DNA from: Roseivivax halotolerans
GTDB lineage: Bacteria > Pseudomonadota > Alphaproteobacteria > Rhodobacterales > Rhodobacteraceae
DNA: 64,000 nucleotides
NCBI RefSeq assembly: GCF_900115815.1
Contig: NZ_FOXV01000004.1
Location: 1-64,000, forward strand
Direction of reading: 5' to 3'
The position numbers were made by a program, and so were the translations under genes. This document shows, one piece after another, positions 1 to 64,000 of this stretch. The notes beneath the pieces are model-generated. The model did no database searches, was not told where the DNA came from, and was given only the letters and a program-made list of their open reading frames with translations. How positions within the stretch are numbered: the stretch's first letter is position 1; every line of letters starts with the position of its first letter.

Positions 1-134
1 ATCTGGTCATAGGCGCGGAAGTCGCCGAAATACTTCGTGATCGCAGCCGTCAGCGTGGTCTTGCCGTGGTCAACGTGACCGATCGTGCCGATGTTACAGT
101 GCGGCTTCGAGCGGTCGAACTTTTCCTTTGCCAT
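1..134 (-). CDS. tuf: Elongation factor Tu, N-terminal fragment (gene continues beyond window start)
   Basis: EF-Tu is the GTPase that carries aminoacyl-tRNA to the ribosomal A site in the cytoplasm. Only the first 44 codons are inside the window; they begin [20 protein letters not shown] and include the P-loop GHVDHGKTT at residues 19-27, which is diagnostic of EF-Tu. The gene is the last member of the str operon seen here and follows fusA after an 82-bp gap that holds two hairpins. The gene is cut by the window edge, not broken. Bacteria of this group often carry two tuf copies; whether this one is duplicated cannot be seen. Confidence 0.97.
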
Positions 135-156
135 GATGGCCTCCTTTGTCTTTGGC

Positions 157-212
157 GGTGCGCCTCAAATGCGCACCCTACGGGGGGTAGGGTGCGTGGT
201 CTCCCACGCACC
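157..212 (-). other. Two tandem hairpins in the fusA-tuf intercistronic gap
   Basis: A 7-bp stem (157-163 with 171-177) and a 9-bp stem (191-199 with 204-212, 4-nt loop) sit between the fusA stop and the tuf start. Neither is followed by a T-run on the minus strand, so they are not ordinary intrinsic terminators. They could be mRNA processing or stability elements that set the tuf:fusA ratio; that role is inference. Confidence 0.5.
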
Positions 213-216
213 GCTC

Positions 217-2358
<2,142 letters not shown>

Positions 2359-2383
2359 TGGAGTGCCTCAGGCTAGAGAAGTA

Positions 2384-2854
2384 TTACCAGCGGTAATGGC
2401 TGAACGCCTTGTTGGCGTCGGCCATCTTGTGGGTGTCTTCGCGCTTCTTCACCGCGGAGCCACGCGACTGAACGGCGTCCATGAGCTCGCCTGCGAGGCG
2501 CTCTTCCATGGTGTTCTCGTTGCGGGCGCGCGATGCGGTGATGAGCCAGCGGATCGCCAGCGCTTCACGGCGCTCGGGGCGAACCTCGACGGGGACCTGG
2601 TAGGTCGCACCGCCGACGCGGCGCGAGCGGACCTCGACCGACGGCTTGATGTTGTCGAGCGCCTCGTGGAAGACCTCGACGGGCGCGCGCTTGATCTTGG
2701 TCTCGACGCGGTCGAGCGCGTTGTAGACGATACGCTCGGCGGTGGATTTCTTGCCGTCCACCATGAGGTTGTTCATGAACTTGGTCAGAACACGATCGCC
2801 ATACTTGGCGTCGGGCAGGATCTCGCGCTTCTCGGCAGAGTGACGACGGGACAT
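2384..2854 (-). CDS. rpsG: 30S ribosomal protein S7
   Basis: S7 is a primary 16S rRNA-binding protein that nucleates assembly of the 30S head and lines the exit-site mRNA channel. The 156-residue protein begins [20 protein letters not shown] and contains the conserved [12 protein letters not shown] strand region, typical of bacterial S7. It lies 15 bp downstream of rpsL and 25 bp upstream of fusA, the standard str operon arrangement. In enterobacteria S7 is the translational repressor of this operon; no S7-binding structure is obvious in the 15-bp rpsL-rpsG gap here, so that mode of control is not supported by the sequence. Confidence 0.99.
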
Positions 2855-2869
2855 GTTTTCCTAATCCTC

Positions 2870-3241
2870 TTACTTGGGACGCTTCGCGCCGTATTTCGAA
2901 CGACGCTGCTTGCGGTCCTTGACGCCCTGGGTGTCGAGAACGCCGCGCAGAATGTGGTAACGTACGCCGGGAAGGTCTTTCACACGGCCGCCGCGGATGA
3001 GCACGACCGAGTGCTCCTGCAGGTTATGGCTCTCACCCGGAATGTAGCTGATCACCTCGTAACCGTTGGTCAGACGCACCTTCGCCACCTTCCGCATAGC
3101 CGAGTTCGGCTTCTTCGGCGTGGTGGTGTAGACGCGCGTGCATACGCCGCGTTTCTGCGGGCATCCCTCGAGGTGCTGCGACTTCGAGCGCTTGACTTTG
3201 GGCTGCCGCGGCTTGCGGATCAGCTGTTGGATCGTTGGCAT
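2870..3241 (-). CDS. rpsL: 30S ribosomal protein S12
   Basis: S12 sits in the decoding centre of the 30S subunit and controls translational accuracy; mutations in it give streptomycin resistance. The 123-residue product begins [12 protein letters not shown] and contains the [15 protein letters not shown] segment that includes the lysine classically changed in streptomycin-resistant mutants (here the unmutated K in TPKKPNS) and the later PGVRYHI segment. It is the first gene of the minus-strand str operon and is preceded by a leader of about 320 nt. No rpoC lies immediately upstream; the neighbour is a divergent glycosyltransferase. Confidence 0.99.
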
Positions 3242-3703
3242 TCCGGTTTCCCCGTTTAGCTCACATCAGGTGCGGCAGGCCGCGGCCCGACGCTATGGGT
3301 TCGTCAAATTCGGTGTCCCGCGCCCTCGCGCAAACACCATCGGTTTCGTCCGCGGGCGCCCCGGCGCGCCATCTTGGGCGCTGCCGTCTCCGGTCTGGTC
3401 TCTCGCATCGGACCATGCCGACGCAAAAAGCCGCATGCGTTCCCCGGTTCAGGGAACGACGCGGGAGATACCAGAGGATCGGGGCGCGTGGCCCGGATCA
3501 TGACCGCTTCAGTTCGTATGTCGGACCGAACGGAAAACGCTTCCGGCTCGGTCAAGATGCGCGGCGTATATGGGGAGTCTCTGGGCTTGTCAACAGCCCT
3601 GCACACCCGTGTTCGGCAGGGTTTCTCCGGCGCATTTGCGCTTGTTCCGAAAGGCCCCTGCGGGCACCACTTCACGCGCAGCTCTCTGACAGGATCGCCC
3701 CCG
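3242..3703. other. Divergent intergenic region with str operon leader
   Basis: This 462-bp region separates rpsL (minus) from a glycosyltransferase (plus). The one strong signal is the minus-strand promoter at 3565-3593; from it the rpsL leader runs about 320 nt. Open frames through the region on both strands do not look like proteins. I see no clear plus-strand promoter or terminator. Confidence 0.6.
3565..3593 (-). promoter_or_regulatory. Sigma70-type promoter of the str operon
   Basis: Read on the minus strand there is a perfect -35 hexamer TTGACA (3588-3593), a 17-bp spacer and a -10 hexamer TATACG (3565-3570). This is the best match to the housekeeping promoter consensus noticed in the window and points at rpsL-rpsG-fusA-tuf. 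Transcription would start near 3557. Confidence 0.75.
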
Positions 3704-4510
3704 ATGCAAGTGATTGGCCTCTGCCGGTTCTCCTACCCCGCCGAGGGCGGTTTCCAAATCGAACACGACAGTATCGAAGAACGCACCGCCTTTCTTTACG
3801 CAGCCGAACGGCTCGAGGAGCGGCTGGCGCTGTTCGAGGCGATCTGCCTGCCGGGCCTCAAGGCGCAGACCGATCCCGATTTCACCTTCGTCATCCTTGT
3901 CGGCGACAGTCTTCCTGCACAGACGCTCTCGCGGCTTCTGGAACTGACCGCCGATATGCCGCAAGCGCGCATCGTCGCAGAGCCGCCTGCGCCACACCGC
4001 AAGGTCTGCCAGAAGGTTCTGAACGAGGCGCGGCTCGACCCGGACGAGCCTTGCCTGCAATTCCGGCATGACGACGACGACGCGGTGGCGGTGGACTTCG
4101 TGGCCTGTCTGCGCGCGGCGGCGGCCGATTGCGCGCCGCTTCTCGGGAAGCATCGGCTCGTGGGCTTCGACTGGGGGTCGGGATGGCTGATCCGCGCCGA
4201 TGCAAACGGGCTTTCGGGCGAGCCAGTGTCGCATCCCTATTGGGGCGTGGCGCAGGCGATGGCGGTGAAAGGCGGCGTCCGGCAAAGCGTCATGAATTTC
4301 GGTCACCAGAAGATCAACCAGCACATGCCGACCGTCACCTTCAACGATCCACCCATGTTCCTCCGGGGACATAACGGCTTTAACGATTCGCGTCAGAAGC
4401 GGCATGTGAAGCCGCATCCCCTGCCCCGGCTGGATGCCGCCGGCGAAGCGGAGATCCAAGCGCGATTCGCCGTCGACGCGAACCACGTCAGGGCCGTGTT
4501 TGCCTCTTAG
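3704..4510 (+). CDS. Putative rhamnosyl/glycosyltransferase (PF11316-like)
   Basis: The 268-residue protein resembles the putative rhamnosyl transferase family common in marine alphaproteobacteria: it begins MQVIGLCRFSYPAEGGFQ and carries an acidic run FRHDDDDAV near residue 125, the place where GT-A enzymes bind a divalent metal and the nucleotide sugar. It probably adds sugars to a surface polysaccharide, but acceptor and donor cannot be told from sequence. The frame is open far upstream; ATG 3704 was chosen because family similarity starts there. It ends in a 4-bp convergent overlap with the DMT transporter gene, and no other polysaccharide genes are adjacent. Confidence 0.75.
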   Translation: MQVIGLCRFSYPAEGGFQIEHDSIEERTAFLYAAERLEERLALFEAICLPGLKAQTDPDFTFVILVGDSLPAQTLSRLLELTADMPQARIVAEPPAPHRKVCQKVLNEARLDPDEPCLQFRHDDDDAVAVDFVACLRAAAADCAPLLGKHRLVGFDWGSGWLIRADANGLSGEPVSHPYWGVAQAMAVKGGVRQSVMNFGHQKINQHMPTVTFNDPPMFLRGHNGFNDSRQKRHVKPHPLPRLDAAGEAEIQARFAVDANHVRAVFAS

Positions 4511-5403
4511 CGCGGCACCCCGCGCCGCGGCCGCTTTGCCCCGAGCCGCCGCTCGCGGCGGAGCGTGAACACCCCCGCCCCGACGACAAGCGCCGCCCCC
4601 GCGAAGGTCAGAGGCTCCGGCCACTCGCCAAAGACCAGAAGCCCGAGCGCCAGCGCCCAGAGAAGGCCGGTGAAACGGAACGGCGCGACGGCGGAGATAT
4701 CGCCGACCCGCATCACCGCGACGGACAGGAAGTATCCCGCGCTGACAAAGATCGCAGAACCGAGAACCAGCCCGCCCGTGCCCACCGACAGCGGCTGCCA
4801 GCCCTGGACCAGAGTCAGCCCCGACGCGAAGAGCGTCACGGCGACCGCGGCGGAGAGCGTGACCAGCAGCGACGGCACGCCCGCCGACATCCGCCGCGTC
4901 GTCAGATCGCGCACCGTCACGAAAAGGACGGCGATCAGCACATAGACCGAGGCGGCGGTGAAATCCTCGGTTCCGGGGCGCACGATCAGCAGCATCCCGC
5001 AGAAGCCAACCCCGATCGCGGCCCATCGCCGCCAGCCGACCTCCTCACCGAAAAAGAGCGCCGCGCCCAGCGTCACGGTCAGCGGCAGCGTCTGCAGGAT
5101 CGCGGTGACATTGGCGATGGGCAGCGCCAGAAGCGCGGTCAGGAAGAAATAGGCCGCGCCAACCTCCGCGAGCGACCGCAGCGCGATCAGCACCGCGTCC
5201 CGCCGCGGCACGGCCCTCAGCGCACCCAGCATCCGCGCCAGCACGACAAGCGCGCAAATCGAGATCGCGCCGCGCAGGAGCAGGATCTGCCCGAGCGGCA
5301 GCGCCGCCCCCGCCGCCTTCACGAAGGCGTCGTTGATGGTGAAGGCGGCCATCGAGGCCATCATCAGCCCCGCGCCCTTCGCGTTGTCCGCACTCGGTGT
5401 CAT
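4507..5403 (-). CDS. DMT superfamily (EamA) transporter
   Basis: A 298-residue inner-membrane protein with about ten hydrophobic helices arranged as two EamA repeats, the organisation of drug/metabolite exporters such as RhaT- and YdcZ-like carriers. It begins MTPSADNAKGAGLMMASMAA; the first helix follows directly (FTINDAFVKAAG), which supports this start over an upstream alternative at 5487. It ends RRERRLGAKRPRRGVPR, a positive cytoplasmic tail. Substrate is unknown. The gene is divergent from parE, with 118 bp between starts, and overlaps the end of the glycosyltransferase by 4 bp in convergent orientation. Confidence 0.85.
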   Translation of the reverse strand: MTPSADNAKGAGLMMASMAAFTINDAFVKAAGAALPLGQILLLRGAISICALVVLARMLGALRAVPRRDAVLIALRSLAEVGAAYFFLTALLALPIANVTAILQTLPLTVTLGAALFFGEEVGWRRWAAIGVGFCGMLLIVRPGTEDFTAASVYVLIAVLFVTVRDLTTRRMSAGVPSLLVTLSAAVAVTLFASGLTLVQGWQPLSVGTGGLVLGSAIFVSAGYFLSVAVMRVGDISAVAPFRFTGLLWALALGLLVFGEWPEPLTFAGAALVVGAGVFTLRRERRLGAKRPRRGVPR

Positions 5404-5521
5404 GCGGCAAGCGGTAGCACCACCGCGCGCGCTCCGCCAGATATGGTCCGGCTTGCCCTGCCGAGCCCTAGATGGTCTAATCCACACTCAACCCAACCAC
5501 AGAATCCGGGACGAGCAGCTT

Positions 5522-7480
5522 ATGGCCGAAGACCTTCTCGCGGGCCAAGTGCCCTCAGATTACGACGCCTCCTCGATCGAGGTGCTCGAAGGGCTCGAAC
5601 CCGTCCGAAAACGCCCCGGCATGTATATCGGCGGCACCGACGAGCGCGCGCTGCACCACATGGTGGCCGAGGTCCTCGACAACTCGATGGACGAGGCGGT
5701 CGCGGGCCATGCCAACCGCATCGAGGTGGAGATCCTGCAAGACGGCTCCTGCCTCGTGCGCGACAACGGGCGCGGCATTCCGATCGATCCGCACCCCAAG
5801 TTCCCGGAGAAGTCCGCGCTCGAGGTGATCCTCTGCACTCTGCACGCGGGCGGCAAGTTCTCGGGCAAAGCCTACGAGACCTCGGGCGGCCTGCACGGCG
5901 TCGGGGCCTCGGTGGTCAACGCCCTGTCGGATTCGATGGTCGTCGAAGTCGCCCGCAACCGCGAGCTCTACGTGCAGCGCTTCTCGCGCGGCAAGCCGCT
6001 TGGCCCGGTGGAAAAGGCGGGCCAGGCGCCGAACCGGCGCGGCACGACCGTGACCTTCCATGCGGACCCCGAGATCTTCGGCACGCACAAGCTCAAGCCA
6101 TCGCGGCTCTTCAAGATGGTGCGCTCGAAGGCCTATCTCTTCTCGGGCGTGGAGATCCGCTGGAAATCGGCCATCGACGATGGCGAGACCCCGACCGAGG
6201 CCACCTTCCACTTCCCCGGAGGTCTATCGGATTACCTGACTGAGACCCTGGGCGGCGCGGCCACCTATGCCAGCCAGCCCTTCTCGGGCACGGTCGAGTT
6301 CCGCGAACGCTTCGACCGGCCCGGCAAGGTGGAATGGGCGATCAACTGGACGCCCTCTCGCGACGGCTTCCTGCAGAGCTACTGCAACACGGTGCCGACC
6401 CCCGAAGGCGGCACGCACGAGGCCGGGTTCTGGGCCGCCATCCTCAAGGGCATCCGGGCCTATGGCGATCTCGCGGGCAACAAGAAGGCGCAGAATATCA
6501 CCCGCGACGATCTCGTCACCGGCGGCTGCGCGCTGGTCTCCTGCTTCATCCGCGAGCCGGAATTCGTCGGCCAGACGAAGGACCGGCTGGCCACGACCGA
6601 AGCCGCCAAGCTGGTCGAAGGCGCGGTGCGCGACCGGTTCGACAACTGGCTGGCCTCGGACACAAAGTCCGCGGGCGCAATCCTTGATTTCCTCGTCCTG
6701 CGCGCCGAAGAGCGGATGCGCCGCCGCAAGGAGAAAGAGACGCAGCGCAAATCGGCAACCAAGCGCCTGCGCCTGCCCGGCAAGCTGACCGATTGCACCT
6801 CGAAGACGCGCGAGGGCACGGAGCTTTTCATCGTCGAGGGCGATTCCGCAGGCGGCTCGGCCAAGGGCGCGCGGTTCCGCGAGTTCCAGGCGCTGCTCCC
6901 CTTGCGCGGCAAGGTTCTGAACGTGCTCGGCGCGGCGTCCTCGAAGCTCGGCCAGAATGCCGAGATCAACGATCTCTGCGAAGCGCTCGGCGTCGGGCTC
7001 GGCACGCGGTTCAATCTCGACGATCTGCGCTACGACAAGATCATCATCATGTGCGATGCGGACGTCGACGGCGCGCACATCGCCTCGCTCCTGATGACGT
7101 TCTTCTTCAGCCAGATGCGGCCGCTCATCGATAACGGCCATCTCTACCTGGCATGCCCACCGCTCTACCGGCTCACGCAAGGGCCGAAGCGGCTCTATGT
7201 CGCCGACGAAGCCGAAAAAGAGCTCTGGATGGAGAAAGGGCTCGGCGGGAAAGGCAAGATCGACGTGCAACGTTTCAAGGGTCTCGGCGAAATGGACGCC
7301 AAGGACCTGAAAGAGACGACGATGGACCCCGCGACGCGCAAGCTCATCCGCGTGACCATCGACGAGGACGAGCCCGGCGAGACCGGCGACCTCGTGGAAC
7401 GCCTCATGGGCAAGAAGCCGGAGCTGCGGTTCCAGTATATCCAGGAGAATGCGCGGTTCGTGGAGGAGCTGGATGTGTGA
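5522..7480 (+). CDS. parE: DNA topoisomerase IV subunit B
   Basis: ParE is the ATPase subunit of topoisomerase IV, which with ParC decatenates daughter chromosomes. The 652-residue protein has a GHKL ATPase domain (VLDNSMDEAV N-box near residue 55, GGLHGVGASVVNALS lid near 125), a transducer domain, and a TOPRIM domain with IVEGDSAGGSA near residue 435 and DADVDGAHI near 512, ending in the conserved RFKGLGEMD region. It was assigned as ParE rather than GyrB because it is shorter than GyrB and has the GMYIGGTDERALHHM form of the N-terminal motif. parC is not in the window, so the two subunits are encoded apart. Confidence 0.93.
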   Translation: MAEDLLAGQVPSDYDASSIEVLEGLEPVRKRPGMYIGGTDERALHHMVAEVLDNSMDEAVAGHANRIEVEILQDGSCLVRDNGRGIPIDPHPKFPEKSALEVILCTLHAGGKFSGKAYETSGGLHGVGASVVNALSDSMVVEVARNRELYVQRFSRGKPLGPVEKAGQAPNRRGTTVTFHADPEIFGTHKLKPSRLFKMVRSKAYLFSGVEIRWKSAIDDGETPTEATFHFPGGLSDYLTETLGGAATYASQPFSGTVEFRERFDRPGKVEWAINWTPSRDGFLQSYCNTVPTPEGGTHEAGFWAAILKGIRAYGDLAGNKKAQNITRDDLVTGGCALVSCFIREPEFVGQTKDRLATTEAAKLVEGAVRDRFDNWLASDTKSAGAILDFLVLRAEERMRRRKEKETQRKSATKRLRLPGKLTDCTSKTREGTELFIVEGDSAGGSAKGARFREFQALLPLRGKVLNVLGAASSKLGQNAEINDLCEALGVGLGTRFNLDDLRYDKIIIMCDADVDGAHIASLLMTFFFSQMRPLIDNGHLYLACPPLYRLTQGPKRLYVADEAEKELWMEKGLGGKGKIDVQRFKGLGEMDAKDLKETTMDPATRKLIRVTIDEDEPGETGDLVERLMGKKPELRFQYIQENARFVEELDV

Positions 7481-7787
7481 GGTCGGTTATCTGCCGGGTC
7501 GATCCGCTCATCCACAATCCAGCGAAATGCCGGGCGCGCCTGCCCGAGGGATGGCGCTCCATAGCTGGAACGTGGGCGCTTTATAGCTGCCACATTCGCG
7601 CGCATGTTGATCGCAAGCGCCAGACCCGACAAAGCGCCAACCCACCGCGGCGGGCAGGCGCTGGAGCGCGGCGGCTGCGGAGCAACCTTGATTCCGCGCT
7701 CCGGGTCATCTGGTTCTATTGAATGCCCAAGCAGTTACCCACCGAAACGTGAGCCGCCCTCTGCCGCGCCGTTGCTAAGCTCGCCCC
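7481..7787. other. Intergenic region without recognised features
   Basis: The 307 bp between parE and the DUF1194 gene contain no convincing gene, tRNA, terminator or promoter. The frames that cross it are out-of-frame overlaps with its neighbours. Confidence 0.5.
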
Positions 7788-8486
7788 ATGCGACGCTTTC
7801 TTCTTGCCCTCACATTCCTTGCCTCACCGGCATTCGCGCAGGACACCGACCTCGAACTGGTGCTCCTCGCCGATGCCTCGGGCTCCATCGACGCCTCCGA
7901 GATCGCCTTCCAGCGCGAAGGCTATGCGGCGGCGATCACCGACCCCGAGGTGCTCGCGGCAATCCGGAACACCGCCTATGGCTCCATCGCGGTGACTTAC
8001 GTCGAATGGGCCGCGAACACGGCGGTCGTCGCGCCCTGGACGCGGATCGCGGGGCTTGAGCAAGCCGAAGTCTTCGCCGCAGAGCTTCTGTCGAAACCCC
8101 GGCAAGCCTATGGACGCAACGCGATCGGCTCGGCGCTCCTCGACGGGCTCGAGCTGATGGAGACCAACGATATCGATGGCTGGCGGCGCGTGATCGACTT
8201 CTCGGGCGACAGCGTGAACAACTACTCCGGCCCCTCCATCGCCGAGGCCCGCGCCCGCGTTCTGGCCGAAGGCGTTACCATCAACGCCCTGCCGATCCTG
8301 CGCCAGAACGATCCGGGCCGCGCGCATGGCGGGCTTGAGGCTGCTTACGAGACGCAGATCATCGGCGGGATGGGATCGTTCGTCGTTACCGCCGAAAGCC
8401 GCGAAAGCTTCGCCGAGGCGGTCAAGCGCAAGCTCATCCTGGAGATCTCGGGCACGCATGCACTTCCCCGCGAGGCCAGACGCTGA
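7788..8486 (+). CDS. Secreted DUF1194 von Willebrand factor A-like protein
   Basis: A 232-residue exported protein: a signal peptide MRRFLLALTFLASPAFA is followed by a vWA-like fold with a MIDAS-type DASGS at residues 29-33 and a threonine/serine-rich second loop. The family (DUF1194) is widespread in Rhodobacterales and has no established function; the intact MIDAS predicts divalent-metal-dependent protein binding in the periplasm. It is 40 bp upstream of a zincin-like lipoprotein on the same strand, so the two may be co-expressed. Cleavage is predicted between A17 and Q18. Confidence 0.85.
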   Translation: MRRFLLALTFLASPAFAQDTDLELVLLADASGSIDASEIAFQREGYAAAITDPEVLAAIRNTAYGSIAVTYVEWAANTAVVAPWTRIAGLEQAEVFAAELLSKPRQAYGRNAIGSALLDGLELMETNDIDGWRRVIDFSGDSVNNYSGPSIAEARARVLAEGVTINALPILRQNDPGRAHGGLEAAYETQIIGGMGSFVVTAESRESFAEAVKRKLILEISGTHALPREARR

Positions 8487-8526
8487 GGGCTTGTCGCGGG
8501 GCGCGCTTTGAGCTTCCTTGCGTGCC

Positions 8527-9207
8527 ATGCGCCTTCTGATCGTCGCTCTTCTTCTCCTGGCCGCCTGCGGCCGCCCGCTGACGGAGCGCGAGGCGTTCGT
8601 TGCCGATGCACTGACGGGCGGCACTGTCGATCCGCGCCCGGTGCGCTTCAACGACGGGCATCCCTTCGCGGCCTACAGCTACACAAGGCCAATCCGCCCG
8701 CGCCTCACCTGCCAGGACCGCCTGTTTCCACCCTCGAAAGGCGAACGGGTTGAGGTCTCGGCCGGCGCGATCGCGCTTTTCAACCGGGTGATGTGGCGCG
8801 AGGACATTTTCCGTGACGATTTCTTCGCCGAGATGCCCGAGGTGATCGACCTCTATTCGGCCATGCTCTTTGCTCACGAGATGACGCATGTCTGGCAATG
8901 GCAACAGCGCGAGCGCACGGGCTACCATCCGTTTCGCGCCGCCGCCGAACATCAGCGGAGCGACGATCCATACCTCTTCGATCCCGATGCGACCGGCGAC
9001 TTCTTTGCCTATGGCTACGAGCAGCAGGGCTCCTTGGTCGAAGAATATGTCTGCTGCCTGGTGCTCGATCCCGAGGCACCGCGCACGGACCGGCTGCGAC
9101 AGACGATTTCGGGCGCCATGGACATTTCGGGCCTCGAACGTGTGCTCGAGGCCCGGAACGTCCGCATCCCCTGGGCGGGAGCGGAGACGGAAAACATCTG
9201 CCGCTGA
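8527..9207 (+). CDS. Lipoprotein with HExxH zinc-peptidase motif
   Basis: The 226-residue product starts with a lipoprotein signal MRLLIVALLLLAAC, so it should be acylated at C14. An HEMTH motif lies at residues 117-121, followed by tryptophan and glutamine residues (VWQWQ) and a downstream EEY at 172-174 that could give the third zinc ligand, as in gluzincin-type folds. I do not recognise a named family. A TTG start three codons upstream is possible but ATG 8527 gives the better signal peptide. The gene follows the secreted DUF1194 protein and converges on csbD with 7 bp between stops. Confidence 0.75.
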   Translation: MRLLIVALLLLAACGRPLTEREAFVADALTGGTVDPRPVRFNDGHPFAAYSYTRPIRPRLTCQDRLFPPSKGERVEVSAGAIALFNRVMWREDIFRDDFFAEMPEVIDLYSAMLFAHEMTHVWQWQQRERTGYHPFRAAAEHQRSDDPYLFDPDATGDFFAYGYEQQGSLVEEYVCCLVLDPEAPRTDRLRQTISGAMDISGLERVLEARNVRIPWAGAETENICR

Positions 9208-9214
9208 CGCGCGA

Positions 9215-9412
9215 TCAGAGGCCCGCGACGAACTTGTCGAACTCGCGCTCGGCTTCTTCGCGGGTCTTGCCGTATTTCTTCTGGATCTGGCCGATCATCT
9301 GTTCACGATCGCCCTTGGTCTGCTGAACCTCGTCCTCGTTCAGCTCGCCCCAATGCTGGCGCACCTGGCCGACGAGTTCAGTCCAATGGCCTTTGAGTTG
9401 GTCGAAATTCAT
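9215..9412 (-). CDS. CsbD family general stress protein
   Basis: A 65-residue hydrophilic protein beginning MNFDQLKGHWTELVGQVRQHWG, the characteristic opening of CsbD/YjbJ proteins, with a charged helical C-terminus (QIQKKYGKTREEAEREFDKF). CsbD proteins accumulate under stress or in stationary phase in several bacteria; their molecular role is not known. ATG 9412 fits the family N-terminus better than the upstream in-frame start at 9448. The upstream sequence contains a GGAAC-N19-GTT arrangement on the minus strand that loosely resembles ECF stress promoters. Confidence 0.9.
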   Translation of the reverse strand: MNFDQLKGHWTELVGQVRQHWGELNEDEVQQTKGDREQMIGQIQKKYGKTREEAEREFDKFVAGL

Positions 9413-9506
9413 GGCGTGTCCTTTCGCAATTGTACTACGAATATCCAACGCATCGCCCCGCAGGCCATGTTCCGAAATTCATGCGCCGCGCGCGCATCTT
9501 CGCCGA

Positions 9507-9986
9507 TCAATCGTCGAGGCTGCCATGCACGGCGAAGGCTTCGATTTTGGCATCCGGTGCTTCGATGGCGCGATACGCCTCGCGCACGCCCGCGTCGGTC
9601 AACTCGCGAGAGACGCTCAGGATCGTATTCGGGTCGAAATCGTCGCACATCGCCTGCATCTCCGCGATCTCGGCTTCTGCCACTTCGCGCGCCGCATCCT
9701 GCGAGGGTGCGCCATAGACCTCCACGAAATGCGTCGCCAGCGTCTCGACAAGGCGCACCCGCTCCGCCGCCTCGATCCGGGTAACGGCAACGAAGGTCAC
9801 GCGCCCGAAGGTCTCGAGCCCGAGCCAGCCGTTCGAGAAGGCCTGCCGCGCCTTGCCCTCGAGATCGCCCTCGCCCCAGTTGGAGAACTCGAACCCGCCC
9901 GAGATGCACCATTCCCCGGTGCGGGCCGGGCTGTGGAACACCCGTGTATCGCTTTCGTCGAAATGGATCGCGCGTGCGAGGTTCAT
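9507..9986 (-). CDS. DUF6505 family protein
   Basis: A 159-residue soluble protein that begins MNLARAIHFDESDTRVFHSP, matching the DUF6505 family of alphaproteobacteria as I remember it. No enzymatic motif is visible; the middle is a beta-rich stretch with aromatic residues and the C-terminal third is helical and acidic. Its start overlaps the stop of the ligase-fold gene in an ATGA, so it is translated from the same mRNA as mrp and the ligase-fold gene. Function is unknown; context suggests a role with Mrp in maturing or using a cofactor-bearing enzyme. Confidence 0.75.
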   Translation of the reverse strand: MNLARAIHFDESDTRVFHSPARTGEWCISGGFEFSNWGEGDLEGKARQAFSNGWLGLETFGRVTFVAVTRIEAAERVRLVETLATHFVEVYGAPSQDAAREVAEAEIAEMQAMCDDFDPNTILSVSRELTDAGVREAYRAIEAPDAKIEAFAVHGSLDD

Positions 9987-10690
9987 TCTCTTTCCTCCAT
10001 CAGCATCACCAGCGGCAGGCCCTCCGTCCGGCCTTCAACCTTCAAGAGCGCGCCGAGGCGTTCATCGAGACCGATCAGGTGTCCCGTCTGCCCGGCGATC
10101 TCGGTCTCTTCGCCGAGCTGCCACAGAAGCGCTGCGTAGTCACGGTGAAGCGCGGCCAAGCCGTCCGTTTCCCAGTCGTGCAGCCAGTGCAGAAGATGCC
10201 GGGTCCAGCTTTCCAGAAGCGGCAGCGGCGCAAGATCGCCGCAGCCTTCGGCGTGAAGCGCGGTCTCTCCCGGCCGCTCGCCGCCCTCGTCCGCCCGCGG
10301 CTTGAAACGCAGCGACAGGCCGAGAACCAACCAGTCCGGCACTGTCTCGACGGGGCCCGGCGCGGCGGCAAGCTTGAGCTGGCCCGCCCGTGCTCCGTTT
10401 ACCAGGACCGGACCGTCCCATGCCAGATGCAGCGCGACTTCCGGCGGCGCGACCGAGCCGAGCGCGTTCTGCAGCGCGACACCGCCGAGCGGAAGCATCA
10501 CCGCGGCCTCTCCGCGCGGCACGTCCGGGGCGAAGACGATGGCCACATCGAGGTCAGGCGAGACCGGATCGTACAGGACCAGCCCGGCCTCTGCCCCGTC
10601 CATCGCCGCGCGGATCGCCGCCGCGTAAGGCGTCTCCCCGGCCACCGCCGAGGCTTCGAGAAGCGGCGGCAGGTCGGGTCCGGCGCTCAT
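9983..10690 (-). CDS. Biotin/lipoate ligase-fold protein with DUF4444 domain
   Basis: The 235-residue protein resembles the BPL_LplA_LipB_2 plus DUF4444 architecture: an N-terminal half related to biotin/lipoate protein ligases (including an HLAWDGPVLVNGARAG segment comparable to the WPND...KLAG stretch of BirA) and a C-terminal DUF4444 region. The lysine that BirA and LplA use in the KxxG part of that segment appears replaced here, so the activity may be altered or absent. Its ATG overlaps the mrp stop (ATGA) and its stop overlaps the DUF6505 start (ATGA), showing strict translational coupling. Substrate and reaction are unknown. Confidence 0.75.
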   Translation of the reverse strand: MSAGPDLPPLLEASAVAGETPYAAAIRAAMDGAEAGLVLYDPVSPDLDVAIVFAPDVPRGEAAVMLPLGGVALQNALGSVAPPEVALHLAWDGPVLVNGARAGQLKLAAAPGPVETVPDWLVLGLSLRFKPRADEGGERPGETALHAEGCGDLAPLPLLESWTRHLLHWLHDWETDGLAALHRDYAALLWQLGEETEIAGQTGHLIGLDERLGALLKVEGRTEGLPLVMLMEERE

Positions 10691-11751
10691 GCCAGGTTGT
10701 TCTCCACGAGCCGCCGTGCCATCGCCCGGAAGGCCTCCGCCTCGGCGCTGTCGGGCTTGGAGACGACAACCGGAGCGCCCCCGTCCGAGGCCGTGCGAAT
10801 GTCGAGGTGCAGCGGGATTTCCGCCAGGAGCGGCGCACCCAGCTTCTCGGCTTCCTTGGCGACACCGCCATGACCGAAGATGTGCTCCTCGTGACCGCAA
10901 TTCGAGCAGACATGCGTCGACATGTTCTCGATCATTCCGTAAAGCGGCACCTTCAGCTGCGTGAACATGTCGATCCCCTTGCGCGCATCGAGAAGCGCGA
11001 CGTCCTGGGGGGTCGAGACGATGATCGCGCCGTCCACCTGGAATTTCTGGCTGAGCGTCATCTGCACGTCACCCGTGCCGGGCGGCAGGTCGACGATCAG
11101 CACGTCGAGCGCGCCCCATTGCACCTGGTTCATCATCTGTTGCAGCGCGCCCATAAGCATCGGCCCGCGCCAGACCACGGCCTGACCCTCGTTCATCATC
11201 AGCCCGATGGACATCATCGTGACGCCGTAATTCCTCAGCGGCAGGATGGTCTTGCCGTCCGGGCTCGCCGGCCGGCCCGACACGCCGAGCATGCGTGGCT
11301 GCGAGGGCCCGTAAACGTCGGCATCGAGCAGCCCCACCCGGCGGCCTTCCGCGGCCAGCGCGCAGGCGAGATTCGCCGAGACGGTTGACTTGCCGACCCC
11401 GCCCTTGCCGCTCGCGATCGCGACGATCCGGTCGATCCCGGGTACTTTCTGCGGGCCTTTCGGTTCGGGCTTGGACGCCCCCTTGAGATCGGGCGGCGGT
11501 TTCGGGGCGGAATGGGCGGTCATCACCACCGAGACGGTCTCCGCTCCGTCCAGCGCCTTGACCGCAGCTTCGGCGGCGTCGCGCGCGGGCTTGAACGCCT
11601 CGCCCTTGTCTCCCGGCACCTCGATGACGAAACGCACGGACGTGCCTTCGACATTCAATGCCTTGATCCGCCCTTGCGAGACGAGATCACCGCCTGCCGG
11701 GTCTTCGATATCTTTCAGCGCGGCCAGAACCGCGTCACGTGTCAAAGCCAC
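10687..11751 (-). CDS. mrp: Mrp/NBP35-type Fe-S cluster carrier ATPase
   Basis: Mrp (ApbC) proteins bind a labile [4Fe-4S] cluster and hand it to client proteins in the cytoplasm. The 354-residue product has an N-terminal DUF59/MIP18 domain (about 1-85), a proline-rich linker, and a ParA-like ATPase with the deviant Walker A GKGGVGKST at residues 115-123, a DADVYGPSQPRM switch and a VDLPPGTGD Walker B-like motif. The bridging cluster ligands CSNC lie near residue 280. It is the lead ATPase of a coupled cluster: DUF6494 lies 8 bp upstream and the ligase-fold gene overlaps its stop. Confidence 0.95.
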   Translation of the reverse strand: MALTRDAVLAALKDIEDPAGGDLVSQGRIKALNVEGTSVRFVIEVPGDKGEAFKPARDAAEAAVKALDGAETVSVVMTAHSAPKPPPDLKGASKPEPKGPQKVPGIDRIVAIASGKGGVGKSTVSANLACALAAEGRRVGLLDADVYGPSQPRMLGVSGRPASPDGKTILPLRNYGVTMMSIGLMMNEGQAVVWRGPMLMGALQQMMNQVQWGALDVLIVDLPPGTGDVQMTLSQKFQVDGAIIVSTPQDVALLDARKGIDMFTQLKVPLYGMIENMSTHVCSNCGHEEHIFGHGGVAKEAEKLGAPLLAEIPLHLDIRTASDGGAPVVVSKPDSAEAEAFRAMARRLVENNLA

Positions 11752-11759
11752 TTGCGAGC

Positions 11760-11948
11760 CTATCCCTTGATGGTGCCGGTCACGACATGTTCGAGGTCGA
11801 GCCCCTCGACGGTGAGAACGACCTTGGCCTCGAAACTCTGGCCCTCGATCCCGCCTTTCTCGGCGACGGCATCCTCGATCGCCTTCTGCGAGGTGACGCC
11901 CACCTGCTTGAGAAACTTCCGCATCGACATGTTCAGGTCTTCGTTCAT
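11760..11948 (-). CDS. DUF6494 family small protein
   Basis: A 62-residue protein starting MNEDLNMSMRKFLKQVGVTS, the recognisable opening of DUF6494. It has a short helical N-terminus and a predicted beta-rich C-terminus (AKVVLTVEGLDLEHVVTGTI) and no cysteines, so it is not itself an Fe-S protein. The frame is open upstream, but ATG 11948 fits the family length. It is the first gene of the minus-strand block DUF6494-mrp-ligase-fold-DUF6505 and sits 8 bp before mrp. Function is unknown. Confidence 0.8.
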   Translation of the reverse strand: MNEDLNMSMRKFLKQVGVTSQKAIEDAVAEKGGIEGQSFEAKVVLTVEGLDLEHVVTGTIKG

Positions 11949-12036
11949 GGCCGGGGCCTCCTCCGTTTCAGAGCGTTGACCTCTGTAGGACAGGCCCTCT
12001 GGCCTTGCAAGCCAAGCGCGCGAGGAGGGTATGCCG

Positions 12037-12234
12037 ATGAACCGGGTCAACCTGCTTCTGGCGATATGGGCTGTCGCGGCGGCGTCGCAAGCCTCGGCCA
12101 AGACCGACATGCGCTTTAAACCGACGGTGCCCGAGGCGCGCATACCGACCGGTCTCATGGAGCGTCTGCTGCCACGATGCTTTCGCAGCGTCCCCACACG
12201 CATCACGCGCGTCGCCGCCAGTCCCGCAGCGTAG
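12037..12234 (+). CDS. Small secreted hypothetical protein
   Basis: A 65-residue frame opens with a good Sec signal peptide (MNRVNLLLAIWAVAAASQASA) and leaves a short basic mature peptide of about 44 residues with one cysteine. A strong Shine-Dalgarno (GAGGAGGG at 12020-12028) lies 8 bp before this ATG; the in-frame ATG at 12031 is too close to it. It is divergent from the DUF6494-mrp block. I do not recognise the family. The signal peptide and ribosome site make it likelier than chance, but homologues would be needed to be confident. Confidence 0.5.
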   Translation: MNRVNLLLAIWAVAAASQASAKTDMRFKPTVPEARIPTGLMERLLPRCFRSVPTRITRVAASPAA

Positions 12235-12343
12235 GACACGCAAGATGAGCCCAAGCTGTTCTTGGGGCCGTGCGGCCGCGCCCCGAGCGAGCTGCGCTGA
12301 GCGCGCTCCTTCCTTTGGGTTGGCGAAAATACCGCGGAGAGCA

Positions 12344-12393
12344 CGAGAGGCAGCGCCTCTCGTCCGGTCCGCGCGGGCTCGATGCCCGTGCGG
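12344..12393. repeat. Two tandem hairpins between convergent genes
   Basis: A perfect 8-bp stem (12344-12351 with 12355-12362, loop AGC) is followed 6 bp later by a 10-bp stem with one wobble pair (12369-12378 with 12384-12393, loop of five). They lie between the small secreted gene and the convergent metallophosphoesterase gene. There is no T-run on either side, so they may be a processing/3'-end stabilising element or a dispersed palindromic repeat. Confidence 0.5.
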
Positions 12394-12401
12394 CCCGGCG
12401 C

Positions 12402-13214
12402 TCAGGGGCCCGTCTGCTCGAGCCGTCCGCCTTGGCGCACCATGACCACGCGCTCTGCCCGGCCCGTCCTGTCATCGGTCTCCACGTAGACGCCCGAAAG
12501 CGTCGCCTCGCCGAGCGCGGGCTGGAAACGGCCCTTCGACATGCCGGTCACGAAGCGGCGGAGCGGTTCTGCCTTCTCCATCCCGATGACCGAATCGTAG
12601 TCGCCGCACATGCCCGCATCGGTCAGATAGGCCGTCCCGCCGGGCAGGATCTGCGCGTCGGCCGTCGGCACATGGGTGTGCGTGCCGACAACGAGGCTCG
12701 CCTTGCCGTCACAGAAATGGCCCATCGCCATCTTTTCCGACGTCGCCTCGCAATGCACGTCCACGATGACCGCCTGTGCCTGCCCGCCCATCGGATGCGC
12801 CTTCAGGACGCGCTCCATGTGGCTGAACGGGTCGTCGAAGGGCCGCTTCATGAAGACCTGCCCCAGAACCTGCGCCACCAGCACCTTGCGCCCGCGCCGA
12901 TCCTCGAAGAGCCGGAAGCCCCGCCCCGGCGCGACCTTGGCGAAATTCACCGGCCGGACGATCCGGCTTTCAGCCTCGGCGAATTGCAGCATTTCCTTCT
13001 GATCGAAGGCATGATCGCCGAGCGTGACGCAATCGGCCCCGGCCTCGAACAGCAGCTTGGCGTGATCGGCGGTCAGCCCCGCCCCGTTCGAGGCGTTCTC
13101 GCCGTTGACGACGACGAAATCGAGCTTCCAGGCCTCGCGCAGGCCGGGCAGACGTTCGGTCACGGCGGCGCGGCCGGCGCGGCCCATGACATCTCCGAGG
13201 AACAGGCATCTCAT
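12402..13214 (-). CDS. TIGR00282-type metallophosphoesterase (YmdB-like)
   Basis: A 270-residue calcineurin-like phosphoesterase of the YmdB/TIGR00282 type, a group that includes 2',3'-cyclic nucleotide phosphodiesterases and regulators of RNA turnover. Metal-binding motifs are clear: GDVMGRAG at residues 7-14, NGENASNG near 41, GDHAFD near 66, VDVHCEATSEK near 150 and GTHTHVPTADA near 178. Length matches the family. The gene is divergent from cobT; the ends of the two reading frames leave 135 bp for their promoters. Which physiological substrate it has here is unknown. Confidence 0.9.
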   Translation of the reverse strand: MRCLFLGDVMGRAGRAAVTERLPGLREAWKLDFVVVNGENASNGAGLTADHAKLLFEAGADCVTLGDHAFDQKEMLQFAEAESRIVRPVNFAKVAPGRGFRLFEDRRGRKVLVAQVLGQVFMKRPFDDPFSHMERVLKAHPMGGQAQAVIVDVHCEATSEKMAMGHFCDGKASLVVGTHTHVPTADAQILPGGTAYLTDAGMCGDYDSVIGMEKAEPLRRFVTGMSKGRFQPALGEATLSGVYVETDDRTGRAERVVMVRQGGRLEQTGP

Positions 13215-13349
13215 GGCCCCTGACTAAGCCTCCGGGGCGCGATTGCCCAGAGGCAAAGCGGCCCTTGCGGCGCGCCCCGTGGCAGTTACCTTGTGGAGCG
13301 CAATCCGCGCCCTCTTGCCTTTCCCGCGCCCACGAAGGACAAACCGCCC

Positions 13350-15227
13350 ATGTCCAGAAGCTCCGACAACCCGGCAGATCCGTTCAAGAAGGCGCTCGCC
13401 GAGGCGACCAAGGTAATGGCGCACGATCCCGAATTGTCGGTGAGCTACAGCGTCGATCCTTCGGGCGTCTCGGGCGACCAGATGCGCTTGCCGCAGGTCT
13501 CGCGCCGGATGAGTCGGGACGAGGTGATGCTGGCACGCGGCACCGCGGACGCGCTCGCGCTGCATCGCCGCTATCACGACGCGGGCACGCATGCGCGCTA
13601 CGCGCCGCAGGGCGACATGGCCCGCGAGATCTACGAGGCAATGGAGAGCGCGCGCTGCGAGGCGATGGGCGCGCGTGACATGCCGGGCACGGCGGTCAAT
13701 ATTGACGCCAAGCTCGGTCATGAGGCCGGGCGCAAGGGCTATGCGGAGGTGAAGGATGCCTCCGACGTGCCGCTGCCGCAGGCGCTCAATTACCTTGTCC
13801 GGCATCTGGCCACGGGCCGCGACCTTCCGCCCGCCGCACAGAATGTGATGGAGCTCTGGCGCAACCATATCGAGGACAAGGCGGGCGAGACGCTCGAAGG
13901 CCTGGCCGAACGCCTGTCCGATCAGTCCGATTTCTCTCGCTTCACCCGCCGGATGATCACCGATCTGGGCTATGGCGACCAGCTTGGCGACGATCCCGAC
14001 GATCTCGACGACGAGTCCGAGAACGAGGCCGACGAGGGCGGCGAGGATCTCGACGAAGAGCAGCAGGAAGGCGATCAGGACGACGGCGAGGAAGACGCCG
14101 AGGCCGCGCCCGAGCAGAGCCAGGAGCAAACGCAGGACGCAAGCCAGGCGCAGGTCTCGATGGAAGACAGCGCCGACCAGGATCAGGCCGACGAGGTCGA
14201 GATGCCGGAGGGCGAGGCCCCGATGGAGCCGCCCCCGCCGCAACCTGTCTCGGACGCCGATCCTAATTACCGCGTCTACACCTCTGCCCATGACGAGGAG
14301 ATCCGTGCCGAGGATCTGGCCGAACCTGCCGAGCTCGAGCGGCTGCGCGCCTATCTCGACCAGCAGCTCGACCCGCTGAAGGGCGCGGTCTCGCGGCTGG
14401 CCAACAAGCTGCAGCGCCGCCTGCAGGCGCAGCAGAACCGATCCTGGGAGTTCGACCGCGAGGAGGGCATCCTCGATGCGGGGCGTCTCGCGCGCGTCGT
14501 CGCCAACCCCACGACGCCGCTCTCGTTCAAGGTCGAGAAAGACATGGAGTTCCGCGACACGGTCGTGACGCTTCTTCTGGACAATTCCGGCTCGATGCGC
14601 GGGCGGCCGATCTCCATTGCGGCGATCTGCGCCGATGTCCTGGCCCGCACGCTCGAACGCTGCGACGTGAAGGTCGAGATACTGGGCTTCACGACGCGCG
14701 CCTGGAAGGGCGGGCAGAGCCGCGAGGACTGGCTGAATTCGGGCCGCGAGCAGCAGCCCGGTCGCCTCAATGATCTGCGTCACATCATCTACAAGGGTGC
14801 AGACGCGCCCTGGCGGCGGGCGCGCGCCAACCTTGGCCTCATGATGAAAGAGGGTCTTCTGAAAGAGAATATCGACGGCGAGGCGCTCGAATGGGCGCAT
14901 CGGCGGCTCGCGGGCCGGCCCGAGGCGCGGCGCATCCTGATGGTCATCTCGGATGGCGCGCCGGTCGACGACTCGACCCTGTCGGTGAACCCCGCGAACT
15001 ATCTCGAGAAGCACCTGCGCGACGTGATCGCGATGGTCGAGCGCAAGCGGCAGGTGGAGCTTCTGGCCATCGGCATCGGCCATGACGTCACCCGTTACTA
15101 TGACCGCGCCATCACGATCACCGATGTGGAGCAGCTCGCCGGCGCGATGACCGAACAGCTCGCCTCGCTTTTCGACAGCGATCCCAGGGCGCGGGCCCGC
15201 GTCATGGGCATGCGCCGCGCCTCCTGA
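13350..15227 (+). CDS. cobT: Cobaltochelatase subunit CobT
   Basis: CobT is a subunit of the aerobic CobNST chelatase that inserts cobalt into hydrogenobyrinic acid a,c-diamide in B12 synthesis. The 625-residue protein shows the usual architecture: a helical N-terminal domain, a very acidic low-complexity linker at about residues 208-290, and a C-terminal vWA domain with the [14 protein letters not shown] near residue 410 and a conserved threonine-rich loop. Its usual AAA+ partner gene cobS is not adjacent (upstream is a divergent phosphoesterase), so the chelatase genes are split. It is followed 16 bp later by an M24 aminopeptidase gene on the same strand. Confidence 0.95.
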
Positions 15228-15243
15228 CCCCGAAAGGAAAGCC

Positions 15244-17037
15244 ATGACGATCCAGACCGGCTTTCAGAGCTTCGACGACAGTACGCGCCCCGAGCAAGGG
15301 CCGCCGCGGCTTGATGCGCTGCGGGCCGAGATGCGGCGTGACGGGCTCGACGCCTTCCTCGTGCCACGCGCTGATGCCTACCAGGGCGAATACGTCTCCG
15401 AGCGCGACGCGCGGCTCGCCTGGCTGACCGGGTTCACCGGCTCGGCGGGTCACGCGGTCGTGCTGGAAGACAAGGCGGGTGTCTTCGTCGATGGCCGCTA
15501 CCGCGTTCAGGTCCGCGCTCAGATTGCCGATGTCTTCACGCCGGTGGACTGGCCCGAAACCTCGCTTGCGGACTGGATTGCCGCCAACGCACCAAAAGGC
15601 GCGAAGATCGGGATAGACCCCTGGCTCGTGACGATCGACCAGGCACGCGGCCTATCCGAAAAGCTGCCCGAGTCCGAGCTTGTCCGCACCGACAACCTCA
15701 TCGACCGGATCTGGGACAACCAGCCCGATCCGCCGCTCGGGCCGATCATCGCGCAGCCCGTGGAGCTTGCCGGCGAGGCCGCAGCCGACAAGATCACCCG
15801 GCTTGCCAAGACCCTCGCCCCGGCGCGGGCCGCGATCCTCACGCAGCCCGACAGCATCGCCTGGCTTCTCAATATCCGCGGCAGCGACATTCCCCGCAAT
15901 CCCGTGCCGCACGCCTTCGCGATCCTTCACGACGACGCGCGGGTGACGCTCTTCGTCGATCCGTTAAAGCTCAAGGATCTCGATACGAAGCTTGCTGCCG
16001 ACATCGCGACGCCCGAGGAGTTCCTCCCTGCCCTTGCGGCGCTCGATGGCCCGGTCATGCTTGACCCGGCGACCTGTCCTCTGGCCGTGGCCGACGCTCT
16101 GGAAGCTGCCGAAGTCGCAGTAAAGGAAAACGCCGATCCTTGCCTGCTGCCCAAGGCGCGCAAGAACGAGACCGAAATCGCCGGTGCGCGCGCCGCGCAA
16201 CAGCGCGACGGCCTTGCCATGTGCCGCTTTCTCGCCTGGCTCGACGATACCGCGCCGGGCGGGCTGACCGAGATTGATGTCGCGCGCAAGCTCGAAGGCT
16301 TCCGCCGAGAGAGCAACGCGCTGCGCGACATCTCCTTCGAGACCATCTCCGGCGCGGGCGCACACGGAGCCATCGTGCATTACCGGGTGACCGAGACGAC
16401 GAATGCGCCGCTCAAGGATGGCGAGCTGTTTCTCGTAGATTCCGGTGGGCAATATTTCGACGGCACGACCGACATCACCCGCACGATTGCGATCGGTTCG
16501 CCCGGCGAGGAAGAGCGGCAGAACTTCACCCGCGTCCTCAAGGGCCTCATCGCGGTGTCGCTCTTGCGCTGGCCCTCGGGTCTTGCCGGCCGCGATCTTG
16601 ATCCGTTCGCGCGTCATGCCCTCTGGCAAGCGGGGCTTGATTACGGGCACGGCACGGGCCACGGGATCGGCGCCTATCTCAGCGTCCACGAAGGCCCGCA
16701 GAGGCTCGCGAAGACGGGCACGGTGCCGCTCGAGCCGGGCATGATGCTCTCGAACGAGCCGGGCTTCTATCGCGAGGGCGCCTATGGTATCCGTCTGGAA
16801 AACCTCGTGGTTGTGCAAGAGGCCGACCGCCTGCCGGGGCAGAGTGTAGAGACGATGCTCTCGTTCGAGACGCTGACCTACGTGCCGATCGACCGCGCCC
16901 TCGTCGTGGCGGAGATGCTGACGCACGAGGAACGCGCCTGGCTCGACGCCTATCACGCCACATGCCGCGCTCGTCTTGCCCCGGAACTTGACCCGGAGAC
17001 AGCGGCCTGGCTCGAAGCGGCGACCGCGCCGATCTGA
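15244..17037 (+). CDS. Xaa-Pro aminopeptidase, M24B family (long form)
   Basis: A 597-residue cytosolic metallopeptidase that removes N-terminal residues preceding proline. Two creatinase-like N-terminal domains (about 1-300) precede the pita-bread M24 domain. All five metal ligands are visible: the two aspartates in FLVDSGGQYFDGTTDITRT segments near residues 400 and 411, histidine in HGTGHGIG near 471, and glutamates in SNEPGFY near 505 and ENLVV near 519. Length fits the eukaryote-like three-domain ApP1 type. It starts 16 bp after cobT behind a good AGGA ribosome site (CCGAAAGGAAAGCC), and may share its transcript without functional link. Confidence 0.93.
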   Translation: MTIQTGFQSFDDSTRPEQGPPRLDALRAEMRRDGLDAFLVPRADAYQGEYVSERDARLAWLTGFTGSAGHAVVLEDKAGVFVDGRYRVQVRAQIADVFTPVDWPETSLADWIAANAPKGAKIGIDPWLVTIDQARGLSEKLPESELVRTDNLIDRIWDNQPDPPLGPIIAQPVELAGEAAADKITRLAKTLAPARAAILTQPDSIAWLLNIRGSDIPRNPVPHAFAILHDDARVTLFVDPLKLKDLDTKLAADIATPEEFLPALAALDGPVMLDPATCPLAVADALEAAEVAVKENADPCLLPKARKNETEIAGARAAQQRDGLAMCRFLAWLDDTAPGGLTEIDVARKLEGFRRESNALRDISFETISGAGAHGAIVHYRVTETTNAPLKDGELFLVDSGGQYFDGTTDITRTIAIGSPGEEERQNFTRVLKGLIAVSLLRWPSGLAGRDLDPFARHALWQAGLDYGHGTGHGIGAYLSVHEGPQRLAKTGTVPLEPGMMLSNEPGFYREGAYGIRLENLVVVQEADRLPGQSVETMLSFETLTYVPIDRALVVAEMLTHEERAWLDAYHATCRARLAPELDPETAAWLEAATAPI

Positions 17038-17123
17038 ACGACGCAGCCGCTTGTTACGCGGACTAACTGATACAAAACTGTGATCTTGGTGCGCCACAAG
17101 GCGTTGCCAGAGGGAGAAGTGAG

Positions 17124-17468
17124 ATGACCAACGATATCACGATCCGGCCCGCGGAGGGCACCTGGGTGATCCGTGCGGGCGGTGCGGTTCTGGGCGAAAG
17201 CTCGAAGGCGCTGGAGCTGACCGAAGAGGGATATCCCTTCGTCATCTACTTCCCTCGCGAGGATATCGGCATGGCGTTCCTCGATCGCAGCGACACCACG
17301 ACGACCTGCCCCAAGAAAGGCGTCGCAAATTACTACTCGATCATGTCGAAATCGCAGACGTATATCGATGCGGTCTGGACCTACGAGAATCCCAAGGACG
17401 AGGTCGCCGAGATCAAGGGCTATCTTGCCTTCCACGTGCAGGACGGCATCGCGGTCGAACAGCTCTGA
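17124..17468 (+). CDS. DUF427 domain protein
   Basis: A 114-residue single-domain protein of the DUF427 family (compact beta fold with conserved tryptophan and YFP segments: EEGYPFVIYFPREDIGMAFL, TTCPKKG, ANYYS). DUF427 proteins are widespread, usually monocistronic, with no established reaction. A strong Shine-Dalgarno (GAGGGAGAAG) precedes the ATG. The gene stands alone between the aminopeptidase and a convergent CLC transporter gene, whose stop is 13 bp away. Confidence 0.88.
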   Translation: MTNDITIRPAEGTWVIRAGGAVLGESSKALELTEEGYPFVIYFPREDIGMAFLDRSDTTTTCPKKGVANYYSIMSKSQTYIDAVWTYENPKDEVAEIKGYLAFHVQDGIAVEQL

Positions 17469-17481
17469 GCCCGAAGAACTT

Positions 17482-19164
17482 TTAACTGTGCTCTTCGGCC
17501 GCGGTCGCGGCGAGGGCACGGTTATAGGCCTTGAGCGCGTCGACGTGGAACAGCGCGCCTTGCAGGATGGGCGCATCGGTTTCCGCATCGCGTTTGATGA
17601 CCGGCAGGAAGGCCACGCCGGATTTCTCGAAAAGCGGCATCGCGGTCTCCAGCGTCGAAGCTGCGCTGACGAAGAGCTCCTGTGCGATCATCGTGTGACA
17701 GCTTTCCTCGTCCGCCGCGTGCAAGTCGGTCGGCTTTCGCATCACGCCGGTGACGCTGAACATCGCGAGAAGATACGCCTGCGGCCCGGCCGCGAGATGC
17801 ACGTTCCGCCGCTCGAGCTGGGTCAGGAAGAACGAACGGTCCACCAGCCGCGCCGCCAGCGCGGTGGACAGCGACACGGACACCATCACCGCAAGGCCCG
17901 TCTGCCAGTCGCCGGTCAGTTCAAAGACGATGAGTGTCGTGGAGATCGGCGCGCCGAGAACAGCTGCGGTCACCGCCCCCATGCCCGCCAGCGCATAAAG
18001 CGTCGAGGCCCCCGACTGGTTCGGAAAGATCCCGGTCGCGATTAGCCCGAAGGCCAGCCCCGTCAGCGCGCCGATCATCAGCGAGGGGGAGAACACGCCC
18101 CCGCCCATGCGCCCCGCCATCGTAATCGACAGCGCCACGACCTTGATGATCGCGAACACGATGGCTTCATGCATGAGAAGATTGCCGGTCAGCGCCAGGG
18201 ACGTGGTCTCGTACCCGACGCCGATGATATGCGGATAGAAGATCGCCAACGCGCCCAGCATGATCCCGGCCACCGCAGGACGCAGGAAATGCGGCAAGCC
18301 GAGACGGCGCTGAAGCCCGGTGCCGAGATCGTCCGCCGCGAAGATCGCCCGCATGGTGACGACCGCCACAAGCCCGCAGACCAGACCGAGGATCAGGAAG
18401 GCGGGCAGTTCAAGGTAGAATTCCACCGTCGTCGTGCCCGGCAGGCGGAACTCCGTCACATCGCCGAACGCGAGGCGGTTGATGACAGTGCCGGCGGCGC
18501 TGGCCACCACGATGGGCGCGAAAGCATGAAGCGCGAAATGCCGCAGAACCACCTCGAGCGCGAAGAGTGCCCCGGCGATCGGCGCGTTGAAGCTCGCGGA
18601 GACGGCGGCCGCCACGGCGCATCCCAGAAGATCGCGCCCGGTGATGCCGTCGACCCGCAAGAGGTTCGACACCCAGCTCGCGATCATTGCCGCGATATGC
18701 ACGACCGGCCCTTCCCGGCCCGACGAGCCGCCCGTCGACAGCGTGATCCAGGAGGACAGCGCCGAGGCGATCCCGGCTTTCTTCTCGAGCCGCCCGTCAT
18801 TGAGCGCCGCACCCTCGATCACGTCCGCGACGCTGCGAACGCGGCCATCGGGCGTGAAGAAATGCACGATGAGACCGACCGCCGCACCGCCGAGCATCGG
18901 GATCGTCAGGATCCAGTACCAAGGCAGCGTCTCGGCAAAGCTCGCCAGCGTATTTGGATCTTCGGTGCCGTAGAGCGTTGTCTGCAGCCATTCAATGGCG
19001 AGGCGGAACACGAGCGCGGCGAAGCCGGAGGCTATGCCGATCGCAAGCGCGATGAACCAGAACTGGATCTGTCCCGGCCCACGGTGGCGCAGCATGTCCC
19101 AGCCCTTGCCGCATCTTGCGGAGAAGGAGTCAAAACCGCGCCGGATTGAGCTGTCGCCGGGCAT
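17482..19164 (-). CDS. CLC-family chloride channel/antiporter with C-terminal CBS-like domain
   Basis: A 560-residue polytopic inner-membrane protein. The CLC selectivity-filter motif GSSGREGPVVH near residue 150 keeps the gating glutamate of GREGP, which in bacterial relatives couples chloride to proton exchange. About ten to twelve hydrophobic helices span residues 35-440; the remaining C-terminus (from about 450) resembles a CBS-like regulatory domain (ETAMPLFEKSGVAFLPVI). The canonical N-terminal GSGIP filter motif is not evident (RSVADVIE at that site), as in some CLC subgroups, so anion preference is uncertain. The start at 19164 is one of several possible; MLRHRG nearer the first helix is an alternative. 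Confidence 0.88.
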   Translation of the reverse strand: MPGDSSIRRGFDSFSARCGKGWDMLRHRGPGQIQFWFIALAIGIASGFAALVFRLAIEWLQTTLYGTEDPNTLASFAETLPWYWILTIPMLGGAAVGLIVHFFTPDGRVRSVADVIEGAALNDGRLEKKAGIASALSSWITLSTGGSSGREGPVVHIAAMIASWVSNLLRVDGITGRDLLGCAVAAAVSASFNAPIAGALFALEVVLRHFALHAFAPIVVASAAGTVINRLAFGDVTEFRLPGTTTVEFYLELPAFLILGLVCGLVAVVTMRAIFAADDLGTGLQRRLGLPHFLRPAVAGIMLGALAIFYPHIIGVGYETTSLALTGNLLMHEAIVFAIIKVVALSITMAGRMGGGVFSPSLMIGALTGLAFGLIATGIFPNQSGASTLYALAGMGAVTAAVLGAPISTTLIVFELTGDWQTGLAVMVSVSLSTALAARLVDRSFFLTQLERRNVHLAAGPQAYLLAMFSVTGVMRKPTDLHAADEESCHTMIAQELFVSAASTLETAMPLFEKSGVAFLPVIKRDAETDAPILQGALFHVDALKAYNRALAATAAEEHS

Positions 19165-19236
19165 CTCCCGCTTGTCCCATGGGAAACTCTGCCGCGTTCA
19201 TAGGCACTTGGCACGCTGGGGTAAAGCAGGTCGCGC

Positions 19237-20883
19237 TCAGCCGTGCAGCAATGCCCGTGCCGCGGCCCGCGCCTCGGACGTCACGGTGTCTCCCGCGAGC
19301 ATGCGGGCGATCTCGTCCTCTCGGGCCTCTGAATCCAGCGGCGTCACGGTGGAGGTTGTCACCTCGCCGTCCACGCGTTTCGCGACCTGCCAGTGATGTG
19401 CGCCAAGCGCGGCGACCTGAGGCGAGTGCGTCACGACGAGCACCTGCCCGCCCGCTGCCAGCGCCTTGAGACGGCGGCCCACCGCATCGGCCGTCGCGCC
19501 GCCGACGCCACGATCGATCTCGTCGAAGATCATTGTGCGACTGGCATCCTCGCCGGTCAGGCAAACCTTGAGAGCGAGAAGGAAGCGCGACAGCTCGCCG
19601 CCCGAGGCGATCTTGTTGAGCGGGCCCGCCGGTGCGCCGGGGTTCGTTGCGACGGTGAACGCCACCGCGTCGCGCCCCTCGGGACCGGGCTCGGCCTCGG
19701 TGATCTCCGTGTGGAAGACCGCGCGCTCCATCTTGAGCGGCTGCAATTCTCCGGTGACCGCGGCATCGAGACCGCTAGCGGCCCCTTTGCGCAAGTCAGA
19801 CAGCGCGAAAGCGGCGGTATCGTAACCCGCCTCGGCGTGTCTCAACGCGGCGCGCAAGGCTTCGACATCGTCTGCGCCCCGGTCGAGCCGCGCGAGCCTG
19901 TCCCCCAAGGTCTCGGCAAGCTCGGGAAGCTGGTCCGGTCCGACCTGATGTTTGCGGGCGAGCGCGCGGATCGCGAATAGTCGCTCCTCCGTGGCTTCGA
20001 GCTCGTGGGCGTCAAAATTCAATCCGTCGAGACACGCCTCCACGCCGGACACCGCTTCGCCCAGCTCGACCATCGCGCGTTCGAGCGCCGAGATCGGAGC
20101 GTCCACGCCGCCTTCCGCGCGATCCGACGCGCCTTCGAGCCAACGCAAGGCGTCGCTCATCGCGCCTTCCGCTCCCTCGCTCAGCGCTTGGTGCGCGCGC
20201 GAGATGTCCTCGCGGATCTTCTCGGCCGATTGCATCCGGCGCCGCGCGGTATCGAGCGCCTCTTCCTCGCCAGCCTCTGGCGCGAGCTTGGACAGCTCGT
20301 CGACGGCGTGGCGCAGGAAGTCTTCCTCAGCGCGCACTTCGGCGAGTTCCGCTTCGGCTTGCTCAAGCGCCTTGGCTGCCTGCCCTCTTGCCCGCCAGGC
20401 TTTGCGGACAGCTTCGAGCGCGTCGCCAGCCCCGGCATATTGATCGAGAAGCTGCCGGTGCCCGCGCGGGTTCAAGAGACCCCGGTCATCGTGCTGGCCG
20501 TGAAGTTCGAGCAAAGTATCCGAGAGTTGTCGCAGCACCTCGCCCGAACAGCGGCGATCATTGACCCACGCGGTCTTGCGTCCATCCTTGGTGTTGACGC
20601 GCCGAAGGATGAGCATGTCCTCGGACGGAAGCCCCGCCTCCTCTAGGACGGCCCTTGCGGCGTGGTCGGCGCCAAGTTCGAACTCCGCCACGACCTCGCC
20701 CTGCTCTGCACCGGCGCGCACCAATTCAGCCCGGCCACGCCACCCCAGAACAAAGCCAAGCGCATCGAGAAGGATGGATTTCCCGGCTCCGGTCTCCCCG
20801 GTCAGCACGTTCAGACCCGGCTGGAAGGCGAGCTCCAGCCGGTCGATGATGAGCATGTCCCTGATTTCGAGCGCGCGCAGCAT
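19237..20883 (-). CDS. recN: DNA repair protein RecN
   Basis: RecN is an SMC-like ATPase that acts in recombinational repair of double-strand breaks. The 548-residue protein has the Walker A GETGAGKS at residues 30-37, a long central coiled-coil pair (about 160-370) and the C-terminal ABC signature SGGELSRF and Walker B FDEIDRGVGG near 455-475. Length is normal. It is the distal gene of the lpxC-bamD-recN group that follows ftsZ; it begins 30 bp after bamD, a linkage seen in many alphaproteobacteria. No LexA box was recognised upstream. Confidence 0.97.
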   Translation of the reverse strand: MLRALEIRDMLIIDRLELAFQPGLNVLTGETGAGKSILLDALGFVLGWRGRAELVRAGAEQGEVVAEFELGADHAARAVLEEAGLPSEDMLILRRVNTKDGRKTAWVNDRRCSGEVLRQLSDTLLELHGQHDDRGLLNPRGHRQLLDQYAGAGDALEAVRKAWRARGQAAKALEQAEAELAEVRAEEDFLRHAVDELSKLAPEAGEEEALDTARRRMQSAEKIREDISRAHQALSEGAEGAMSDALRWLEGASDRAEGGVDAPISALERAMVELGEAVSGVEACLDGLNFDAHELEATEERLFAIRALARKHQVGPDQLPELAETLGDRLARLDRGADDVEALRAALRHAEAGYDTAAFALSDLRKGAASGLDAAVTGELQPLKMERAVFHTEITEAEPGPEGRDAVAFTVATNPGAPAGPLNKIASGGELSRFLLALKVCLTGEDASRTMIFDEIDRGVGGATADAVGRRLKALAAGGQVLVVTHSPQVAALGAHHWQVAKRVDGEVTTSTVTPLDSEAREDEIARMLAGDTVTSEARAAARALLHG

Positions 20884-20913
20884 GGATACGCTTATCGGCT
20901 AGCCTTGCTGCTC

Positions 20914-21795
20914 TTACAACCACTCGCCCTTGACAGTCTGGCGATAGATCTGCGCGAGCCAGCTGTCGCCGCGCGCCCGCATCTCGAGGCCCTGCCCCGT
21001 CAGGAGCGCGAAGCTGTCCTCGTACCATTCGGTCGAGCGGTAGTTGTAGCCGAGGATCGCGCCCGCGGTCTGCGCCTCGTTGGTCAGGCCGAGCGACAGA
21101 TACGCCTCGACGAGCCGGTGCAGCGCCTCGGGCGTGTGGGTCGTGGTCTGGAAGTCTTCGACCACCACGCGGAAACGGTTGACCGCCGCGGCGTAGTGCT
21201 GCCGCTTGAGGTAATAGCGCCCGATTTCCATTTCCTTGCCGGCGAGGTGATCGAAGGCCAGATCGAATTTCAGGATCGACGAGCGGGCATATTCGCTCTC
21301 GGGGTAGCGCTCGATCACGGTCCGCAGGGATTGCAGCGCCTGGAATGTCAGCCCCTGGTCGCGGCCCACTTCCTCGATCTGGTCGTAATAGCTGAGCGCC
21401 AGAAGGTACTGCGCGTAAGCCGCGTCATCATCGAGCGGATAGAAGTCGATATAGCGCTGCGCCGCCGAGCGGCTGTTCTCGTAATCGCGATCCTGGTGGA
21501 AGGCGAAGGCCTGCATGATCAGCGCGCGCTTGGCGAAATCCGAATAGGGATAGAGCCGCTCGACTTCCGCGAAATACGTTGCCGCGTCATCGGGTCGGTT
21601 GCGATCAAGCTCAAACTCGCCACGTTCGAAAATCTGCTCGGCCGTGAAGTTCTCAAGCGGCTGCCCTCCGGGCCCGAGACCATCCGCGGCACCACCGCCG
21701 CCGATGTTCAGGTTTCCAAGAGCTCCGCATCCGGCCAATGTCAATGCAAGACAGCCTGCTGCCACTGCCGATTTCATGGAAGCGCCCGTTGCCAT
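20914..21795 (-). CDS. bamD: Outer membrane protein assembly factor BamD
   Basis: BamD is the essential lipoprotein of the BAM complex that inserts beta-barrels into the outer membrane. The protein has a lipoprotein signal ending LTLAGC, with acylation on that cysteine, and five TPR-like repeats (EQIFERGEFELDRNRPDDAA, FAEVERLYPYSDFAKRA, and so on). The start at 21795 (MATGASMKSAV, 293 residues) was preferred over ATG 21777 because a GAGGGA ribosome site lies 9 nt upstream; the lipobox is the same for both. It sits between lpxC and recN on one strand. Confidence 0.93.
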   Translation of the reverse strand: MATGASMKSAVAAGCLALTLAGCGALGNLNIGGGGAADGLGPGGQPLENFTAEQIFERGEFELDRNRPDDAATYFAEVERLYPYSDFAKRALIMQAFAFHQDRDYENSRSAAQRYIDFYPLDDDAAYAQYLLALSYYDQIEEVGRDQGLTFQALQSLRTVIERYPESEYARSSILKFDLAFDHLAGKEMEIGRYYLKRQHYAAAVNRFRVVVEDFQTTTHTPEALHRLVEAYLSLGLTNEAQTAGAILGYNYRSTEWYEDSFALLTGQGLEMRARGDSWLAQIYRQTVKGEWL

Positions 21796-21915
21796 GCCCG
21801 ATGTCCCTCGCACCTCGATCTGGGCCGTCCCGCCCGGTTCAGAGATGGTCCTAGCACAGAAAATTCCGGTGCAAAACGCCTTACGCGCATTTCCCGATCG
21901 CACCGCCGGACACGC

Positions 21916-22836
21916 TCACGCGACCGCCGGAACCTCATCGAGGACGACGCCCGCGCCCGGCAGTTCCGCGCGAGTGAGGCTGTCGCAGACGACCATGCGA
22001 AACGCACCCTCGGTCGTGAACAGCGCCTCGAGCAGCAGGTTCGTCATGGAGTGACCGGCGCGCACGCCCGTATAGTGACCGAGGATCGGCGCGCCTGCGA
22101 GCGCGAGATCGCCAAGCGCATCGAGCATCTTGTGGCGCACGGCCTCGTCCGCGTGGCGCAAACCGCCCGGAGACAGAACCTTGTCGCCATCCACCACGAC
22201 CGCGTTCTCGTAGGTGCCGCCCAAGGCGAGGCCCTGCGCCTGCATCGCTTCGACATCGCGTTGGCGGCAGAAGGTGCGGCTGTCACACAGCTCACGCACG
22301 AAGCTGCCATTGGCGAGCGTGATCCGCTTGCTCTGCGTGCCGATGGCGGCATCTTCGAAATCGATGGAGAACGCCATCGAGGGCACCCGGCCCGGCTCCA
22401 GCATGGCCCAGCCTGCCCCGGTTTCGACCATGACGGGCTTCAGAACCTCAATCGCGCGCACCGGCGCGTTCAGCGTGCGAAGACCGCGCGCAAGGAATGT
22501 CTTGACGAAGGGCGCGGCGCTGCCGTCGAGGATCGGAACCTCAGGGCCATCGATCTCGATCATCGCGTTGTGGATACCCGTTCCGGCCAACGCGGCCATC
22601 AGATGTTCGATCGTTGAGACCGACACGCCCGCCGCGTTCACGATACGCGTGCAGAGCGGCGTCCGCTCCGCCGCGTCCCAGAGGGCGGGTATCAGGTTGT
22701 CGCCAACCATCACATCGACGCGCTTGAACCAGATGCCATGCTCGGCCACGGCCGGGCGCACGGTCACGCGGGCCGGACGGCCGGAATGCAAGCCGTGGCC
22801 TTCGAACGTTACCGGAGCTTTGAGCGTGGTCTGCAA
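21916..22836 (-). CDS. lpxC: UDP-3-O-acyl-N-acetylglucosamine deacetylase
   Basis: LpxC catalyses the committed, zinc-dependent deacetylation step of lipid A synthesis in the cytoplasm. The 306-residue protein is of normal length and keeps the zinc ligand motifs STIEHLMAAL near residue 75 and RHKMLDALGDLAL near 233, plus the catalytic glutamate region. It follows ftsZ in the same direction but after a strong terminator (23010-23042), so it should have its own promoter in the 170-bp leader, which holds a long inverted repeat at 22929-22968. Confidence 0.97.
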   Translation of the reverse strand: MQTTLKAPVTFEGHGLHSGRPARVTVRPAVAEHGIWFKRVDVMVGDNLIPALWDAAERTPLCTRIVNAAGVSVSTIEHLMAALAGTGIHNAMIEIDGPEVPILDGSAAPFVKTFLARGLRTLNAPVRAIEVLKPVMVETGAGWAMLEPGRVPSMAFSIDFEDAAIGTQSKRITLANGSFVRELCDSRTFCRQRDVEAMQAQGLALGGTYENAVVVDGDKVLSPGGLRHADEAVRHKMLDALGDLALAGAPILGHYTGVRAGHSMTNLLLEALFTTEGAFRMVVCDSLTRAELPGAGVVLDEVPAVA

Positions 22837-22928
22837 GAGGTCGTACCTTCGGTCGATGGATCTGGGCGGAATAGAGACACTCCGTCCTTTGAGTGATCAG
22901 TTAACGACCGTGGTCCGCGCGCTCAAAT

Positions 22929-22968
22929 CAAGTATTACAACCGACTGAAACATCGGCTGTAACACTTG
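22929..22968 (-). promoter_or_regulatory. 16-bp-arm inverted repeat in the lpxC leader
   Basis: Arms 22929-22944 and 22953-22968 enclose an 8-nt loop. On the minus strand (lpxC sense) all 16 positions pair, two of them as G-U; on the plus strand the same two positions would be A-C mismatches. The element lies 93 nt before the lpxC ATG and after the ftsZ terminator. It may be an RNA hairpin or a protein-binding palindrome. Confidence 0.65.
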
Positions 22969-23009
22969 GGCGAAGCACCGCCTAAACCTGGCAAATACCT
23001 GTTTATAAT

Positions 23010-23042
23010 AGAAAAATGCCCCCGGAATACCGAGGGCATTTC
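23010..23042 (-). terminator. Intrinsic terminator of ftsZ
   Basis: An 8-bp stem (23014-23021 with 23034-23041) with an additional inner CGG/CCG pairing is followed on the minus strand by five consecutive T (U). It begins 26 bp after the ftsZ stop codon. Confidence 0.88.
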
Positions 23043-23067
23043 AGCTCGTCGTGAGTGATTTTTGGCC

Positions 23068-24717
23068 TTAATTCGCCTGGCGACGGAGAAATGCCGGGAT
23101 CTCGATGCGATCCTGATCCTCTTCTTCGTCGTGGTCGACGACCGGATCGGGCTGGCGCGCCTGGACCGGCGGCTGGGTGCGACGCGCGGGTGCGGCCTGC
23201 CCTTCGGAGGGGTGCCCGGTCATGCGGTTGATGAGCGAGTTGATCCCGAAGCGCGGGCGGTCAGCCTCGGCGCCGCGCTGCTGCGGTGCCGCCTGCGGCT
23301 GACGCGTGGCCTGGCGGCCGGCCGGCGCTTCGGAGCGCGCGCGGTTGGCGGCGGCCTGAAGGCGGGCCAGCGTGTCGGGCGACGGGCGTCCCGGCTCTCC
23401 GGAGCGGGGCGCGACATAGGCTTCGGGGTTCTGCTCGACCGCGTCCGCCTGCGGCTGGAACTCTGCGACACGCGGCTGGTAGGCCGGCGGCGGCAGACCG
23501 TCATCGTCCTGACGGGCGGCGGGCTGCTCTTCGAAGACATGCTCCATCTCGTCCTCTGCGGCAGCGCTCTGGCTGTCGAAATCAGAGAACAGCGAGGGCT
23601 CTTCGTCCTCGTAGGTGTCGTGTGAGACGCGCGCTGCGGCAGGCGCCGCGGCCGGAGCCGGTGCGGCGGCAGGTGCACTTTCCTCGACCTCGACAGCCTG
23701 CTTCAGCGGCTCGGAGAGCTTGCGGCGCGGCACCGGGGTCTCGGCGACCTCGGTCACGTCGATGCCGGTGGCGACAACGCTGACGCGCATCACGCCCTCG
23801 AGGTTATCGTCGAGCGTCGAGCCGACGATGATGTTCGCGTCCGGGTCGACTTCTTCGCGGATGCGGTTCGCGGCCTCGTCGAGCTCGAACAGCGTCAGAT
23901 CGTGACCGCCAGTGATGTTGATGAGCACGCCCTTGGCACCGCGCAGGCTGATCTCGTCGAGAAGCGGGTTCGCGATGGCCTTCTCCGCGGCCTGGATCGC
24001 GCGATCCTCGCCATCTGCCTCGCCGGTTCCCATCATGGCCTTGCCCATCTCGTCCATCACGGCGCGCACGTCCGCGAAGTCGAGGTTGATGAGGCCCGGA
24101 CGGACCATAAGGTCGGTCACGCCTTTCACGCCCTGGTAGAGCACGTCGTCGGCCATCGAGAAGGCCTCGGTGAAGGTCGTGCGCTCATTGGCGAGGCGGA
24201 AGAGGTTCTGGTTCGGGATGATGATCAGCGTGTCGACGACCTTCTGCAGCGCCTCGACGCCGTCCTCGGCCTGGCGCATCCGCTTGCCGCCCTCGAACTG
24301 GAAAGGTTTCGTGACGACACCGACGGTTAGAACGCCAAGTTCACGCGCTGCCTGAGCGATGATCGGAGCCGCGCCGGTGCCCGTGCCGCCGCCCATGCCG
24401 GCGGTGATGAAGCACATATGCGCGCCCGCGAGATGATCGACGATCTGCTCTATGCTTTCTTCGGCGGCAGCCGCGCCCACGGTGGCACGCGCCCCGGCAC
24501 CGAGACCTTCGGTCACCTTCACACCGAGCTGGATCGTGGCCTGCGCCCGGCTCTGGCTGAGGGCTTGGGCATCGGTGTTCGCCACCACGAAGTCGCAGCC
24601 ATCCAGCGACTTGTCGATCATGTTGTTTACAGCGTTCCCGCCTGCACCGCCCACACCGAACACGGTGATGCGCGGCTTGAGCTCGTCGTGCCCGGGCACG
24701 GTAAGGTTCAGAGTCAT
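23068..24717 (-). CDS. ftsZ: Cell division protein FtsZ
   Basis: FtsZ is the tubulin-like GTPase that forms the Z-ring. The 549-residue protein has the GTPase core ([13 protein letters not shown] near residue 22, the tubulin signature [10 protein letters not shown] near 110), then a long disordered proline/alanine/glutamine-rich linker (about 330-530) and the conserved C-terminal peptide [14 protein letters not shown] that binds FtsA and other partners. The long linker is typical of alphaproteobacteria. ATG 24717 was chosen over an upstream frame extension. It is separated from ftsA by 173 bp of AT-rich sequence, likely containing its own promoter, and ends in an intrinsic terminator. Confidence 0.98.
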
Positions 24718-24890
24718 CGCTAATCCGCCTGCTTGTTGTGGGCCGATTTCCAGCCCTTTTTCGCCTATTTCCCCCAAGTATTATCGATGGCAGCGGCTTT
24801 CGTCACGCGAAAAACACGAAAATCACACCAAATATGGAAGAAAATGCTCCTCCATCTGCGGTATTTCGCCGATTTCGCGACATCTTGCGT
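24718..24890 (-). promoter_or_regulatory. AT-rich ftsA-ftsZ intergenic region, probable ftsZ promoter region
   Basis: These 173 bp are clearly AT-richer than their surroundings. On the minus strand a GATAAT hexamer (near 24781-24786, complement of ATTATC) resembles a -10 element about 65 nt before the ftsZ ATG; the matching -35 is weak. No exact CtrA-type paired TTAA site was noticed. Confidence 0.4.
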
Positions 24891-26225
24891 TCACCAGTTA
24901 TCCCGGAACCATTTCACGGCCCGCTGGAAAGACCGCGCGGGCAGTCGCTCCACCGGGATTTCGAAGTCCCACCATTCATCCTGGGGATGCGCGGCGAAGA
25001 GGCAGAGACCCACCGCGCTCGAGAAGCCGGGGCCGGTCGCGGCCTGCGGCAGGCCATGCACCCGCATCGGGCGACCGAGGCGCACTTGTTGGCCGAGGAT
25101 CTTGGACGCGAGCCCGTCAAGACCGGGGATCTGGCTGCCAGCGCCTGTCAGCACGATCTGCTGGGAAGGCAGATGATCAAAGCCCGCCACGTCGAGGCGC
25201 ACGCGCGCCTCCTCGAGGATCTCTTCGACGCGCGGTCGCATGATGCCGATGAGTTCGGCGCGGCTGACCGTGCGCCTGTCATGTTCCCAATCGCCGGTCT
25301 CTCCGCCGATTTCGATCATCTCGCGGTCGTCCATACCGGTCGCCACCACGCCACCGTAGAATGTCTTGATCCGCTCCGCCGTCGCCATCGGAACCTGCAG
25401 GCCCATCGAAATGTCGGAGGTGACGTGATCGCCGCCCATGCGAACCGCATCGGCGTAAATCATGTGTTTCTTCATGAAGACCGAGATCCCGGTCGAGCCG
25501 CCGCCCATGTCGATGCAGGCCGCGCCGAGTTCTTGCTCGTCCTCGACAAGCGCCGAGATCCCGCTCGTATAGGCCGAAGACGCCAGGCCCGCGAGCTCCA
25601 GGTCGCAGCGCTTCACGCAATGAGCGAGGTTCTGGATCGCCATCGCGTCGACGGTCAGCATATGCATGTCGGTCGCAAGTTCCTGGCCGATCTGCCCGCG
25701 CGGGTCGGAGAGGCCCGAGCGATGATCGAGCGCGAAGTTCACGGGCTGGGCGTGCAGAACTTCGCGTCCGTCGCCGAAATCGGGCACATCGCATGCGGAC
25801 AGAACCCGCGCGACATCCTGCTCGCTGACTTGGGTGCCCTCGAGCTCCACCTGCCCCGCCAGGCCGTAGGAGCGCGGATCGGCCCCCGAAAGGCAGGCGA
25901 TCACGTGATCGACCCGGATCTGCGCCATCTTCTGTGCGGCCTGCACTGCGGTCCGGATCGCACGCTCGGTCTCGCCCATCGAGGCGATCTCGCCGAAGCG
26001 CACCCCGCGCGAGCGCGTTGTCGCCGCGCCGATCACCCGGAAGCCCGACTGCCCGGCGAGAGATCCGATCCCGTCGCTGTCGAAATCCCGCTCGGTGCCA
26101 TCGAAGCGCAGGATCAGGCAGGCGATCTTGGACGAGCCGACATCGAGGATCGCGATGACGCCTCGCTGCATCGCGGCCCGGCGCATGTTCCGCATTGCTC
26201 GCTGGGATTCATACAGCTCGATCAT
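24891..26225 (-). CDS. ftsA: Cell division protein FtsA
   Basis: FtsA is an actin-like ATPase that tethers FtsZ filaments to the inner membrane. The 444-residue protein has the actin-family phosphate 1 motif AILDVGSSKIACLI near residue 25, an IDMGGGSTGISVF phosphate 2 motif near 240 and an adenosine motif VLTGAGSQIPGLDGLA near 375. The C-terminus (RSFQRAVKWFRDNW) is an amphipathic helix, the membrane-targeting sequence. It starts 4 bp after ftsQ and precedes ftsZ, the conserved QAZ order. Confidence 0.97.
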   Translation of the reverse strand: MIELYESQRAMRNMRRAAMQRGVIAILDVGSSKIACLILRFDGTERDFDSDGIGSLAGQSGFRVIGAATTRSRGVRFGEIASMGETERAIRTAVQAAQKMAQIRVDHVIACLSGADPRSYGLAGQVELEGTQVSEQDVARVLSACDVPDFGDGREVLHAQPVNFALDHRSGLSDPRGQIGQELATDMHMLTVDAMAIQNLAHCVKRCDLELAGLASSAYTSGISALVEDEQELGAACIDMGGGSTGISVFMKKHMIYADAVRMGGDHVTSDISMGLQVPMATAERIKTFYGGVVATGMDDREMIEIGGETGDWEHDRRTVSRAELIGIMRPRVEEILEEARVRLDVAGFDHLPSQQIVLTGAGSQIPGLDGLASKILGQQVRLGRPMRVHGLPQAATGPGFSSAVGLCLFAAHPQDEWWDFEIPVERLPARSFQRAVKWFRDNW

Positions 26226-26229
26226 GGTC

Positions 26230-27096
26230 TTATCTGTCCCCTACCTCAATTTCTCTGATCCGCCGGAGTTCCTCCAGCGCGTATTGGCTGAGCCGTATCG
26301 TCGGCCGCTCAGCGAGCCGCAGGTCGACTGCAACGACATCACGCCCCAGCATGTCCACCGCCTGGTCCATCGCGATCGCCCGTTCCAACGCACGGACAGG
26401 GCCATCTTCCGGCAGCAGGATGCGCTGACCACGGTCAAGCACGACATCCCAGCGCCGCTCGCCGATCCGCTCCAGACCGCGGATCCGGTCGCCGAGAGGT
26501 CCCGCCGCGGAGAGAAGCCGAAGCGCCTGGCGCACATGCACATCCGCGCCTGTCCCCGCGATCACCGGCAAATTCGGATGGTCGGCGCGCCGTTCCACCG
26601 GGCCGGTCATCACGCCGTCGCGGTCGAGCAATTCCAGCCCTTTGGGATTGCGCCAGAGGACCACGGGCTCGCGCTCGATCACGTCGATCTGAAGGATGCC
26701 GCCCTGGCGCACGAAGAGGGTCGCGTTCTTCACCGCGTCGAGCCCGGTGATCGCCTCGCGCATCGTGTCAAGCTCGAGATCGAAGGAGCTCACCGGGAAA
26801 TCCAGCGGCACGATCTCGCGAATGTCTTCCGCCACGCCGTCTGACGCGCCGTCGATGGCCATGAGCTTGACCATGAATTCGGGCCGCTGCTCCACCGCCG
26901 CGCGGGCATCGGAGATAGCGAGCAGCACCGCCTCGCGGTTACCTTCGACCGAGAACCACCACGTCGCCGCGCCGAAGGTCAGCGCGAAGGGCAGACCGAT
27001 CCGCAAAAGCAGCCGGTAGACCGGTGTCAGCATCATGCGGTCGATGCGATACTTCAGTCGCGACGGCGCCGGATCGAACCTTGTCATCTGAGACAT
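26230..27096 (-). CDS. ftsQ: Cell division protein FtsQ
   Basis: FtsQ is a bitopic inner-membrane divisome protein that recruits FtsB and FtsL. The 288-residue product has a short cytoplasmic N-terminus, one transmembrane helix (about residues 29-48, [20 protein letters not shown]), a POTRA domain with [10 protein letters not shown] and a beta domain. It overlaps the end of ddl by 13 bp. ATG 27096 is preceded by GGAGG at 7 nt and was preferred; ATG 27087 would give an exact ATGA overlap with ddl but lacks a site at proper spacing. ftsA follows 4 bp downstream. Confidence 0.95.
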
Positions 27097-27995
27097 GAGG
27101 CGTCCTCCACCATCCAGGCGCAGAACTGGCCGAAGCTCATGCCGATCAGAGCCGCGTGTTCGGGCGACAGCGAGGTCGGGGTCATGCCGGGCTGGGTGTT
27201 CGTCTCGAGAAGCTTGAGCCCGTCGAGCCCCAGCGCGTCGTCCCAGCGGAAATCCGTGCGGGTGACGCCCCGGCAGCCCAGTGCCTCATGAGCGCGGAGC
27301 GCGTAGTGGAGGCAGGCGGCCGTAATCTCTTCGGGAAGCTCGGCGGGGCAAACGTGGCGCGAGCCGCCGGGGGCGTATTTCGCGTCGTAATCGTACCAGC
27401 CGTCGGTGACGATCTCGGTCACGCCAAGAGCGCGGTCGCCCATGACGGTCGTGGTCAGCTCGCGGCCGGGAATGAAGGCTTCGACCATGACGAGGGTCGG
27501 CATGTCGCTTGCCACCACCGGCGGCGCGTCACCCTCATGCACGAGGTAGATCCCGACCGACGAGCCTTCGTTATAGGGCTTCACCACGTAAGGAGGCGGC
27601 ATGACATGGCTCTTGGCGACGGCGTCGGTCGTCACCAGAATGCTGTCGGCGACCGGCAAACCGGCGGCACGGTACACGTCCTTGGTGCGCTCCTTGTCCA
27701 TCGCGAGAGCCGAGGCCAGGACGCCCGAATGGGTGTAGGCCCAACCCTGCCATTCCAGCAGACCCTGCACGCAGCCATCCTCGCCCCATCGGCCGTGGAG
27801 GGCGTTGAAGACGACATCGGGGGAAATCTCGGCCAGACGTGAAACGAGGTCGGAGCCCGCATCGACTTCGACCACCTCGAATCCCTCTGTCCGCAAAGCG
27901 GCGGCGCATTCCCTGCCGGAACTGAGTGAAACCTCGCGCTCTGACGAGGGCCCGCCCATGATCACCGCCACTTTCGGGGTTGTCCTGCTCGACAT
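27084..27995 (-). CDS. ddl: D-alanine--D-alanine ligase
   Basis: Ddl joins two D-alanines with ATP for the peptidoglycan stem peptide. The 303-residue protein has an ATP-grasp fold: the N-terminal [16 protein letters not shown] motif near residue 9, the ATP-binding [12 protein letters not shown] region near 150 and the metal-binding [15 protein letters not shown] segment near 270. The start at 27995 matches the family N-terminus. It lies between murB and ftsQ, overlapping ftsQ, and is preceded by a 95-bp gap that contains repeated GC-rich stem motifs. Confidence 0.97.
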
Positions 27996-28015
27996 CCCGA
28001 AACTGCCTCTTTGTC

Positions 28016-28080
28016 GGGGCTTCGCCCCATTTTTGTGTCGCAACCTGCCTGGCGTTGCGTCTTTTGCGGGGCTTTGCGCC
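28016..28080. repeat. GC-rich stem motifs in the ddl-murB gap
   Basis: A short stem GGGGC-TTC-GCCCC (28016-28028) followed on the plus strand by TTTTT, a second stem CGCAAC/GTTGCG and a degenerate copy of the first motif (GCGGGGCTTTGCGCCC) fill most of the gap. The T-run faces against the direction of the operon, so this is not a terminator for murB. Confidence 0.4.
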
Positions 28081-28090
28081 CTCTGTCAGG

Positions 28091-29011
28091 CTACGCGGGA
28101 TCACCCACGCGCATGATTTCCCATACTAGCTCTATTCCGCTGTTTTGGAAAACCTTTTTTCGTACATCTTCTCCGAGTCTTTCGAGGTCGGCCGCGGTGG
28201 CATCGCCCGCGTTCAACAGGAAGTTCGAATGCTTCTCGCTCATCTGCGCGCCGCCGAGCCGCGCGCCACGCATGCCCGCATCGTCGATGACCTTCCAGGC
28301 CTTCAGATCCTGGATGTCATCCGCCTTGCCGGTCGAGGAAAATCCCGCCGGGTTGCGGAAAGTGGAGCCCGCGGTGCGCTCTTTCGTCGGCTGGCTCGCA
28401 TCGCGCCTGGCAAGCTGGTCGGCCATCTTGGCCTCGAGCGCCTCGGGATCGCCCGCCGCGCCTTCGAACAGCGCCTCGACGATCACCCAGCCTTCTGGCA
28501 GCGCGCTCTGGCGGTATTGCAGGTCGAGATCGTCCTTGGGGATCGTCACGACCTTGCCATCCCGCGTCACCGCCGTGACCTCGATCAGGTGATCGGCCAC
28601 GTAAGAGCCGTAGCAGCCCGCATTCATCCGCACCGCTCCACCGATCGCGCCGGGGATAGTACGCAGGAAGGTCAGATCGACGCCCGCCGCAGCGGCTTTC
28701 TTGGCGACCTGCGCATCGAGCGCGCCTGCGCCCGCACGCACACGGGTTCCCTCGATCTCCGTGCCGTTGAACCCGCGCCCGAGCCGGATCACGACCGCGC
28801 GCAGCCCTCCGTCTCGAACGATGAGGTTCGAGCCGACGCCCATCGGGAAGACAGGCACGCCCTGATCGAGATCGCGCAGGAAGTCCGCAAGATCCTCGCG
28901 GTCGGCCGGCTGGAAAAACCAATCCGCAGGCCCGCCGACGCGCAGCCAGGTGAGGTCTGAAAGCGGCCGGTTCGGGGTCAGCTTGCCCCTCGGTGTGGGA
29001 AGGTCGGTCAT
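28091..29011 (-). CDS. murB: UDP-N-acetylenolpyruvoylglucosamine reductase
   Basis: MurB is the FAD/NADPH enzyme that reduces UDP-GlcNAc-enolpyruvate to UDP-MurNAc. The 306-residue type II protein shows [15 protein letters not shown] at the N-terminus, [15 protein letters not shown] for FAD binding near residue 60, [13 protein letters not shown] near 125, the serine proton donor region AGSTFRNP near 225 and the C-terminal LVWEI. Reading frame extends upstream but ATG 29011 fits the family. It is downstream of the two DUF2484 genes and upstream of ddl in the dcw cluster. Confidence 0.96.
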
Positions 29012-29064
29012 GGGGCGCTCATGCAGGATATGTGGGGCAAAGAGCAAGGGGGTCCCTGCCCCCC

Positions 29065-29319
29065 TCAAGCGCCAGCGCCGAACCGCCCCCGGACCCAGCG
29101 CAGAAGATATCGCACCGGCCAGCGCAGCACGCTTGCGCCCGCCGCAAGGGCGAAAAGGCCAATCCAGGGGCCGTTTTCGTAGGTGACATAGCCCAGAAGC
29201 GGGATGCCGACCGCGATCAGCAGGTAGGCGCGGGTCCAGTGGTTGTCGCGAGAGGGGATCATCGCGAGGATATTCGCCGTCAACGCCCAAATGAGCGCGA
29301 GGATCAGGGAGGTCGTCAT
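29065..29319 (-). CDS. DUF2484 small membrane protein (second copy)
   Basis: An 84-residue protein with two or three hydrophobic helices ([45 protein letters not shown]) and a strongly basic C-terminus ending VRGRFGAGA. It matches the DUF2484 family found in the division cluster of Rhodobacterales. Its ATG overlaps the stop of the upstream DUF2484 copy (ATGA), so both are made from the same message between murC and murB. No catalytic residues are visible; a structural or regulatory role in murein synthesis is only an inference from position. Confidence 0.85.
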
Positions 29320-29570
29320 TTCGGGATCTCCGGTCTTTCTCCCCGGGCGCGAGCCCAGAAGTAGCGCAGCGGATTTCGGAACATCGACAGGAACGCCGCC
29401 GTGCCGAGCGCGGCCCAGACCCAGCCGACCGAAAGGCCGATCCAGATCATCAGGATCGGCGCCGCGATCAGGAGCGCAATCCCCGGCATATATTGCCGCC
29501 GCATCGGCAGGAAGGCGGTCACGGCCGCGACCAGCACCCAAACGCAAAGGGCGAGGAGCGCCGGGGCCAT
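29316..29570 (-). CDS. DUF2484 small membrane protein (first copy)
   Basis: An 84-residue paralogue of the next gene with the same layout: an N-terminal helix, a short MRRQYMPGI loop, a second helix, [15 protein letters not shown] and a basic C-terminal [11 protein letters not shown]. The identical length, shared loop and helix pattern and tandem position indicate a local duplication. It starts 3 bp before the murC stop side and is coupled by ATGA to its paralogue. Function unknown; DUF2484 has no characterised member that I know of. Confidence 0.85.
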
Positions 29571-29573
29571 CCC

Positions 29574-30977
<1,404 letters not shown>

Positions 30978-30981
30978 GGAA

Positions 30982-32085
30982 TTACCTGTCCTTGTCTGCC
31001 AGCGCTTCGACGAGCTGGGCGAGTTCTTCGGCGGCGTCGGGCTTGCTGACGCTGAGCGCCGCCTGCGCCATCTGCGCGGCGCCTTGAGAATTCTGAAGCA
31101 CGCTCAGTATCGCGTCGCGCATGGCCTCGACGGTGAGCTTGCTTTCGGGAATGCGGATCGCCGCGCCAGCTTCGGTGAGGCCGCGCGCATTCGCGGTCTG
31201 ATGATCGCCCGTCGCCGCAGCGAAGGGCACGAGGATCGCGGGCCGGCCGATCACGCTCAGATCCGCGACGGACGATGCGCCCGAGCGCGAAATCACCAGC
31301 TGCGCCTCGCTCATCCGGGCGGGAATGTCGTGGAAGAAGGGCTGCACATCGGCATCTATGCCGTTCTCAGCATAGAATTCCGCGACGCGCGCACCGTCCT
31401 CGTGACGCGCCTGGTGACTGATCCGAAGCTGCGCCAGCATCTCCATCGGCAGCTCCGCGATGGCGGGCGGCACCACATCCGACAGGACGCGCGCGCCCTG
31501 ACTGCCGCCGATCACAAGAAGCGACATCGGGTAATCGCCGGGCGGGATATAGCCCGCGCCCTGCCGCTCGTAGACGGCCATACGCACAGGATTGCCCGTG
31601 TGAATGCCCTCGACGCCGTCGGGCAGCTCGGTCGGCCAGGTCCCGCAGGCGACAGCATTGACGCGCTTGGCGAAAAGCTCGTTCACCCGTCCGAGAACGC
31701 CGTTCTGTTCGTGTATCATGCGCGGCAGCCGCAGAAGCGTCGCGGCACCGAGCGCCGGGATCGAGGGATAGCCGCCAAATCCGACAACCACGCTCGGCCG
31801 GTCACGCATCATCCTTGCGGCCTGCGCCATGACGCCGCCCGAGACGCGGAACGGCACGAGCGCCTTGGAGGCGATCCCGCCCCGCGCGAAAGTAGCCGAA
31901 GAGACTTCCTCGATCTCGACCGAATGGGGAAAGCCGCCGGTATAGCGCGCGCCCCGCGCGTCGGTGGACAGCTTCACGCGCCAGCCGCGCCGGAGCATGA
32001 CTTCGGCGAGGCTCTGGGCGGGGAACATGTGCCCGCCTGTGCCGCCTGCCGCGATCACGAGAAGGGGTCGATCCGCCTTGCTCAT
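30982..32085 (-). CDS. murG: UDP-GlcNAc:lipid I N-acetylglucosamine transferase
   Basis: MurG converts lipid I to lipid II on the inner leaflet of the cytoplasmic membrane. The 367-residue GT28 enzyme has the N-terminal glycine-rich loop [10 protein letters not shown] near residue 14, VVGFGGYPS near 95 and the donor-site segments [10 protein letters not shown] near 190 and [12 protein letters not shown] near 265. It starts 33 bp after ftsW and ends 4 bp before murC, so the three are one transcription unit. Confidence 0.98.
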
Positions 32086-32118
32086 TTCCTCGCTCCTTCC
32101 AAGGTCCGGGTTTCCGGA

Positions 32119-33285
32119 CTAGCGCAACCGGCCTCGCAGGATATCGCCGATCTCGCCCTGCGGCCGGGTTCGGGTGAAGGCGAGAAGCATCCCCACGGCG
32201 ATCCCCATCGCGATCAGCGAGGAGCCGCCGTAGCTCACGAAGGGCAGCGTCATGCCCTTGGCCGGCAGAAGACGCACCGCCACGCCCATGTTGATCATGG
32301 CCTGCACGCCGAACATGCAGGCCAGCCCCGTCCCGGCGAGCCGGATGAAGGGGTCGCGCTCCTTCATCAACCGCGCCAGCGACCGGACGACGACGAGCGC
32401 ATAAAGGCAGATAATCAGGAGAACAAGGACGAGGCCATATTCCTCGGCGGCGACGGCGATGATGAAGTCGGTATGCGCGTCGGGCAGCGACCATTTCACC
32501 TGCCCCTCACCGACGCCGACCCCGAAGAAGCCGCCCTCCTGGATGGCATTCGTCGCGTAGCCGATCTGCGTCGTGGGGTCGATCTCCGGGCTCAGGAAAC
32601 CGTCGATCCGGCGCGCGAAGTGCTCCGAATTGTTGTAGGCGACAGTCCCCGCGAGGATCACCAGCCCTGCCAGGGTGAGCAGCAGCACCATCGGCGCGCC
32701 GCCGACGAAATACATCACGCCCCAGCCGAAAAGGACAAGGCAAGCTTGTCCGAAATCTGGCTGCATGGCGAGCATGAGCACGATCGCCAGCGCCAGCGCG
32801 AAGGACCAGGCCCTCCCCGGAGGCCCGCCGATCTCCTGGCTTGCCGCGATGAGCCACGCCGCCGCGATCATGAATGTCGGCTTGAGGAACTCGGACGGCT
32901 GGAGGCTCGCGAAACCGAGGCTGTACCAGCGCATCGCGCCCTTGCCGAAATCCGTTCCGAAGAACGGCAGCAGCGCCAGCGCGATGAAGGAAAGGACAAA
33001 GCCCACCACCGCGAGACGCCGGATCGTGGAGGGTGCCATCAGCGAGGTCGCGAACATCGCGATCAGCGCCGCTCCGCCGAAGACCGCCTGCCGCTGCACG
33101 TAGTGGAAGGGTGCGAACCCGTTACGCTCTGCCAGAGGCGGAGACGCGGCAAGGCCCAGAAGGATGCCGATCGCGAACAGGATCAGTATGCAGGACAGCG
33201 ACCACTTGTCGATCGTCCGCCACCATTTCGGCAGGATCGGCTCGCTGTCGCGCACCGGTACCGTGCCATATACCATCTCGGTCAT
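32119..33285 (-). CDS. ftsW: Lipid II polymerase/division protein FtsW
   Basis: FtsW is the SEDS-family glycosyltransferase that polymerises lipid II at the septum with FtsI. The 388-residue protein has about ten transmembrane helices and the SEDS signature segments KPTFMIAAAWLI, QPDFGQACLVL and the C-terminal LPFVSYGGSSL motif. It is the first gene of the dcw part present here; the expected upstream murD is absent and an unrelated peroxiredoxin-like gene takes that place. A 14-bp inverted repeat and T-run lie immediately before its ATG, and no clear Shine-Dalgarno is visible outside that structure. Confidence 0.96.
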   Translation of the reverse strand: MTEMVYGTVPVRDSEPILPKWWRTIDKWSLSCILILFAIGILLGLAASPPLAERNGFAPFHYVQRQAVFGGAALIAMFATSLMAPSTIRRLAVVGFVLSFIALALLPFFGTDFGKGAMRWYSLGFASLQPSEFLKPTFMIAAAWLIAASQEIGGPPGRAWSFALALAIVLMLAMQPDFGQACLVLFGWGVMYFVGGAPMVLLLTLAGLVILAGTVAYNNSEHFARRIDGFLSPEIDPTTQIGYATNAIQEGGFFGVGVGEGQVKWSLPDAHTDFIIAVAAEEYGLVLVLLIICLYALVVVRSLARLMKERDPFIRLAGTGLACMFGVQAMINMGVAVRLLPAKGMTLPFVSYGGSSLIAMGIAVGMLLAFTRTRPQGEIGDILRGRLR

Positions 33286-33364
33286 GGAAAAACCGCCCGA
33301 ATTTCTGCCTCAAACGCCCGGTTTTCCGGGTCTCGATGAAGAGCTTAGACAAATTCGGGCGGTT
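33286..33364 (-). promoter_or_regulatory. Terminator/attenuator-like structure before ftsW
   Basis: Perfect 14-bp arms at 33351-33364 and 33291-33304 enclose a 46-nt segment that itself holds a CCCGG-AAAA-CCGGG hairpin. On the minus strand the outer stem is followed by five T, ending two bases before the ftsW ATG. It could stop transcription coming from the upstream peroxiredoxin-like gene, or control ftsW translation by occluding the start. Confidence 0.7.
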
Positions 33365-33417
33365 GCGCCAGTTTTATTAAAGGGTCACGGCGAAGCGCCC
33401 GCCCGTAAAGTTGACCG

Positions 33418-33945
33418 TCAGGCGGCCTTGCGCGTGCCGCGGGTCGGGTAATCCTTCTCGCGGATGAAGCCGATGCCCTTCGCGAGTTTCTGAAGGTCGG
33501 GACGCGCGAAGGGCGCGTTCGAGATATCGACGATCTGCAGGTGGCCATCGCCGTTCACCACGAAGAGCGCAGGCTCGGCGAAGGGGTGATCCGTCTCCTC
33601 CGGGCTGCGCGGATCGGAGACGTAGAGGCCCAGCGCCTCCATATCGCCCACGTTCAAGCTGTGCCCGAGCGGAACCGAGACGCCTGTCTCGTCCGCGAAG
33701 GCCCGCGCCTGCATGGCGCTGTCGGCAGAGATCGCGATGACGTCCAGGCCAAGTTCCTCGAAGCGCGGGGAGAGCTCGTCGAGCTCCTTGAGGTAGGATT
33801 TGCAAATCGGGCAGTGCAGGCCACGATAGACGACGATCAGCTGCCAATCATGACCGTTCGCGGGCACGCCGAGCGTGCGGTCTTCGCCCGCGAGCATGGC
33901 GACGCGGATCTCGGGAAGCGGGGTTCCGGGGGTGATGCGGGACAT
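33418..33945 (-). CDS. Peroxiredoxin-like (AhpC/TSA) family protein
   Basis: A 175-residue thioredoxin-fold protein with a CPIC motif at residues 45-48 (VVYRGLHCPICKSYLKEL), typical of the peroxiredoxin-like AhpC/TSA subgroup that resembles alkyl hydroperoxide reductases. C45 is placed as the peroxidatic or redox-active cysteine; substrate and reductant are unknown. No signal peptide is seen, so it is cytoplasmic. ATG 33945 fits the family start (MSRITPGTPLPEI); the longer frame upstream is not protein-like. It is upstream of ftsW, separated by the attenuator-like structure. Confidence 0.88.
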   Translation of the reverse strand: MSRITPGTPLPEIRVAMLAGEDRTLGVPANGHDWQLIVVYRGLHCPICKSYLKELDELSPRFEELGLDVIAISADSAMQARAFADETGVSVPLGHSLNVGDMEALGLYVSDPRSPEETDHPFAEPALFVVNGDGHLQIVDISNAPFARPDLQKLAKGIGFIREKDYPTRGTRKAA

Positions 33946-34031
33946 GGGATGGCTCCTGCGTAGTAGTGTCCATTTCACGCTGAAGCGCCCTGGGGCCCCT
34001 TTCGGTTCCGGCACAGGCCATGTGCGCCGGC

Positions 34032-34994
34032 CTATCCGGTCTGCGCCTTGATCTGCATCCAGATCGCGCCGGTGTCGATAAGGCTCCATTCCCGCCGAAG
34101 ACCTTCCGGGTCGAACTCAGCCTGGCTCATGCCCATGATATGGACCTCGGCCCCGCTCGGCGCACCGAAAAGGCCGGGCCCGTCATGCCGACCGGCGAGG
34201 GACCAGCGCAGATAGGCGCGCGGTGACAGAAGCGGACTTTCCGATCCGAAGCGGTGCTGCACCTCGAAACGCGCCGAGGGAAAGGCCGCGCGCAGGCCGA
34301 GCCAGAATTCGCGCGTGCCCTCGGGACCAAAGGTCTGTCGCGCGCCCGGCAGCACGATCTCGGCACCGGGATCGACTTGCATGGCGAAGAGACCAAAATC
34401 CCCTTCCATCGCGCGGTCGAGAAGATCCGCCCAAGCCTGGGCCCAGCCATCGTCCGGCCCCCGCCCGGTATAGGCACCTGGCTCGTCGATGGCCGGACGG
34501 AACGGCGCGGTGTCGCGGTCATCCCAGCCCAGACGCGCCGCCGCCCATGTTTCGGGATCGAGACCCAGCGCGGCAAAGACCGCTTCGCTGTCGCGCAAAC
34601 GCCAGATTTCCCCGATGCGCCCGCCTTTCGAGGCAGCCTCCATCAGGACGCGGTAGCGTACGGGGCGCGCGGCAGTCGGTCCGAACAGGCCCTGCCCGGC
34701 ATAGTGTCCGTCGGCGATGAGGCGCACCGCCCCGACCTCGGTGCCGCCCGGCGCGGCAGCGGCAGCGCTATCTTCCACGATGAGGCGTCGGCCGGGAAAG
34801 GACGCGATGGGCTGCAATGCCGCGGTCGCGATGGCCACGCGGCCCTGCAGAACGTGATCAGCCCCGCGAAAGATGGCGTCCCGATGCAGATGCGTCTCGT
34901 AGAGTGCCCCGAAATCCGCGGCGCCCCAAATGCCCGGAACGATGCGCCGAAGCGTGTCCGCGAGATCGCCTTGTCCTGCCGTCCAGTCCTTCAC
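34032..34994 (-). CDS. Double SnoaL/NTF2-like domain protein
   Basis: A 320-residue protein made of two SnoaL-like (NTF2 fold) halves, about 1-155 and 170-320. Each half has a typical polyketide-cyclase-like pattern: aromatic helix-strand segments around YETHLHRDAIFRGADHVLQG and ...FAMQVDPGAEIVLPGARQTFGPEG. Such folds bind small hydrophobic ligands and sometimes catalyse isomerisation or hydrolysis; no specific reaction can be assigned. It is on the same strand as the peroxiredoxin-like gene, 86 bp upstream, with an imperfect hairpin near its stop. Confidence 0.75.
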   Translation of the reverse strand: MKDWTAGQGDLADTLRRIVPGIWGAADFGALYETHLHRDAIFRGADHVLQGRVAIATAALQPIASFPGRRLIVEDSAAAAAPGGTEVGAVRLIADGHYAGQGLFGPTAARPVRYRVLMEAASKGGRIGEIWRLRDSEAVFAALGLDPETWAAARLGWDDRDTAPFRPAIDEPGAYTGRGPDDGWAQAWADLLDRAMEGDFGLFAMQVDPGAEIVLPGARQTFGPEGTREFWLGLRAAFPSARFEVQHRFGSESPLLSPRAYLRWSLAGRHDGPGLFGAPSGAEVHIMGMSQAEFDPEGLRREWSLIDTGAIWMQIKAQTG

Positions 34995-35039
34995 CGCGCG
35001 CCCTCTTGCCTTGCCTGTCGCAAAGCTATGCGCGCGTGG

Positions 35040-36023
35040 TTAATCCGGGCTTAATCCCGGCAAGGATCGCGCCCAATCGGCAATCCGCTCAGCGACCGGG
35101 CTTGTCATCTCCGGCGACAGGATGTCCCCCGCAAGGACGTGGTTCATCGCTTCGGTCACGCCTTCGGGCACGACCCACATCTCCGTGGGCCCGCCCCAAT
35201 TCGCTTCGACTTCACGCGAGATGCTCTGGTCCACAACCTGGTCGAGATCGGACAGAATGAAGAAAGCCGGGACATCGAGCGCGCCGTGATCGAGCCCGCG
35301 CGCCGCTTTCACTGTCTCGGCCATCGGCAGGAGCGCGGTCGTGGGATAGCGCGTTGTCCAGTAGCGCGCCTGCGCTTCGTTCGCAGGCAAAAAGGCCCGC
35401 TCCTCTCCGGCGAGGACCGGCGCCCAACTGCGCGCACCGGGCCATGTCAGGATCACCGAGGCGGGGTTTTTCACCTGGAAGTTGGGGCTGATCATCGCGA
35501 TCCCGGCGAGGCCCTCGGCCAGTGCGGGATCGGCTGCGGCAAGCGTTGCGAGTGTCGCGCCCGTCGACGTGCCGATGACCAGGACGCGCTCTCCGATCGC
35601 GCGGCCGACCGCCATCGCCTCGGCCATGTCGGCCATCCAGTCCGTCATCGTCGCGTCGTCCATCGCCGACCCATCACGTCCGTGACCGGCGAGACGCGTG
35701 AAGAAGAGGTTGGCGCCTAGCGCTTCGGCCACGAGGTCGGGCATGGGCCGCGTCTCTTCGGAAGAGGCGGAAAAGCCGTGGACATAGACCACTGCCCAGT
35801 CGGTTGTCTCGCCCGATGCGCCTGCCCAGATTACGCGCTTTTGCGTTCCCTCCACGATACCGGGCACGCGTGCTTCCTGCGATGCGAGATATTCATCGAC
35901 ACCGCCCTCCAGACGCGCGGGATCGAAGGAGGCCTCGAGGCTCGTCGGCTCCTCCGGCGCAAGCCGCAACGTGATGCCCACCCCGACGAGCAAGAGAAGG
36001 GCAAGCCCCGCGAGCCATCTCAT
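35040..36023 (-). CDS. Membrane-anchored alpha/beta hydrolase
   Basis: A 327-residue alpha/beta hydrolase with an N-terminal hydrophobic anchor (WLAGLALLLLVGVGITL). The oxyanion/backbone motif YVHGFSASSEE, the nucleophile elbow GTSTG near residue 151, and late aspartate (SDLDQVV) and histidine (AMNHVLAGD) residues form a plausible Ser-Asp-His triad. It may be a monoglyceride lipase- or serine-aminopeptidase-like esterase at the periplasmic face. It overlaps the following alpha/beta hydrolase gene by ATGA, so the pair is translated together. Confidence 0.85.
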   Translation of the reverse strand: MRWLAGLALLLLVGVGITLRLAPEEPTSLEASFDPARLEGGVDEYLASQEARVPGIVEGTQKRVIWAGASGETTDWAVVYVHGFSASSEETRPMPDLVAEALGANLFFTRLAGHGRDGSAMDDATMTDWMADMAEAMAVGRAIGERVLVIGTSTGATLATLAAADPALAEGLAGIAMISPNFQVKNPASVILTWPGARSWAPVLAGEERAFLPANEAQARYWTTRYPTTALLPMAETVKAARGLDHGALDVPAFFILSDLDQVVDQSISREVEANWGGPTEMWVVPEGVTEAMNHVLAGDILSPEMTSPVAERIADWARSLPGLSPD

Positions 36024-36772
36024 GCCGCGGACCGCGCGAGGCAGTCGACAATCGCGGCTTCGATCAGGGCAAGGTTGTCCGGCTCGGAAAAGCGGTGATC
36101 GGCCCCTTTCACGAAGCTCAGCCGCACATCCGGCCCGTCGATATAGTCAAGCAGCGCCAGCGCTGTCTCGCGCTTGACGGCCGCATCTTCGGTGCCCTGC
36201 AAAAGCCGGACCGGATAAAGCATCGGCAGCGCCGAACGCAGGACGAGATGTTCCCGCCCATCCTCGATCAGGGCCCGCGTGACGATATAGGGATCGCCGT
36301 AATCCGACGGCAGGGCGATCTGCCCGTCTTCCATGATGGTCCGACGCTCGTCTTCGGAAAAGCCTGCCCAGAACCCGTCTTCGGTGAAATCGGGCGCCGC
36401 GGCGATGCCGACGAAGCCCACGATGCTGCCGAGCCGCCTTGTCAGGATCGAGGCGATCCAGCCGCCCATCGACGAGCCGACCAGCAACACGGGCCCCGGC
36501 GCGGCATGGCGGATCACCGCCTCGGCATCCGCGGCCCATTGCCCGATCGTGCCCTCTTCGAACACGCCGCCCGACTGGCCGTGGCCGGAATAATCGAGCC
36601 GCAGGAAGGCGCGGCCTTCGGCCTTGGCCCATGCCTCGAGATGAACGGCCTTCGTGCCTTCCATGTCCGATTTGTAGCCTGACAGGAACACGACCGTCGG
36701 CCCGATGCCGTCCGTTTTCGCATAGGCAAGTCGCGTGCCGCCCGGCCCGTCCATCGTTTTGATTTCGCTCAT
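36020..36772 (-). CDS. Alpha/beta hydrolase (ABHD10/BEM46-like)
   Basis: A 250-residue cytoplasmic alpha/beta hydrolase without a signal peptide. The nucleophile elbow is GSSMGG near residue 98, the oxyanion loop follows VVFLSGYKSDMEGTKA, the acid is in LQGTEDAAV and the histidine in KGADHRFSEP near the C-terminus. The overall pattern is like ABHD10-type thioesterases/esterases. Substrate is not predictable. It is the upstream member of a coupled pair with the membrane-anchored hydrolase. Confidence 0.88.
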   Translation of the reverse strand: MSEIKTMDGPGGTRLAYAKTDGIGPTVVFLSGYKSDMEGTKAVHLEAWAKAEGRAFLRLDYSGHGQSGGVFEEGTIGQWAADAEAVIRHAAPGPVLLVGSSMGGWIASILTRRLGSIVGFVGIAAAPDFTEDGFWAGFSEDERRTIMEDGQIALPSDYGDPYIVTRALIEDGREHLVLRSALPMLYPVRLLQGTEDAAVKRETALALLDYIDGPDVRLSFVKGADHRFSEPDNLALIEAAIVDCLARSAA

Positions 36773-36838
36773 GTCGCCTCCGACCGTTTCGTGCCGAAGA
36801 TGCCCGGATCGTTGAAAAGAGGCCAGTGCCGATCTGGC

Positions 36839-38098
36839 TCAGCCCCGCTCCACTTCTGCAAGACCGATCGCGATCATCGCGCCCAGCGCCGACAGGATCG
36901 CAAAGCCCGCAAGGGCCGCGACAGGACCGAGCGCGGCCAGCGCGCCGCCAATTGCACCAACGATCAACAGAAGGATCCCGATCGCGGTATTGGCGAGCGC
37001 GGCGTAGGACGACCGTTGATCCTCGGGCGCCATGTCGACGAGATAGGTCGAGCGCCCGACCCGCACGCCCTGGTAGGCGATCTGCAACACGAAGAGGATG
37101 AGCGGCGTCACCCAGATCGCCGCGGTCCAGCCCGCGAGCGCGGCGATCACGGCGGCTGCCATCGACAGCGCCCCGGCGAGCCCGGCGAGGATCAAGACCT
37201 TGCGCGAGGATCGGTCCGACAGGCGCCCCCAGACGAAGGATGACACGAAGCCGGCCGCCGCCGACGCCAGAAGCAGCGCGCCGAGTTTCTGCAGCGCGCT
37301 GTCGCTGTCATCGAGAAGGACGAGGTAAGGTGGCGCGAGCGCGGTGGTGGTGAGCGCGCCGCGCGCGGCGATGAACCGGCGGAACTGCTTGTCTTCCCTC
37401 AAGGGGGCAAGGTTCAGCCCGTCCCGTTCCTGCGGCTCCGAGGGTTTCTCCTCGAGCCGCGAGAACAGCGCCGCCGCAACCAGCCAGAGCGCCGCGGCGA
37501 TACCGACCGCGATGGCAAGCGGCGTGACCTCCTGCATGAGGCCCGACAGCAAAAGGAGCGCGAAGAGAAGCACCGCCGCGGAAGCTGCCGAACCCGCGAC
37601 GCCCTTGATCGCGCCGCGCCGGGTCTTGCCGACGGTCTTGCCGAGAATGTCCTTGTAGCTCACCGAGCAGGCGGCACGGGAGACGGCGAGGAGCGCGAGA
37701 AGCGCGCAGATTGCAATCCCTCCGGCCCAGCCTTCGAGCGTCAGCGCCGACAGCGCGATCCCCCCTGCGCCGACCGCTTGCCCGAGGCAGCCCGCGACCC
37801 AGAACCATTTGCGGTGGCGCGTCGCCTCGACGGGTCCGGCCAGCAGGATCTGGGGCAGCAGCGCCCCGGCCTCGCGGATCGGCACGAGCACACCTGTCAG
37901 CATCGCCGGCGCGCCGATGGATTGCATGATATAGGCAAGCACCAGTTTCGGAGACAGAAGCCCGTCCGCCACCTTTGTCATCGACAGCGACAGCATGTGG
38001 CGCAGCCCGTTGCGCGCCTCGCGTGCAGTGGCCTCGCCATCGTCGTCCGTCAGCGTGCCGTAGATCTCGGTGACATCCGGTTCCGTCAGATTTGCCAT
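36839..38098 (-). CDS. MFS transporter
   Basis: A 419-residue inner-membrane protein with twelve hydrophobic segments and MFS-like loops ([10 protein letters not shown] after helix 2, [14 protein letters not shown] between helices 8 and 9). It opens with a hydrophilic, acidic N-terminus of about 35 residues. Helices 5-6 are separated by a [13 protein letters not shown] loop. The family match is general; substrate is unknown. It is divergent from thrS with 137 bp between starts and ends 66 bp upstream of the hydrolase pair. Confidence 0.88.
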
Positions 38099-38235
38099 GC
38101 GTTCCCCGTCTCTTGTGCGACATGCCTGAACGCGAGCGCTTGACAGCGGGTTCCCGCCGTCTCAGAACCCCGCCACGACATATGAACCCGCAACCGGGCG
38201 TTCCGTGGGCGCCAAACCGACGAAGAGCAAGGCCG

Positions 38236-40188
38236 ATGGCCCAGATTTCCCTGACCTTTCCCGATGGCAATGCGCGCGCTTTCGACGCAGGGGTGACCCC
38301 TGCCGAAGTGGCCGCGTCGATCTCTAAATCTCTGGAGAAGAAGGCGATCTCCGCGCAGGTGGACGGTGCCCATTGGGACCTGCAATGGCCCATCGACCGC
38401 GATGCCGCCATCGCCATCAACACCATGAACGAGGACGGGCCCGCGCTGGAGCTCGTCCGGCACGACCTGGCGCATATCATGGCGCGGGCCGTGCAGGAGA
38501 TCTGGCCCGACGTGAAGGTCACGATCGGCCCGGTGATCGACAACGGCTGGTATTACGACTTCGACCGCGCCGAACCGTTCACGCCCGAGGATCTGGGGCT
38601 GATCGAGAAGCGCATGCGCGAGATCATCGCCGCGCGCGATCCCGTCCGCACCGAGGTCTGGGAGCGGGACCGCGCCATCGCGCATTACGAGGCGTCCGGC
38701 GAGCCCTACAAGGTCGAGCTGATCGAGGCGATCCCGGGCGACGAGCCTTTGCGGATGTACTGGCATGGCGAATGGCAGGATCTCTGCCGCGGTCCGCACC
38801 TGCAGCACACCGGCCAGGTGCCCGCCGATGCCTTCAAGCTGATGTCCGTCGCGGGCGCTTATTGGCGCGGTGACAGCTCGCGCGCGATGCTCCAGCGTAT
38901 TTATGGCGTCGCCTTCAAATCCAAGGACGCGCTGAAGGCGCACCTGACGATGCTCGAGGAGGCCGCCAAGCGCGATCACCGCAAACTCGGCCGCGAAATG
39001 AACCTCTACCACATGCAGGAAGAGGCGCCGGGCCAGGTCTTCTGGCACCCGAGCGGCTGGACGATCTACACCACGCTGCAGGATTACATCCGCCGCCGCC
39101 AGCGCGCGGGCGGCTACCAGGAGGTCAACACGCCGCAGGTCGTGGACCGCAAGCTCTGGGAAGCTTCGGGGCATTGGGACAAGTACCAGGAGAACATGTT
39201 CATCGTGGAGGTCGACGAGGACCATGCCCGCGAGAAAGCGATCAACGCGCTGAAACCGATGAACTGCCCCTGCCACGTGCAGATCTTCAACCAGGGTCTG
39301 AAATCCTACCGCGACCTTCCCTTCCGCATGGCGGAGTTCGGCTCTTGCGCGCGCTACGAGCCCTCGGGCGCTTTGCATGGCATCATGCGCGTGCGCGGCT
39401 TCACCCAGGATGACGGCCACATCTTCTGCTCCGAAGACCAGATCGAAAGCGAGACCGCGACCTTCATCGCTTTCCTGTCGCGCATATACGCGGATCTCGG
39501 GTTCCACGACTGGACCATCAAGCTCTCGACGCGGCCCGAAAAGCGGATCGGCTCTGACGAAAGTTGGGACCGGGTGGAAAAGGCTCTCGGCGATGCCTGC
39601 CGCGCGGCGGGCTACGAGTTCGAAGTGCTGGAGGGCGAAGGTGCATTCTACGGCCCGAAGCTCGAGTTCACGCTGACGGATGCGATCGGGCGGGATTGGC
39701 AATGCGGCACGCTGCAGGTCGACCCGAACCTGCCCGAGCGGCTTCAGGCGACCTTCATCGGGGCAGACGGCGCAAAGCATCGCCCCGTGATGCTGCACCG
39801 CGCGGTCCTGGGCTCGTTCGAGCGCTTCATCGGCATCCTGATCGAAGAACATGCCGGCAAGCTGCCCTTCTGGCTGGCGCCGCGTCAGGTGGTCGTGGCC
39901 TCCATCACCTCGGAAGCGGATGAGTATTGCCGCGAGGTCGCGGAGAAGCTCACGGCCGCCGGTGTGCGGGCAGAGACCGATCTTCGCAACGAGAAGATCA
40001 ATTACAAGGTGCGCGAACATTCCGTCGGCAAGGTTCCGGTGATCCTTGCCATCGGACACCGCGAGGTCGAGGAGCGCACGGTGACCGTGCGCCGGCTCGG
40101 CGAGAAACAGACCTCGGTCGCGGCACTCGACGAGATTTGCGGCGAGCTGGAGACCGAGGCCACGCCGCCGGATCTTCGGGCGGGCTGA
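38236..40188 (+). CDS. thrS: Threonine--tRNA ligase
   Basis: ThrRS charges tRNA-Thr and edits mischarged serine. The 650-residue protein has the TGS domain (about 1-60), the editing domain (ARGN-like [17 protein letters not shown] near residue 77), the class II catalytic core with the zinc-binding [10 protein letters not shown] near 345, and the C-terminal anticodon-binding domain ([14 protein letters not shown] onward). ATG 38236 has an AAGG ribosome site 5 nt upstream. A perfect TTGACA lies at 38140-38145 upstream but its -10 partner is weak. It converges on the Lrp-type gene. Confidence 0.98.
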
Positions 40189-40192
40189 CGTG

Positions 40193-40223
40193 AAGTGGCG
40201 GGCCGATCAGCGGCCCGTCACAT
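40193..40223. terminator. Possible bidirectional terminator between thrS and the Lrp gene
   Basis: A CGGGCC/GGCCCG stem with a seven-base loop lies between two convergent stop codons, partly extended by GTG/CAC. It lacks a T-run on either strand, so factor-independent termination would be weak. Confidence 0.35.
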
Positions 40224-40703
40224 TCAAAGCGGCAGATCGCCGGTGGACTTGATCTCTTCCATCGACAGGAGGGCGGTGACGTTGTGCACCTTCACCTCCG
40301 AGATCAGCGCCTGGTAGAAGGCATCATAGGCCCGGGCATTCTTCACACGCACTTTCAGGATATAGTCGATATCCCCGGCCAGCCGGTGTGCCTCCTGCAC
40401 CTCGGGCCGTTCCTTCAGGGCTTTCAGGAATCTCCGCTGCCATTCGGCCTCATGCTCGGACGTGCGGATCAGAACGAAGAAACAGGCCTCGAAGCCGAGC
40501 GCCTCGGCATCGAGCACAACCGTCTGCCGCCCGATGATGCCCGCCTCGCGCATCTTGCGGATCCGGTTCCAGACCGGCGTCTTCGAGGAGCCCACGTTCT
40601 TCGCGATATCATCGAGCGACTGGCTGGCATCGCGTTGCAGCTCGAAGAGGATTTTCCGGTCGGTCTCATCGATGCGGACCTCTGTTCCGTCTTTCTCCGT
40701 CAT
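40224..40703 (-). CDS. Lrp/AsnC family transcriptional regulator
   Basis: A 159-residue regulator: an N-terminal winged helix-turn-helix (IDETDRKILFELQRDASQSLDDIAKNVG... KTPVWNRIRKM) and a C-terminal RAM/AsnC ligand-binding domain (residues about 70-155, VQEAHRLAGDIDYILKVRVK). Lrp-family proteins bind DNA as dimers to octamers and respond to amino acids. It is divergent from the cysG-cysI-cysH operon across 128 bp that include a palindrome at 40742-40755, so a role in regulating sulfur/cysteine metabolism is likely; the ligand is not known. Confidence 0.94.
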   Translation of the reverse strand: MTEKDGTEVRIDETDRKILFELQRDASQSLDDIAKNVGSSKTPVWNRIRKMREAGIIGRQTVVLDAEALGFEACFFVLIRTSEHEAEWQRRFLKALKERPEVQEAHRLAGDIDYILKVRVKNARAYDAFYQALISEVKVHNVTALLSMEEIKSTGDLPL

Positions 40704-40741
40704 GCCGAATATCCCGTTCCCGATCTGCTTCCCTTTAGAAC

Positions 40742-40755
40742 AAACATCCTTGTTT
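40742..40755. promoter_or_regulatory. Candidate Lrp-type operator
   Basis: A small palindrome AAACA-N4-TGTTT sits between the divergent Lrp-family gene and cysG, 77 nt before the cysG ATG. Its size and position fit an Lrp/AsnC dimer site, but it is short and could be chance. Confidence 0.35.
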
Positions 40756-40831
40756 TCGCAACGCCCTAGCCCGAATACGGGACAAAATTCTATATCTCCT
40801 GCCAAGAGACCCGATCCCGAGGGAGCGAGAG

Positions 40832-42226
40832 ATGCAGCATTTTCCGATCTTCGTGGCGCTGGCCGGTCGCCGTGTCGTCGTCTCCGGTGGTGGTGACGCC
40901 GCGCTGGCGAAACTGCGGCTTCTGATGAAGACCGAGGCACATCTGACGGTCTTCTCGCCCACCCCCGCACCCGAGATCGAGGCTTGGGCCGATGAAGGCC
41001 GCCTCGCGCTTCGCCGCCGCGCGATGGAGCCGGGAGATGCACTTTGCGCCGCGCTCTTCTACGGCGCCGACGAGGACGATGCCGAGGATGCCCGTACCGC
41101 CGCCATCGCGCGCGCCGACGGGGCGCTCGTCAATATCGTGGACAATCTCGAAGGCAGCCAGTTCATCACGCCGGCCATCGTCGACCGCGACCCCGTCACC
41201 GTCGCCATTGGCACCGAAGGCGCAGCGCCGGTCCTGGCACGCGCCATCAAGCGCGATCTCGAAGAACGGCTGCCGGTCACGCTCGGCCCGCTGGCACGGA
41301 TCGGCAAGGCGTTCCGCAAGATGGCCGATGCCCTGCCGATGGGCCGGAAGCGCCGCGATTTCTGGGCGGATTACTATTTCGACCACGGCCCCCGCGCCTA
41401 CGAGGCCCAAGGTGCGAACGGCGCGCAAGCCGCGCTCGAGGGGCTTCTCGAACGTCACCTGAACGCCGAGGACCGGCCCGGACACGTGCATTTCGTCGGC
41501 GCAGGTCCGGGCGATCCCGAACTGCTGACGCTGAAGGCGCGCCGGGCGCTCGATGAAGCGGATGTCGTGATCTACGACCGCCTCGTAACGCCTGAGATCC
41601 TCGAGCTTTGCCGCCGCGAGGCGATGATGATCGACGTCGGCAAGGAAGCCTTCGGCCCCTCAACCCCGCAGGCCGATATAGATCGGCTCATCGTGGAGCA
41701 TGGCCGCCAGGGCGCGCAGGTCGTGCGTCTGAAATCGGGCGATCCGACCGTGTTCGGGCGGCTCGACGAAGAGATCGAGGCGCTCGATGCGGCCGGTATC
41801 GCATGGAGCATCGTTCCCGGCATCACTGCCGCCTCCGCGTCTGTCGCAGCCATCGGCCAGAGCCTGACGCGGCGCGGTCGCAACGCCTCCGTCCGCTTCC
41901 TGACCGGCCATGACATGAAGGGTTTTGCCGATCACGACTGGAAGGCGCTTGCGCGGTCGAGCGAAGTGGCCGCGATCTACATGGGCAAGCGCGCGGCTCG
42001 GTTCATCCAGGGACGCCTCTTGATGCACGGCGCGGCACCGGACACGCCGGTGACGATCATCGCCAATGCCTCGCGCCCCGATCAGCGCATCCTCGCCACC
42101 TCGCTTGCGACCTTGGCGACCGATCTCGACGAGGCCGCTCTCGACGGTCCCGCACTCACGCTCTTCGGTCTTGCGCCCCGCGCTGCCGAAGCCGCCGCAC
42201 ATCACCTCATTCAGGAGGCACTCTAA
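40832..42226 (+). CDS. cysG: Siroheme synthase (multifunctional CysG)
   Basis: CysG turns uroporphyrinogen III into siroheme, the sulfite reductase cofactor. The 464-residue protein fuses an N-terminal precorrin-2 dehydrogenase/ferrochelatase (about 1-205, with VVSGGGDAALAKLRLL) to a C-terminal SUMT methyltransferase (FVGAGPGDPELLTLKA near 225, KSGDPTVFGRLDEE near 300). The last motif differs from the usual GDPFIFGRGGEE, as in other Rhodobacterales-type enzymes I recall, so it is unlikely to be damage. A GAGGGAG ribosome site precedes ATG 40832. It leads the operon and its TAA overlaps the next ATG by one base. Confidence 0.95.
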   Translation: MQHFPIFVALAGRRVVVSGGGDAALAKLRLLMKTEAHLTVFSPTPAPEIEAWADEGRLALRRRAMEPGDALCAALFYGADEDDAEDARTAAIARADGALVNIVDNLEGSQFITPAIVDRDPVTVAIGTEGAAPVLARAIKRDLEERLPVTLGPLARIGKAFRKMADALPMGRKRRDFWADYYFDHGPRAYEAQGANGAQAALEGLLERHLNAEDRPGHVHFVGAGPGDPELLTLKARRALDEADVVIYDRLVTPEILELCRREAMMIDVGKEAFGPSTPQADIDRLIVEHGRQGAQVVRLKSGDPTVFGRLDEEIEALDAAGIAWSIVPGITAASASVAAIGQSLTRRGRNASVRFLTGHDMKGFADHDWKALARSSEVAAIYMGKRAARFIQGRLLMHGAAPDTPVTIIANASRPDQRILATSLATLATDLDEAALDGPALTLFGLAPRAAEAAAHHLIQEAL

Positions 42227-42540
42227 TGCCCCGCCCTTTCACCCCCAAGGTCGTCACCGCCAACGCGCTTCTCGAAGGCGATGTCGTCTATCTGCGCGAA
42301 GATGACGGCTGGACCCGGGAGCTTGCGGACGCCGACGTTCTGACCGACGAGGCGCATGCCCAGGTGCGCCTTCTCGATGCGGAGCGCCGGCCGGGCGAGG
42401 TCGTCGGCGTGTATCTCGCCGATGTCGCACCCACGGAAGCAGGCCCGGAGCCGACGCATTTACGCGAGGACTTCCGCCGCACGGGGCCGTCCAATTATTT
42501 CCACGGCAAGCAGGCCGAGCGCCAGGGCTCTGAAGTTTAA
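42226..42540 (+). CDS. DUF2849 family protein
   Basis: A 104-residue small protein of the DUF2849 family, regularly found between cysG and the sulfite reductase gene in alphaproteobacteria. It is predicted to be beta-rich with no cysteine and no metal motif (FTPKVVTANALLEGDVVYL...). Its ATG shares one base with the cysG stop (TAATG). The constant position suggests a helper role in sulfite reduction or siroheme delivery, but no function is established. Confidence 0.9.
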   Translation: MPRPFTPKVVTANALLEGDVVYLREDDGWTRELADADVLTDEAHAQVRLLDAERRPGEVVGVYLADVAPTEAGPEPTHLREDFRRTGPSNYFHGKQAERQGSEV

Positions 42541-42574
42541 ACGACTTTCAGAGCCGACGCAGAGGAGACCAGAG

Positions 42575-44248
42575 ATGTACACGTATTCCGAGTTCGACGC
42601 CGCCTATGTCGCCAAGCGCAATGCCGAGTTCCGCGCGCAGGTCGAACGCCGCATCGACGGCAGCCTGACCGAGGACGAGTTCAAGCCGCTGCGCCTGATG
42701 AACGGGCTCTACCTTCAGCTGCACGCCTACATGCTGCGCGTTGCCGTCCCTTATGGCACGCTGAATGCGCGCCAGATGCGGCAGCTCGCCATGATCGCGG
42801 AGCGCTGGGACAAGGGCTACGGCCATTTCACCACGCGTCAGAACATCCAGTTCAACTGGCCCGAGCTGCGCGACGTGCCGGACATCCTCGATGCGCTGGC
42901 CGAGGTCGAGATGCACGCCATCCAGACCTCAGGCAATACGATCCGGAACGTGACCGCCGACCATTTCGCCGGTGCCGCTGCGGACGAGATCGCCGATCCG
43001 CGTCCCGTGGCCGAGCTCATCCGGCAATGGTCGACCGACCATCCCGAATTCCAGTTTCTGCCGCGCAAGTTCAAGATCGCGGTCACGGGCTCCCCGAACG
43101 ACCGCGCCGTGACGGCGGCGCATGATATCGGCCTTCGCATCGTCGAACGCGGCAGCGAGATCGGCTATCAGGTGCTCGTCGGCGGCGGTCTCGGCCGGAC
43201 GCCGATGATCGGCAAGGTCATTGCCGAGTTCCTCCGCGAGGAGGATCTCTTGCCCTATCTCGAAGCCATCGTGTCCGTCTGGAACCTGCTTGGCCGGCGA
43301 GACAACAAGTACAAGTCGCGCATCAAGATCACCGTGCACGAACACGGGATCGAGGAAATCCGCGCGCTGGTCGACGACCGCTTTGCCGAATTGCGCCCGG
43401 CCTTCACCGGCATCGATCAAGAGATGCTCGCGACGATCCGCGCCGAATTTGCCGCGCCTGTCTTCCGCGATGCGCCGCTAGACGCCTTTGACGCGGCTTA
43501 CGACAAAGATCCGGCCTTCCGGTCCTGGGTCGACACCAACCTGACCGATCACCGCGCGCCCGGTTACGCGATCGCCGAGATCAGCCTCAAGGCACATGGG
43601 GCCACGCCCGGCGATGCGACGGCGGAGCAGATGCGCGTCATGGCGGACCTCGCCGAGCGCTACGGCCATGACGAGCTTCGCGTCAGCCACGAGCAGAACA
43701 TCGTGCTGCCGCATGTTCACAAGTCCGACCTGCCCGCGCTCCATGCGGAGCTTCAGCGGCACGGGCTTGCCACTGCGAATATCGGCCGGATCAGCGACAT
43801 CATCGCCTGCCCCGGCATGGATTATTGCGCGCTGGCGACCGCGCGCTCCATTCCCATCGCGCAGGAGATCGCAACGCGCTTCGACGAGCTGAAGATCGAG
43901 AACGAGATCGGCGATCTCAAGATCAAGATCTCGGGCTGCATCAATGCCTGCGGGCACCACCATGTCGGGCATATCGGCATTCTCGGCCTCGATCGCGCGG
44001 GCGTGGAGAATTACCAGATCACGCTCGGCGGCGATCACACCGAGGCGGCGAGGGTCGGGCAGCGCACCGGCCCAGGCTTCTCGGCGGAGGAGATCGTGCC
44101 CGCGGTGGAACGCATCGTCGATGCATACCTGATCCTGCGCGACAGCGCCGACGAGCGCTTCATCGACACCTTCGCGCGGGTCGGCATGGACCCGTTCAAG
44201 ACCGCCCTTTACGAGCCGGAGAAAGAGGTCCGTGCCGATGCCGCGTGA
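42575..44248 (+). CDS. cysI: Assimilatory nitrite/sulfite reductase, siroheme [4Fe-4S] hemoprotein
   Basis: This 557-residue enzyme reduces sulfite to sulfide (or nitrite to ammonia) with six electrons. The [4Fe-4S]-siroheme ligands are all visible: C412 and C418 in CPGMDYC and C455 and C459 in GCINACG. The two ferredoxin-like halves (NIR_SIR_ferr) precede the C-terminal 4Fe-4S half. Genomic context with cysH, cysG, DUF934 and a ferredoxin-NADP reductase argues for sulfite as substrate. ATG 42575 has AGGAGA upstream. It ends inside the start of cysH. Confidence 0.94.
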   Translation: MYTYSEFDAAYVAKRNAEFRAQVERRIDGSLTEDEFKPLRLMNGLYLQLHAYMLRVAVPYGTLNARQMRQLAMIAERWDKGYGHFTTRQNIQFNWPELRDVPDILDALAEVEMHAIQTSGNTIRNVTADHFAGAAADEIADPRPVAELIRQWSTDHPEFQFLPRKFKIAVTGSPNDRAVTAAHDIGLRIVERGSEIGYQVLVGGGLGRTPMIGKVIAEFLREEDLLPYLEAIVSVWNLLGRRDNKYKSRIKITVHEHGIEEIRALVDDRFAELRPAFTGIDQEMLATIRAEFAAPVFRDAPLDAFDAAYDKDPAFRSWVDTNLTDHRAPGYAIAEISLKAHGATPGDATAEQMRVMADLAERYGHDELRVSHEQNIVLPHVHKSDLPALHAELQRHGLATANIGRISDIIACPGMDYCALATARSIPIAQEIATRFDELKIENEIGDLKIKISGCINACGHHHVGHIGILGLDRAGVENYQITLGGDHTEAARVGQRTGPGFSAEEIVPAVERIVDAYLILRDSADERFIDTFARVGMDPFKTALYEPEKEVRADAA

Positions 44249-45029
44249 TACTCAGGCACAGCGCCAAGAGGTCGGGCAGGACGATGTGGGCACTGCGGAT
44301 CTGAGCGGTCTGCGCGCCCGCGTCGCCGCGCTCAACGCCCGCTATCGCCATCACGGCGCGACCGCCGTCCTGCGCGGCGCGCTCGGGGATCCCGAGGCGG
44401 GGCGCATCGCGATGGTCTCGAGCTTTGGCGCGGAATCCGTGGCGCTTCTGCATCTTGTGGCGATGGTGGATCGCGCGACCCCGGTTCTCTTCATCGACAC
44501 GCGGCTCCTCTTTGCCGAAACGCTGGTCTACCAGCAGGAGGTCGCCGAACGCCTCGGGTTGCGCGATGTCCGCATCTTGAAAACGGACCGCGAGACGCTG
44601 GACGCGCGCGATCCTTACGGGGCGCTCAAGCATTCCGATCCCGATGCGTGCTGCGCGCTGCGAAAGACCGTTCCCTTGGAAGAGGCCCTTTCCGGCTTCG
44701 ACGGCTGGATCACCGGGCGCAAGCGCTACCAATCGGATGGCCGCGCCGCGCTCGACTTCTTCGAACTGGAAGAGGCGACCGGACGGATCAAGGTCAACCC
44801 GCTCGCGCATTGGTCGCGCGAGGACGTGCAGGCCTACATGGACGAGAACCGCCTGCCCCGGCATCCGCTGGTGCGCGAAGGCTACCCGTCCATCGGCTGT
44901 GCCCCCTGCACCAGCCGCGTGGCCCCGGGCGAGGATCCGCGCGCCGGGCGGTGGCGCGGGCAGAACAAGGACGAATGCGGCATCCATTTCGTGGATGGAA
45001 AGGCCGTCAGACAAGGAGCATCCACATGA
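44238..45029 (+). CDS. cysH: Phosphoadenylyl/adenylyl-sulfate reductase (APS-type)
   Basis: CysH reduces activated sulfate to sulfite. The 263-residue protein has the PAPS-reductase ATP-pyrophosphatase-like fold with SSFGAESVALL near residue 60 and two cysteine pairs, C138-C139 and C221/C224 (GCAPC), that bind a [4Fe-4S] cluster. Those extra cysteines mark the APS-reductase type that uses adenylyl sulfate. ATG 44238 overlaps the end of cysI by 11 bp; a GTG six bases earlier is possible. Its stop overlaps the DUF934 start (ATGA). Confidence 0.93.
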   Translation: MPRDTQAQRQEVGQDDVGTADLSGLRARVAALNARYRHHGATAVLRGALGDPEAGRIAMVSSFGAESVALLHLVAMVDRATPVLFIDTRLLFAETLVYQQEVAERLGLRDVRILKTDRETLDARDPYGALKHSDPDACCALRKTVPLEEALSGFDGWITGRKRYQSDGRAALDFFELEEATGRIKVNPLAHWSREDVQAYMDENRLPRHPLVREGYPSIGCAPCTSRVAPGEDPRAGRWRGQNKDECGIHFVDGKAVRQGAST

Positions 45030-45397
45030 GTGTGATCGTGACCGATACCGGCTTTGGCAGCGACGACTGGCGGGGCGAGGCGCTGGAACTCGCCTCCGAC
45101 ACGGCGCCCGAGACGCTGAGTGAAGCAGCAAAGGGTCAGGACATGATCGTCATCGACTTTCCGAGCGTCGCCGACGGGCGCGGCTTCACCCTCGCGCGGC
45201 TGTTGCGGGTGCGCGGCTATACAGGGCGCCTCCGCGCGCGCGGCCACGTGATCGCGGACCAATACGCGATGGCGCGGCGTGCGGGCTTCGACGAGGTGGA
45301 AATCGACGACGCGCTTGCCGCCCGCCAGCCCGAAGACCAGTGGCTCTTTCGTGCAGATTGGCGCGCGGGCGACTACCAAGCGCGCCTGCGCGGCTGA
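45026..45397 (+). CDS. DUF934 family protein
   Basis: A 123-residue protein of the DUF934 family, almost always encoded beside cysH/cysI. It starts in an ATGA overlap with cysH. The sequence contains DFPSVADGRGFTLARLLR and a late EDQWLFRADWRAGDY; no cofactor ligands are evident. DUF934 is suspected to assist sulfite reductase but has no firmly assigned activity. Its coupling to cysH is the strongest evidence that it belongs in sulfate assimilation. Confidence 0.9.
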   Translation: MSVIVTDTGFGSDDWRGEALELASDTAPETLSEAAKGQDMIVIDFPSVADGRGFTLARLLRVRGYTGRLRARGHVIADQYAMARRAGFDEVEIDDALAARQPEDQWLFRADWRAGDYQARLRG

Positions 45398-45489
45398 CAA
45401 ACGCCACTTCACAGGACAAAACGCCCCCTTTTCGCGCGGGGCCCAAGCGATTATCCGAGAGGCGCGGGCGGACAAGCCTGCGAGACCAC

Positions 45490-46344
45490 ATGACAGAGCA
45501 TAGCCCCGTGACCCAGACCGACGCCAAGCCCGTGAAGACGATGGCCATGCCCGACGCCCAGACGGTGACAGAGGTCACGCACTGGACAGACCGGCTCTTC
45601 TCCTTCCGCGTGACGCGCCCTGCCAGCCTGCGCTTTCGCTCGGGCGAGTTCGTGATGATCGGGCTCATGGGCGATCCCGACCCCAAGACCGGAAAGCAGA
45701 AGCCGCTGTTGCGCGCCTATTCCATCGCCTCGCCGTCCTGGGACGAAGAGCTTGAGTTCTACTCGATCAAGGTGCCGGACGGCCCGCTGACATCGCGGCT
45801 CCAGCATATCCAGCCGGGCGACGAGATCATCCTGCGGCCCAAACCCGTCGGAACGCTGGTCCATGACGCCCTTCTTCCCGGCAAGCGGATCTGGTTCTTC
45901 GCGACAGGCACCGGGTTTGCGCCCTTCGCCTCGCTTCTGCGCGATCCGCAGACCTTCGAGGATTACGACGAGGTCATCATAACCCATACCTGCCGCGAAG
46001 TCGGCGAGTTGGAATATGGCCGCAAGCTGATCGAGGACATTCGCCAGGATGAGCTTCTGAACGAGCTCATCGGTGCTGAGAACCTCGCGAAGCTGCGCTA
46101 TTATCCCACGACCACTCGTGAAGAGAGCCCGAAGATGGGCCGCATCACCGATCTCATGCGCTCGGGCGAGGTGTACCGCGATCTCGGTGTCGAACCGATC
46201 AGCCCCGAGCACGATCGTGCGATGGTCTGCGGCAACCTCGCGTTCAACCTCGAGATCAAGGAACTTCTGGAAAGCTACGGGCTTGAGGAAGGCGCGAATT
46301 CCGACCCCAAGCATTACGTGGTCGAAAAGGCGTTCCTCGACTGA
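45490..46344 (+). CDS. fpr: Ferredoxin--NADP+ reductase
   Basis: A 284-residue FAD enzyme that passes electrons between NADPH and ferredoxin or flavodoxin. The FAD-binding RAYSIASP motif near residue 75 (R..YS) and the NADP-binding GTGFAPFASL near 140 are intact, and the C-terminal VVEKAFLD end is typical of the plant-type bacterial Fpr subfamily. It is 92 bp after DUF934, on the same strand, which fits supply of electrons to sulfite reductase, though Fpr also serves many other routes. ATG 45490 is supported by frame; its ribosome site is weak. Confidence 0.94.
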   Translation: MTEHSPVTQTDAKPVKTMAMPDAQTVTEVTHWTDRLFSFRVTRPASLRFRSGEFVMIGLMGDPDPKTGKQKPLLRAYSIASPSWDEELEFYSIKVPDGPLTSRLQHIQPGDEIILRPKPVGTLVHDALLPGKRIWFFATGTGFAPFASLLRDPQTFEDYDEVIITHTCREVGELEYGRKLIEDIRQDELLNELIGAENLAKLRYYPTTTREESPKMGRITDLMRSGEVYRDLGVEPISPEHDRAMVCGNLAFNLEIKELLESYGLEEGANSDPKHYVVEKAFLD

Positions 46345-46416
46345 AGGCACAAGCTGCCGAAAGGCCGGAAAACCACAGGAACTGCCCGGCGCAGTACCGT
46401 TTCCCGCTTGAAAGCG

Positions 46417-46445
46417 CAGGGGCGCATGGTTAGCTTGCGCCCCTG
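46417..46445 (+). promoter_or_regulatory. Strong hairpin in the infC leader
   Basis: A perfect 10-bp stem (46417-46426 with 46436-46445) with a nine-base loop lies 28 nt before the infC AUA start and 15 nt before its Shine-Dalgarno. TGTTTTG follows eight bases later, so it may also serve as a leaky terminator for fpr. Confidence 0.6.
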
Positions 46446-46473
46446 ACTGACCTGTTTTGAAAGGACGAAAACC

Positions 46474-47016
46474 ATAGCCCGCAGACCCCACAACGCGCCG
46501 CCCACACGTGAAACCGGTCCCCGAGTCAATGACCGCATCAGGGTAGCAGAAATCCGGCTCATCGGAGCCGAAGGCGAGAACATCGGCGTCGTCACCCCCG
46601 AACGGGGACGCGAACTGGCCGAAGAGGCCGGTCTTGACCTCGTGGAGATCTCGCCGAACGCAAATCCGCCGGTCTGCAAGATCATGGATTTCGGCAAGTA
46701 CAAGTACGAACAGCAGAAGCGCGAAGCCGAAGCGCGCAAGAAGCAGAAGACCATCGAGGTCAAGGAAGTGAAGTTCCGTCCGAATACGGACGTTCACGAC
46801 TACGAAGTGAAGATGAAGAACGTCTTCAAGTTCCTCGAGAAGGGCGACAAGGTGAAAGTCACCCTCCGCTTCCGCGGACGCGAGATGGCACACCAGAATC
46901 TCGGCCGCGAACTCCTGGAGCGCGTCGCGGACGACGTGAAGGAAGTCGGCAAGGTCGAGAACATGCCGAAGATGGAAGGCCGCCAGATGATCATGATGAT
47001 CGGTCCGGTGAAATAA
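46474..47016 (+). CDS. infC: Translation initiation factor IF-3, with AUA start codon
   Basis: IF-3 binds the 30S subunit and rejects wrong start codons and initiator tRNAs. The 180-residue reading frame begins with ATA and gives (M)[21 protein letters not shown], the proper N-terminus of the family. Upstream in the same frame a stop lies at 46444-46446, and no ATG, GTG or TTG occurs before a GTG at 46642, which would delete the N-terminal domain; a Shine-Dalgarno AAGGA sits 8-9 nt before ATA. Rare starts let IF-3 limit its own synthesis in enterobacteria. rpmI and rplT do not follow; an intrinsic terminator does. Confidence 0.9.
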
Positions 47017-47043
47017 GCTTCATCGCCGTTTCGAGCGAGACCG

Positions 47044-47068
47044 GGGCACCCTTGGCGGTGCCCTTTTT
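47044..47068 (+). terminator. Intrinsic terminator of infC
   Basis: A perfect 7-bp GGGCACC/GGTGCCC stem (47044-47050 with 47057-47063) with a 6-nt loop is followed by TTTTT, 28 bp after the infC stop codon. This makes infC the last gene of its transcript. Confidence 0.93.
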
Positions 47069-47115
47069 CGTGAGCCAGCCCAGGCCCGGGGCCTCTTGGT
47101 CATGCGCGATGTGAC

Positions 47116-47179
47116 CTGTCGCCGCCAACCACCCCGAAGGCCGATCGAGGCTAGTAGGGTCAGAACTGGGCGGCGACAG
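47116..47179. repeat. 11-bp perfect inverted repeat downstream of infC
   Basis: Arms CTGTCGCCGCC (47116-47126) and GGCGGCGACAG (47169-47179) are separated by 42 bp. No gene was recognised between the infC terminator and the molybdopterin-binding gene stop at 47234. Confidence 0.45.
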
Positions 47180-47233
47180 TTTCCGCCTTTTCCGGCATGT
47201 CGCAGACCGGAGATCCTGTCAGACGGACCTCGC

Positions 47234-48223
47234 TCACGCGTCGCGCGCCCGTCCGCGCGCCGCGACTTCCTTCAAGAGGCCGCCCACGCCCATGCCGGCG
47301 ATATCTTCGGGGCTGACGGGAACGCCGCAGATCAGCCGCTCCATCACCCAATCCGCGCCGTTCAGCGCCGGAGAGCGCGCGCAGCCGGGCAGACCGATCA
47401 CCGGCCTGCCGCCGAGCGTGCCGAAAAAGAGCAGGTTGCCGGGGTCGACCGGCATTCCGAAATGCGCGACCTCACCACCCGCGCGGCGGAGCGCCTCTGG
47501 CGCGGTGTCGCGGCTGTCGGAGGTGGCCGAGCCCGTCAGGATCAGGATCGCTCCGGCCTCGGATGCGGACAGCGCATCCGCCAGAGCGTCTATCTCGTGC
47601 GGGACGACATGCGGATCGGCAAGCGTGACGCCGAGACGGGTTAGCCTGTCCTCGATCGCCTTGTGACCCTTTGCCGGATTGAGGCCACTGCCCACATCCG
47701 TCTGGATGAGTTCGGCATGGTTGAGCGCGGGCGCATGAAAGCTCAAGGCGCCCGCGCCGTGACGCGCCGCCTCCTCGAGAGCCGTGCCCGGAACCGCATA
47801 GGAGATGATCTTGACCGTCGCGACCATGCCGCGCGCGTCCATCCGCTGCCATGGTGGGACGGTCGCCACGGTGATCATCGGATGCGTCGCGTTCAGCGCG
47901 TGGATTTTCGCAGCATCGATGCCCGCGAGCCCCGGACCCTTTGCGAAGATATTGGCGCGGCCCGTCGCGGCCTTGCCGATCCGGAGGCCGGTCTCGCGTT
48001 CGGGCACAATCGCTCGGGCCAGCCGTCCCGCCGCGTCGTCCTCGGTCACGTCGCCGTCCTCGAGCCGGGCGACCACGACATCGTCATGCCCGGTCTCGGC
48101 GAGGCGGTGCAGATCCTCGGGCCCCAGCGTCACGCCCTTTTTCAGCTTACCCCGATTGAGCGACACCGAATGCGCGAGGATCGCGCCCTCGGCCTCGGCA
48201 AGGGGAACGGGGCCGAATTTCAT
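47234..48223 (-). CDS. Molybdopterin-binding (MoCF/MogA-like) protein
   Basis: A 329-residue protein with a MoCF_biosynth-type domain at the C-terminal end (DSRDTAPEALRRAGGEVAHF, IGLPGCARSP near residues 255-300) and an N-terminal half (about 1-150) that is not a standard MoeA domain. It likely binds molybdopterin or molybdopterin-AMP. It overlaps the XdhC gene by ATGA and thus belongs to maturation of a molybdenum hydroxylase. No such hydroxylase subunit is encoded nearby. Confidence 0.82.
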   Translation of the reverse strand: MKFGPVPLAEAEGAILAHSVSLNRGKLKKGVTLGPEDLHRLAETGHDDVVVARLEDGDVTEDDAAGRLARAIVPERETGLRIGKAATGRANIFAKGPGLAGIDAAKIHALNATHPMITVATVPPWQRMDARGMVATVKIISYAVPGTALEEAARHGAGALSFHAPALNHAELIQTDVGSGLNPAKGHKAIEDRLTRLGVTLADPHVVPHEIDALADALSASEAGAILILTGSATSDSRDTAPEALRRAGGEVAHFGMPVDPGNLLFFGTLGGRPVIGLPGCARSPALNGADWVMERLICGVPVSPEDIAGMGVGGLLKEVAARGRARDA

Positions 48224-49188
48224 GATCCGCGCCTCAGAACCCGGGTCATCTCGCCCATGATCGACACGGCGATCTCGGCCGGCCCCGCAGCTCCGATATC
48301 GAGACCGATCGGCCCGTGGATGCGCGCGATCTCGTTCTCGGTAAAGCCCGCCTCCTCGAGCCGGCTCACGCGCTTGGCATGCGTTCGGGTAGACCCCAGC
48401 GCACCGATGTAGAAGCAGCCCGAGCGCAGCGCGCGCATGAGCGCGGGATCGTCGAGCTTGGGATCGTGGGTCAAGAGAACCAGCGCCGTGCGGCTGTCGA
48501 GCCCGGCCGTCTCGACCGCCTCGTCGGGCCAGTCGTTCAGGATCGTCTCGCCCGGAAAGCGCGCCTCGGAGCCGAAGGTCTCGCGCGGGTCGATCAGGAT
48601 GGGATCGTAGCCTGCGATCCGCGCCATCGGCACCAATGCCTGCGCGATATGCACCGCTCCCACGACGACAAGTCGAAGCGGCGGATTGTGGATGGTCACG
48701 AAGGTGCGGCTGTCCTCCTCGAAGCCGGCGCGGTCCATGCGGAACCGGGTCTCGAAACCCGATCGCGCAAGGCGGCGGCTGCCCGCATCGAGATCCGCGA
48801 CGACGGCGACGGGGTCGCGAGCGGCGCGCGCGGCGACGAGTTCTTCCATCAGATCGACCGGCAGGACCGCGCCCAGCGGCTCCACCAGCACCCGGATGGT
48901 TCCGCCGCAGGCGAGCCCGACCGCGAAGGCATCCGCGTCAGAGACACCGAATTCGAGCTCGCGCATCGTGCCGTCCTCGAGCGCTTCCAGCGCCTCGACG
49001 ATCACCGCGCCTTCGACGCAGCCGCCCGAGACAGAGCCAGCGATCGCGCCATCGCCTGAAATCGCCAGTTGCGAGCCGACGCGGCGCGGCGCGGAGCCCC
49101 AGGTCTCGATCACTGTGGCAAGACACGCGCCGCGGCCGGCGTTGTGCCACTTGAGCGCGGTTTCGGGAATCGGGTCGAAACGGTCCAT
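48220..49188 (-). CDS. XdhC/CoxF family molybdoenzyme maturation factor
   Basis: XdhC/CoxI-type proteins bind and sulfurate molybdenum cofactor and insert it into hydroxylases. The 322-residue protein has the N-terminal XdhC_CoxI motifs ETWGSAPRRVGSQLAI and SGGCVEG (residues about 28-60) and a C-terminal Rossmann domain with VVVGAVHIAQALV near residue 165 and LTHDPKLDDPAL near 235. ATG 49188 has GGAGG 7 nt upstream and was preferred over the TTG two codons earlier. Its stop is ATGA-coupled to the molybdopterin-binding gene. Confidence 0.88.
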   Translation of the reverse strand: MDRFDPIPETALKWHNAGRGACLATVIETWGSAPRRVGSQLAISGDGAIAGSVSGGCVEGAVIVEALEALEDGTMRELEFGVSDADAFAVGLACGGTIRVLVEPLGAVLPVDLMEELVAARAARDPVAVVADLDAGSRRLARSGFETRFRMDRAGFEEDSRTFVTIHNPPLRLVVVGAVHIAQALVPMARIAGYDPILIDPRETFGSEARFPGETILNDWPDEAVETAGLDSRTALVLLTHDPKLDDPALMRALRSGCFYIGALGSTRTHAKRVSRLEEAGFTENEIARIHGPIGLDIGAAGPAEIAVSIMGEMTRVLRRGS

Positions 49189-49236
49189 GGGCAATCCTCC
49201 GGGGTCTTCCTAACGCGGCGGGCCGCGCTTGTCGCG

Positions 49237-50415
49237 TCATCCAAAGGTCGGCGCGGTCGGATCGTAACGGTAGAGCCAATCGAATTGCCGCAGCATCAGG
49301 TCCGGCGCGAACGTCCCGCCCGCGCGGAGCACGAGATGCGCCGCATCGCGCAGGCCCGGCATCGCGAGGTGATACTTCCAGGCATTGCCGTTGGCCGCCG
49401 CGATGACGCGCCGCGCCCTCTCCTGCCGCCGTTTCTGGTAGGCTGTGAGAGCCGCCTCCAGCGACGGGGCCGCGCGGCAGGCATCGAACAGCTCCCAGGC
49501 GTCTTCAAGCGCGAGATTCGCGCCCTGCGCCAGGAACGGCAGCGTCGGATGCGCGGCATCGCCCAGAAGCGCGACCCCCTCGCCGTGCCATGTCTCCGCG
49601 ACCGGATGACGAAAAAGCCCCCAGAGCCCCGGCACATCGGCTTCTGCGAGAAGACGCGCCGTGTCGCCGCCGAAATCGGAGAATGCCGCGCGCAGATCCG
49701 AGGGATCGCCGGTGAGCGACCAGCTTTCCTCCGTCCAATCGGCGCGCTCCTGCACCGCGACGAGGTTCACCTCCGCACCATCGCGCAAAGGATAGCTGAC
49801 GACATGGCGATGCGGGCCCATATGCACACGCGCCTCGGGCGGGTGGTTCACCACGTTGGGCACCACGGCGCGCCAGGCCACCTGCCCGGTGAAGTGCGGC
49901 GGCGCGGCGCCGTTGAGGGCCGCGCGGACCACGGAATGCAAACCGTCCGCCCCGAGGATGAGGTCGGCACTGATCCGGTCTCCGTTCGCCATGTGCGCTT
50001 CGGGCCGTGCGCCCGGGCTCACCGATCCGAGTTTCTGCAAAAGGCGGATCTTGCCGCCCTCCTCGCGCACGGCCGAGGCGAGCATGTCGATGAGATCGGC
50101 CCTGTGGACTAGCCGGTATTCCATGCCGGGTCCGAGCCTGCCGAGATCGAGCCGCAGAACCTCCCGGCCCGCTCGGTAGTCGCGCAGAGAGACAGCCGCT
50201 GCCCGAGGCGCGCCGCCCGGAGCCAGCGGAAGGCCGAGCGCCTCGATGACCTTGAGCCCGTTGGGCGAGAGCTGCAGCCCGGCACCGACCTCGCGGATCG
50301 CCTCGGCCTGTTCGTAGACGGTGACGGATGCGCCTGCGCGCCGGAAAGCCAAGGCGGCGGCAAGCCCGCCGATCCCGCCGCCGATGACCGCAATATTGAG
50401 GCCGTCGATCTTCAT
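49237..50415 (-). CDS. FAD-dependent monooxygenase, salicylate hydroxylase-like
   Basis: A 392-residue class A flavoprotein monooxygenase. The N-terminal Rossmann motif VIGGGIGGLAAALAF (residues 10-24), the DG motif (GADGLHSVVR near 160) and GDAAHPTLPFLAQGANLALEDA near 285 are all present. Relatives hydroxylate aromatic acids with NAD(P)H and O2; the exact substrate is unknown. It lies just downstream of dksA on the same strand (73 bp, across dksA's terminator) and 48 bp upstream of XdhC. Confidence 0.85.
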   Translation of the reverse strand: MKIDGLNIAVIGGGIGGLAAALAFRRAGASVTVYEQAEAIREVGAGLQLSPNGLKVIEALGLPLAPGGAPRAAAVSLRDYRAGREVLRLDLGRLGPGMEYRLVHRADLIDMLASAVREEGGKIRLLQKLGSVSPGARPEAHMANGDRISADLILGADGLHSVVRAALNGAAPPHFTGQVAWRAVVPNVVNHPPEARVHMGPHRHVVSYPLRDGAEVNLVAVQERADWTEESWSLTGDPSDLRAAFSDFGGDTARLLAEADVPGLWGLFRHPVAETWHGEGVALLGDAAHPTLPFLAQGANLALEDAWELFDACRAAPSLEAALTAYQKRRQERARRVIAAANGNAWKYHLAMPGLRDAAHLVLRAGGTFAPDLMLRQFDWLYRYDPTAPTFG

Positions 50416-50433
50416 GGCTCCTCCTCGAAACGA

Positions 50434-50466
50434 AAGGGCGCCCGGCCTGACCGGCCCGGCGCCCTT
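50434..50466 (-). terminator. Terminator of dksA
   Basis: A 9-bp stem (50434-50442 with 50458-50466) is continued inside by a C-C mismatch and GGCC/GGCC pairing. On the minus strand it is followed by TTCGTTT, a weak T-tract, 22 bp after the dksA stop. Confidence 0.65.
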
Positions 50467-50488
50467 CCCGAATGGCTATGCCCGGACC

Positions 50489-50911
50489 TTAATCGTCGCG
50501 ATGCACCTTCTCGCGGCGTTCGTGCTTTTCCTGGGCCTCGAGCGTCATCGTGGCGATCGGGCGCGCGTCGAGACGCTTGAGCGAGATCGGCTCGCCGGTG
50601 ACTTCACAGAAGCCGAACTCTCCTTCTTCGATCCGGCGCAGCGCGGCCTCGATCTTGGAGACGAGCTTGCGCTGGCGATCGCGGGTCCGCAATTCGAGAG
50701 CGCGGTCCGTCTCTTCACTGGCGCGGTCGGTGACATCGGGGATGTTGCGGGTCGAATCCTGCAAGCCTTCGATCGTGTCGCGGCTATCGGCGAGAAGATC
50801 CTGCTTCCAGGTGATCAGCTTGCGGCGGAAATATTCGAGCTGCCGCGGGTTCATGAAATCTTCGTCCTCTGAGGGACGGTACTCGTCGGGAAGGAAGGTC
50901 TCCGGCTTCAT
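50489..50911 (-). CDS. dksA: DksA-type RNA polymerase-binding transcription factor, non-zinc form
   Basis: DksA binds the RNA polymerase secondary channel and with ppGpp adjusts rRNA and amino-acid promoters. The 140-residue protein keeps the coiled-coil tip acidic pair (D59, D62 in PDVTDRA) and overall length. The zinc finger has only one of four cysteines: C102, then T105, T123 and A126 at the other ligand places. Such CxxT...TxxA variants are known in Rhodobacter and as DksA2-type paralogues, so it is probably functional without zinc. ATG 50911 is supported by the family N-terminus. A terminator follows. Confidence 0.93.
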   Translation of the reverse strand: MKPETFLPDEYRPSEDEDFMNPRQLEYFRRKLITWKQDLLADSRDTIEGLQDSTRNIPDVTDRASEETDRALELRTRDRQRKLVSKIEAALRRIEEGEFGFCEVTGEPISLKRLDARPIATMTLEAQEKHERREKVHRDD

Positions 50912-51086
50912 TGCTGCTCCGTAAAAAACCCAGGTTCCCGGCATGGTGATCTACCGGGATATCTGGCACCCCTGTTCCGCGGCTGCGCATAGCTCAAGCC
51001 CGACGCAGTGTCACTACAGAACTTGCATTGCGCAGACTAAATACGGCTTTAGGACACAGCATGAACGCAAGAACGGAGCACCGCGC

Positions 51087-51929
51087 ATGAAATTCGAGGG
51101 AACCGACGCCTACGTCGCCACCGACGATCTGACCATGGCCGTGAATGCCGCCGTCACGCTGGAGCGGCCGCTTCTGGTGAAGGGCGAGCCCGGCACCGGC
51201 AAGACCGAGCTTGCGCGCCAGGTTGCCGCCGCGCTCGGCACCCGGATGATCGAATGGTCGATCAAGTCGACGACGAAGGCGCAGCAGGGTCTGTACGAAT
51301 ACGACGCGGTCAGCCGCCTCCGGGACAGCCAGCTCGGCGACGAGCGGGTGAACGATGTGAAGAACTACATCCGCAAGGGCAAGCTCTGGGAAGCTTTCGA
51401 GGCGGACGAGCGCGTGGTCCTCCTGATCGACGAGGTCGACAAGGCCGATATCGAGTTTCCGAATGACCTTCTGCAGGAACTCGACCGGATGGATTTCTAC
51501 GTCTACGAGACCGGCGAGACGATCCGCGCGCGGCATCGCCCCATCGTCATAATCACCTCGAACAATGAGAAAGAGCTGCCCGACGCGTTCCTGCGCCGCT
51601 GCTTTTTTCACTACATCCGCTTCCCGGAGCCGGACGTTCTGCGCAAGATCGTCGAGGTCCATCACCCCGGCATCAAGCCCGCGCTTCTGACCGAGGCGTT
51701 GACGCAGTTCTACGAGATCCGCGAGCAGCCCGGGCTGAAAAAGAAGCCGTCGACCTCCGAGGTCCTGGACTGGCTGAAACTGCTCCTGGCCGAGGATTTG
51801 CAGCCCGAAGATCTCAAACGCGACGGCGCGGACGCGCTGCCGAAACTGCACGGCGCGCTTCTGAAGAACGAGCAGGACGTGCATCTCTTCGAACGGCTCG
51901 CCTTCATGGCCCGGCGGCAGGGGCGCTGA
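51087..51929 (+). CDS. MoxR family AAA+ ATPase
   Basis: A 280-residue MoxR-type AAA+ ATPase: Walker A GEPGTGKT at residues 33-40, Walker B VVLLIDEVDKAD near 107-118, sensor 1 IVIITSNNEKELPDA near 150 and the arginine-finger segment DAFLRRCFFHYI near 160. MoxR proteins usually work with a VWA partner to activate or remodel other proteins (for example CoxD in CO dehydrogenase maturation). Its own SD (CGGAG, 8 nt) is clear. Its likely VWA partner is encoded 2.3 kb downstream at 54268. It is divergent from dksA. Confidence 0.93.
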   Translation: MKFEGTDAYVATDDLTMAVNAAVTLERPLLVKGEPGTGKTELARQVAAALGTRMIEWSIKSTTKAQQGLYEYDAVSRLRDSQLGDERVNDVKNYIRKGKLWEAFEADERVVLLIDEVDKADIEFPNDLLQELDRMDFYVYETGETIRARHRPIVIITSNNEKELPDAFLRRCFFHYIRFPEPDVLRKIVEVHHPGIKPALLTEALTQFYEIREQPGLKKKPSTSEVLDWLKLLLAEDLQPEDLKRDGADALPKLHGALLKNEQDVHLFERLAFMARRQGR

Positions 51930-52270
51930 GCGTCAGCAGCGACGTCCCGCCTTCGAGTAGACCAGGGCGGCCTGCGCGGGCGCTCAGACCTGATGCGGGG
52001 CTCTTGCCGCAATCCTCCCGAATTCCGGCCGGCGGATTTCCTATTCGTCGGCGAAATCTACAATCGTACATTCGCGCTGTGGCTTAACTGCACAGGGCAG
52101 GCCTCTGTTTTATATAGATCTTTCCAATCACCTGCCTCGCGCGGGCGGCTTTTTGGCCATCGTCGACATCTCGTGTCCATAAATCCTTCTTTCGCCCTAT
52201 AGTGTCCCAACAAGCGACAAAAATCTCCCCGATCACTGTGGCATCTGGAATGAGCAGGCAGACCACATCC
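51930..52270. other. AT-richer intergenic region between moxR and GNAT
   Basis: About 340 bp without a gene. The part from about 52030 to 52250 is noticeably AT-richer than the neighbours and includes TTTTATATAGATC near 52108, a possible -10 region. No good -35 was found and the short open frames on either strand do not look like proteins. Confidence 0.5.
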
Positions 52271-52726
52271 ATGACCGCATCTTCAGACCTCACGGTGCGC
52301 GCGCTGGTGGCCGGGGACCGTGCCGAATGGCAGGCGCTCTGGTCTGCGTATCTCGACTTCTACGAGAGCAGCGTATCGGCCGAGGTTTACGAGACGACCT
52401 TCGCGCGGCTTCTGGACGGTGATCCGCGCAGCCACAGTTGCTTCGTGGCGGAATCGTCGGGGTCTTTGGTCGGCCTCACGCATTACCTGTTTCACCGCCA
52501 TGCCTGGCGCATCGAGGAGGTCTGCTACCTGCAAGACCTTTACGCCGTGCCGGAAATGCGCGGACAGGGCGTGGGCCGCGCGCTGATCGAGGCGGTCTAT
52601 GCCGCCGCAGACGCGCATGGGGCCGAACAGGTCTACTGGCTCACCCAGAGCTTCAACGAGACCGCGCGGAAACTCTACGACCGCATCGGTGTAGAGACCC
52701 CGTTCATCAAGTACCAGAGGCCCTGA
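52271..52726 (+). CDS. GNAT family N-acetyltransferase
   Basis: A 151-residue GNAT acetyltransferase with the acetyl-CoA loop motif LYAVPEMRGQGVGRALIEAV near residue 95 and a typical C-terminal FNETARKLYDRIGV segment. The acyl acceptor is unknown. The start is uncertain: ATG 52271 was taken, with in-frame ATG 52250 and GTG 52202 upstream; none has a strong Shine-Dalgarno. Its stop overlaps the next start (TGATG). It separates the MoxR gene from the DUF2927 and VWA genes, and may be a later insertion. Confidence 0.85.
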   Translation: MTASSDLTVRALVAGDRAEWQALWSAYLDFYESSVSAEVYETTFARLLDGDPRSHSCFVAESSGSLVGLTHYLFHRHAWRIEEVCYLQDLYAVPEMRGQGVGRALIEAVYAAADAHGAEQVYWLTQSFNETARKLYDRIGVETPFIKYQRP

Positions 52727-54093
52727 TGCGTCGTTTGATCCTTCCGCTTTATCTGCTTCTCGGTGCCTGTATGCCCGTCGCGCCGACCGAAACCGCGACC
52801 CGCGCCGCGGTGATCGCGGACAGCACGCTGCCCCCGATGCGCAGCTTCTCGGTGCCACGTCCCTTCCCTACGACGGCCTCGAACGCGGATATCGCGCGCG
52901 ATTTCATCGAATTGTCCTTCGCTCTCGAATCGGGCCGCGCGCTGGAGCGTTTCACCCGCTTCGAGGATCCGATCCGGGTGCGCGTGACCGGACAGCCGCG
53001 CGCCTCCCTCTTCTCCGATCTCGACCAGGTGCTGCATCGATTGCGGACCGAGGCGCAGATCGACGTTGCCCGCGCTACCGGCGATGCCGCGCAGATCACC
53101 GTCGAGGCCGTGCCGCGCGCCGAGATCCGCCGCATCCTGCCGCAAGCGGCCTGTTTCGTGGTGCCGAACGTGTCGTCCTTGCAGGAATACCTGCGCGTGC
53201 GCCGCACAGGCCAGGTCAATTGGTCCAACATGACCGAGCGCAACCGTGTGGCGGTCTTCGTGCCCGCCGATGCCAGCCCGCAGGAGGTGCGCGACTGCCT
53301 CCACGAGGAGTTGGCGCAGGCCATAGGGCCGCTCAACGATCTCTACCGCCTGCCGGATTCGGTTTTCAACGACGACAATGTCCACACGGTGCTGACCGGT
53401 TTCGACATGACGATCCTGCGCGCCTTCTACGATCCGGCGCTGCAATCGGGCATGACTCGCGAAGAGGTCGCCGCGCGGCTTCCGGCGATCCTCGCCCGGA
53501 TCAACCCGGCCGGACAGGGTCAGCGCGCCTCGAATCTCGATGCGACGCCGCGCGGCTGGGTCGATGCCATCCAGGCCGCCCTCGGGCCAGGCACGCCCAA
53601 TCGCGAAGACGCGGCGCGCCAGGCGCTCTCGATCGCGATGGCTATGGGCTGGACGGATCATCGCCGCGGCTTCGCCCACTACGCGATGGGCCGCATCCTC
53701 CAGGCCCGCGATCTCGACGCCGCACTCGCGCAGTTCCGCGAAGCCGACCGCTTCTTCGCTGCTTCGCCGCGCACGCGCCTGCACCGCGCCTATGTCGCCT
53801 CCCAACTCGCCGCCCATGCGATCGCCCGGAACGAACCCGACGCCGCGCTGACCCTTCTGGCGCCGCAAATCGAGGTCGCGGCCCGGCACGAGAATGCGGC
53901 CCTTCTCGCCACGCTTCTGATGCTGCGCGCCGAGGCGCTGGACCTCTCGGGCCGCGTCACCGAAGCGCGGGAAGTGCGTCTGGACAGTCTCGGATGGGCG
54001 CGATACGGGTTCGGCTCGGACGTGGCGGTGCGCGGCAAGATCGACGAGATCGGTGCGCTGAACCCGCTCAAACGGAGGATCGGCTCTCTATGA
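52726..54093 (+). CDS. DUF2927 lipoprotein with degenerate zincin-like and TPR regions
   Basis: A 455-residue lipoprotein (signal ending LLLGAC, acylation at C15). The DUF2927 region carries LHEELAQAIGPLND near residues 192-205, reminiscent of a zincin HExxH helix, but the second histidine is replaced by glutamine, followed by SVFNDDN. From about residue 305 helical TPR-like repeats follow (ALAQFREADRFF, ALTLLAPQIEVAARHE). It should sit in the outer or inner membrane facing the periplasm. It is coupled to GNAT upstream (TGATG) and to a 55-residue membrane protein downstream (ATGA). Confidence 0.82.
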   Translation: MRRLILPLYLLLGACMPVAPTETATRAAVIADSTLPPMRSFSVPRPFPTTASNADIARDFIELSFALESGRALERFTRFEDPIRVRVTGQPRASLFSDLDQVLHRLRTEAQIDVARATGDAAQITVEAVPRAEIRRILPQAACFVVPNVSSLQEYLRVRRTGQVNWSNMTERNRVAVFVPADASPQEVRDCLHEELAQAIGPLNDLYRLPDSVFNDDNVHTVLTGFDMTILRAFYDPALQSGMTREEVAARLPAILARINPAGQGQRASNLDATPRGWVDAIQAALGPGTPNREDAARQALSIAMAMGWTDHRRGFAHYAMGRILQARDLDAALAQFREADRFFAASPRTRLHRAYVASQLAAHAIARNEPDAALTLLAPQIEVAARHENAALLATLLMLRAEALDLSGRVTEAREVRLDSLGWARYGFGSDVAVRGKIDEIGALNPLKRRIGSL

Positions 54094-54257
54094 TCGTGAT
54101 CGTCGCGGCGCTGCTTGGTGCCACTTTCGGGGGTGTGACCGCCAAGCGCCGCAAGGGTGACCGGCTCGATATCCTGCAATACGCCACGATCTACGCCATC
54201 GCTTTTGCACTCGCGGGACTCATCGTCACCATCGCGCTCGAGAAGATTCTGCTGTAA
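54090..54257 (+). CDS. Small two-helix membrane protein
   Basis: A 55-residue protein with two hydrophobic helices (MIVIVAALLGATFGGVTA and YATIYAIAFALAGLIVTIAL) around a basic turn KRRKGDR. Its ATG overlaps the stop of the DUF2927 gene (ATGA), and the VWA gene starts 10 bp later. Comparable small proteins occur at this place in related genomes as far as I recall, sometimes with misleading transferase labels. It may anchor or connect the lipoprotein and the cytoplasmic VWA/MoxR pair; this is an inference. Confidence 0.75.
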   Translation: MIVIVAALLGATFGGVTAKRRKGDRLDILQYATIYAIAFALAGLIVTIALEKILL

Positions 54258-54267
54258 GGCAGAAGCC

Positions 54268-55452
54268 ATGTTCGTCCCGTTCTTCGAAAAGCTGCGCGAC
54301 GCCGGCGTGCCAGTGTCACTGCGCGAATACCTGACGTTCCTCGAGGCGATGCGCGCGGGCCTGGCGACCTACGATATCGAAGGGTTCTACTACCTCGCCC
54401 GTGCGGCGATGGTGAAGGACGAGCGGCATATCGACCGCTTCGACCGGGCCTTCTCGGCGGCGTTCTCGGGGCTCGAGGCGATCGATACCGAAGCGCTCAT
54501 CGAGGCGATGGATCTGCCCGAGGACTGGCTGCGGAAAATGTCCGAAAAGCATCTCTCCGAAGAAGAGAAGGCGGAGATCGAGGCCATGGGCGGATTCGAC
54601 AAGCTCATGGAAACGCTCAAGAAACGCCTGGAGGAACAGAAAGGCCGGCACCAGGGCGGCTCCAAATGGGTCGGCACCGGCGGCACCTCGCCTTTCGGCG
54701 CCTACGGCTACAACCCCGAGGGCGTCCGCATCGGGCAGAACGAGAGCCGTCACCGCCGCGCCGTCAAGGTCTGGGACAAGCGCGAGTTTCGAGAATACGA
54801 CGATTCCATCGAGATCGGCACGCGCAACATCAAGGTCGCATTGAAGCGCCTGCGAAAATGGGCCCGCGACGGCGCGGCCGAAGAGCTCGACCTGCCCGGC
54901 ACGATCCGGTCCACCGCCGAGCAAGGCTGGCTCGACGTTAAGACCCGGCCCGAGCGCCGGAACGCAGTGAAGGTGCTTCTTTTTCTCGATGTCGGCGGCT
55001 CGATGGACGATCATATCCGCGTCGTCGAAGAGCTGTTCTCCGCCGCCCGCTCCGAGTTCAAGCACCTTGAGCATTTCTACTTCCACAACTGCCTCTACGA
55101 AGGCGTCTGGCGCGACAATCGCCGCCGCTGGGATCAGCAGACTCCAACCGCCGAGGTGCTGCGGACCTACGGGTCCGACTACAAGTGCATCTTCGTCGGC
55201 GATGCCTCGATGAGCCCCTACGAGATCGCAATGCCGGGCGGCGCGAACGAGCACTGGAACCAGGAAGCCGGGCAGACCTGGCTCATGCGGGCGCGGGCGC
55301 AGTGGCCTGATCACATGTGGATCAATCCTGTCCCCGAGAAATACTGGCAATATACCCAATCGATCGGGATGATCCGGGAGATCTTCGAGGACCGGATGGT
55401 GCCGATGACGCTCGAGGGGATCGAGGCAGGGATGCGCGAGCTCAGCCGATAG
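54268..55452 (+). CDS. VWA domain protein, CoxE-like
   Basis: A 394-residue cytoplasmic protein: a helical N-terminal region (DAGVPVSLREYLTFLEAM), a charged glutamate/lysine-rich linker near residues 95-130, then a VWA domain with a variant MIDAS DVGGSMDD near residue 240. CoxE-type proteins pair with MoxR ATPases. The C-terminus has conserved INPVPEKYWQYTQSI. It closes the operon GNAT-DUF2927-small membrane protein-VWA; its expected MoxR partner lies upstream of GNAT. Client protein unknown. Confidence 0.9.
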   Translation: MFVPFFEKLRDAGVPVSLREYLTFLEAMRAGLATYDIEGFYYLARAAMVKDERHIDRFDRAFSAAFSGLEAIDTEALIEAMDLPEDWLRKMSEKHLSEEEKAEIEAMGGFDKLMETLKKRLEEQKGRHQGGSKWVGTGGTSPFGAYGYNPEGVRIGQNESRHRRAVKVWDKREFREYDDSIEIGTRNIKVALKRLRKWARDGAAEELDLPGTIRSTAEQGWLDVKTRPERRNAVKVLLFLDVGGSMDDHIRVVEELFSAARSEFKHLEHFYFHNCLYEGVWRDNRRRWDQQTPTAEVLRTYGSDYKCIFVGDASMSPYEIAMPGGANEHWNQEAGQTWLMRARAQWPDHMWINPVPEKYWQYTQSIGMIREIFEDRMVPMTLEGIEAGMRELSR

Positions 55453-55537
55453 GCTGCCCGCACAATAACACCGTCACGCTCTGGAACTTATATCGCGCGC
55501 GACCGTTTTTCCTTTGAACCAATCAAAGGAGGATCTC

Positions 55538-55975
55538 ATGGCAATCGAGAAATTCGGAACCGCACATTGGTCGGGCGACCTGCAATCGGGCACGGGCGAG
55601 GTCTCGACCGAGTCGGGCGCGCTCGACAAGGTGCAATACGGCTTCAACAAGCGCTTCGAAGGCGAGCCGGGCTCGAACCCCGAAGAGCTCGTGGGTGCGG
55701 CGCATGCGTCCTGCTACTCGATGGCGCTGTCGATGATCCTCGGCAACCATGACGTTGTCGCAGACGACATCGACACGAAGGCAACGGTGAGCCTCGAGAA
55801 GGACGGCGACGGCTTTTCCGTCACCAAGGTCCATCTCGACGTGACCGCGAAAGTACCGGGTCTCAGCGAGGACAAGTTCATGGAAGCGGCGAACGCGGCC
55901 AAGGACGGCTGCCCCATCTCCAAGCTCTATGCGGGCGGCACCGCCGAGATCACGATGGACGCCAAGCTCGCCTGA
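55538..55975 (+). CDS. OsmC/Ohr family peroxiredoxin
   Basis: A 145-residue OsmC-type protein that detoxifies organic hydroperoxides with two active cysteines, C59 (AHASCYSMAL) and C125 (KDGCPISKLY). The order and spacing are those of OsmC rather than of thioredoxin-dependent enzymes. A very strong ribosome site AAAGGAGG precedes ATG 55538. The gene is monocistronic, with its own intrinsic terminator at 56001-56032, and is probably induced by peroxide or osmotic stress, as its relatives are. Confidence 0.93.
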   Translation: MAIEKFGTAHWSGDLQSGTGEVSTESGALDKVQYGFNKRFEGEPGSNPEELVGAAHASCYSMALSMILGNHDVVADDIDTKATVSLEKDGDGFSVTKVHLDVTAKVPGLSEDKFMEAANAAKDGCPISKLYAGGTAEITMDAKLA

Positions 55976-56000
55976 GCTTCGCGATCCACGCCTTGATAAC

Positions 56001-56032
56001 GCGCCCGGGAGCACAGGCTTCCGGGCGCTTTT
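56001..56032 (+). terminator. Intrinsic terminator of the OsmC gene
   Basis: A 10-bp stem (56001-56010 with 56019-56028, one G-U pair), 8-nt loop and TTTT follow the OsmC stop by 26 bp. Confidence 0.92.
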
Positions 56033-56063
56033 CGTTCGGCACATCGCGCCCCATATTGGGGAT

Positions 56064-56756
56064 ATGCTGAAGCTCACCCCGATCATTTTCGCGATTCTCT
56101 ACGCGCTGGCGATGTACCGATTTTCCGCCTGGCGGACGGGCAAGGAGCTCGACGAGAAGTCGACCGAGCTCGCCGATCCGGGATTGCGCGACATCCTTGG
56201 CAAGCTCGCCCGCGCGCTCGATGTGCCGCGCATCAAGGTTCATATCTACGAGATCGACCCGGTGAACGGGCTCGCCGCGCCCGATGGGCGCATCTTCATC
56301 ACCCGCGGCTTTTACCGGAAATACCGCTCTGGCGAGGTGTCGGGAGAAGAGCTGGCCTCGGTCATCGCCCATGAGCTCGGACACGTTGCGCTTGGCCATT
56401 CCAAGCGGCGCATGATCGACTTCTCGGGGCAGAACGCGATCCGTGCGGCACTTGCGATGGTGCTGGGTCGGATCATTCCCGGCATCGGTGTCTGGATCGC
56501 CAATGCCTTGACGTCCCTCCTGGCCGCACGGCTGTCGCGCGGGGACGAGTTCGAGGCCGACGCCTATGCAGCGGCGCTTCTGACGAAGGCCGGAATCGGT
56601 GTCGGCCCGCAGAAATCCCTCTTCAAGAAGCTCGAAGCATTGACCGGCGCTCGTGCGGGCGCGGTGCCCGCATGGCTCATGAGCCACCCCAAGACCGAAG
56701 AGCGCGTGGCCGCGCTCGAGGCGCTCGAGGCGCGCTGGCAGACCGTGGAGGGGTGA
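56064..56756 (+). CDS. M48 family zinc metallopeptidase, membrane-anchored
   Basis: A 230-residue M48 peptidase (HtpX/Ste24-like). A single N-terminal membrane helix (LTPIIFAILYALAMY) is followed by the catalytic domain with HELGH at residues 103-107 and the third-ligand glutamate in DEFEADAYA near 158. The middle stretch around 133-152 (RIIPGIGVWIANALTSLLAA) may be a second membrane-associated helix. Substrates are probably damaged membrane proteins. It begins 32 bp after the OsmC terminator and converges with the AlkC-like gene. Confidence 0.9.
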   Translation: MLKLTPIIFAILYALAMYRFSAWRTGKELDEKSTELADPGLRDILGKLARALDVPRIKVHIYEIDPVNGLAAPDGRIFITRGFYRKYRSGEVSGEELASVIAHELGHVALGHSKRRMIDFSGQNAIRAALAMVLGRIIPGIGVWIANALTSLLAARLSRGDEFEADAYAAALLTKAGIGVGPQKSLFKKLEALTGARAGAVPAWLMSHPKTEERVAALEALEARWQTVEG

Positions 56757-56767
56757 CGGGCCGCGGC

Positions 56768-57937
56768 TCAGACCACGTCGAAAAACGCTTCGGCGAGGTC
56801 GCGTCCGTTCACCTGCAGGATGAGCACATGCGGTCCGGGATGCCAGGTGAAGGTTGTTGCCGCTGCCTTGATCGGGTGCCGTTTCGAGAGCGTGAGGGGC
56901 GCGCCCGGAACGGCGCGGCCCGTGCCCAACTTGAAGACCTTCTCACCGGGACGGCCGGAGGGCCGATGGAAGCGTATGCGGTAATCGACAACAAGGCGGG
57001 TCTCGGATGCAGCGGAGATCTCCGCCGCGATCTGCAGCGCCTCGCCGATCCGGGCCGTCGGCGACACGTCGAGATCGATCTCGAGTGCCGCCTCGGGGTC
57101 ATATCCGAGCAGCTTGAGGGCTTGTGGCTCGCAGCGCTTGACCGCCGTGCGAAGCGCGTGGCGTGTTATCCAGTCGAGCTCGCCCGCGCCCTGCCGCCCT
57201 TCCGCGCGCCAGGCCTCAAGACGCAAAACCACGGTGGCTAGATCCGATTTTGTCAGATCATTCAGGTGGTTGGCCACTGAGCGCGTGACATACCGCGTTG
57301 GATCGGCGTGCAGCATGTCTAGAAGCGGCAGCGCGCGATCCGGGGCCAGCGTTATGTTCTGCGCCCAAGGCAGGCGTGGCCGCGTTCCTTCAGAGACGAG
57401 GCGACGGACGTGGTAGTTGGGATCGCCCGCCCAGCCCTCGAGCCGCGCGAGGGTCATTTCCGGCCAGCGGTCGAGGAAAGGCCGGATGTAATATTCCATC
57501 GAGAAGCGCTGGGTCGCGGCATGGAGAAGATCGAGCGCGCGATCGGGATGCATCTCGAGACCGTGGCGCACCGCCAGAACGCCCGGCACCGCATGGATGA
57601 AGCGACCGAAATCGTCGTCCCGGCGCGTCGAATCGAGTGGCGGCGGCATCGCATCCTCGAGCGCGTCGGCCAGGGCGGGAAAGTCGCGCGGAAGCTGTGC
57701 CTCGAGACAGGTGGCGATCCAGTCGATCCGCTGCATGAGACTACGTTCGGCAAGGCCCCTCACCGCCTCCGTCTCGAAGGCGGCCCGGTCGAACCCCGGC
57801 AGATGCGCATGCTCAGAACCCAGAACCGCAACGGTTTCTGCATTGAACAACTGGTCGGCGAGCGAGGTGCCAGCCCCGCCCCCTGCCCCGTCCGGCCCGC
57901 GCGCCAAATCAGAGCGTCGCGTTGATGCCGCCGCCAT
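56768..57937 (-). CDS. DNA alkylation repair protein, AlkC-like HEAT glycosylase
   Basis: A protein of about 389 residues built mainly from HEAT-like helices (residues about 35-270, with PLLDMLHADPTRYVTRSVANHLNDLTKSD) and ending in a beta-rich, probably Ig-like domain of about 110 residues. This combination matches AlkC-type DNA glycosylases, which remove N-alkylated bases by hydrolysis, rather than the plain HEAT-only AlkD. The start is uncertain; ATG 57937 was chosen, giving a 29-bp overlap with the SDR gene upstream. No adaptation-response partner genes lie nearby. Confidence 0.72.
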   Translation of the reverse strand: MAAASTRRSDLARGPDGAGGGAGTSLADQLFNAETVAVLGSEHAHLPGFDRAAFETEAVRGLAERSLMQRIDWIATCLEAQLPRDFPALADALEDAMPPPLDSTRRDDDFGRFIHAVPGVLAVRHGLEMHPDRALDLLHAATQRFSMEYYIRPFLDRWPEMTLARLEGWAGDPNYHVRRLVSEGTRPRLPWAQNITLAPDRALPLLDMLHADPTRYVTRSVANHLNDLTKSDLATVVLRLEAWRAEGRQGAGELDWITRHALRTAVKRCEPQALKLLGYDPEAALEIDLDVSPTARIGEALQIAAEISAASETRLVVDYRIRFHRPSGRPGEKVFKLGTGRAVPGAPLTLSKRHPIKAAATTFTWHPGPHVLILQVNGRDLAEAFFDVV

Positions 57938-58688
57938 CGGCGAGGATGTTCTGCCCCACGATGTATCCGGCATGCTGCGAGCACAGGAACGCGCAGGTGC
58001 GCCCGAACTCCGCCGCGGTCCCGTAGCGCCGCACCGGAATGGTCTTGAACTTGGCGGCGCGCACGTCCTCTAGGCTGGTGCCTTGCGTGTCCGCCGCGGC
58101 GCGGTCGAGCGCGTCGATCCGGTCGGTGTCATGCGCGCCCGGCAGAAGGTTGTTGATCGTCACGCCATGCTGGGCGACCTGTCGCGAGGTGCCCGCGACG
58201 AAGCCGGTGAGCCCGGCCCGCGCCGAGTTCGAGAGTCCCAGCGCCGGGATCGGTGCCTTGACCGATTGCGAGGTGATGTTGACGACGCGGCCCCAGCCCT
58301 TCTCCATCATGCCTGGCAGCATGGCTTGCATCAGCGCGATGGGGGTCAGCATGTTCGCCTCCAGCGCGGCGATGAAATCGTCCCGGCTCCAGTCCGACCA
58401 GACACCCGGCGGGGGGCCGCCTGCATTGGTCACGAGGATGTCGACCTGTCCTGCCGCCTCGAGGACGGCGGCGCGACCCTCCTCGGAGACGATGTCGGCG
58501 GCCAGCACTGTCACCTCGACCCCGTGCGCGTCGCGGATTGCCTGCGCTGTTGCCGAAAGCGCCTCTTCGCCTCGCGCGTTCAGTACAAGGTCGACGCCCG
58601 CTTCGGCCAGCGCTTCGGCGCAGCCTCGCCCGAGACCTTTCGACGATGCCGTTACCAGTGCCCTTTTGCCAGAGATGCCCAGATCCAT
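57909..58688 (-). CDS. SDR family oxidoreductase, atypical active site
   Basis: A 259-residue short-chain dehydrogenase/reductase. The cofactor loop is SSKGLGRG at residues 15-22 and the NAGG motif replaces NNAG at 88-91. The catalytic serine is S140, but the positions of the canonical tyrosine and lysine (S+13 and +17) are S153 and R157. The same SN..R pattern occurs in a subgroup of bacterial SDRs, so it is not random damage. Activity and substrate are unknown. An AAAGGAC ribosome site precedes ATG 58688; it overlaps the start of the alkylation repair gene. Confidence 0.88.
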   Translation of the reverse strand: MDLGISGKRALVTASSKGLGRGCAEALAEAGVDLVLNARGEEALSATAQAIRDAHGVEVTVLAADIVSEEGRAAVLEAAGQVDILVTNAGGPPPGVWSDWSRDDFIAALEANMLTPIALMQAMLPGMMEKGWGRVVNITSQSVKAPIPALGLSNSARAGLTGFVAGTSRQVAQHGVTINNLLPGAHDTDRIDALDRAAADTQGTSLEDVRAAKFKTIPVRRYGTAAEFGRTCAFLCSQHAGYIVGQNILADGGGINATL

Positions 58689-58823
58689 GTCCTGTCCTTT
58701 TCTTGTTGCCGATACGTCGATAAAAGACCCGCATACCGGCCCTTTGATGACATATTTGATCACGAATTATGGGGGCAGAGTGACCTGTTTCGCGCCCGAG
58801 CGCGAGTAGAGAGAGTGCCCCTG

Positions 58824-59840
58824 ATGCCGAAACCCGGCTCCGCGAGGTCCGCCCAGTCCCTGTCCGTCTTCCGGGCAGAGCATTTTCGCGTCGTGAATGG
58901 CGCGAATCTGGGGGATCCGGTCGGCTTTGCGGGCGAGATCGAACTCGACGATATCTACCGACTGTCGCCCGTGGCGCATGAGGTCACATTGCGTGTCGTG
59001 CCGCATCCCGATCGCCCGTTCTCGGTCGCACCGGGCACCGAGGTCGGCGAGCCGGGCGCCGCCCTACACCTCGATTGCGCGCTGACGCTGATGTCGGGCG
59101 ATGGCGAGACGACAGAGGCGATCGTGCTCGTTGAAACCGATGACGAGGGCGATGTCGCGGACACCTATCTTCTACCCCTCGCGCCGATCACGCCCAAGCG
59201 GGACTACGCGCTCGTGGGGGTTGATACCGAGAACGCGCTGTCGAGCTTTGCCCAGCAGGCTTGCGTGTCGTTCACGCGCGGCACACTCATCGCGCTTGCC
59301 ACCGGAGAGCAGCGCGCGGTCGAAGATCTGAAGGTCGGCGACAAGGTTCTGACCCGCGATGACGGCCCGCAGCCAATCCGCTGGATCGGGCAGCGCACCA
59401 CACGCGCGGTGGGCGGCTTTGCGCCGGTGGAGATCAAGGCGGGTGTTCTCAACAATCTCAACGATCTGGTCGTCAGTCCCGATCACAGGCTCTTCATCTA
59501 CCAGCGCAGCGACGAGCTTGGCGCGGGACGCTCCGAGCTTCTGGTCCGCGCGCGGCACCTCGTGAACGGGGAGACGATCCGCCAACTGTCGGGAGGCTTC
59601 GTCGATTATTTCCAGATGCTCTTCGATCAGCATCAGATCATCTTCGCGGAAGGTATAGCCGCTGAATCCATGCTCGTGGACGAGCGGACCGCCGCCATTC
59701 TGCCGGGCGAGCTCGGCGATCGATTGTCGGCGCTGCTGCCGGATCACGAGGAAAGCTCGCACAGCGCCCTCGAGGTTGCGGAGGATCTTTTGAAACGAGC
59801 GGATGCGATATCCGCCTTGCGAAAATCGTCGAGCGGATAA
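58824..59840 (+). CDS. Hint-domain protein (hedgehog/intein-type module)
   Basis: A 338-residue protein with a beta-rich N-terminal region (about 1-146) and a Hint domain beginning at C147 (CVSFTRGTLIAL), followed by VEDLKVGDKVLTRDDGPQPIRWIG and the block SPDHRLFI near 220. Bacterial Hint modules of this kind self-cleave or form protein splices through the N-terminal cysteine. The helical C-terminal tail (about 300-338) could be a released product or a partner-binding part. No signal peptide is evident. It is divergent from the SDR gene. Confidence 0.85.
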   Translation: MPKPGSARSAQSLSVFRAEHFRVVNGANLGDPVGFAGEIELDDIYRLSPVAHEVTLRVVPHPDRPFSVAPGTEVGEPGAALHLDCALTLMSGDGETTEAIVLVETDDEGDVADTYLLPLAPITPKRDYALVGVDTENALSSFAQQACVSFTRGTLIALATGEQRAVEDLKVGDKVLTRDDGPQPIRWIGQRTTRAVGGFAPVEIKAGVLNNLNDLVVSPDHRLFIYQRSDELGAGRSELLVRARHLVNGETIRQLSGGFVDYFQMLFDQHQIIFAEGIAAESMLVDERTAAILPGELGDRLSALLPDHEESSHSALEVAEDLLKRADAISALRKSSSG

Positions 59841-59936
59841 GGCTTTCGGGCGGTTTGATCTGCGGATTCGCGTAACGCTTTGAATAAACGCAACGCGCGG
59901 AAAATAATTGCCGCCGCGCGCGCGCATTTTCGCAAA

Positions 59937-60311
59937 TCAGTCCATCTTATAGAAGAACTCTTCCCGCACGATTTTTCCGTTGGCGACGTGATAGACGCCG
60001 ACCTCCTCCATCTCGGTGGTCTCGCCGCTGTTCTTGTCGCGCACCTTCATTGCGAAATGTACCGCGAACCGGTCCTCGCCATGCGGGAACGGACCAGAGA
60101 TCGTGCCATCCAGCAGCTCCATGTTCTCGTTCCACCAGGCGTGTTTGCCCTTGATGCCTTCAAGGCCGTGCGTCTCTCGGCTCTCCGCGCCGGGCATGCA
60201 GACAGCTTCGACCGACACCGCATCCTGCGCATACAGCGTGTCGAGATTGGCCGTATCGCTGCCGTCACGGCAGCCGGCCACGAGCTTTTCCGCCAATTCC
60301 AACAATTTCAT
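59937..60311 (-). CDS. SnoaL-like/NTF2-fold protein
   Basis: A 124-residue single NTF2-like domain protein (SnoaL-like): DTLYAQDAVSVEAV, ETHGLEGIKGKHAWWNENMEL and HFAMKVRDKNSGETTEMEEV follow the cone-shaped fold pattern. Such proteins bind small molecules; no catalytic residue is recognised. ATG 60311 starts MKLLELAEKLVAGC. The gene is isolated between the Hint gene (convergent) and DUF7218. Confidence 0.85.
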   Translation of the reverse strand: MKLLELAEKLVAGCRDGSDTANLDTLYAQDAVSVEAVCMPGAESRETHGLEGIKGKHAWWNENMELLDGTISGPFPHGEDRFAVHFAMKVRDKNSGETTEMEEVGVYHVANGKIVREEFFYKMD

Positions 60312-60385
60312 CGCAGTATTCCTGAACTTTGTTCACCTAATGTTCTCACCATAGCGTGAGCGCGGCGATTCGGGAACGGAAATCG

Positions 60386-60643
60386 TCAATGCTGCCGCAG
60401 CGCCTCGATCAGCTCGTCCTTGGTCATGTCCGAACGGCCCTCGATGCCGATCTCCTGCGCGCGCTCGTAAAGCTCGTCCTTGCTCCACTCCTCGTAAGGG
60501 GGTTGCTTGCCACCTTTCTTCGAGGGGGACATGTCGTCATTGGCCTTGGCATTGGCGATCCGCGCCGCCTTTTCCTTGGACATGCCCTCGTCGCGCAAAT
60601 CCTCGTACAGCTTCTCGTTCTTGATGCTCGGGCGGTCGGCCAT
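60386..60643 (-). CDS. DUF7218 protein with SAP/Rho-N-like helix
   Basis: An 85-residue, very hydrophilic protein. It has an N-terminal [20 protein letters not shown] helical segment, a central lysine-rich linker ([15 protein letters not shown]) and a C-terminal [18 protein letters not shown]...KDELIEAL segment resembling the SAP/Rho N-terminal helix pair that binds nucleic acid. It is divergent from prfC. The role may be in stress or nucleic-acid binding; no experiment is known to me. Confidence 0.82.
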
Positions 60644-60752
60644 GATCGTCTCCTGCGGGTCCGGGTGACAAACATCCCTGCCGCTCTCTCGGTTCCCGCG
60701 CCGCGCGATGCACCGATTGCGGCGGCCCCGCGCCCGGACTATATCGCGCGTC

Positions 60753-62360
60753 ATGCTCGATGTGCCCACGAACCGCCCCGACCTGCCGCCCGAAATCGCG
60801 CGGCGCCGCACCTTTGCGATCATCTCGCATCCCGATGCGGGCAAGACCACGCTGACCGAGAAGTTTCTGCTCTTCGGCGGCGCGATCCAGATGGCAGGGC
60901 AAGTGCGCGCCAAGGGCGAGGCGAGACGCACGCGGTCCGATTACATGCAGATGGAGAAGGACCGCGGGATCTCGGTCTCGGCCTCCGCCATGTCCTTCGA
61001 CTACCACAATTTTCGCTACAATCTCGTGGACACGCCCGGCCATTCGGATTTCTCGGAAGACACCTACCGCACGCTGACCGCCGTGGACGCGGCGATCATG
61101 GTGATCGACGGCGCGAAGGGCGTTGAAAGCCAGACGCAGAAGCTTTTTGAAGTTTGCCGCCTGCGCGATCTTCCGATCCTGACCTTTTGCAACAAGATGG
61201 ACCGGGAGAGCCGGGATACGTTCGAGATCATCGACGAGATCCAGGAGAACCTCGCGATCGACGTGGCCCCGGCCAGCTGGCCCATCGGCATGGGGCGCGA
61301 TTTCCTCGGTGCCTACGACATGCTCAACGACCGGCTCGAGCTCATGGACCGCGCCGACCGCAACCGCGTCGCCGAGAGCATCGAGCTCAAGGGACTGAAC
61401 GATCCCGAGCTTGAAAACCACATTCCGGCGGAGCGGCTCGCGCAGCTGCGCGAGGAGATCGAGATGGCGCGCGAGCTGCTGCCGACACTCGACGCGCAAG
61501 CCGTGGCCGAGGGTCACATGACACCGATCTGGTTCGGCTCCGCGATCAATTCCTTCGGCGTGAAGGAGCTGATGGACGGGATCGGCCGGCTCGCGCCAGA
61601 GCCGCAGCCCACCTCCGCAGAGCCGCGCCAGATCGCGCCCGAGGAAAAGAAGGTCACAGGCTTCGTCTTCAAGGTGCAGGCCAATATGGACCCCAAGCAC
61701 CGCGACCGGGTCGCCTTCGTGCGCCTGTCCTCGGGGCATTTCGAGCGCGGAATGAAGCTCACCCACGTCCGCTCCAAGAAACCGATGACGATCTCGGCCC
61801 CGGTCCTGTTCCTCGCCTCCGACCGCGAGCTGGCCGAGGAGGCCTGGGCGGGGGACATCATCGGCATTCCGAACCACGGGCAACTCAGGATCGGCGACAC
61901 GCTGACCGAGGGCGAGGCGCTCAAGGTCACGGGCATTCCTTCCTTCGCGCCGGAGCTTCTGCAATCCTGCCGCGCGGGCGATCCGATGAAGGCCAAGCAC
62001 CTTGAGAAGGCGCTGATGCAATTCGCAGAGGAAGGCGCCGCCAAGGTCTTCAAGCCGAATATCGGCTCGGGCTTCATCGTCGGCGTCGTGGGCCAGCTTC
62101 AGTTCGAAGTTCTGGGCAGCCGGATCGAGCTGGAATACGGCCTGCCCGTCCGCTTCGAGCCCTCGCAATTCACGTCAGCGCGCTGGGTGCATGGCGACAA
62201 GCAGGCCGTGGACAAGTTCGTCAACGCCAACAAGCAGCATATCGCGACCGACAATGACGGCGATCTGGTATACCTCACGCGCCTGCAATGGGACATCGAC
62301 CGGATCGTGCGCGACTATCCCGACGTGACGCTTTCCGCGACGAAGGAGATGATGGTCTGA
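60753..62360 (+). CDS. prfC: Peptide chain release factor 3
   Basis: RF3 is the GTPase that frees RF1/RF2 from terminated ribosomes. The 535-residue protein has G1 SHPDAGKTT near residue 27, the switch-I segment DRGISVSASAMSF near 73, G3 DTPGH near 92 and G4 NKMD near 146, followed by domains II and III. Length and order fit RF3 and not EF-G. ATG 60753 was taken; an upstream in-frame start would extend into a basic low-quality segment. It is followed by a glycosyltransferase gene 70 bp downstream. Confidence 0.96.
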   Translation: MLDVPTNRPDLPPEIARRRTFAIISHPDAGKTTLTEKFLLFGGAIQMAGQVRAKGEARRTRSDYMQMEKDRGISVSASAMSFDYHNFRYNLVDTPGHSDFSEDTYRTLTAVDAAIMVIDGAKGVESQTQKLFEVCRLRDLPILTFCNKMDRESRDTFEIIDEIQENLAIDVAPASWPIGMGRDFLGAYDMLNDRLELMDRADRNRVAESIELKGLNDPELENHIPAERLAQLREEIEMARELLPTLDAQAVAEGHMTPIWFGSAINSFGVKELMDGIGRLAPEPQPTSAEPRQIAPEEKKVTGFVFKVQANMDPKHRDRVAFVRLSSGHFERGMKLTHVRSKKPMTISAPVLFLASDRELAEEAWAGDIIGIPNHGQLRIGDTLTEGEALKVTGIPSFAPELLQSCRAGDPMKAKHLEKALMQFAEEGAAKVFKPNIGSGFIVGVVGQLQFEVLGSRIELEYGLPVRFEPSQFTSARWVHGDKQAVDKFVNANKQHIATDNDGDLVYLTRLQWDIDRIVRDYPDVTLSATKEMMV

Positions 62361-62430
62361 GCGCTTCGCGTCACGACCATTCCGCCGTTTGGCCTTGTTC
62401 GGGCCGATTTGCTGCGCCACGCTCTTCGCG

Positions 62431-64000
62431 ATGAGCAAAGACACGGGCAAACGCCCCGCCTATCCCGGCGGGATCGACGCCGTGCTGACCCAGATGGAGG
62501 GACGGCGCGACCCGATCACCTATGCTGAAGGCCAGGCGCTGCCGCCTGTCGACATCGACCTCGCACCGCTGAAGGCGACACGCATCAGCCCGCCAGCCGA
62601 GGATCCGTCAGAGGCCCCGCCTTTCCGCTCTGCCTACCATCGCAAACGGTTCGCGCTCCGGGAGGAATTCACCGGCGCCTCGGAACTGGCCTGCCTGCAC
62701 GGTCTCCTGATCGCGCATCTTCGCAAGCGATCCTGGCCGAACCATGCGCCTGCACTCTTCCGCCGGCTCTGGGCCGAAGAGGCGGAGTTCCTGCTCGCCG
62801 CGCTCGATCTGCGGTGGCAGGTTTCTGCGGTCACGACCTTCGGCGATCACGGTGCAACACCAGAGGAGCGCGCCAGCGGGCTTGCCCTGTCGACCCTGTT
62901 CGGCGCGATGAAGCTCTATGAGACCGAACGCCTCTATTCCGGGCGCAAGCCGGACGCGGCCTTCGCGTTGGATGACAAGGTGAAATCCAAGCTGCCGATG
63001 CAGATGGATTCCTATTCTATCCTGCATGGCGGGCTCGACGTGAACATGCTGGGGCGGCTCTGGCAGGAAGCCGAGGCCGCGCCGGTGATCCGGCCGCTCG
63101 CGCAGCATCTGATCGGCGCGCTGATCGACGACCCCGCTACGATCTTCCAGCGCCTCGCGACGATGAAGGCACGCAAACAGAAACGCGAGGACGGCGCCAA
63201 GCCCGAGAAGAAAAAGCCCGTGAACATGGCGCCAGTTCCAGCCCGCGCGGCCCGGCTGACAGCAGGCACGCTGCGCTGGGGGGTGGTCGCGACGATCAAG
63301 GCCGAAACCGAGGCCGCGCTGCGCTTTGCCGCGCATCACCTCGAACTCGGCGCGCACGCGATGCACATCTTCCTCGATGTCCCGCAGCCCGAAACCGCCG
63401 CCGCGCTGTCCCGCGATCCGCGTATCCGGGTGATCACCTGCGACACCGCCTATTGGGACGGGCTCGGCAAGCCGCGCATGGAGGCGCACCAGCTCCGCCA
63501 GGTCTGGAATGCCACGCGCACGCTTCAAACCGAGGCGGACCGGCTCGATTGGCTGGCGCATATCGACGTGGACGAGTTTCTGCTGCCGGACCGGCCCATT
63601 GCCGAGATCCTCGCCGACGTGACGCCCTCGGCCGCGCTTGCACGGATAACGCCGGTCGAGGCGCTCGCTCCGGACGACGGCTCCCTGCCCTCGGCCTTCA
63701 AGCTCACCCATGCCGCGGCAGGCACCCGCAAAGCCGAGGTTCAGGACATCTATCCGACCTTCGGAATGCACCTCTATGGCGGTTTCCTCAGTCACACGAC
63801 GGGCAAGGTCTTTGCCCGCACCGGCATCCCCGAGACGCGGTTCGGTATCCATGCGCTCAAGCATCGCGGGGCGGAAGTGACGAACAAAGTCACGCTCAGC
63901 GACGTGATTCTGGCCCATCTACACGCCCCCGACTGGCAGACATTCCTGCGTCACCTCGATTTCCGGCGCACCCGCGGATCCTATGCCAAGCAAAGCGAGC
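62431..64000 (+). CDS. Glycosyltransferase family 2-like protein, 3' end beyond the window
   Basis: The frame from ATG 62431 is open to the window edge (523 codons seen) and begins MSKDTGKRPAYPGGIDAVLT. After an unusual N-terminal region of about 280 residues without a recognised domain comes a glycosyltransferase-like domain with WGVVATIKAE near residue 285 and the acidic HIDVDEFLLP at about 377, where GT2/GT92-like enzymes bind metal and sugar nucleotide. Similar Rhodobacterales proteins are annotated as glycosyltransferase family 2. Substrate is unknown. The stop lies outside the window. Confidence 0.75.
   Translation, partial: MSKDTGKRPAYPGGIDAVLTQMEGRRDPITYAEGQALPPVDIDLAPLKATRISPPAEDPSEAPPFRSAYHRKRFALREEFTGASELACLHGLLIAHLRKRSWPNHAPALFRRLWAEEAEFLLAALDLRWQVSAVTTFGDHGATPEERASGLALSTLFGAMKLYETERLYSGRKPDAAFALDDKVKSKLPMQMDSYSILHGGLDVNMLGRLWQEAEAAPVIRPLAQHLIGALIDDPATIFQRLATMKARKQKREDGAKPEKKKPVNMAPVPARAARLTAGTLRWGVVATIKAETEAALRFAAHHLELGAHAMHIFLDVPQPETAAALSRDPRIRVITCDTAYWDGLGKPRMEAHQLRQVWNATRTLQTEADRLDWLAHIDVDEFLLPDRPIAEILADVTPSAALARITPVEALAPDDGSLPSAFKLTHAAAGTRKAEVQDIYPTFGMHLYGGFLSHTTGKVFARTGIPETRFGIHALKHRGAEVTNKVTLSDVILAHLHAPDWQTFLRHLDFRRTRGSYAKQSE

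Follow-up and report, generated by a model that had tools for sequence, protein, structure and literature searches.

A conserved locus of Rhodobacteraceae that may combine a MoxR-VWA chaperone pair with a separable envelope cassette

Among the described systems closest to the locus analysed here, three pair a MoxR-type ATPase with a VWA protein: NorQ-NorD, which acts in metal insertion into cNOR, CoxD-CoxE, which acts in CO dehydrogenase maturation, and the RavA-ViaA chaperone pair of E. coli. The locus lies in a 64,000-nucleotide stretch of Roseivivax halotolerans DNA (the window) and, like norQD, encodes a small MoxR-type AAA+ protein together with a VWA protein, the model of which had the NorD VWA domain (9qhe_G) as its best Foldseek match (E 3.6e-4, TM-score 0.26/0.39) and gave VIA Z 9.4 against 9qh8_G (rmsd 6.9, 188 aligned). 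It differs from NorQ-NorD in the size of the VWA protein (394 aa versus 70 kDa), in the MIDAS motif (DxGxS versus DxSxS) and in the MoxR protein, which showed no match to CbbQ_C at E 0.01 (15 Pfam families matched). The CbbQ_C domain is the mark of the NorQ/CbbQ group. With CoxD-CoxE the locus shares the MoxR-VWA pairing and a match to the Pfam family VWA_CoxE (33.1 bits), but no CO dehydrogenase is found at the loci and the pair occurs across the Pseudomonadota without a constant operon of that kind. RavA-ViaA also pairs MoxR with VWA, as a chaperone, and RavA is larger than the window MoxR. No account of the present MoxR-VWA pair was recognised in the literature listings and abstract openings searched.

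The preliminary description had placed MoxR, a DUF2927 lipoprotein, a 55-residue protein and a CoxE-like VWA protein in one 4.4-kb stretch. All four genes were confirmed at the same coordinates (Table 1), as were the 4-bp overlap between the DUF2927 and 55-aa genes (54090-54093) and the 10-bp gap before the VWA gene (54258-54267), but a GNAT gene between MoxR and DUF2927 had been missed. This gene overlaps the DUF2927 start as TGATG and is separated from the MoxR end by 341 bp. An OsmC gene, present in 3/71 family loci, also lies inside the block in the window. The reported lack of CO and methanol dehydrogenases held for the 19 proteins scanned, which are a part of the window's open reading frames. 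Terminator-like sites were seen in the MoxR-GNAT and OsmC-M48 intervals, and no promoter-like site was seen in the region scanned alongside; the region holds 6 terminator-like sites versus 4.5 expected and these were left unused as evidence.

Table 1. Features of the locus in window coordinates.
Feature	Position	Strand	Basis or remark
MoCF_biosynth (molybdopterin-binding-domain) protein	47234-48223	-	2-4 kb upstream of MoxR
XdhC (XdhC_CoxI)	48220-49194	-	2-4 kb upstream of MoxR
DksA-type RNA polymerase-binding protein	50489..50944	-	divergent from MoxR; TIGR02420 143.3 bits, cut-off 115.5
MoxR-type AAA+ ATPase, 280 aa	51087..51929	+	AAA_5 49.8 bits, cut-off 22
GNAT acetyltransferase	52271..52726	+	Acetyltransf_1 E 2.5e-17
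DUF2927 lipoprotein (predicted)	52726..54093	+	PF11150 178.4 bits, cut-off 26.2; lipobox LGAC
55-aa protein, two hydrophobic segments	54090..54257	+	hydropathy
CoxE-like VWA protein, 394 aa	54268..55452	+	PF05762 33.1 bits, cut-off 26.4
M48 metalloprotease, N-terminal hydrophobic segment	56064..56756 (start codon inferred)	+	Peptidase_M48 86.1 bits

The MoxR protein was assigned to the MoxR-type AAA+ ATPases (AAA_5), as its score is over the cut-off and the motifs GEPGTGKT, LLIDEiDKAD and ITSNN, which we take to be Walker A, Walker B and sensor 1, are intact and conserved across 62 family rows. Several narrower assignments were tried and rejected: the MadB ATPase (NF047784), the nearest NCBIfam model (129.5 bits versus a cut-off of 475); the MoxR-vWA-beta-propeller ternary system (bpMoxR 23 bits, below the cut-off of 27); and anti-phage defence, for which PADLOC returned weak ATPase matches for MoxR (best 27.5 bits) and none for the other three scanned proteins. 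The papers found under the MadB name deal with other proteins. In R. sphaeroides, RSP_1024 is given as a 'putative MoxR family protein' with a TM domain among the CenR targets in PMC9275681; because of that listed TM domain it was not equated with the window MoxR.

In the VWA protein the PF05762 match covers, as its best stretch, residues 188-275 only. The classical MIDAS pattern, DxSxS ... T ... D according to PMC9976466, was not found in it; the protein has DxGxS instead, in the variant DxGGSMD, of which D241, G243 and S245 occur, like D312, in 33/33 relatives, with T294, whose MIDAS role is assumed, in 32/33. The predicted fold comes from a weak model (pLDDT 68.8, residues 120-174 below 50), and we claim no N-terminal fold. 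By eye, neither the MoxR nor the VWA sequence showed an export signal.

We compared the locus across Rhodobacteraceae, the family of the named relatives and the 'family' of all counts, using 77 VWA loci out of 94 VWA-bearing genomes, with G054, G065 and G094 added; 71 of the 77 had full flanks and served for the flank-controlled count, and the other six were dropped. The conserved order is DksA(-) MoxR [GNAT] DUF2927 small-protein VWA [M48], and it is kept down to about 63% VWA identity (L077, the locus of G058). The association is non-random: MoxR was in its usual place in 58/71 loci (one further match, the 59th, belongs to a paralogue on the minus strand) and DUF2927 in 62/71, versus 1-7 loci for the outer genes (XdhC 7, MoCF 7, SDR 1, Hint 4, RF3 3), though longer spacers in a locus could push an outer gene beyond the examined stretch. 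The molybdoenzyme operon that had been considered as a possible constant partner is thus not one, with XdhC and MoCF at 7/71 each, and neither of the two outcomes that the preliminary description had named as refuting it was observed. GNAT was found in 39/71 and M48 in 49/71 loci; DksA (57/71) and a FAD monooxygenase (52/71 in place, 53/71 overall) are as conserved as MoxR, so that the conserved block extends past the four genes noted before.

MoxR, DUF2927, the small protein and VWA occur all together in 54/77 family loci, and the small protein lies upstream of VWA in 74/77; nine of its members were identified by eye from ORF lists, tblastn having missed them, and a 101-aa ORF in L074, possibly a tenth, was left uncounted. 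The spacing is operon-tight across GNAT, DUF2927, the small protein and VWA, with gaps below 50 bp, overlaps included, between DUF2927 and the small protein in 64/66 cases and of at most 16 bp between the small protein and VWA in 56/74. The moxR gene overlaps GNAT by 4 bp in five family loci (one with a frame-split MoxR), and can therefore share the transcription unit.

The DUF2927 protein is a predicted lipoprotein with an export signal: the lipobox Cys15 occurs in 55/57 relatives, followed at +2 mostly by A, M, T or S, and the DUF2927 match in 57/57 rows. DUF2927 was not mentioned in the literature searched. The AF2 model (pLDDT 92.4) predicts a metzincin-like domain (about 54-253) followed by TPR repeats (about 273-440). 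Foldseek, run with the whole model, returned MMP-3, -13, -1, -10 and -12 at E 0.011-0.084 and probability 0.99-1.00; MMP chains stand among the top 50 with none at E 0.001. The output gives no aligned range; these matches presumably cover the N-terminal domain. No metzincin appeared in the best 50 rows from VIA, almost all of them TPR, and a solved-structure profile search with the lipoprotein gave TPR proteins and no metzincin.

The zinc motif of metzincins is HExxHxxGxxH. It was not found in the window lipoprotein, where the region reads E194 E195 xx Q198 xx G201 xx N204 D205, conserved in 57/57 relatives save one N204D, with E/Q/D at the metal-ligand positions in all 57. Two distant DUF2927 members retain HExxHxxGxxxH; in these intact members the third ligand stands one residue later than in metzincins. 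We think it more likely than not that the DUF2927 family derives from metzincins and that most of its members swapped the three zinc ligands to E/Q/D with the catalytic Glu kept, which would have produced either a pseudo-enzyme or a novel metal site; this reading would supply a fold, and a metal site open to testing, for a domain family of unknown function. BepA is an M48 protease fused to TPR. In both cases TPR repeats occur together with metalloprotease-type domains in the envelope, and an M48 gene lies within the present block. Here, however, the repeats are joined to a degenerate metzincin-like domain, whereas M48 is a protein of its own, which in the window scored 41.5 bits with the BepA model, far under its cut-off of 570. 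The 55-residue protein shows two hydrophobic segments by hydropathy, and G10, G14, A18, G23 and D27 occur in 75/75 relatives; D27 is an invariant Asp in its polar loop and was also found in the four VWA-less genomes read (G094, G065, G030 and G059).

The two halves of the block are separable within the family. In 91 good family genomes VWA was missing in 6, MoxR in 5 and both in 5, a co-loss with p 1.3e-7 when shared ancestry is ignored except for three tree-tested genomes; in G054 MoxR is present and VWA absent. The genomes without MoxR and VWA retained the small protein in 5/5 cases and DUF2927 with it in 3/5, and these three retentions need three changes on the DUF2927 tree, at least two of them forced by well-supported branches (L068 forms a single very long branch in this tree, and the letter composition of G030 raised a flag). 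M48 comes right after the small protein in both G094 and G085, and in G065 the distance between the two is about 0.3 kb, all three genomes being without VWA; in G085 the stretch has no MoxR, GNAT, DUF2927 or VWA. Conversely, DUF2927 was missing from 11/77 family VWA loci, eight of which still have the small protein ahead of VWA, in one case at a distance of 2.2 kb, and its presence is weakly tied to that of VWA (66/77 with versus 3/6 without, Fisher p 0.057).

Outside the family the VWA protein is widespread, found in 104/299 sampled genomes over much of the phylum, family members included, with 48-71% identity outside the family. We fetched 60 non-family loci (40 of 97 at class level and 20 of 104 at phylum level), hand-picked from the listed matches for contig room and spread. 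MoxR lay upstream of VWA in 56/60, with gaps of at most 195 bp in 45 of these and of at most 140 bp, too short for the small gene, in 43; neither DUF2927 nor the small protein was detected at the 60 loci, although a diverged small protein could escape tblastn. In the set of 240 genomes from the class, VWA and the DUF2927 domain are both present in 23 that lie outside the family, on separate contigs in 20 and more than 400 kb apart in three; the DUF2927 loci examined were 20, a subset of the listed DUF2927 matches. Neighbours read by eye included no constant third gene at the 40 class loci (commonest alaS 12/40 and recA 11/40) and, besides MoxR and VWA, none above 4/20 at the phylum loci; no nor gene was recognised as a recurrent neighbour. 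In one class locus the alaS/recA neighbour lies on the other strand.

We read the locus as two modules, an ancient MoxR-VWA chaperone and a separable envelope cassette, and give this reading about equal chances of being right or wrong. By analogy with NorQD, as presented in PMC9976466, the first would be an old, self-contained machine with a MoxR hexamer as the motor and the VWA protein as an adaptor in its pore, gripping a cytosol-facing client that would not be encoded at the locus. The second would be a family-specific cassette of the metzincin-like/TPR lipoprotein, the two-helix membrane peptide and often GNAT and M48, which, judged by its domain types, probably serves envelope proteostasis in the manner of a scaffold or pseudo-protease; it was probably inserted between moxR and vwa in an ancestor of the family. 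The MoxR-VWA chaperone probably does not exist for the sake of the lipoprotein, and the dispensability of this neighbour shifts the hunt for a client towards conserved proteins that face the cytosol. Against two modules stand the operon-tight spacing and the small protein kept in 8/11 DUF2927-less loci, which favour a functional tie, as well as the loci with a moxR-GNAT overlap and G054 with its MoxR but no VWA. In the preliminary description, MoxR-VWA would act via the two-helix protein on the DUF2927 lipoprotein, or on its complex, remodelling or activating it in an envelope chaperone or quality control system; this would fit the tight and conserved same-strand order, with all four genes in 54/77 loci, and D27 could be a MIDAS ligand if the loop is cytosolic. 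However, MoxR-VWA and DUF2927/small protein each exist without the other (11/77 loci, three genomes, 60 non-family loci), which weakens the notion of a periplasmic client; furthermore, the loop Asp persists in the four VWA-less genomes, and the lipoprotein has an export signal where MoxR and VWA show none by eye, so that we consider this proposal unlikely. Still more doubtful is an extended version, an ATP-driven trans-envelope chaperone in which the cytosolic MoxR-VWA would pull on, or signal via, the two-helix peptide to control two proteins on the far side, the M48 protease and the TPR lipoprotein with its ligand-swapped metzincin-like domain; the invariant loop Asp would be the MIDAS ligand, and the GxxxGxxxA face would pack in the membrane.

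The genes might also owe their proximity to common descent and joint expression without sharing a task, which would suit the independent loss of the modules and the near-equal conservation of DksA (57/71), FAD monooxygenase (52/71) and MoxR (58/71), genes with no obvious common function. The sharp edge of the block (outer genes 1-7/71), the operon-tight GNAT-DUF2927-small protein-VWA spacing and the persistence of the order to about 63% VWA identity speak against plain synteny, and we consider it unlikely as well. We rate it as highly improbable that MoxR and VWA mature a molybdoenzyme in the manner of CoxDE, the XdhC and molybdopterin-binding proteins encoded upstream being further maturation factors: the VWA protein does match the CoxE family and both proteins are encoded 2-4 kb upstream in the window, but they are near only 7/71 family loci, the 60 non-family loci gave no MoCF and one XdhC match, and outside the family the pair has no third gene as a constant companion. 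A molybdo-hydroxylase domain (MoCoBD_1 search) was found in 100/100 family genomes, which would agree with such a role, but these include the five genomes without MoxR-VWA, and its presence therefore does not discriminate.

The locus lies on contig C35 of a host genome of 3.77 Mb in 45 contigs, and the gene set named in the preliminary description (MoxR, a DUF2927 lipoprotein, a 55-aa protein and a CoxE-like VWA protein) is indeed present and worth recording.

Genes of the locus and its surroundings (positions in the window)
Feature	Position	Strand	Remark
Nitrite/sulphite reductase-type protein	42356-44248		NIR_SIR, 212 bits
XdhC/CoxI-family protein and molybdopterin-binding-domain protein	47234-49194	-	upstream of FAD monooxygenase
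FAD monooxygenase	49237-50415		divergent, upstream of MoxR
DksA	50489-50944		divergent, upstream of MoxR
MoxR	51087-51929	+	
GNAT acetyltransferase	52271-52726	+	not mentioned in the preliminary description
DUF2927 lipoprotein	52726-54093	+	
55-aa small protein	54090-54257	+	two hydrophobic segments
CoxE-like VWA protein	54268-55452	+	
OsmC	from 55538		downstream of VWA
M48 protease	about 56064-56756		downstream of VWA
Hint_2 domain protein	58083-59840		144 bits

In a sample of 100 Rhodobacteraceae genera (one genome per genus), VWA was found in 94 genomes, MoxR in 93 (at E 1e-30; in G008 at paralogue level only), DUF2927 in 95 (mostly with at least two matches each, one adjoining VWA) and M48 in 96 (at E 1e-30). 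A scan of named genomes gave six lipoprotein relatives: Rhodobacteraceae (three), Roseovarius, Celeribacter and Mangrovicoccus. VWA was present at 77 of the 80 family loci fetched, and at 54 of these MoxR, DUF2927, the small protein and VWA all occurred together. The small protein lay upstream of VWA at 74 of the 77 (gap within 16 bp at 56) and after DUF2927 at 66 (overlap or gap <50 bp at 64), and GNAT preceded DUF2927 at 39, with overlapping ends at 27. Among the 71 VWA loci with sufficient flank, MoxR (58) and DUF2927 (62) were in place well above the outer genes XdhC (7), MoCF (7), SDR (1), Hint (4) and RF3 (3), so that the association across genomes is not random; GNAT (39), M48 (49), DksA (57) and the FAD monooxygenase (52) were also counted, and OsmC, inside the block in the window, was present at 3.

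The natural losses were analysed in 91 good-quality family genomes. VWA was absent from six (G030, G054, G059, G065, G085, G094) and MoxR from all of these except G054; the chance of such co-absence is about 1.3e-7, the related genomes not being independent. Three genomes without the pair (G030, G065, G094) kept DUF2927 with the small protein directly behind it, and require three changes on the DUF2927 tree, at least two of them forced by well-supported branches. In G094, the interval from DksA to DUF2927 lacks MoxR and that from the small protein to M48 lacks VWA, with the intervening genes still in place. The locus-type DUF2927 is also gone from G059 and G085, but both keep the small protein, which in G085 lies between DksA and M48; G054 showed no clear small protein (best match E 0.4). 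DUF2927 is missing at 11 of the 77 VWA loci, eight of which keep the small protein (one 2.2 kb away), and it tracks VWA weakly (66/77 with VWA vs 3/6 without, p 0.057). Since the pair is lost together and the envelope genes are retained without it, MoxR and VWA act as one unit and are separable from the set of envelope genes, among which the small protein persists most.

VWA was further detected in 97 of 240 genomes across the Alphaproteobacteria (3 of the 97 from the family) and in 104 of 299 across the Pseudomonadota (14 of the 104), with 48-71% identity outside the family. At the 60 non-family loci fetched (40 class, 20 phylum), MoxR was upstream of VWA in 56, 45 of them with a gap within 195 bp, and was not found in the fetched stretch at four. 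No tblastn match to the DUF2927 or small protein of the window was obtained in these 60 loci, at 43 of which the MoxR-VWA gap (140 bp or less) is too short for the small gene, nor was a constant third gene found beside the pair. Of the 240 class genomes, 35 encode a DUF2927 domain, and the 23 of these that lie outside the family and also have VWA carry the two on different contigs (20) or >400 kb apart (3). The pair is therefore more widespread, and presumably older, than its link to the envelope genes.

We favour, with evenly balanced confidence, the reading that two modules share one locus, namely a MoxR-VWA chaperone and an envelope cassette of DUF2927 lipoprotein and small protein, often with GNAT and M48. 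The conserved gene block is real, but DksA and the FAD monooxygenase belong to it too, which calls for caution when inferring function from the block; that plain synteny accounts for it we consider rather unlikely. The envelope chaperone system with a periplasmic client, which the preliminary description had drawn from the neighbouring genes, is weakened because the pair occurs without the envelope genes and these without the pair, and we now regard it as unlikely. A molybdoenzyme role for MoxR-VWA appears highly improbable given the low counts of XdhC and MoCF, and no molybdoenzyme operon is a constant partner. Of most interest are the MoxR-VWA pair, which spans the phylum and is uncharacterised, and the DUF2927 domain with its putatively swapped ligands.

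MoxR has intact ATPase motifs, scores far below the MadB cut-off and gave no CbbQ_C match in the profile search; its best solved chains by sequence are midasins. The VWA protein, with a DxGxS MIDAS in 33/33 relatives, matched no solved chain by sequence at E 1, and its structure model is weak (pLDDT 68.8). The first Foldseek match of this model, and the only one below 0.001, is the NorD VWA (E 3.6e-4); midasin (Z 10.5, rmsd 4.0, 176 aligned) and NorD (Z 9.4, rmsd 6.9, 188 aligned) lead its VIA list, with matches in the C-terminal part. In the NorQD model, as outlined in PMC9976466, a MoxR hexamer holds the VWA protein in its pore with the MIDAS facing the client. The pair of this locus may work likewise, as a hexamer with a pore VWA whose MIDAS would point toward the client.

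The lipobox Cys is kept in 55 of 57 lipoprotein relatives and the +2 residue is mostly not Asp; from its sequence, the lipoprotein would be sorted to the outer membrane. In an AlphaFold2 model built from 57 family sequences (pLDDT 92.4), the C-terminal half resembles TPR proteins, with VIA scores of up to Z 17.8 (rmsd 3.7, 161 aligned), and TPR_12 was found in 15/57 members. The Foldseek list also includes MMP-3, MMP-13, MMP-1, MMP-10 and MMP-12, with E values of 0.011-0.084 that do not reach 0.001; these matches, whose rows carry no aligned range, are taken to fall on the N-terminal domain. The metzincin zinc motif is HExxHxxGxxH, whereas the lipoprotein family reads E194 E195 xx Q198 xx G201 xx N204 D205, with E194, E195, Q198, G201 and D205 in 57/57 relatives and the E/E/Q/G/D pattern shared by five DUF2927 paralogues. 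Outside the family, 20 DUF2927 loci of the class were compared: 15 read EExxQxxGxxxD and two HExxHxxGxxxH (L184, G163:C414:10700-13200; L188, G301:C1:1184000-1186500); the motif is further degraded in L185 and L186 and was not found in L187. Because of the MMP matches and the motif fit, DUF2927 is probably metzincin-derived, with ligands swapped in most members; that sequence-profile searches gave no metzincin match counts against this origin. By sequence, no solved chain matched the DUF2927 protein at better than E 0.07. L184 and L188, distant DUF2927-family proteins with the motif intact, appear to be active members of a family that is mostly degenerate; L188 runs on, by eye, into a repeat-like C-terminus. 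No paper in the literature searched names DUF2927.

In 75 relatives of the small protein G10, G14, A18, G23 and D27 are invariant. This gives a helix with a GxxxGxxxA face and, after it, a basic loop that contains the invariant Asp; face and Asp are also read in four genomes without MoxR and VWA. At one locus (L202, G083:C58:237000-249000), GNAT abuts or overlaps a small-protein match, the two together at 5639-6225, with VWA on another contig, so GNAT may be part of the small protein's cassette. VWA in G009 (C3:749862-751044) and MoxR in G013 (C1:3173253-3174085) are each apparently split over two frames, by pseudogene formation or sequencing error.
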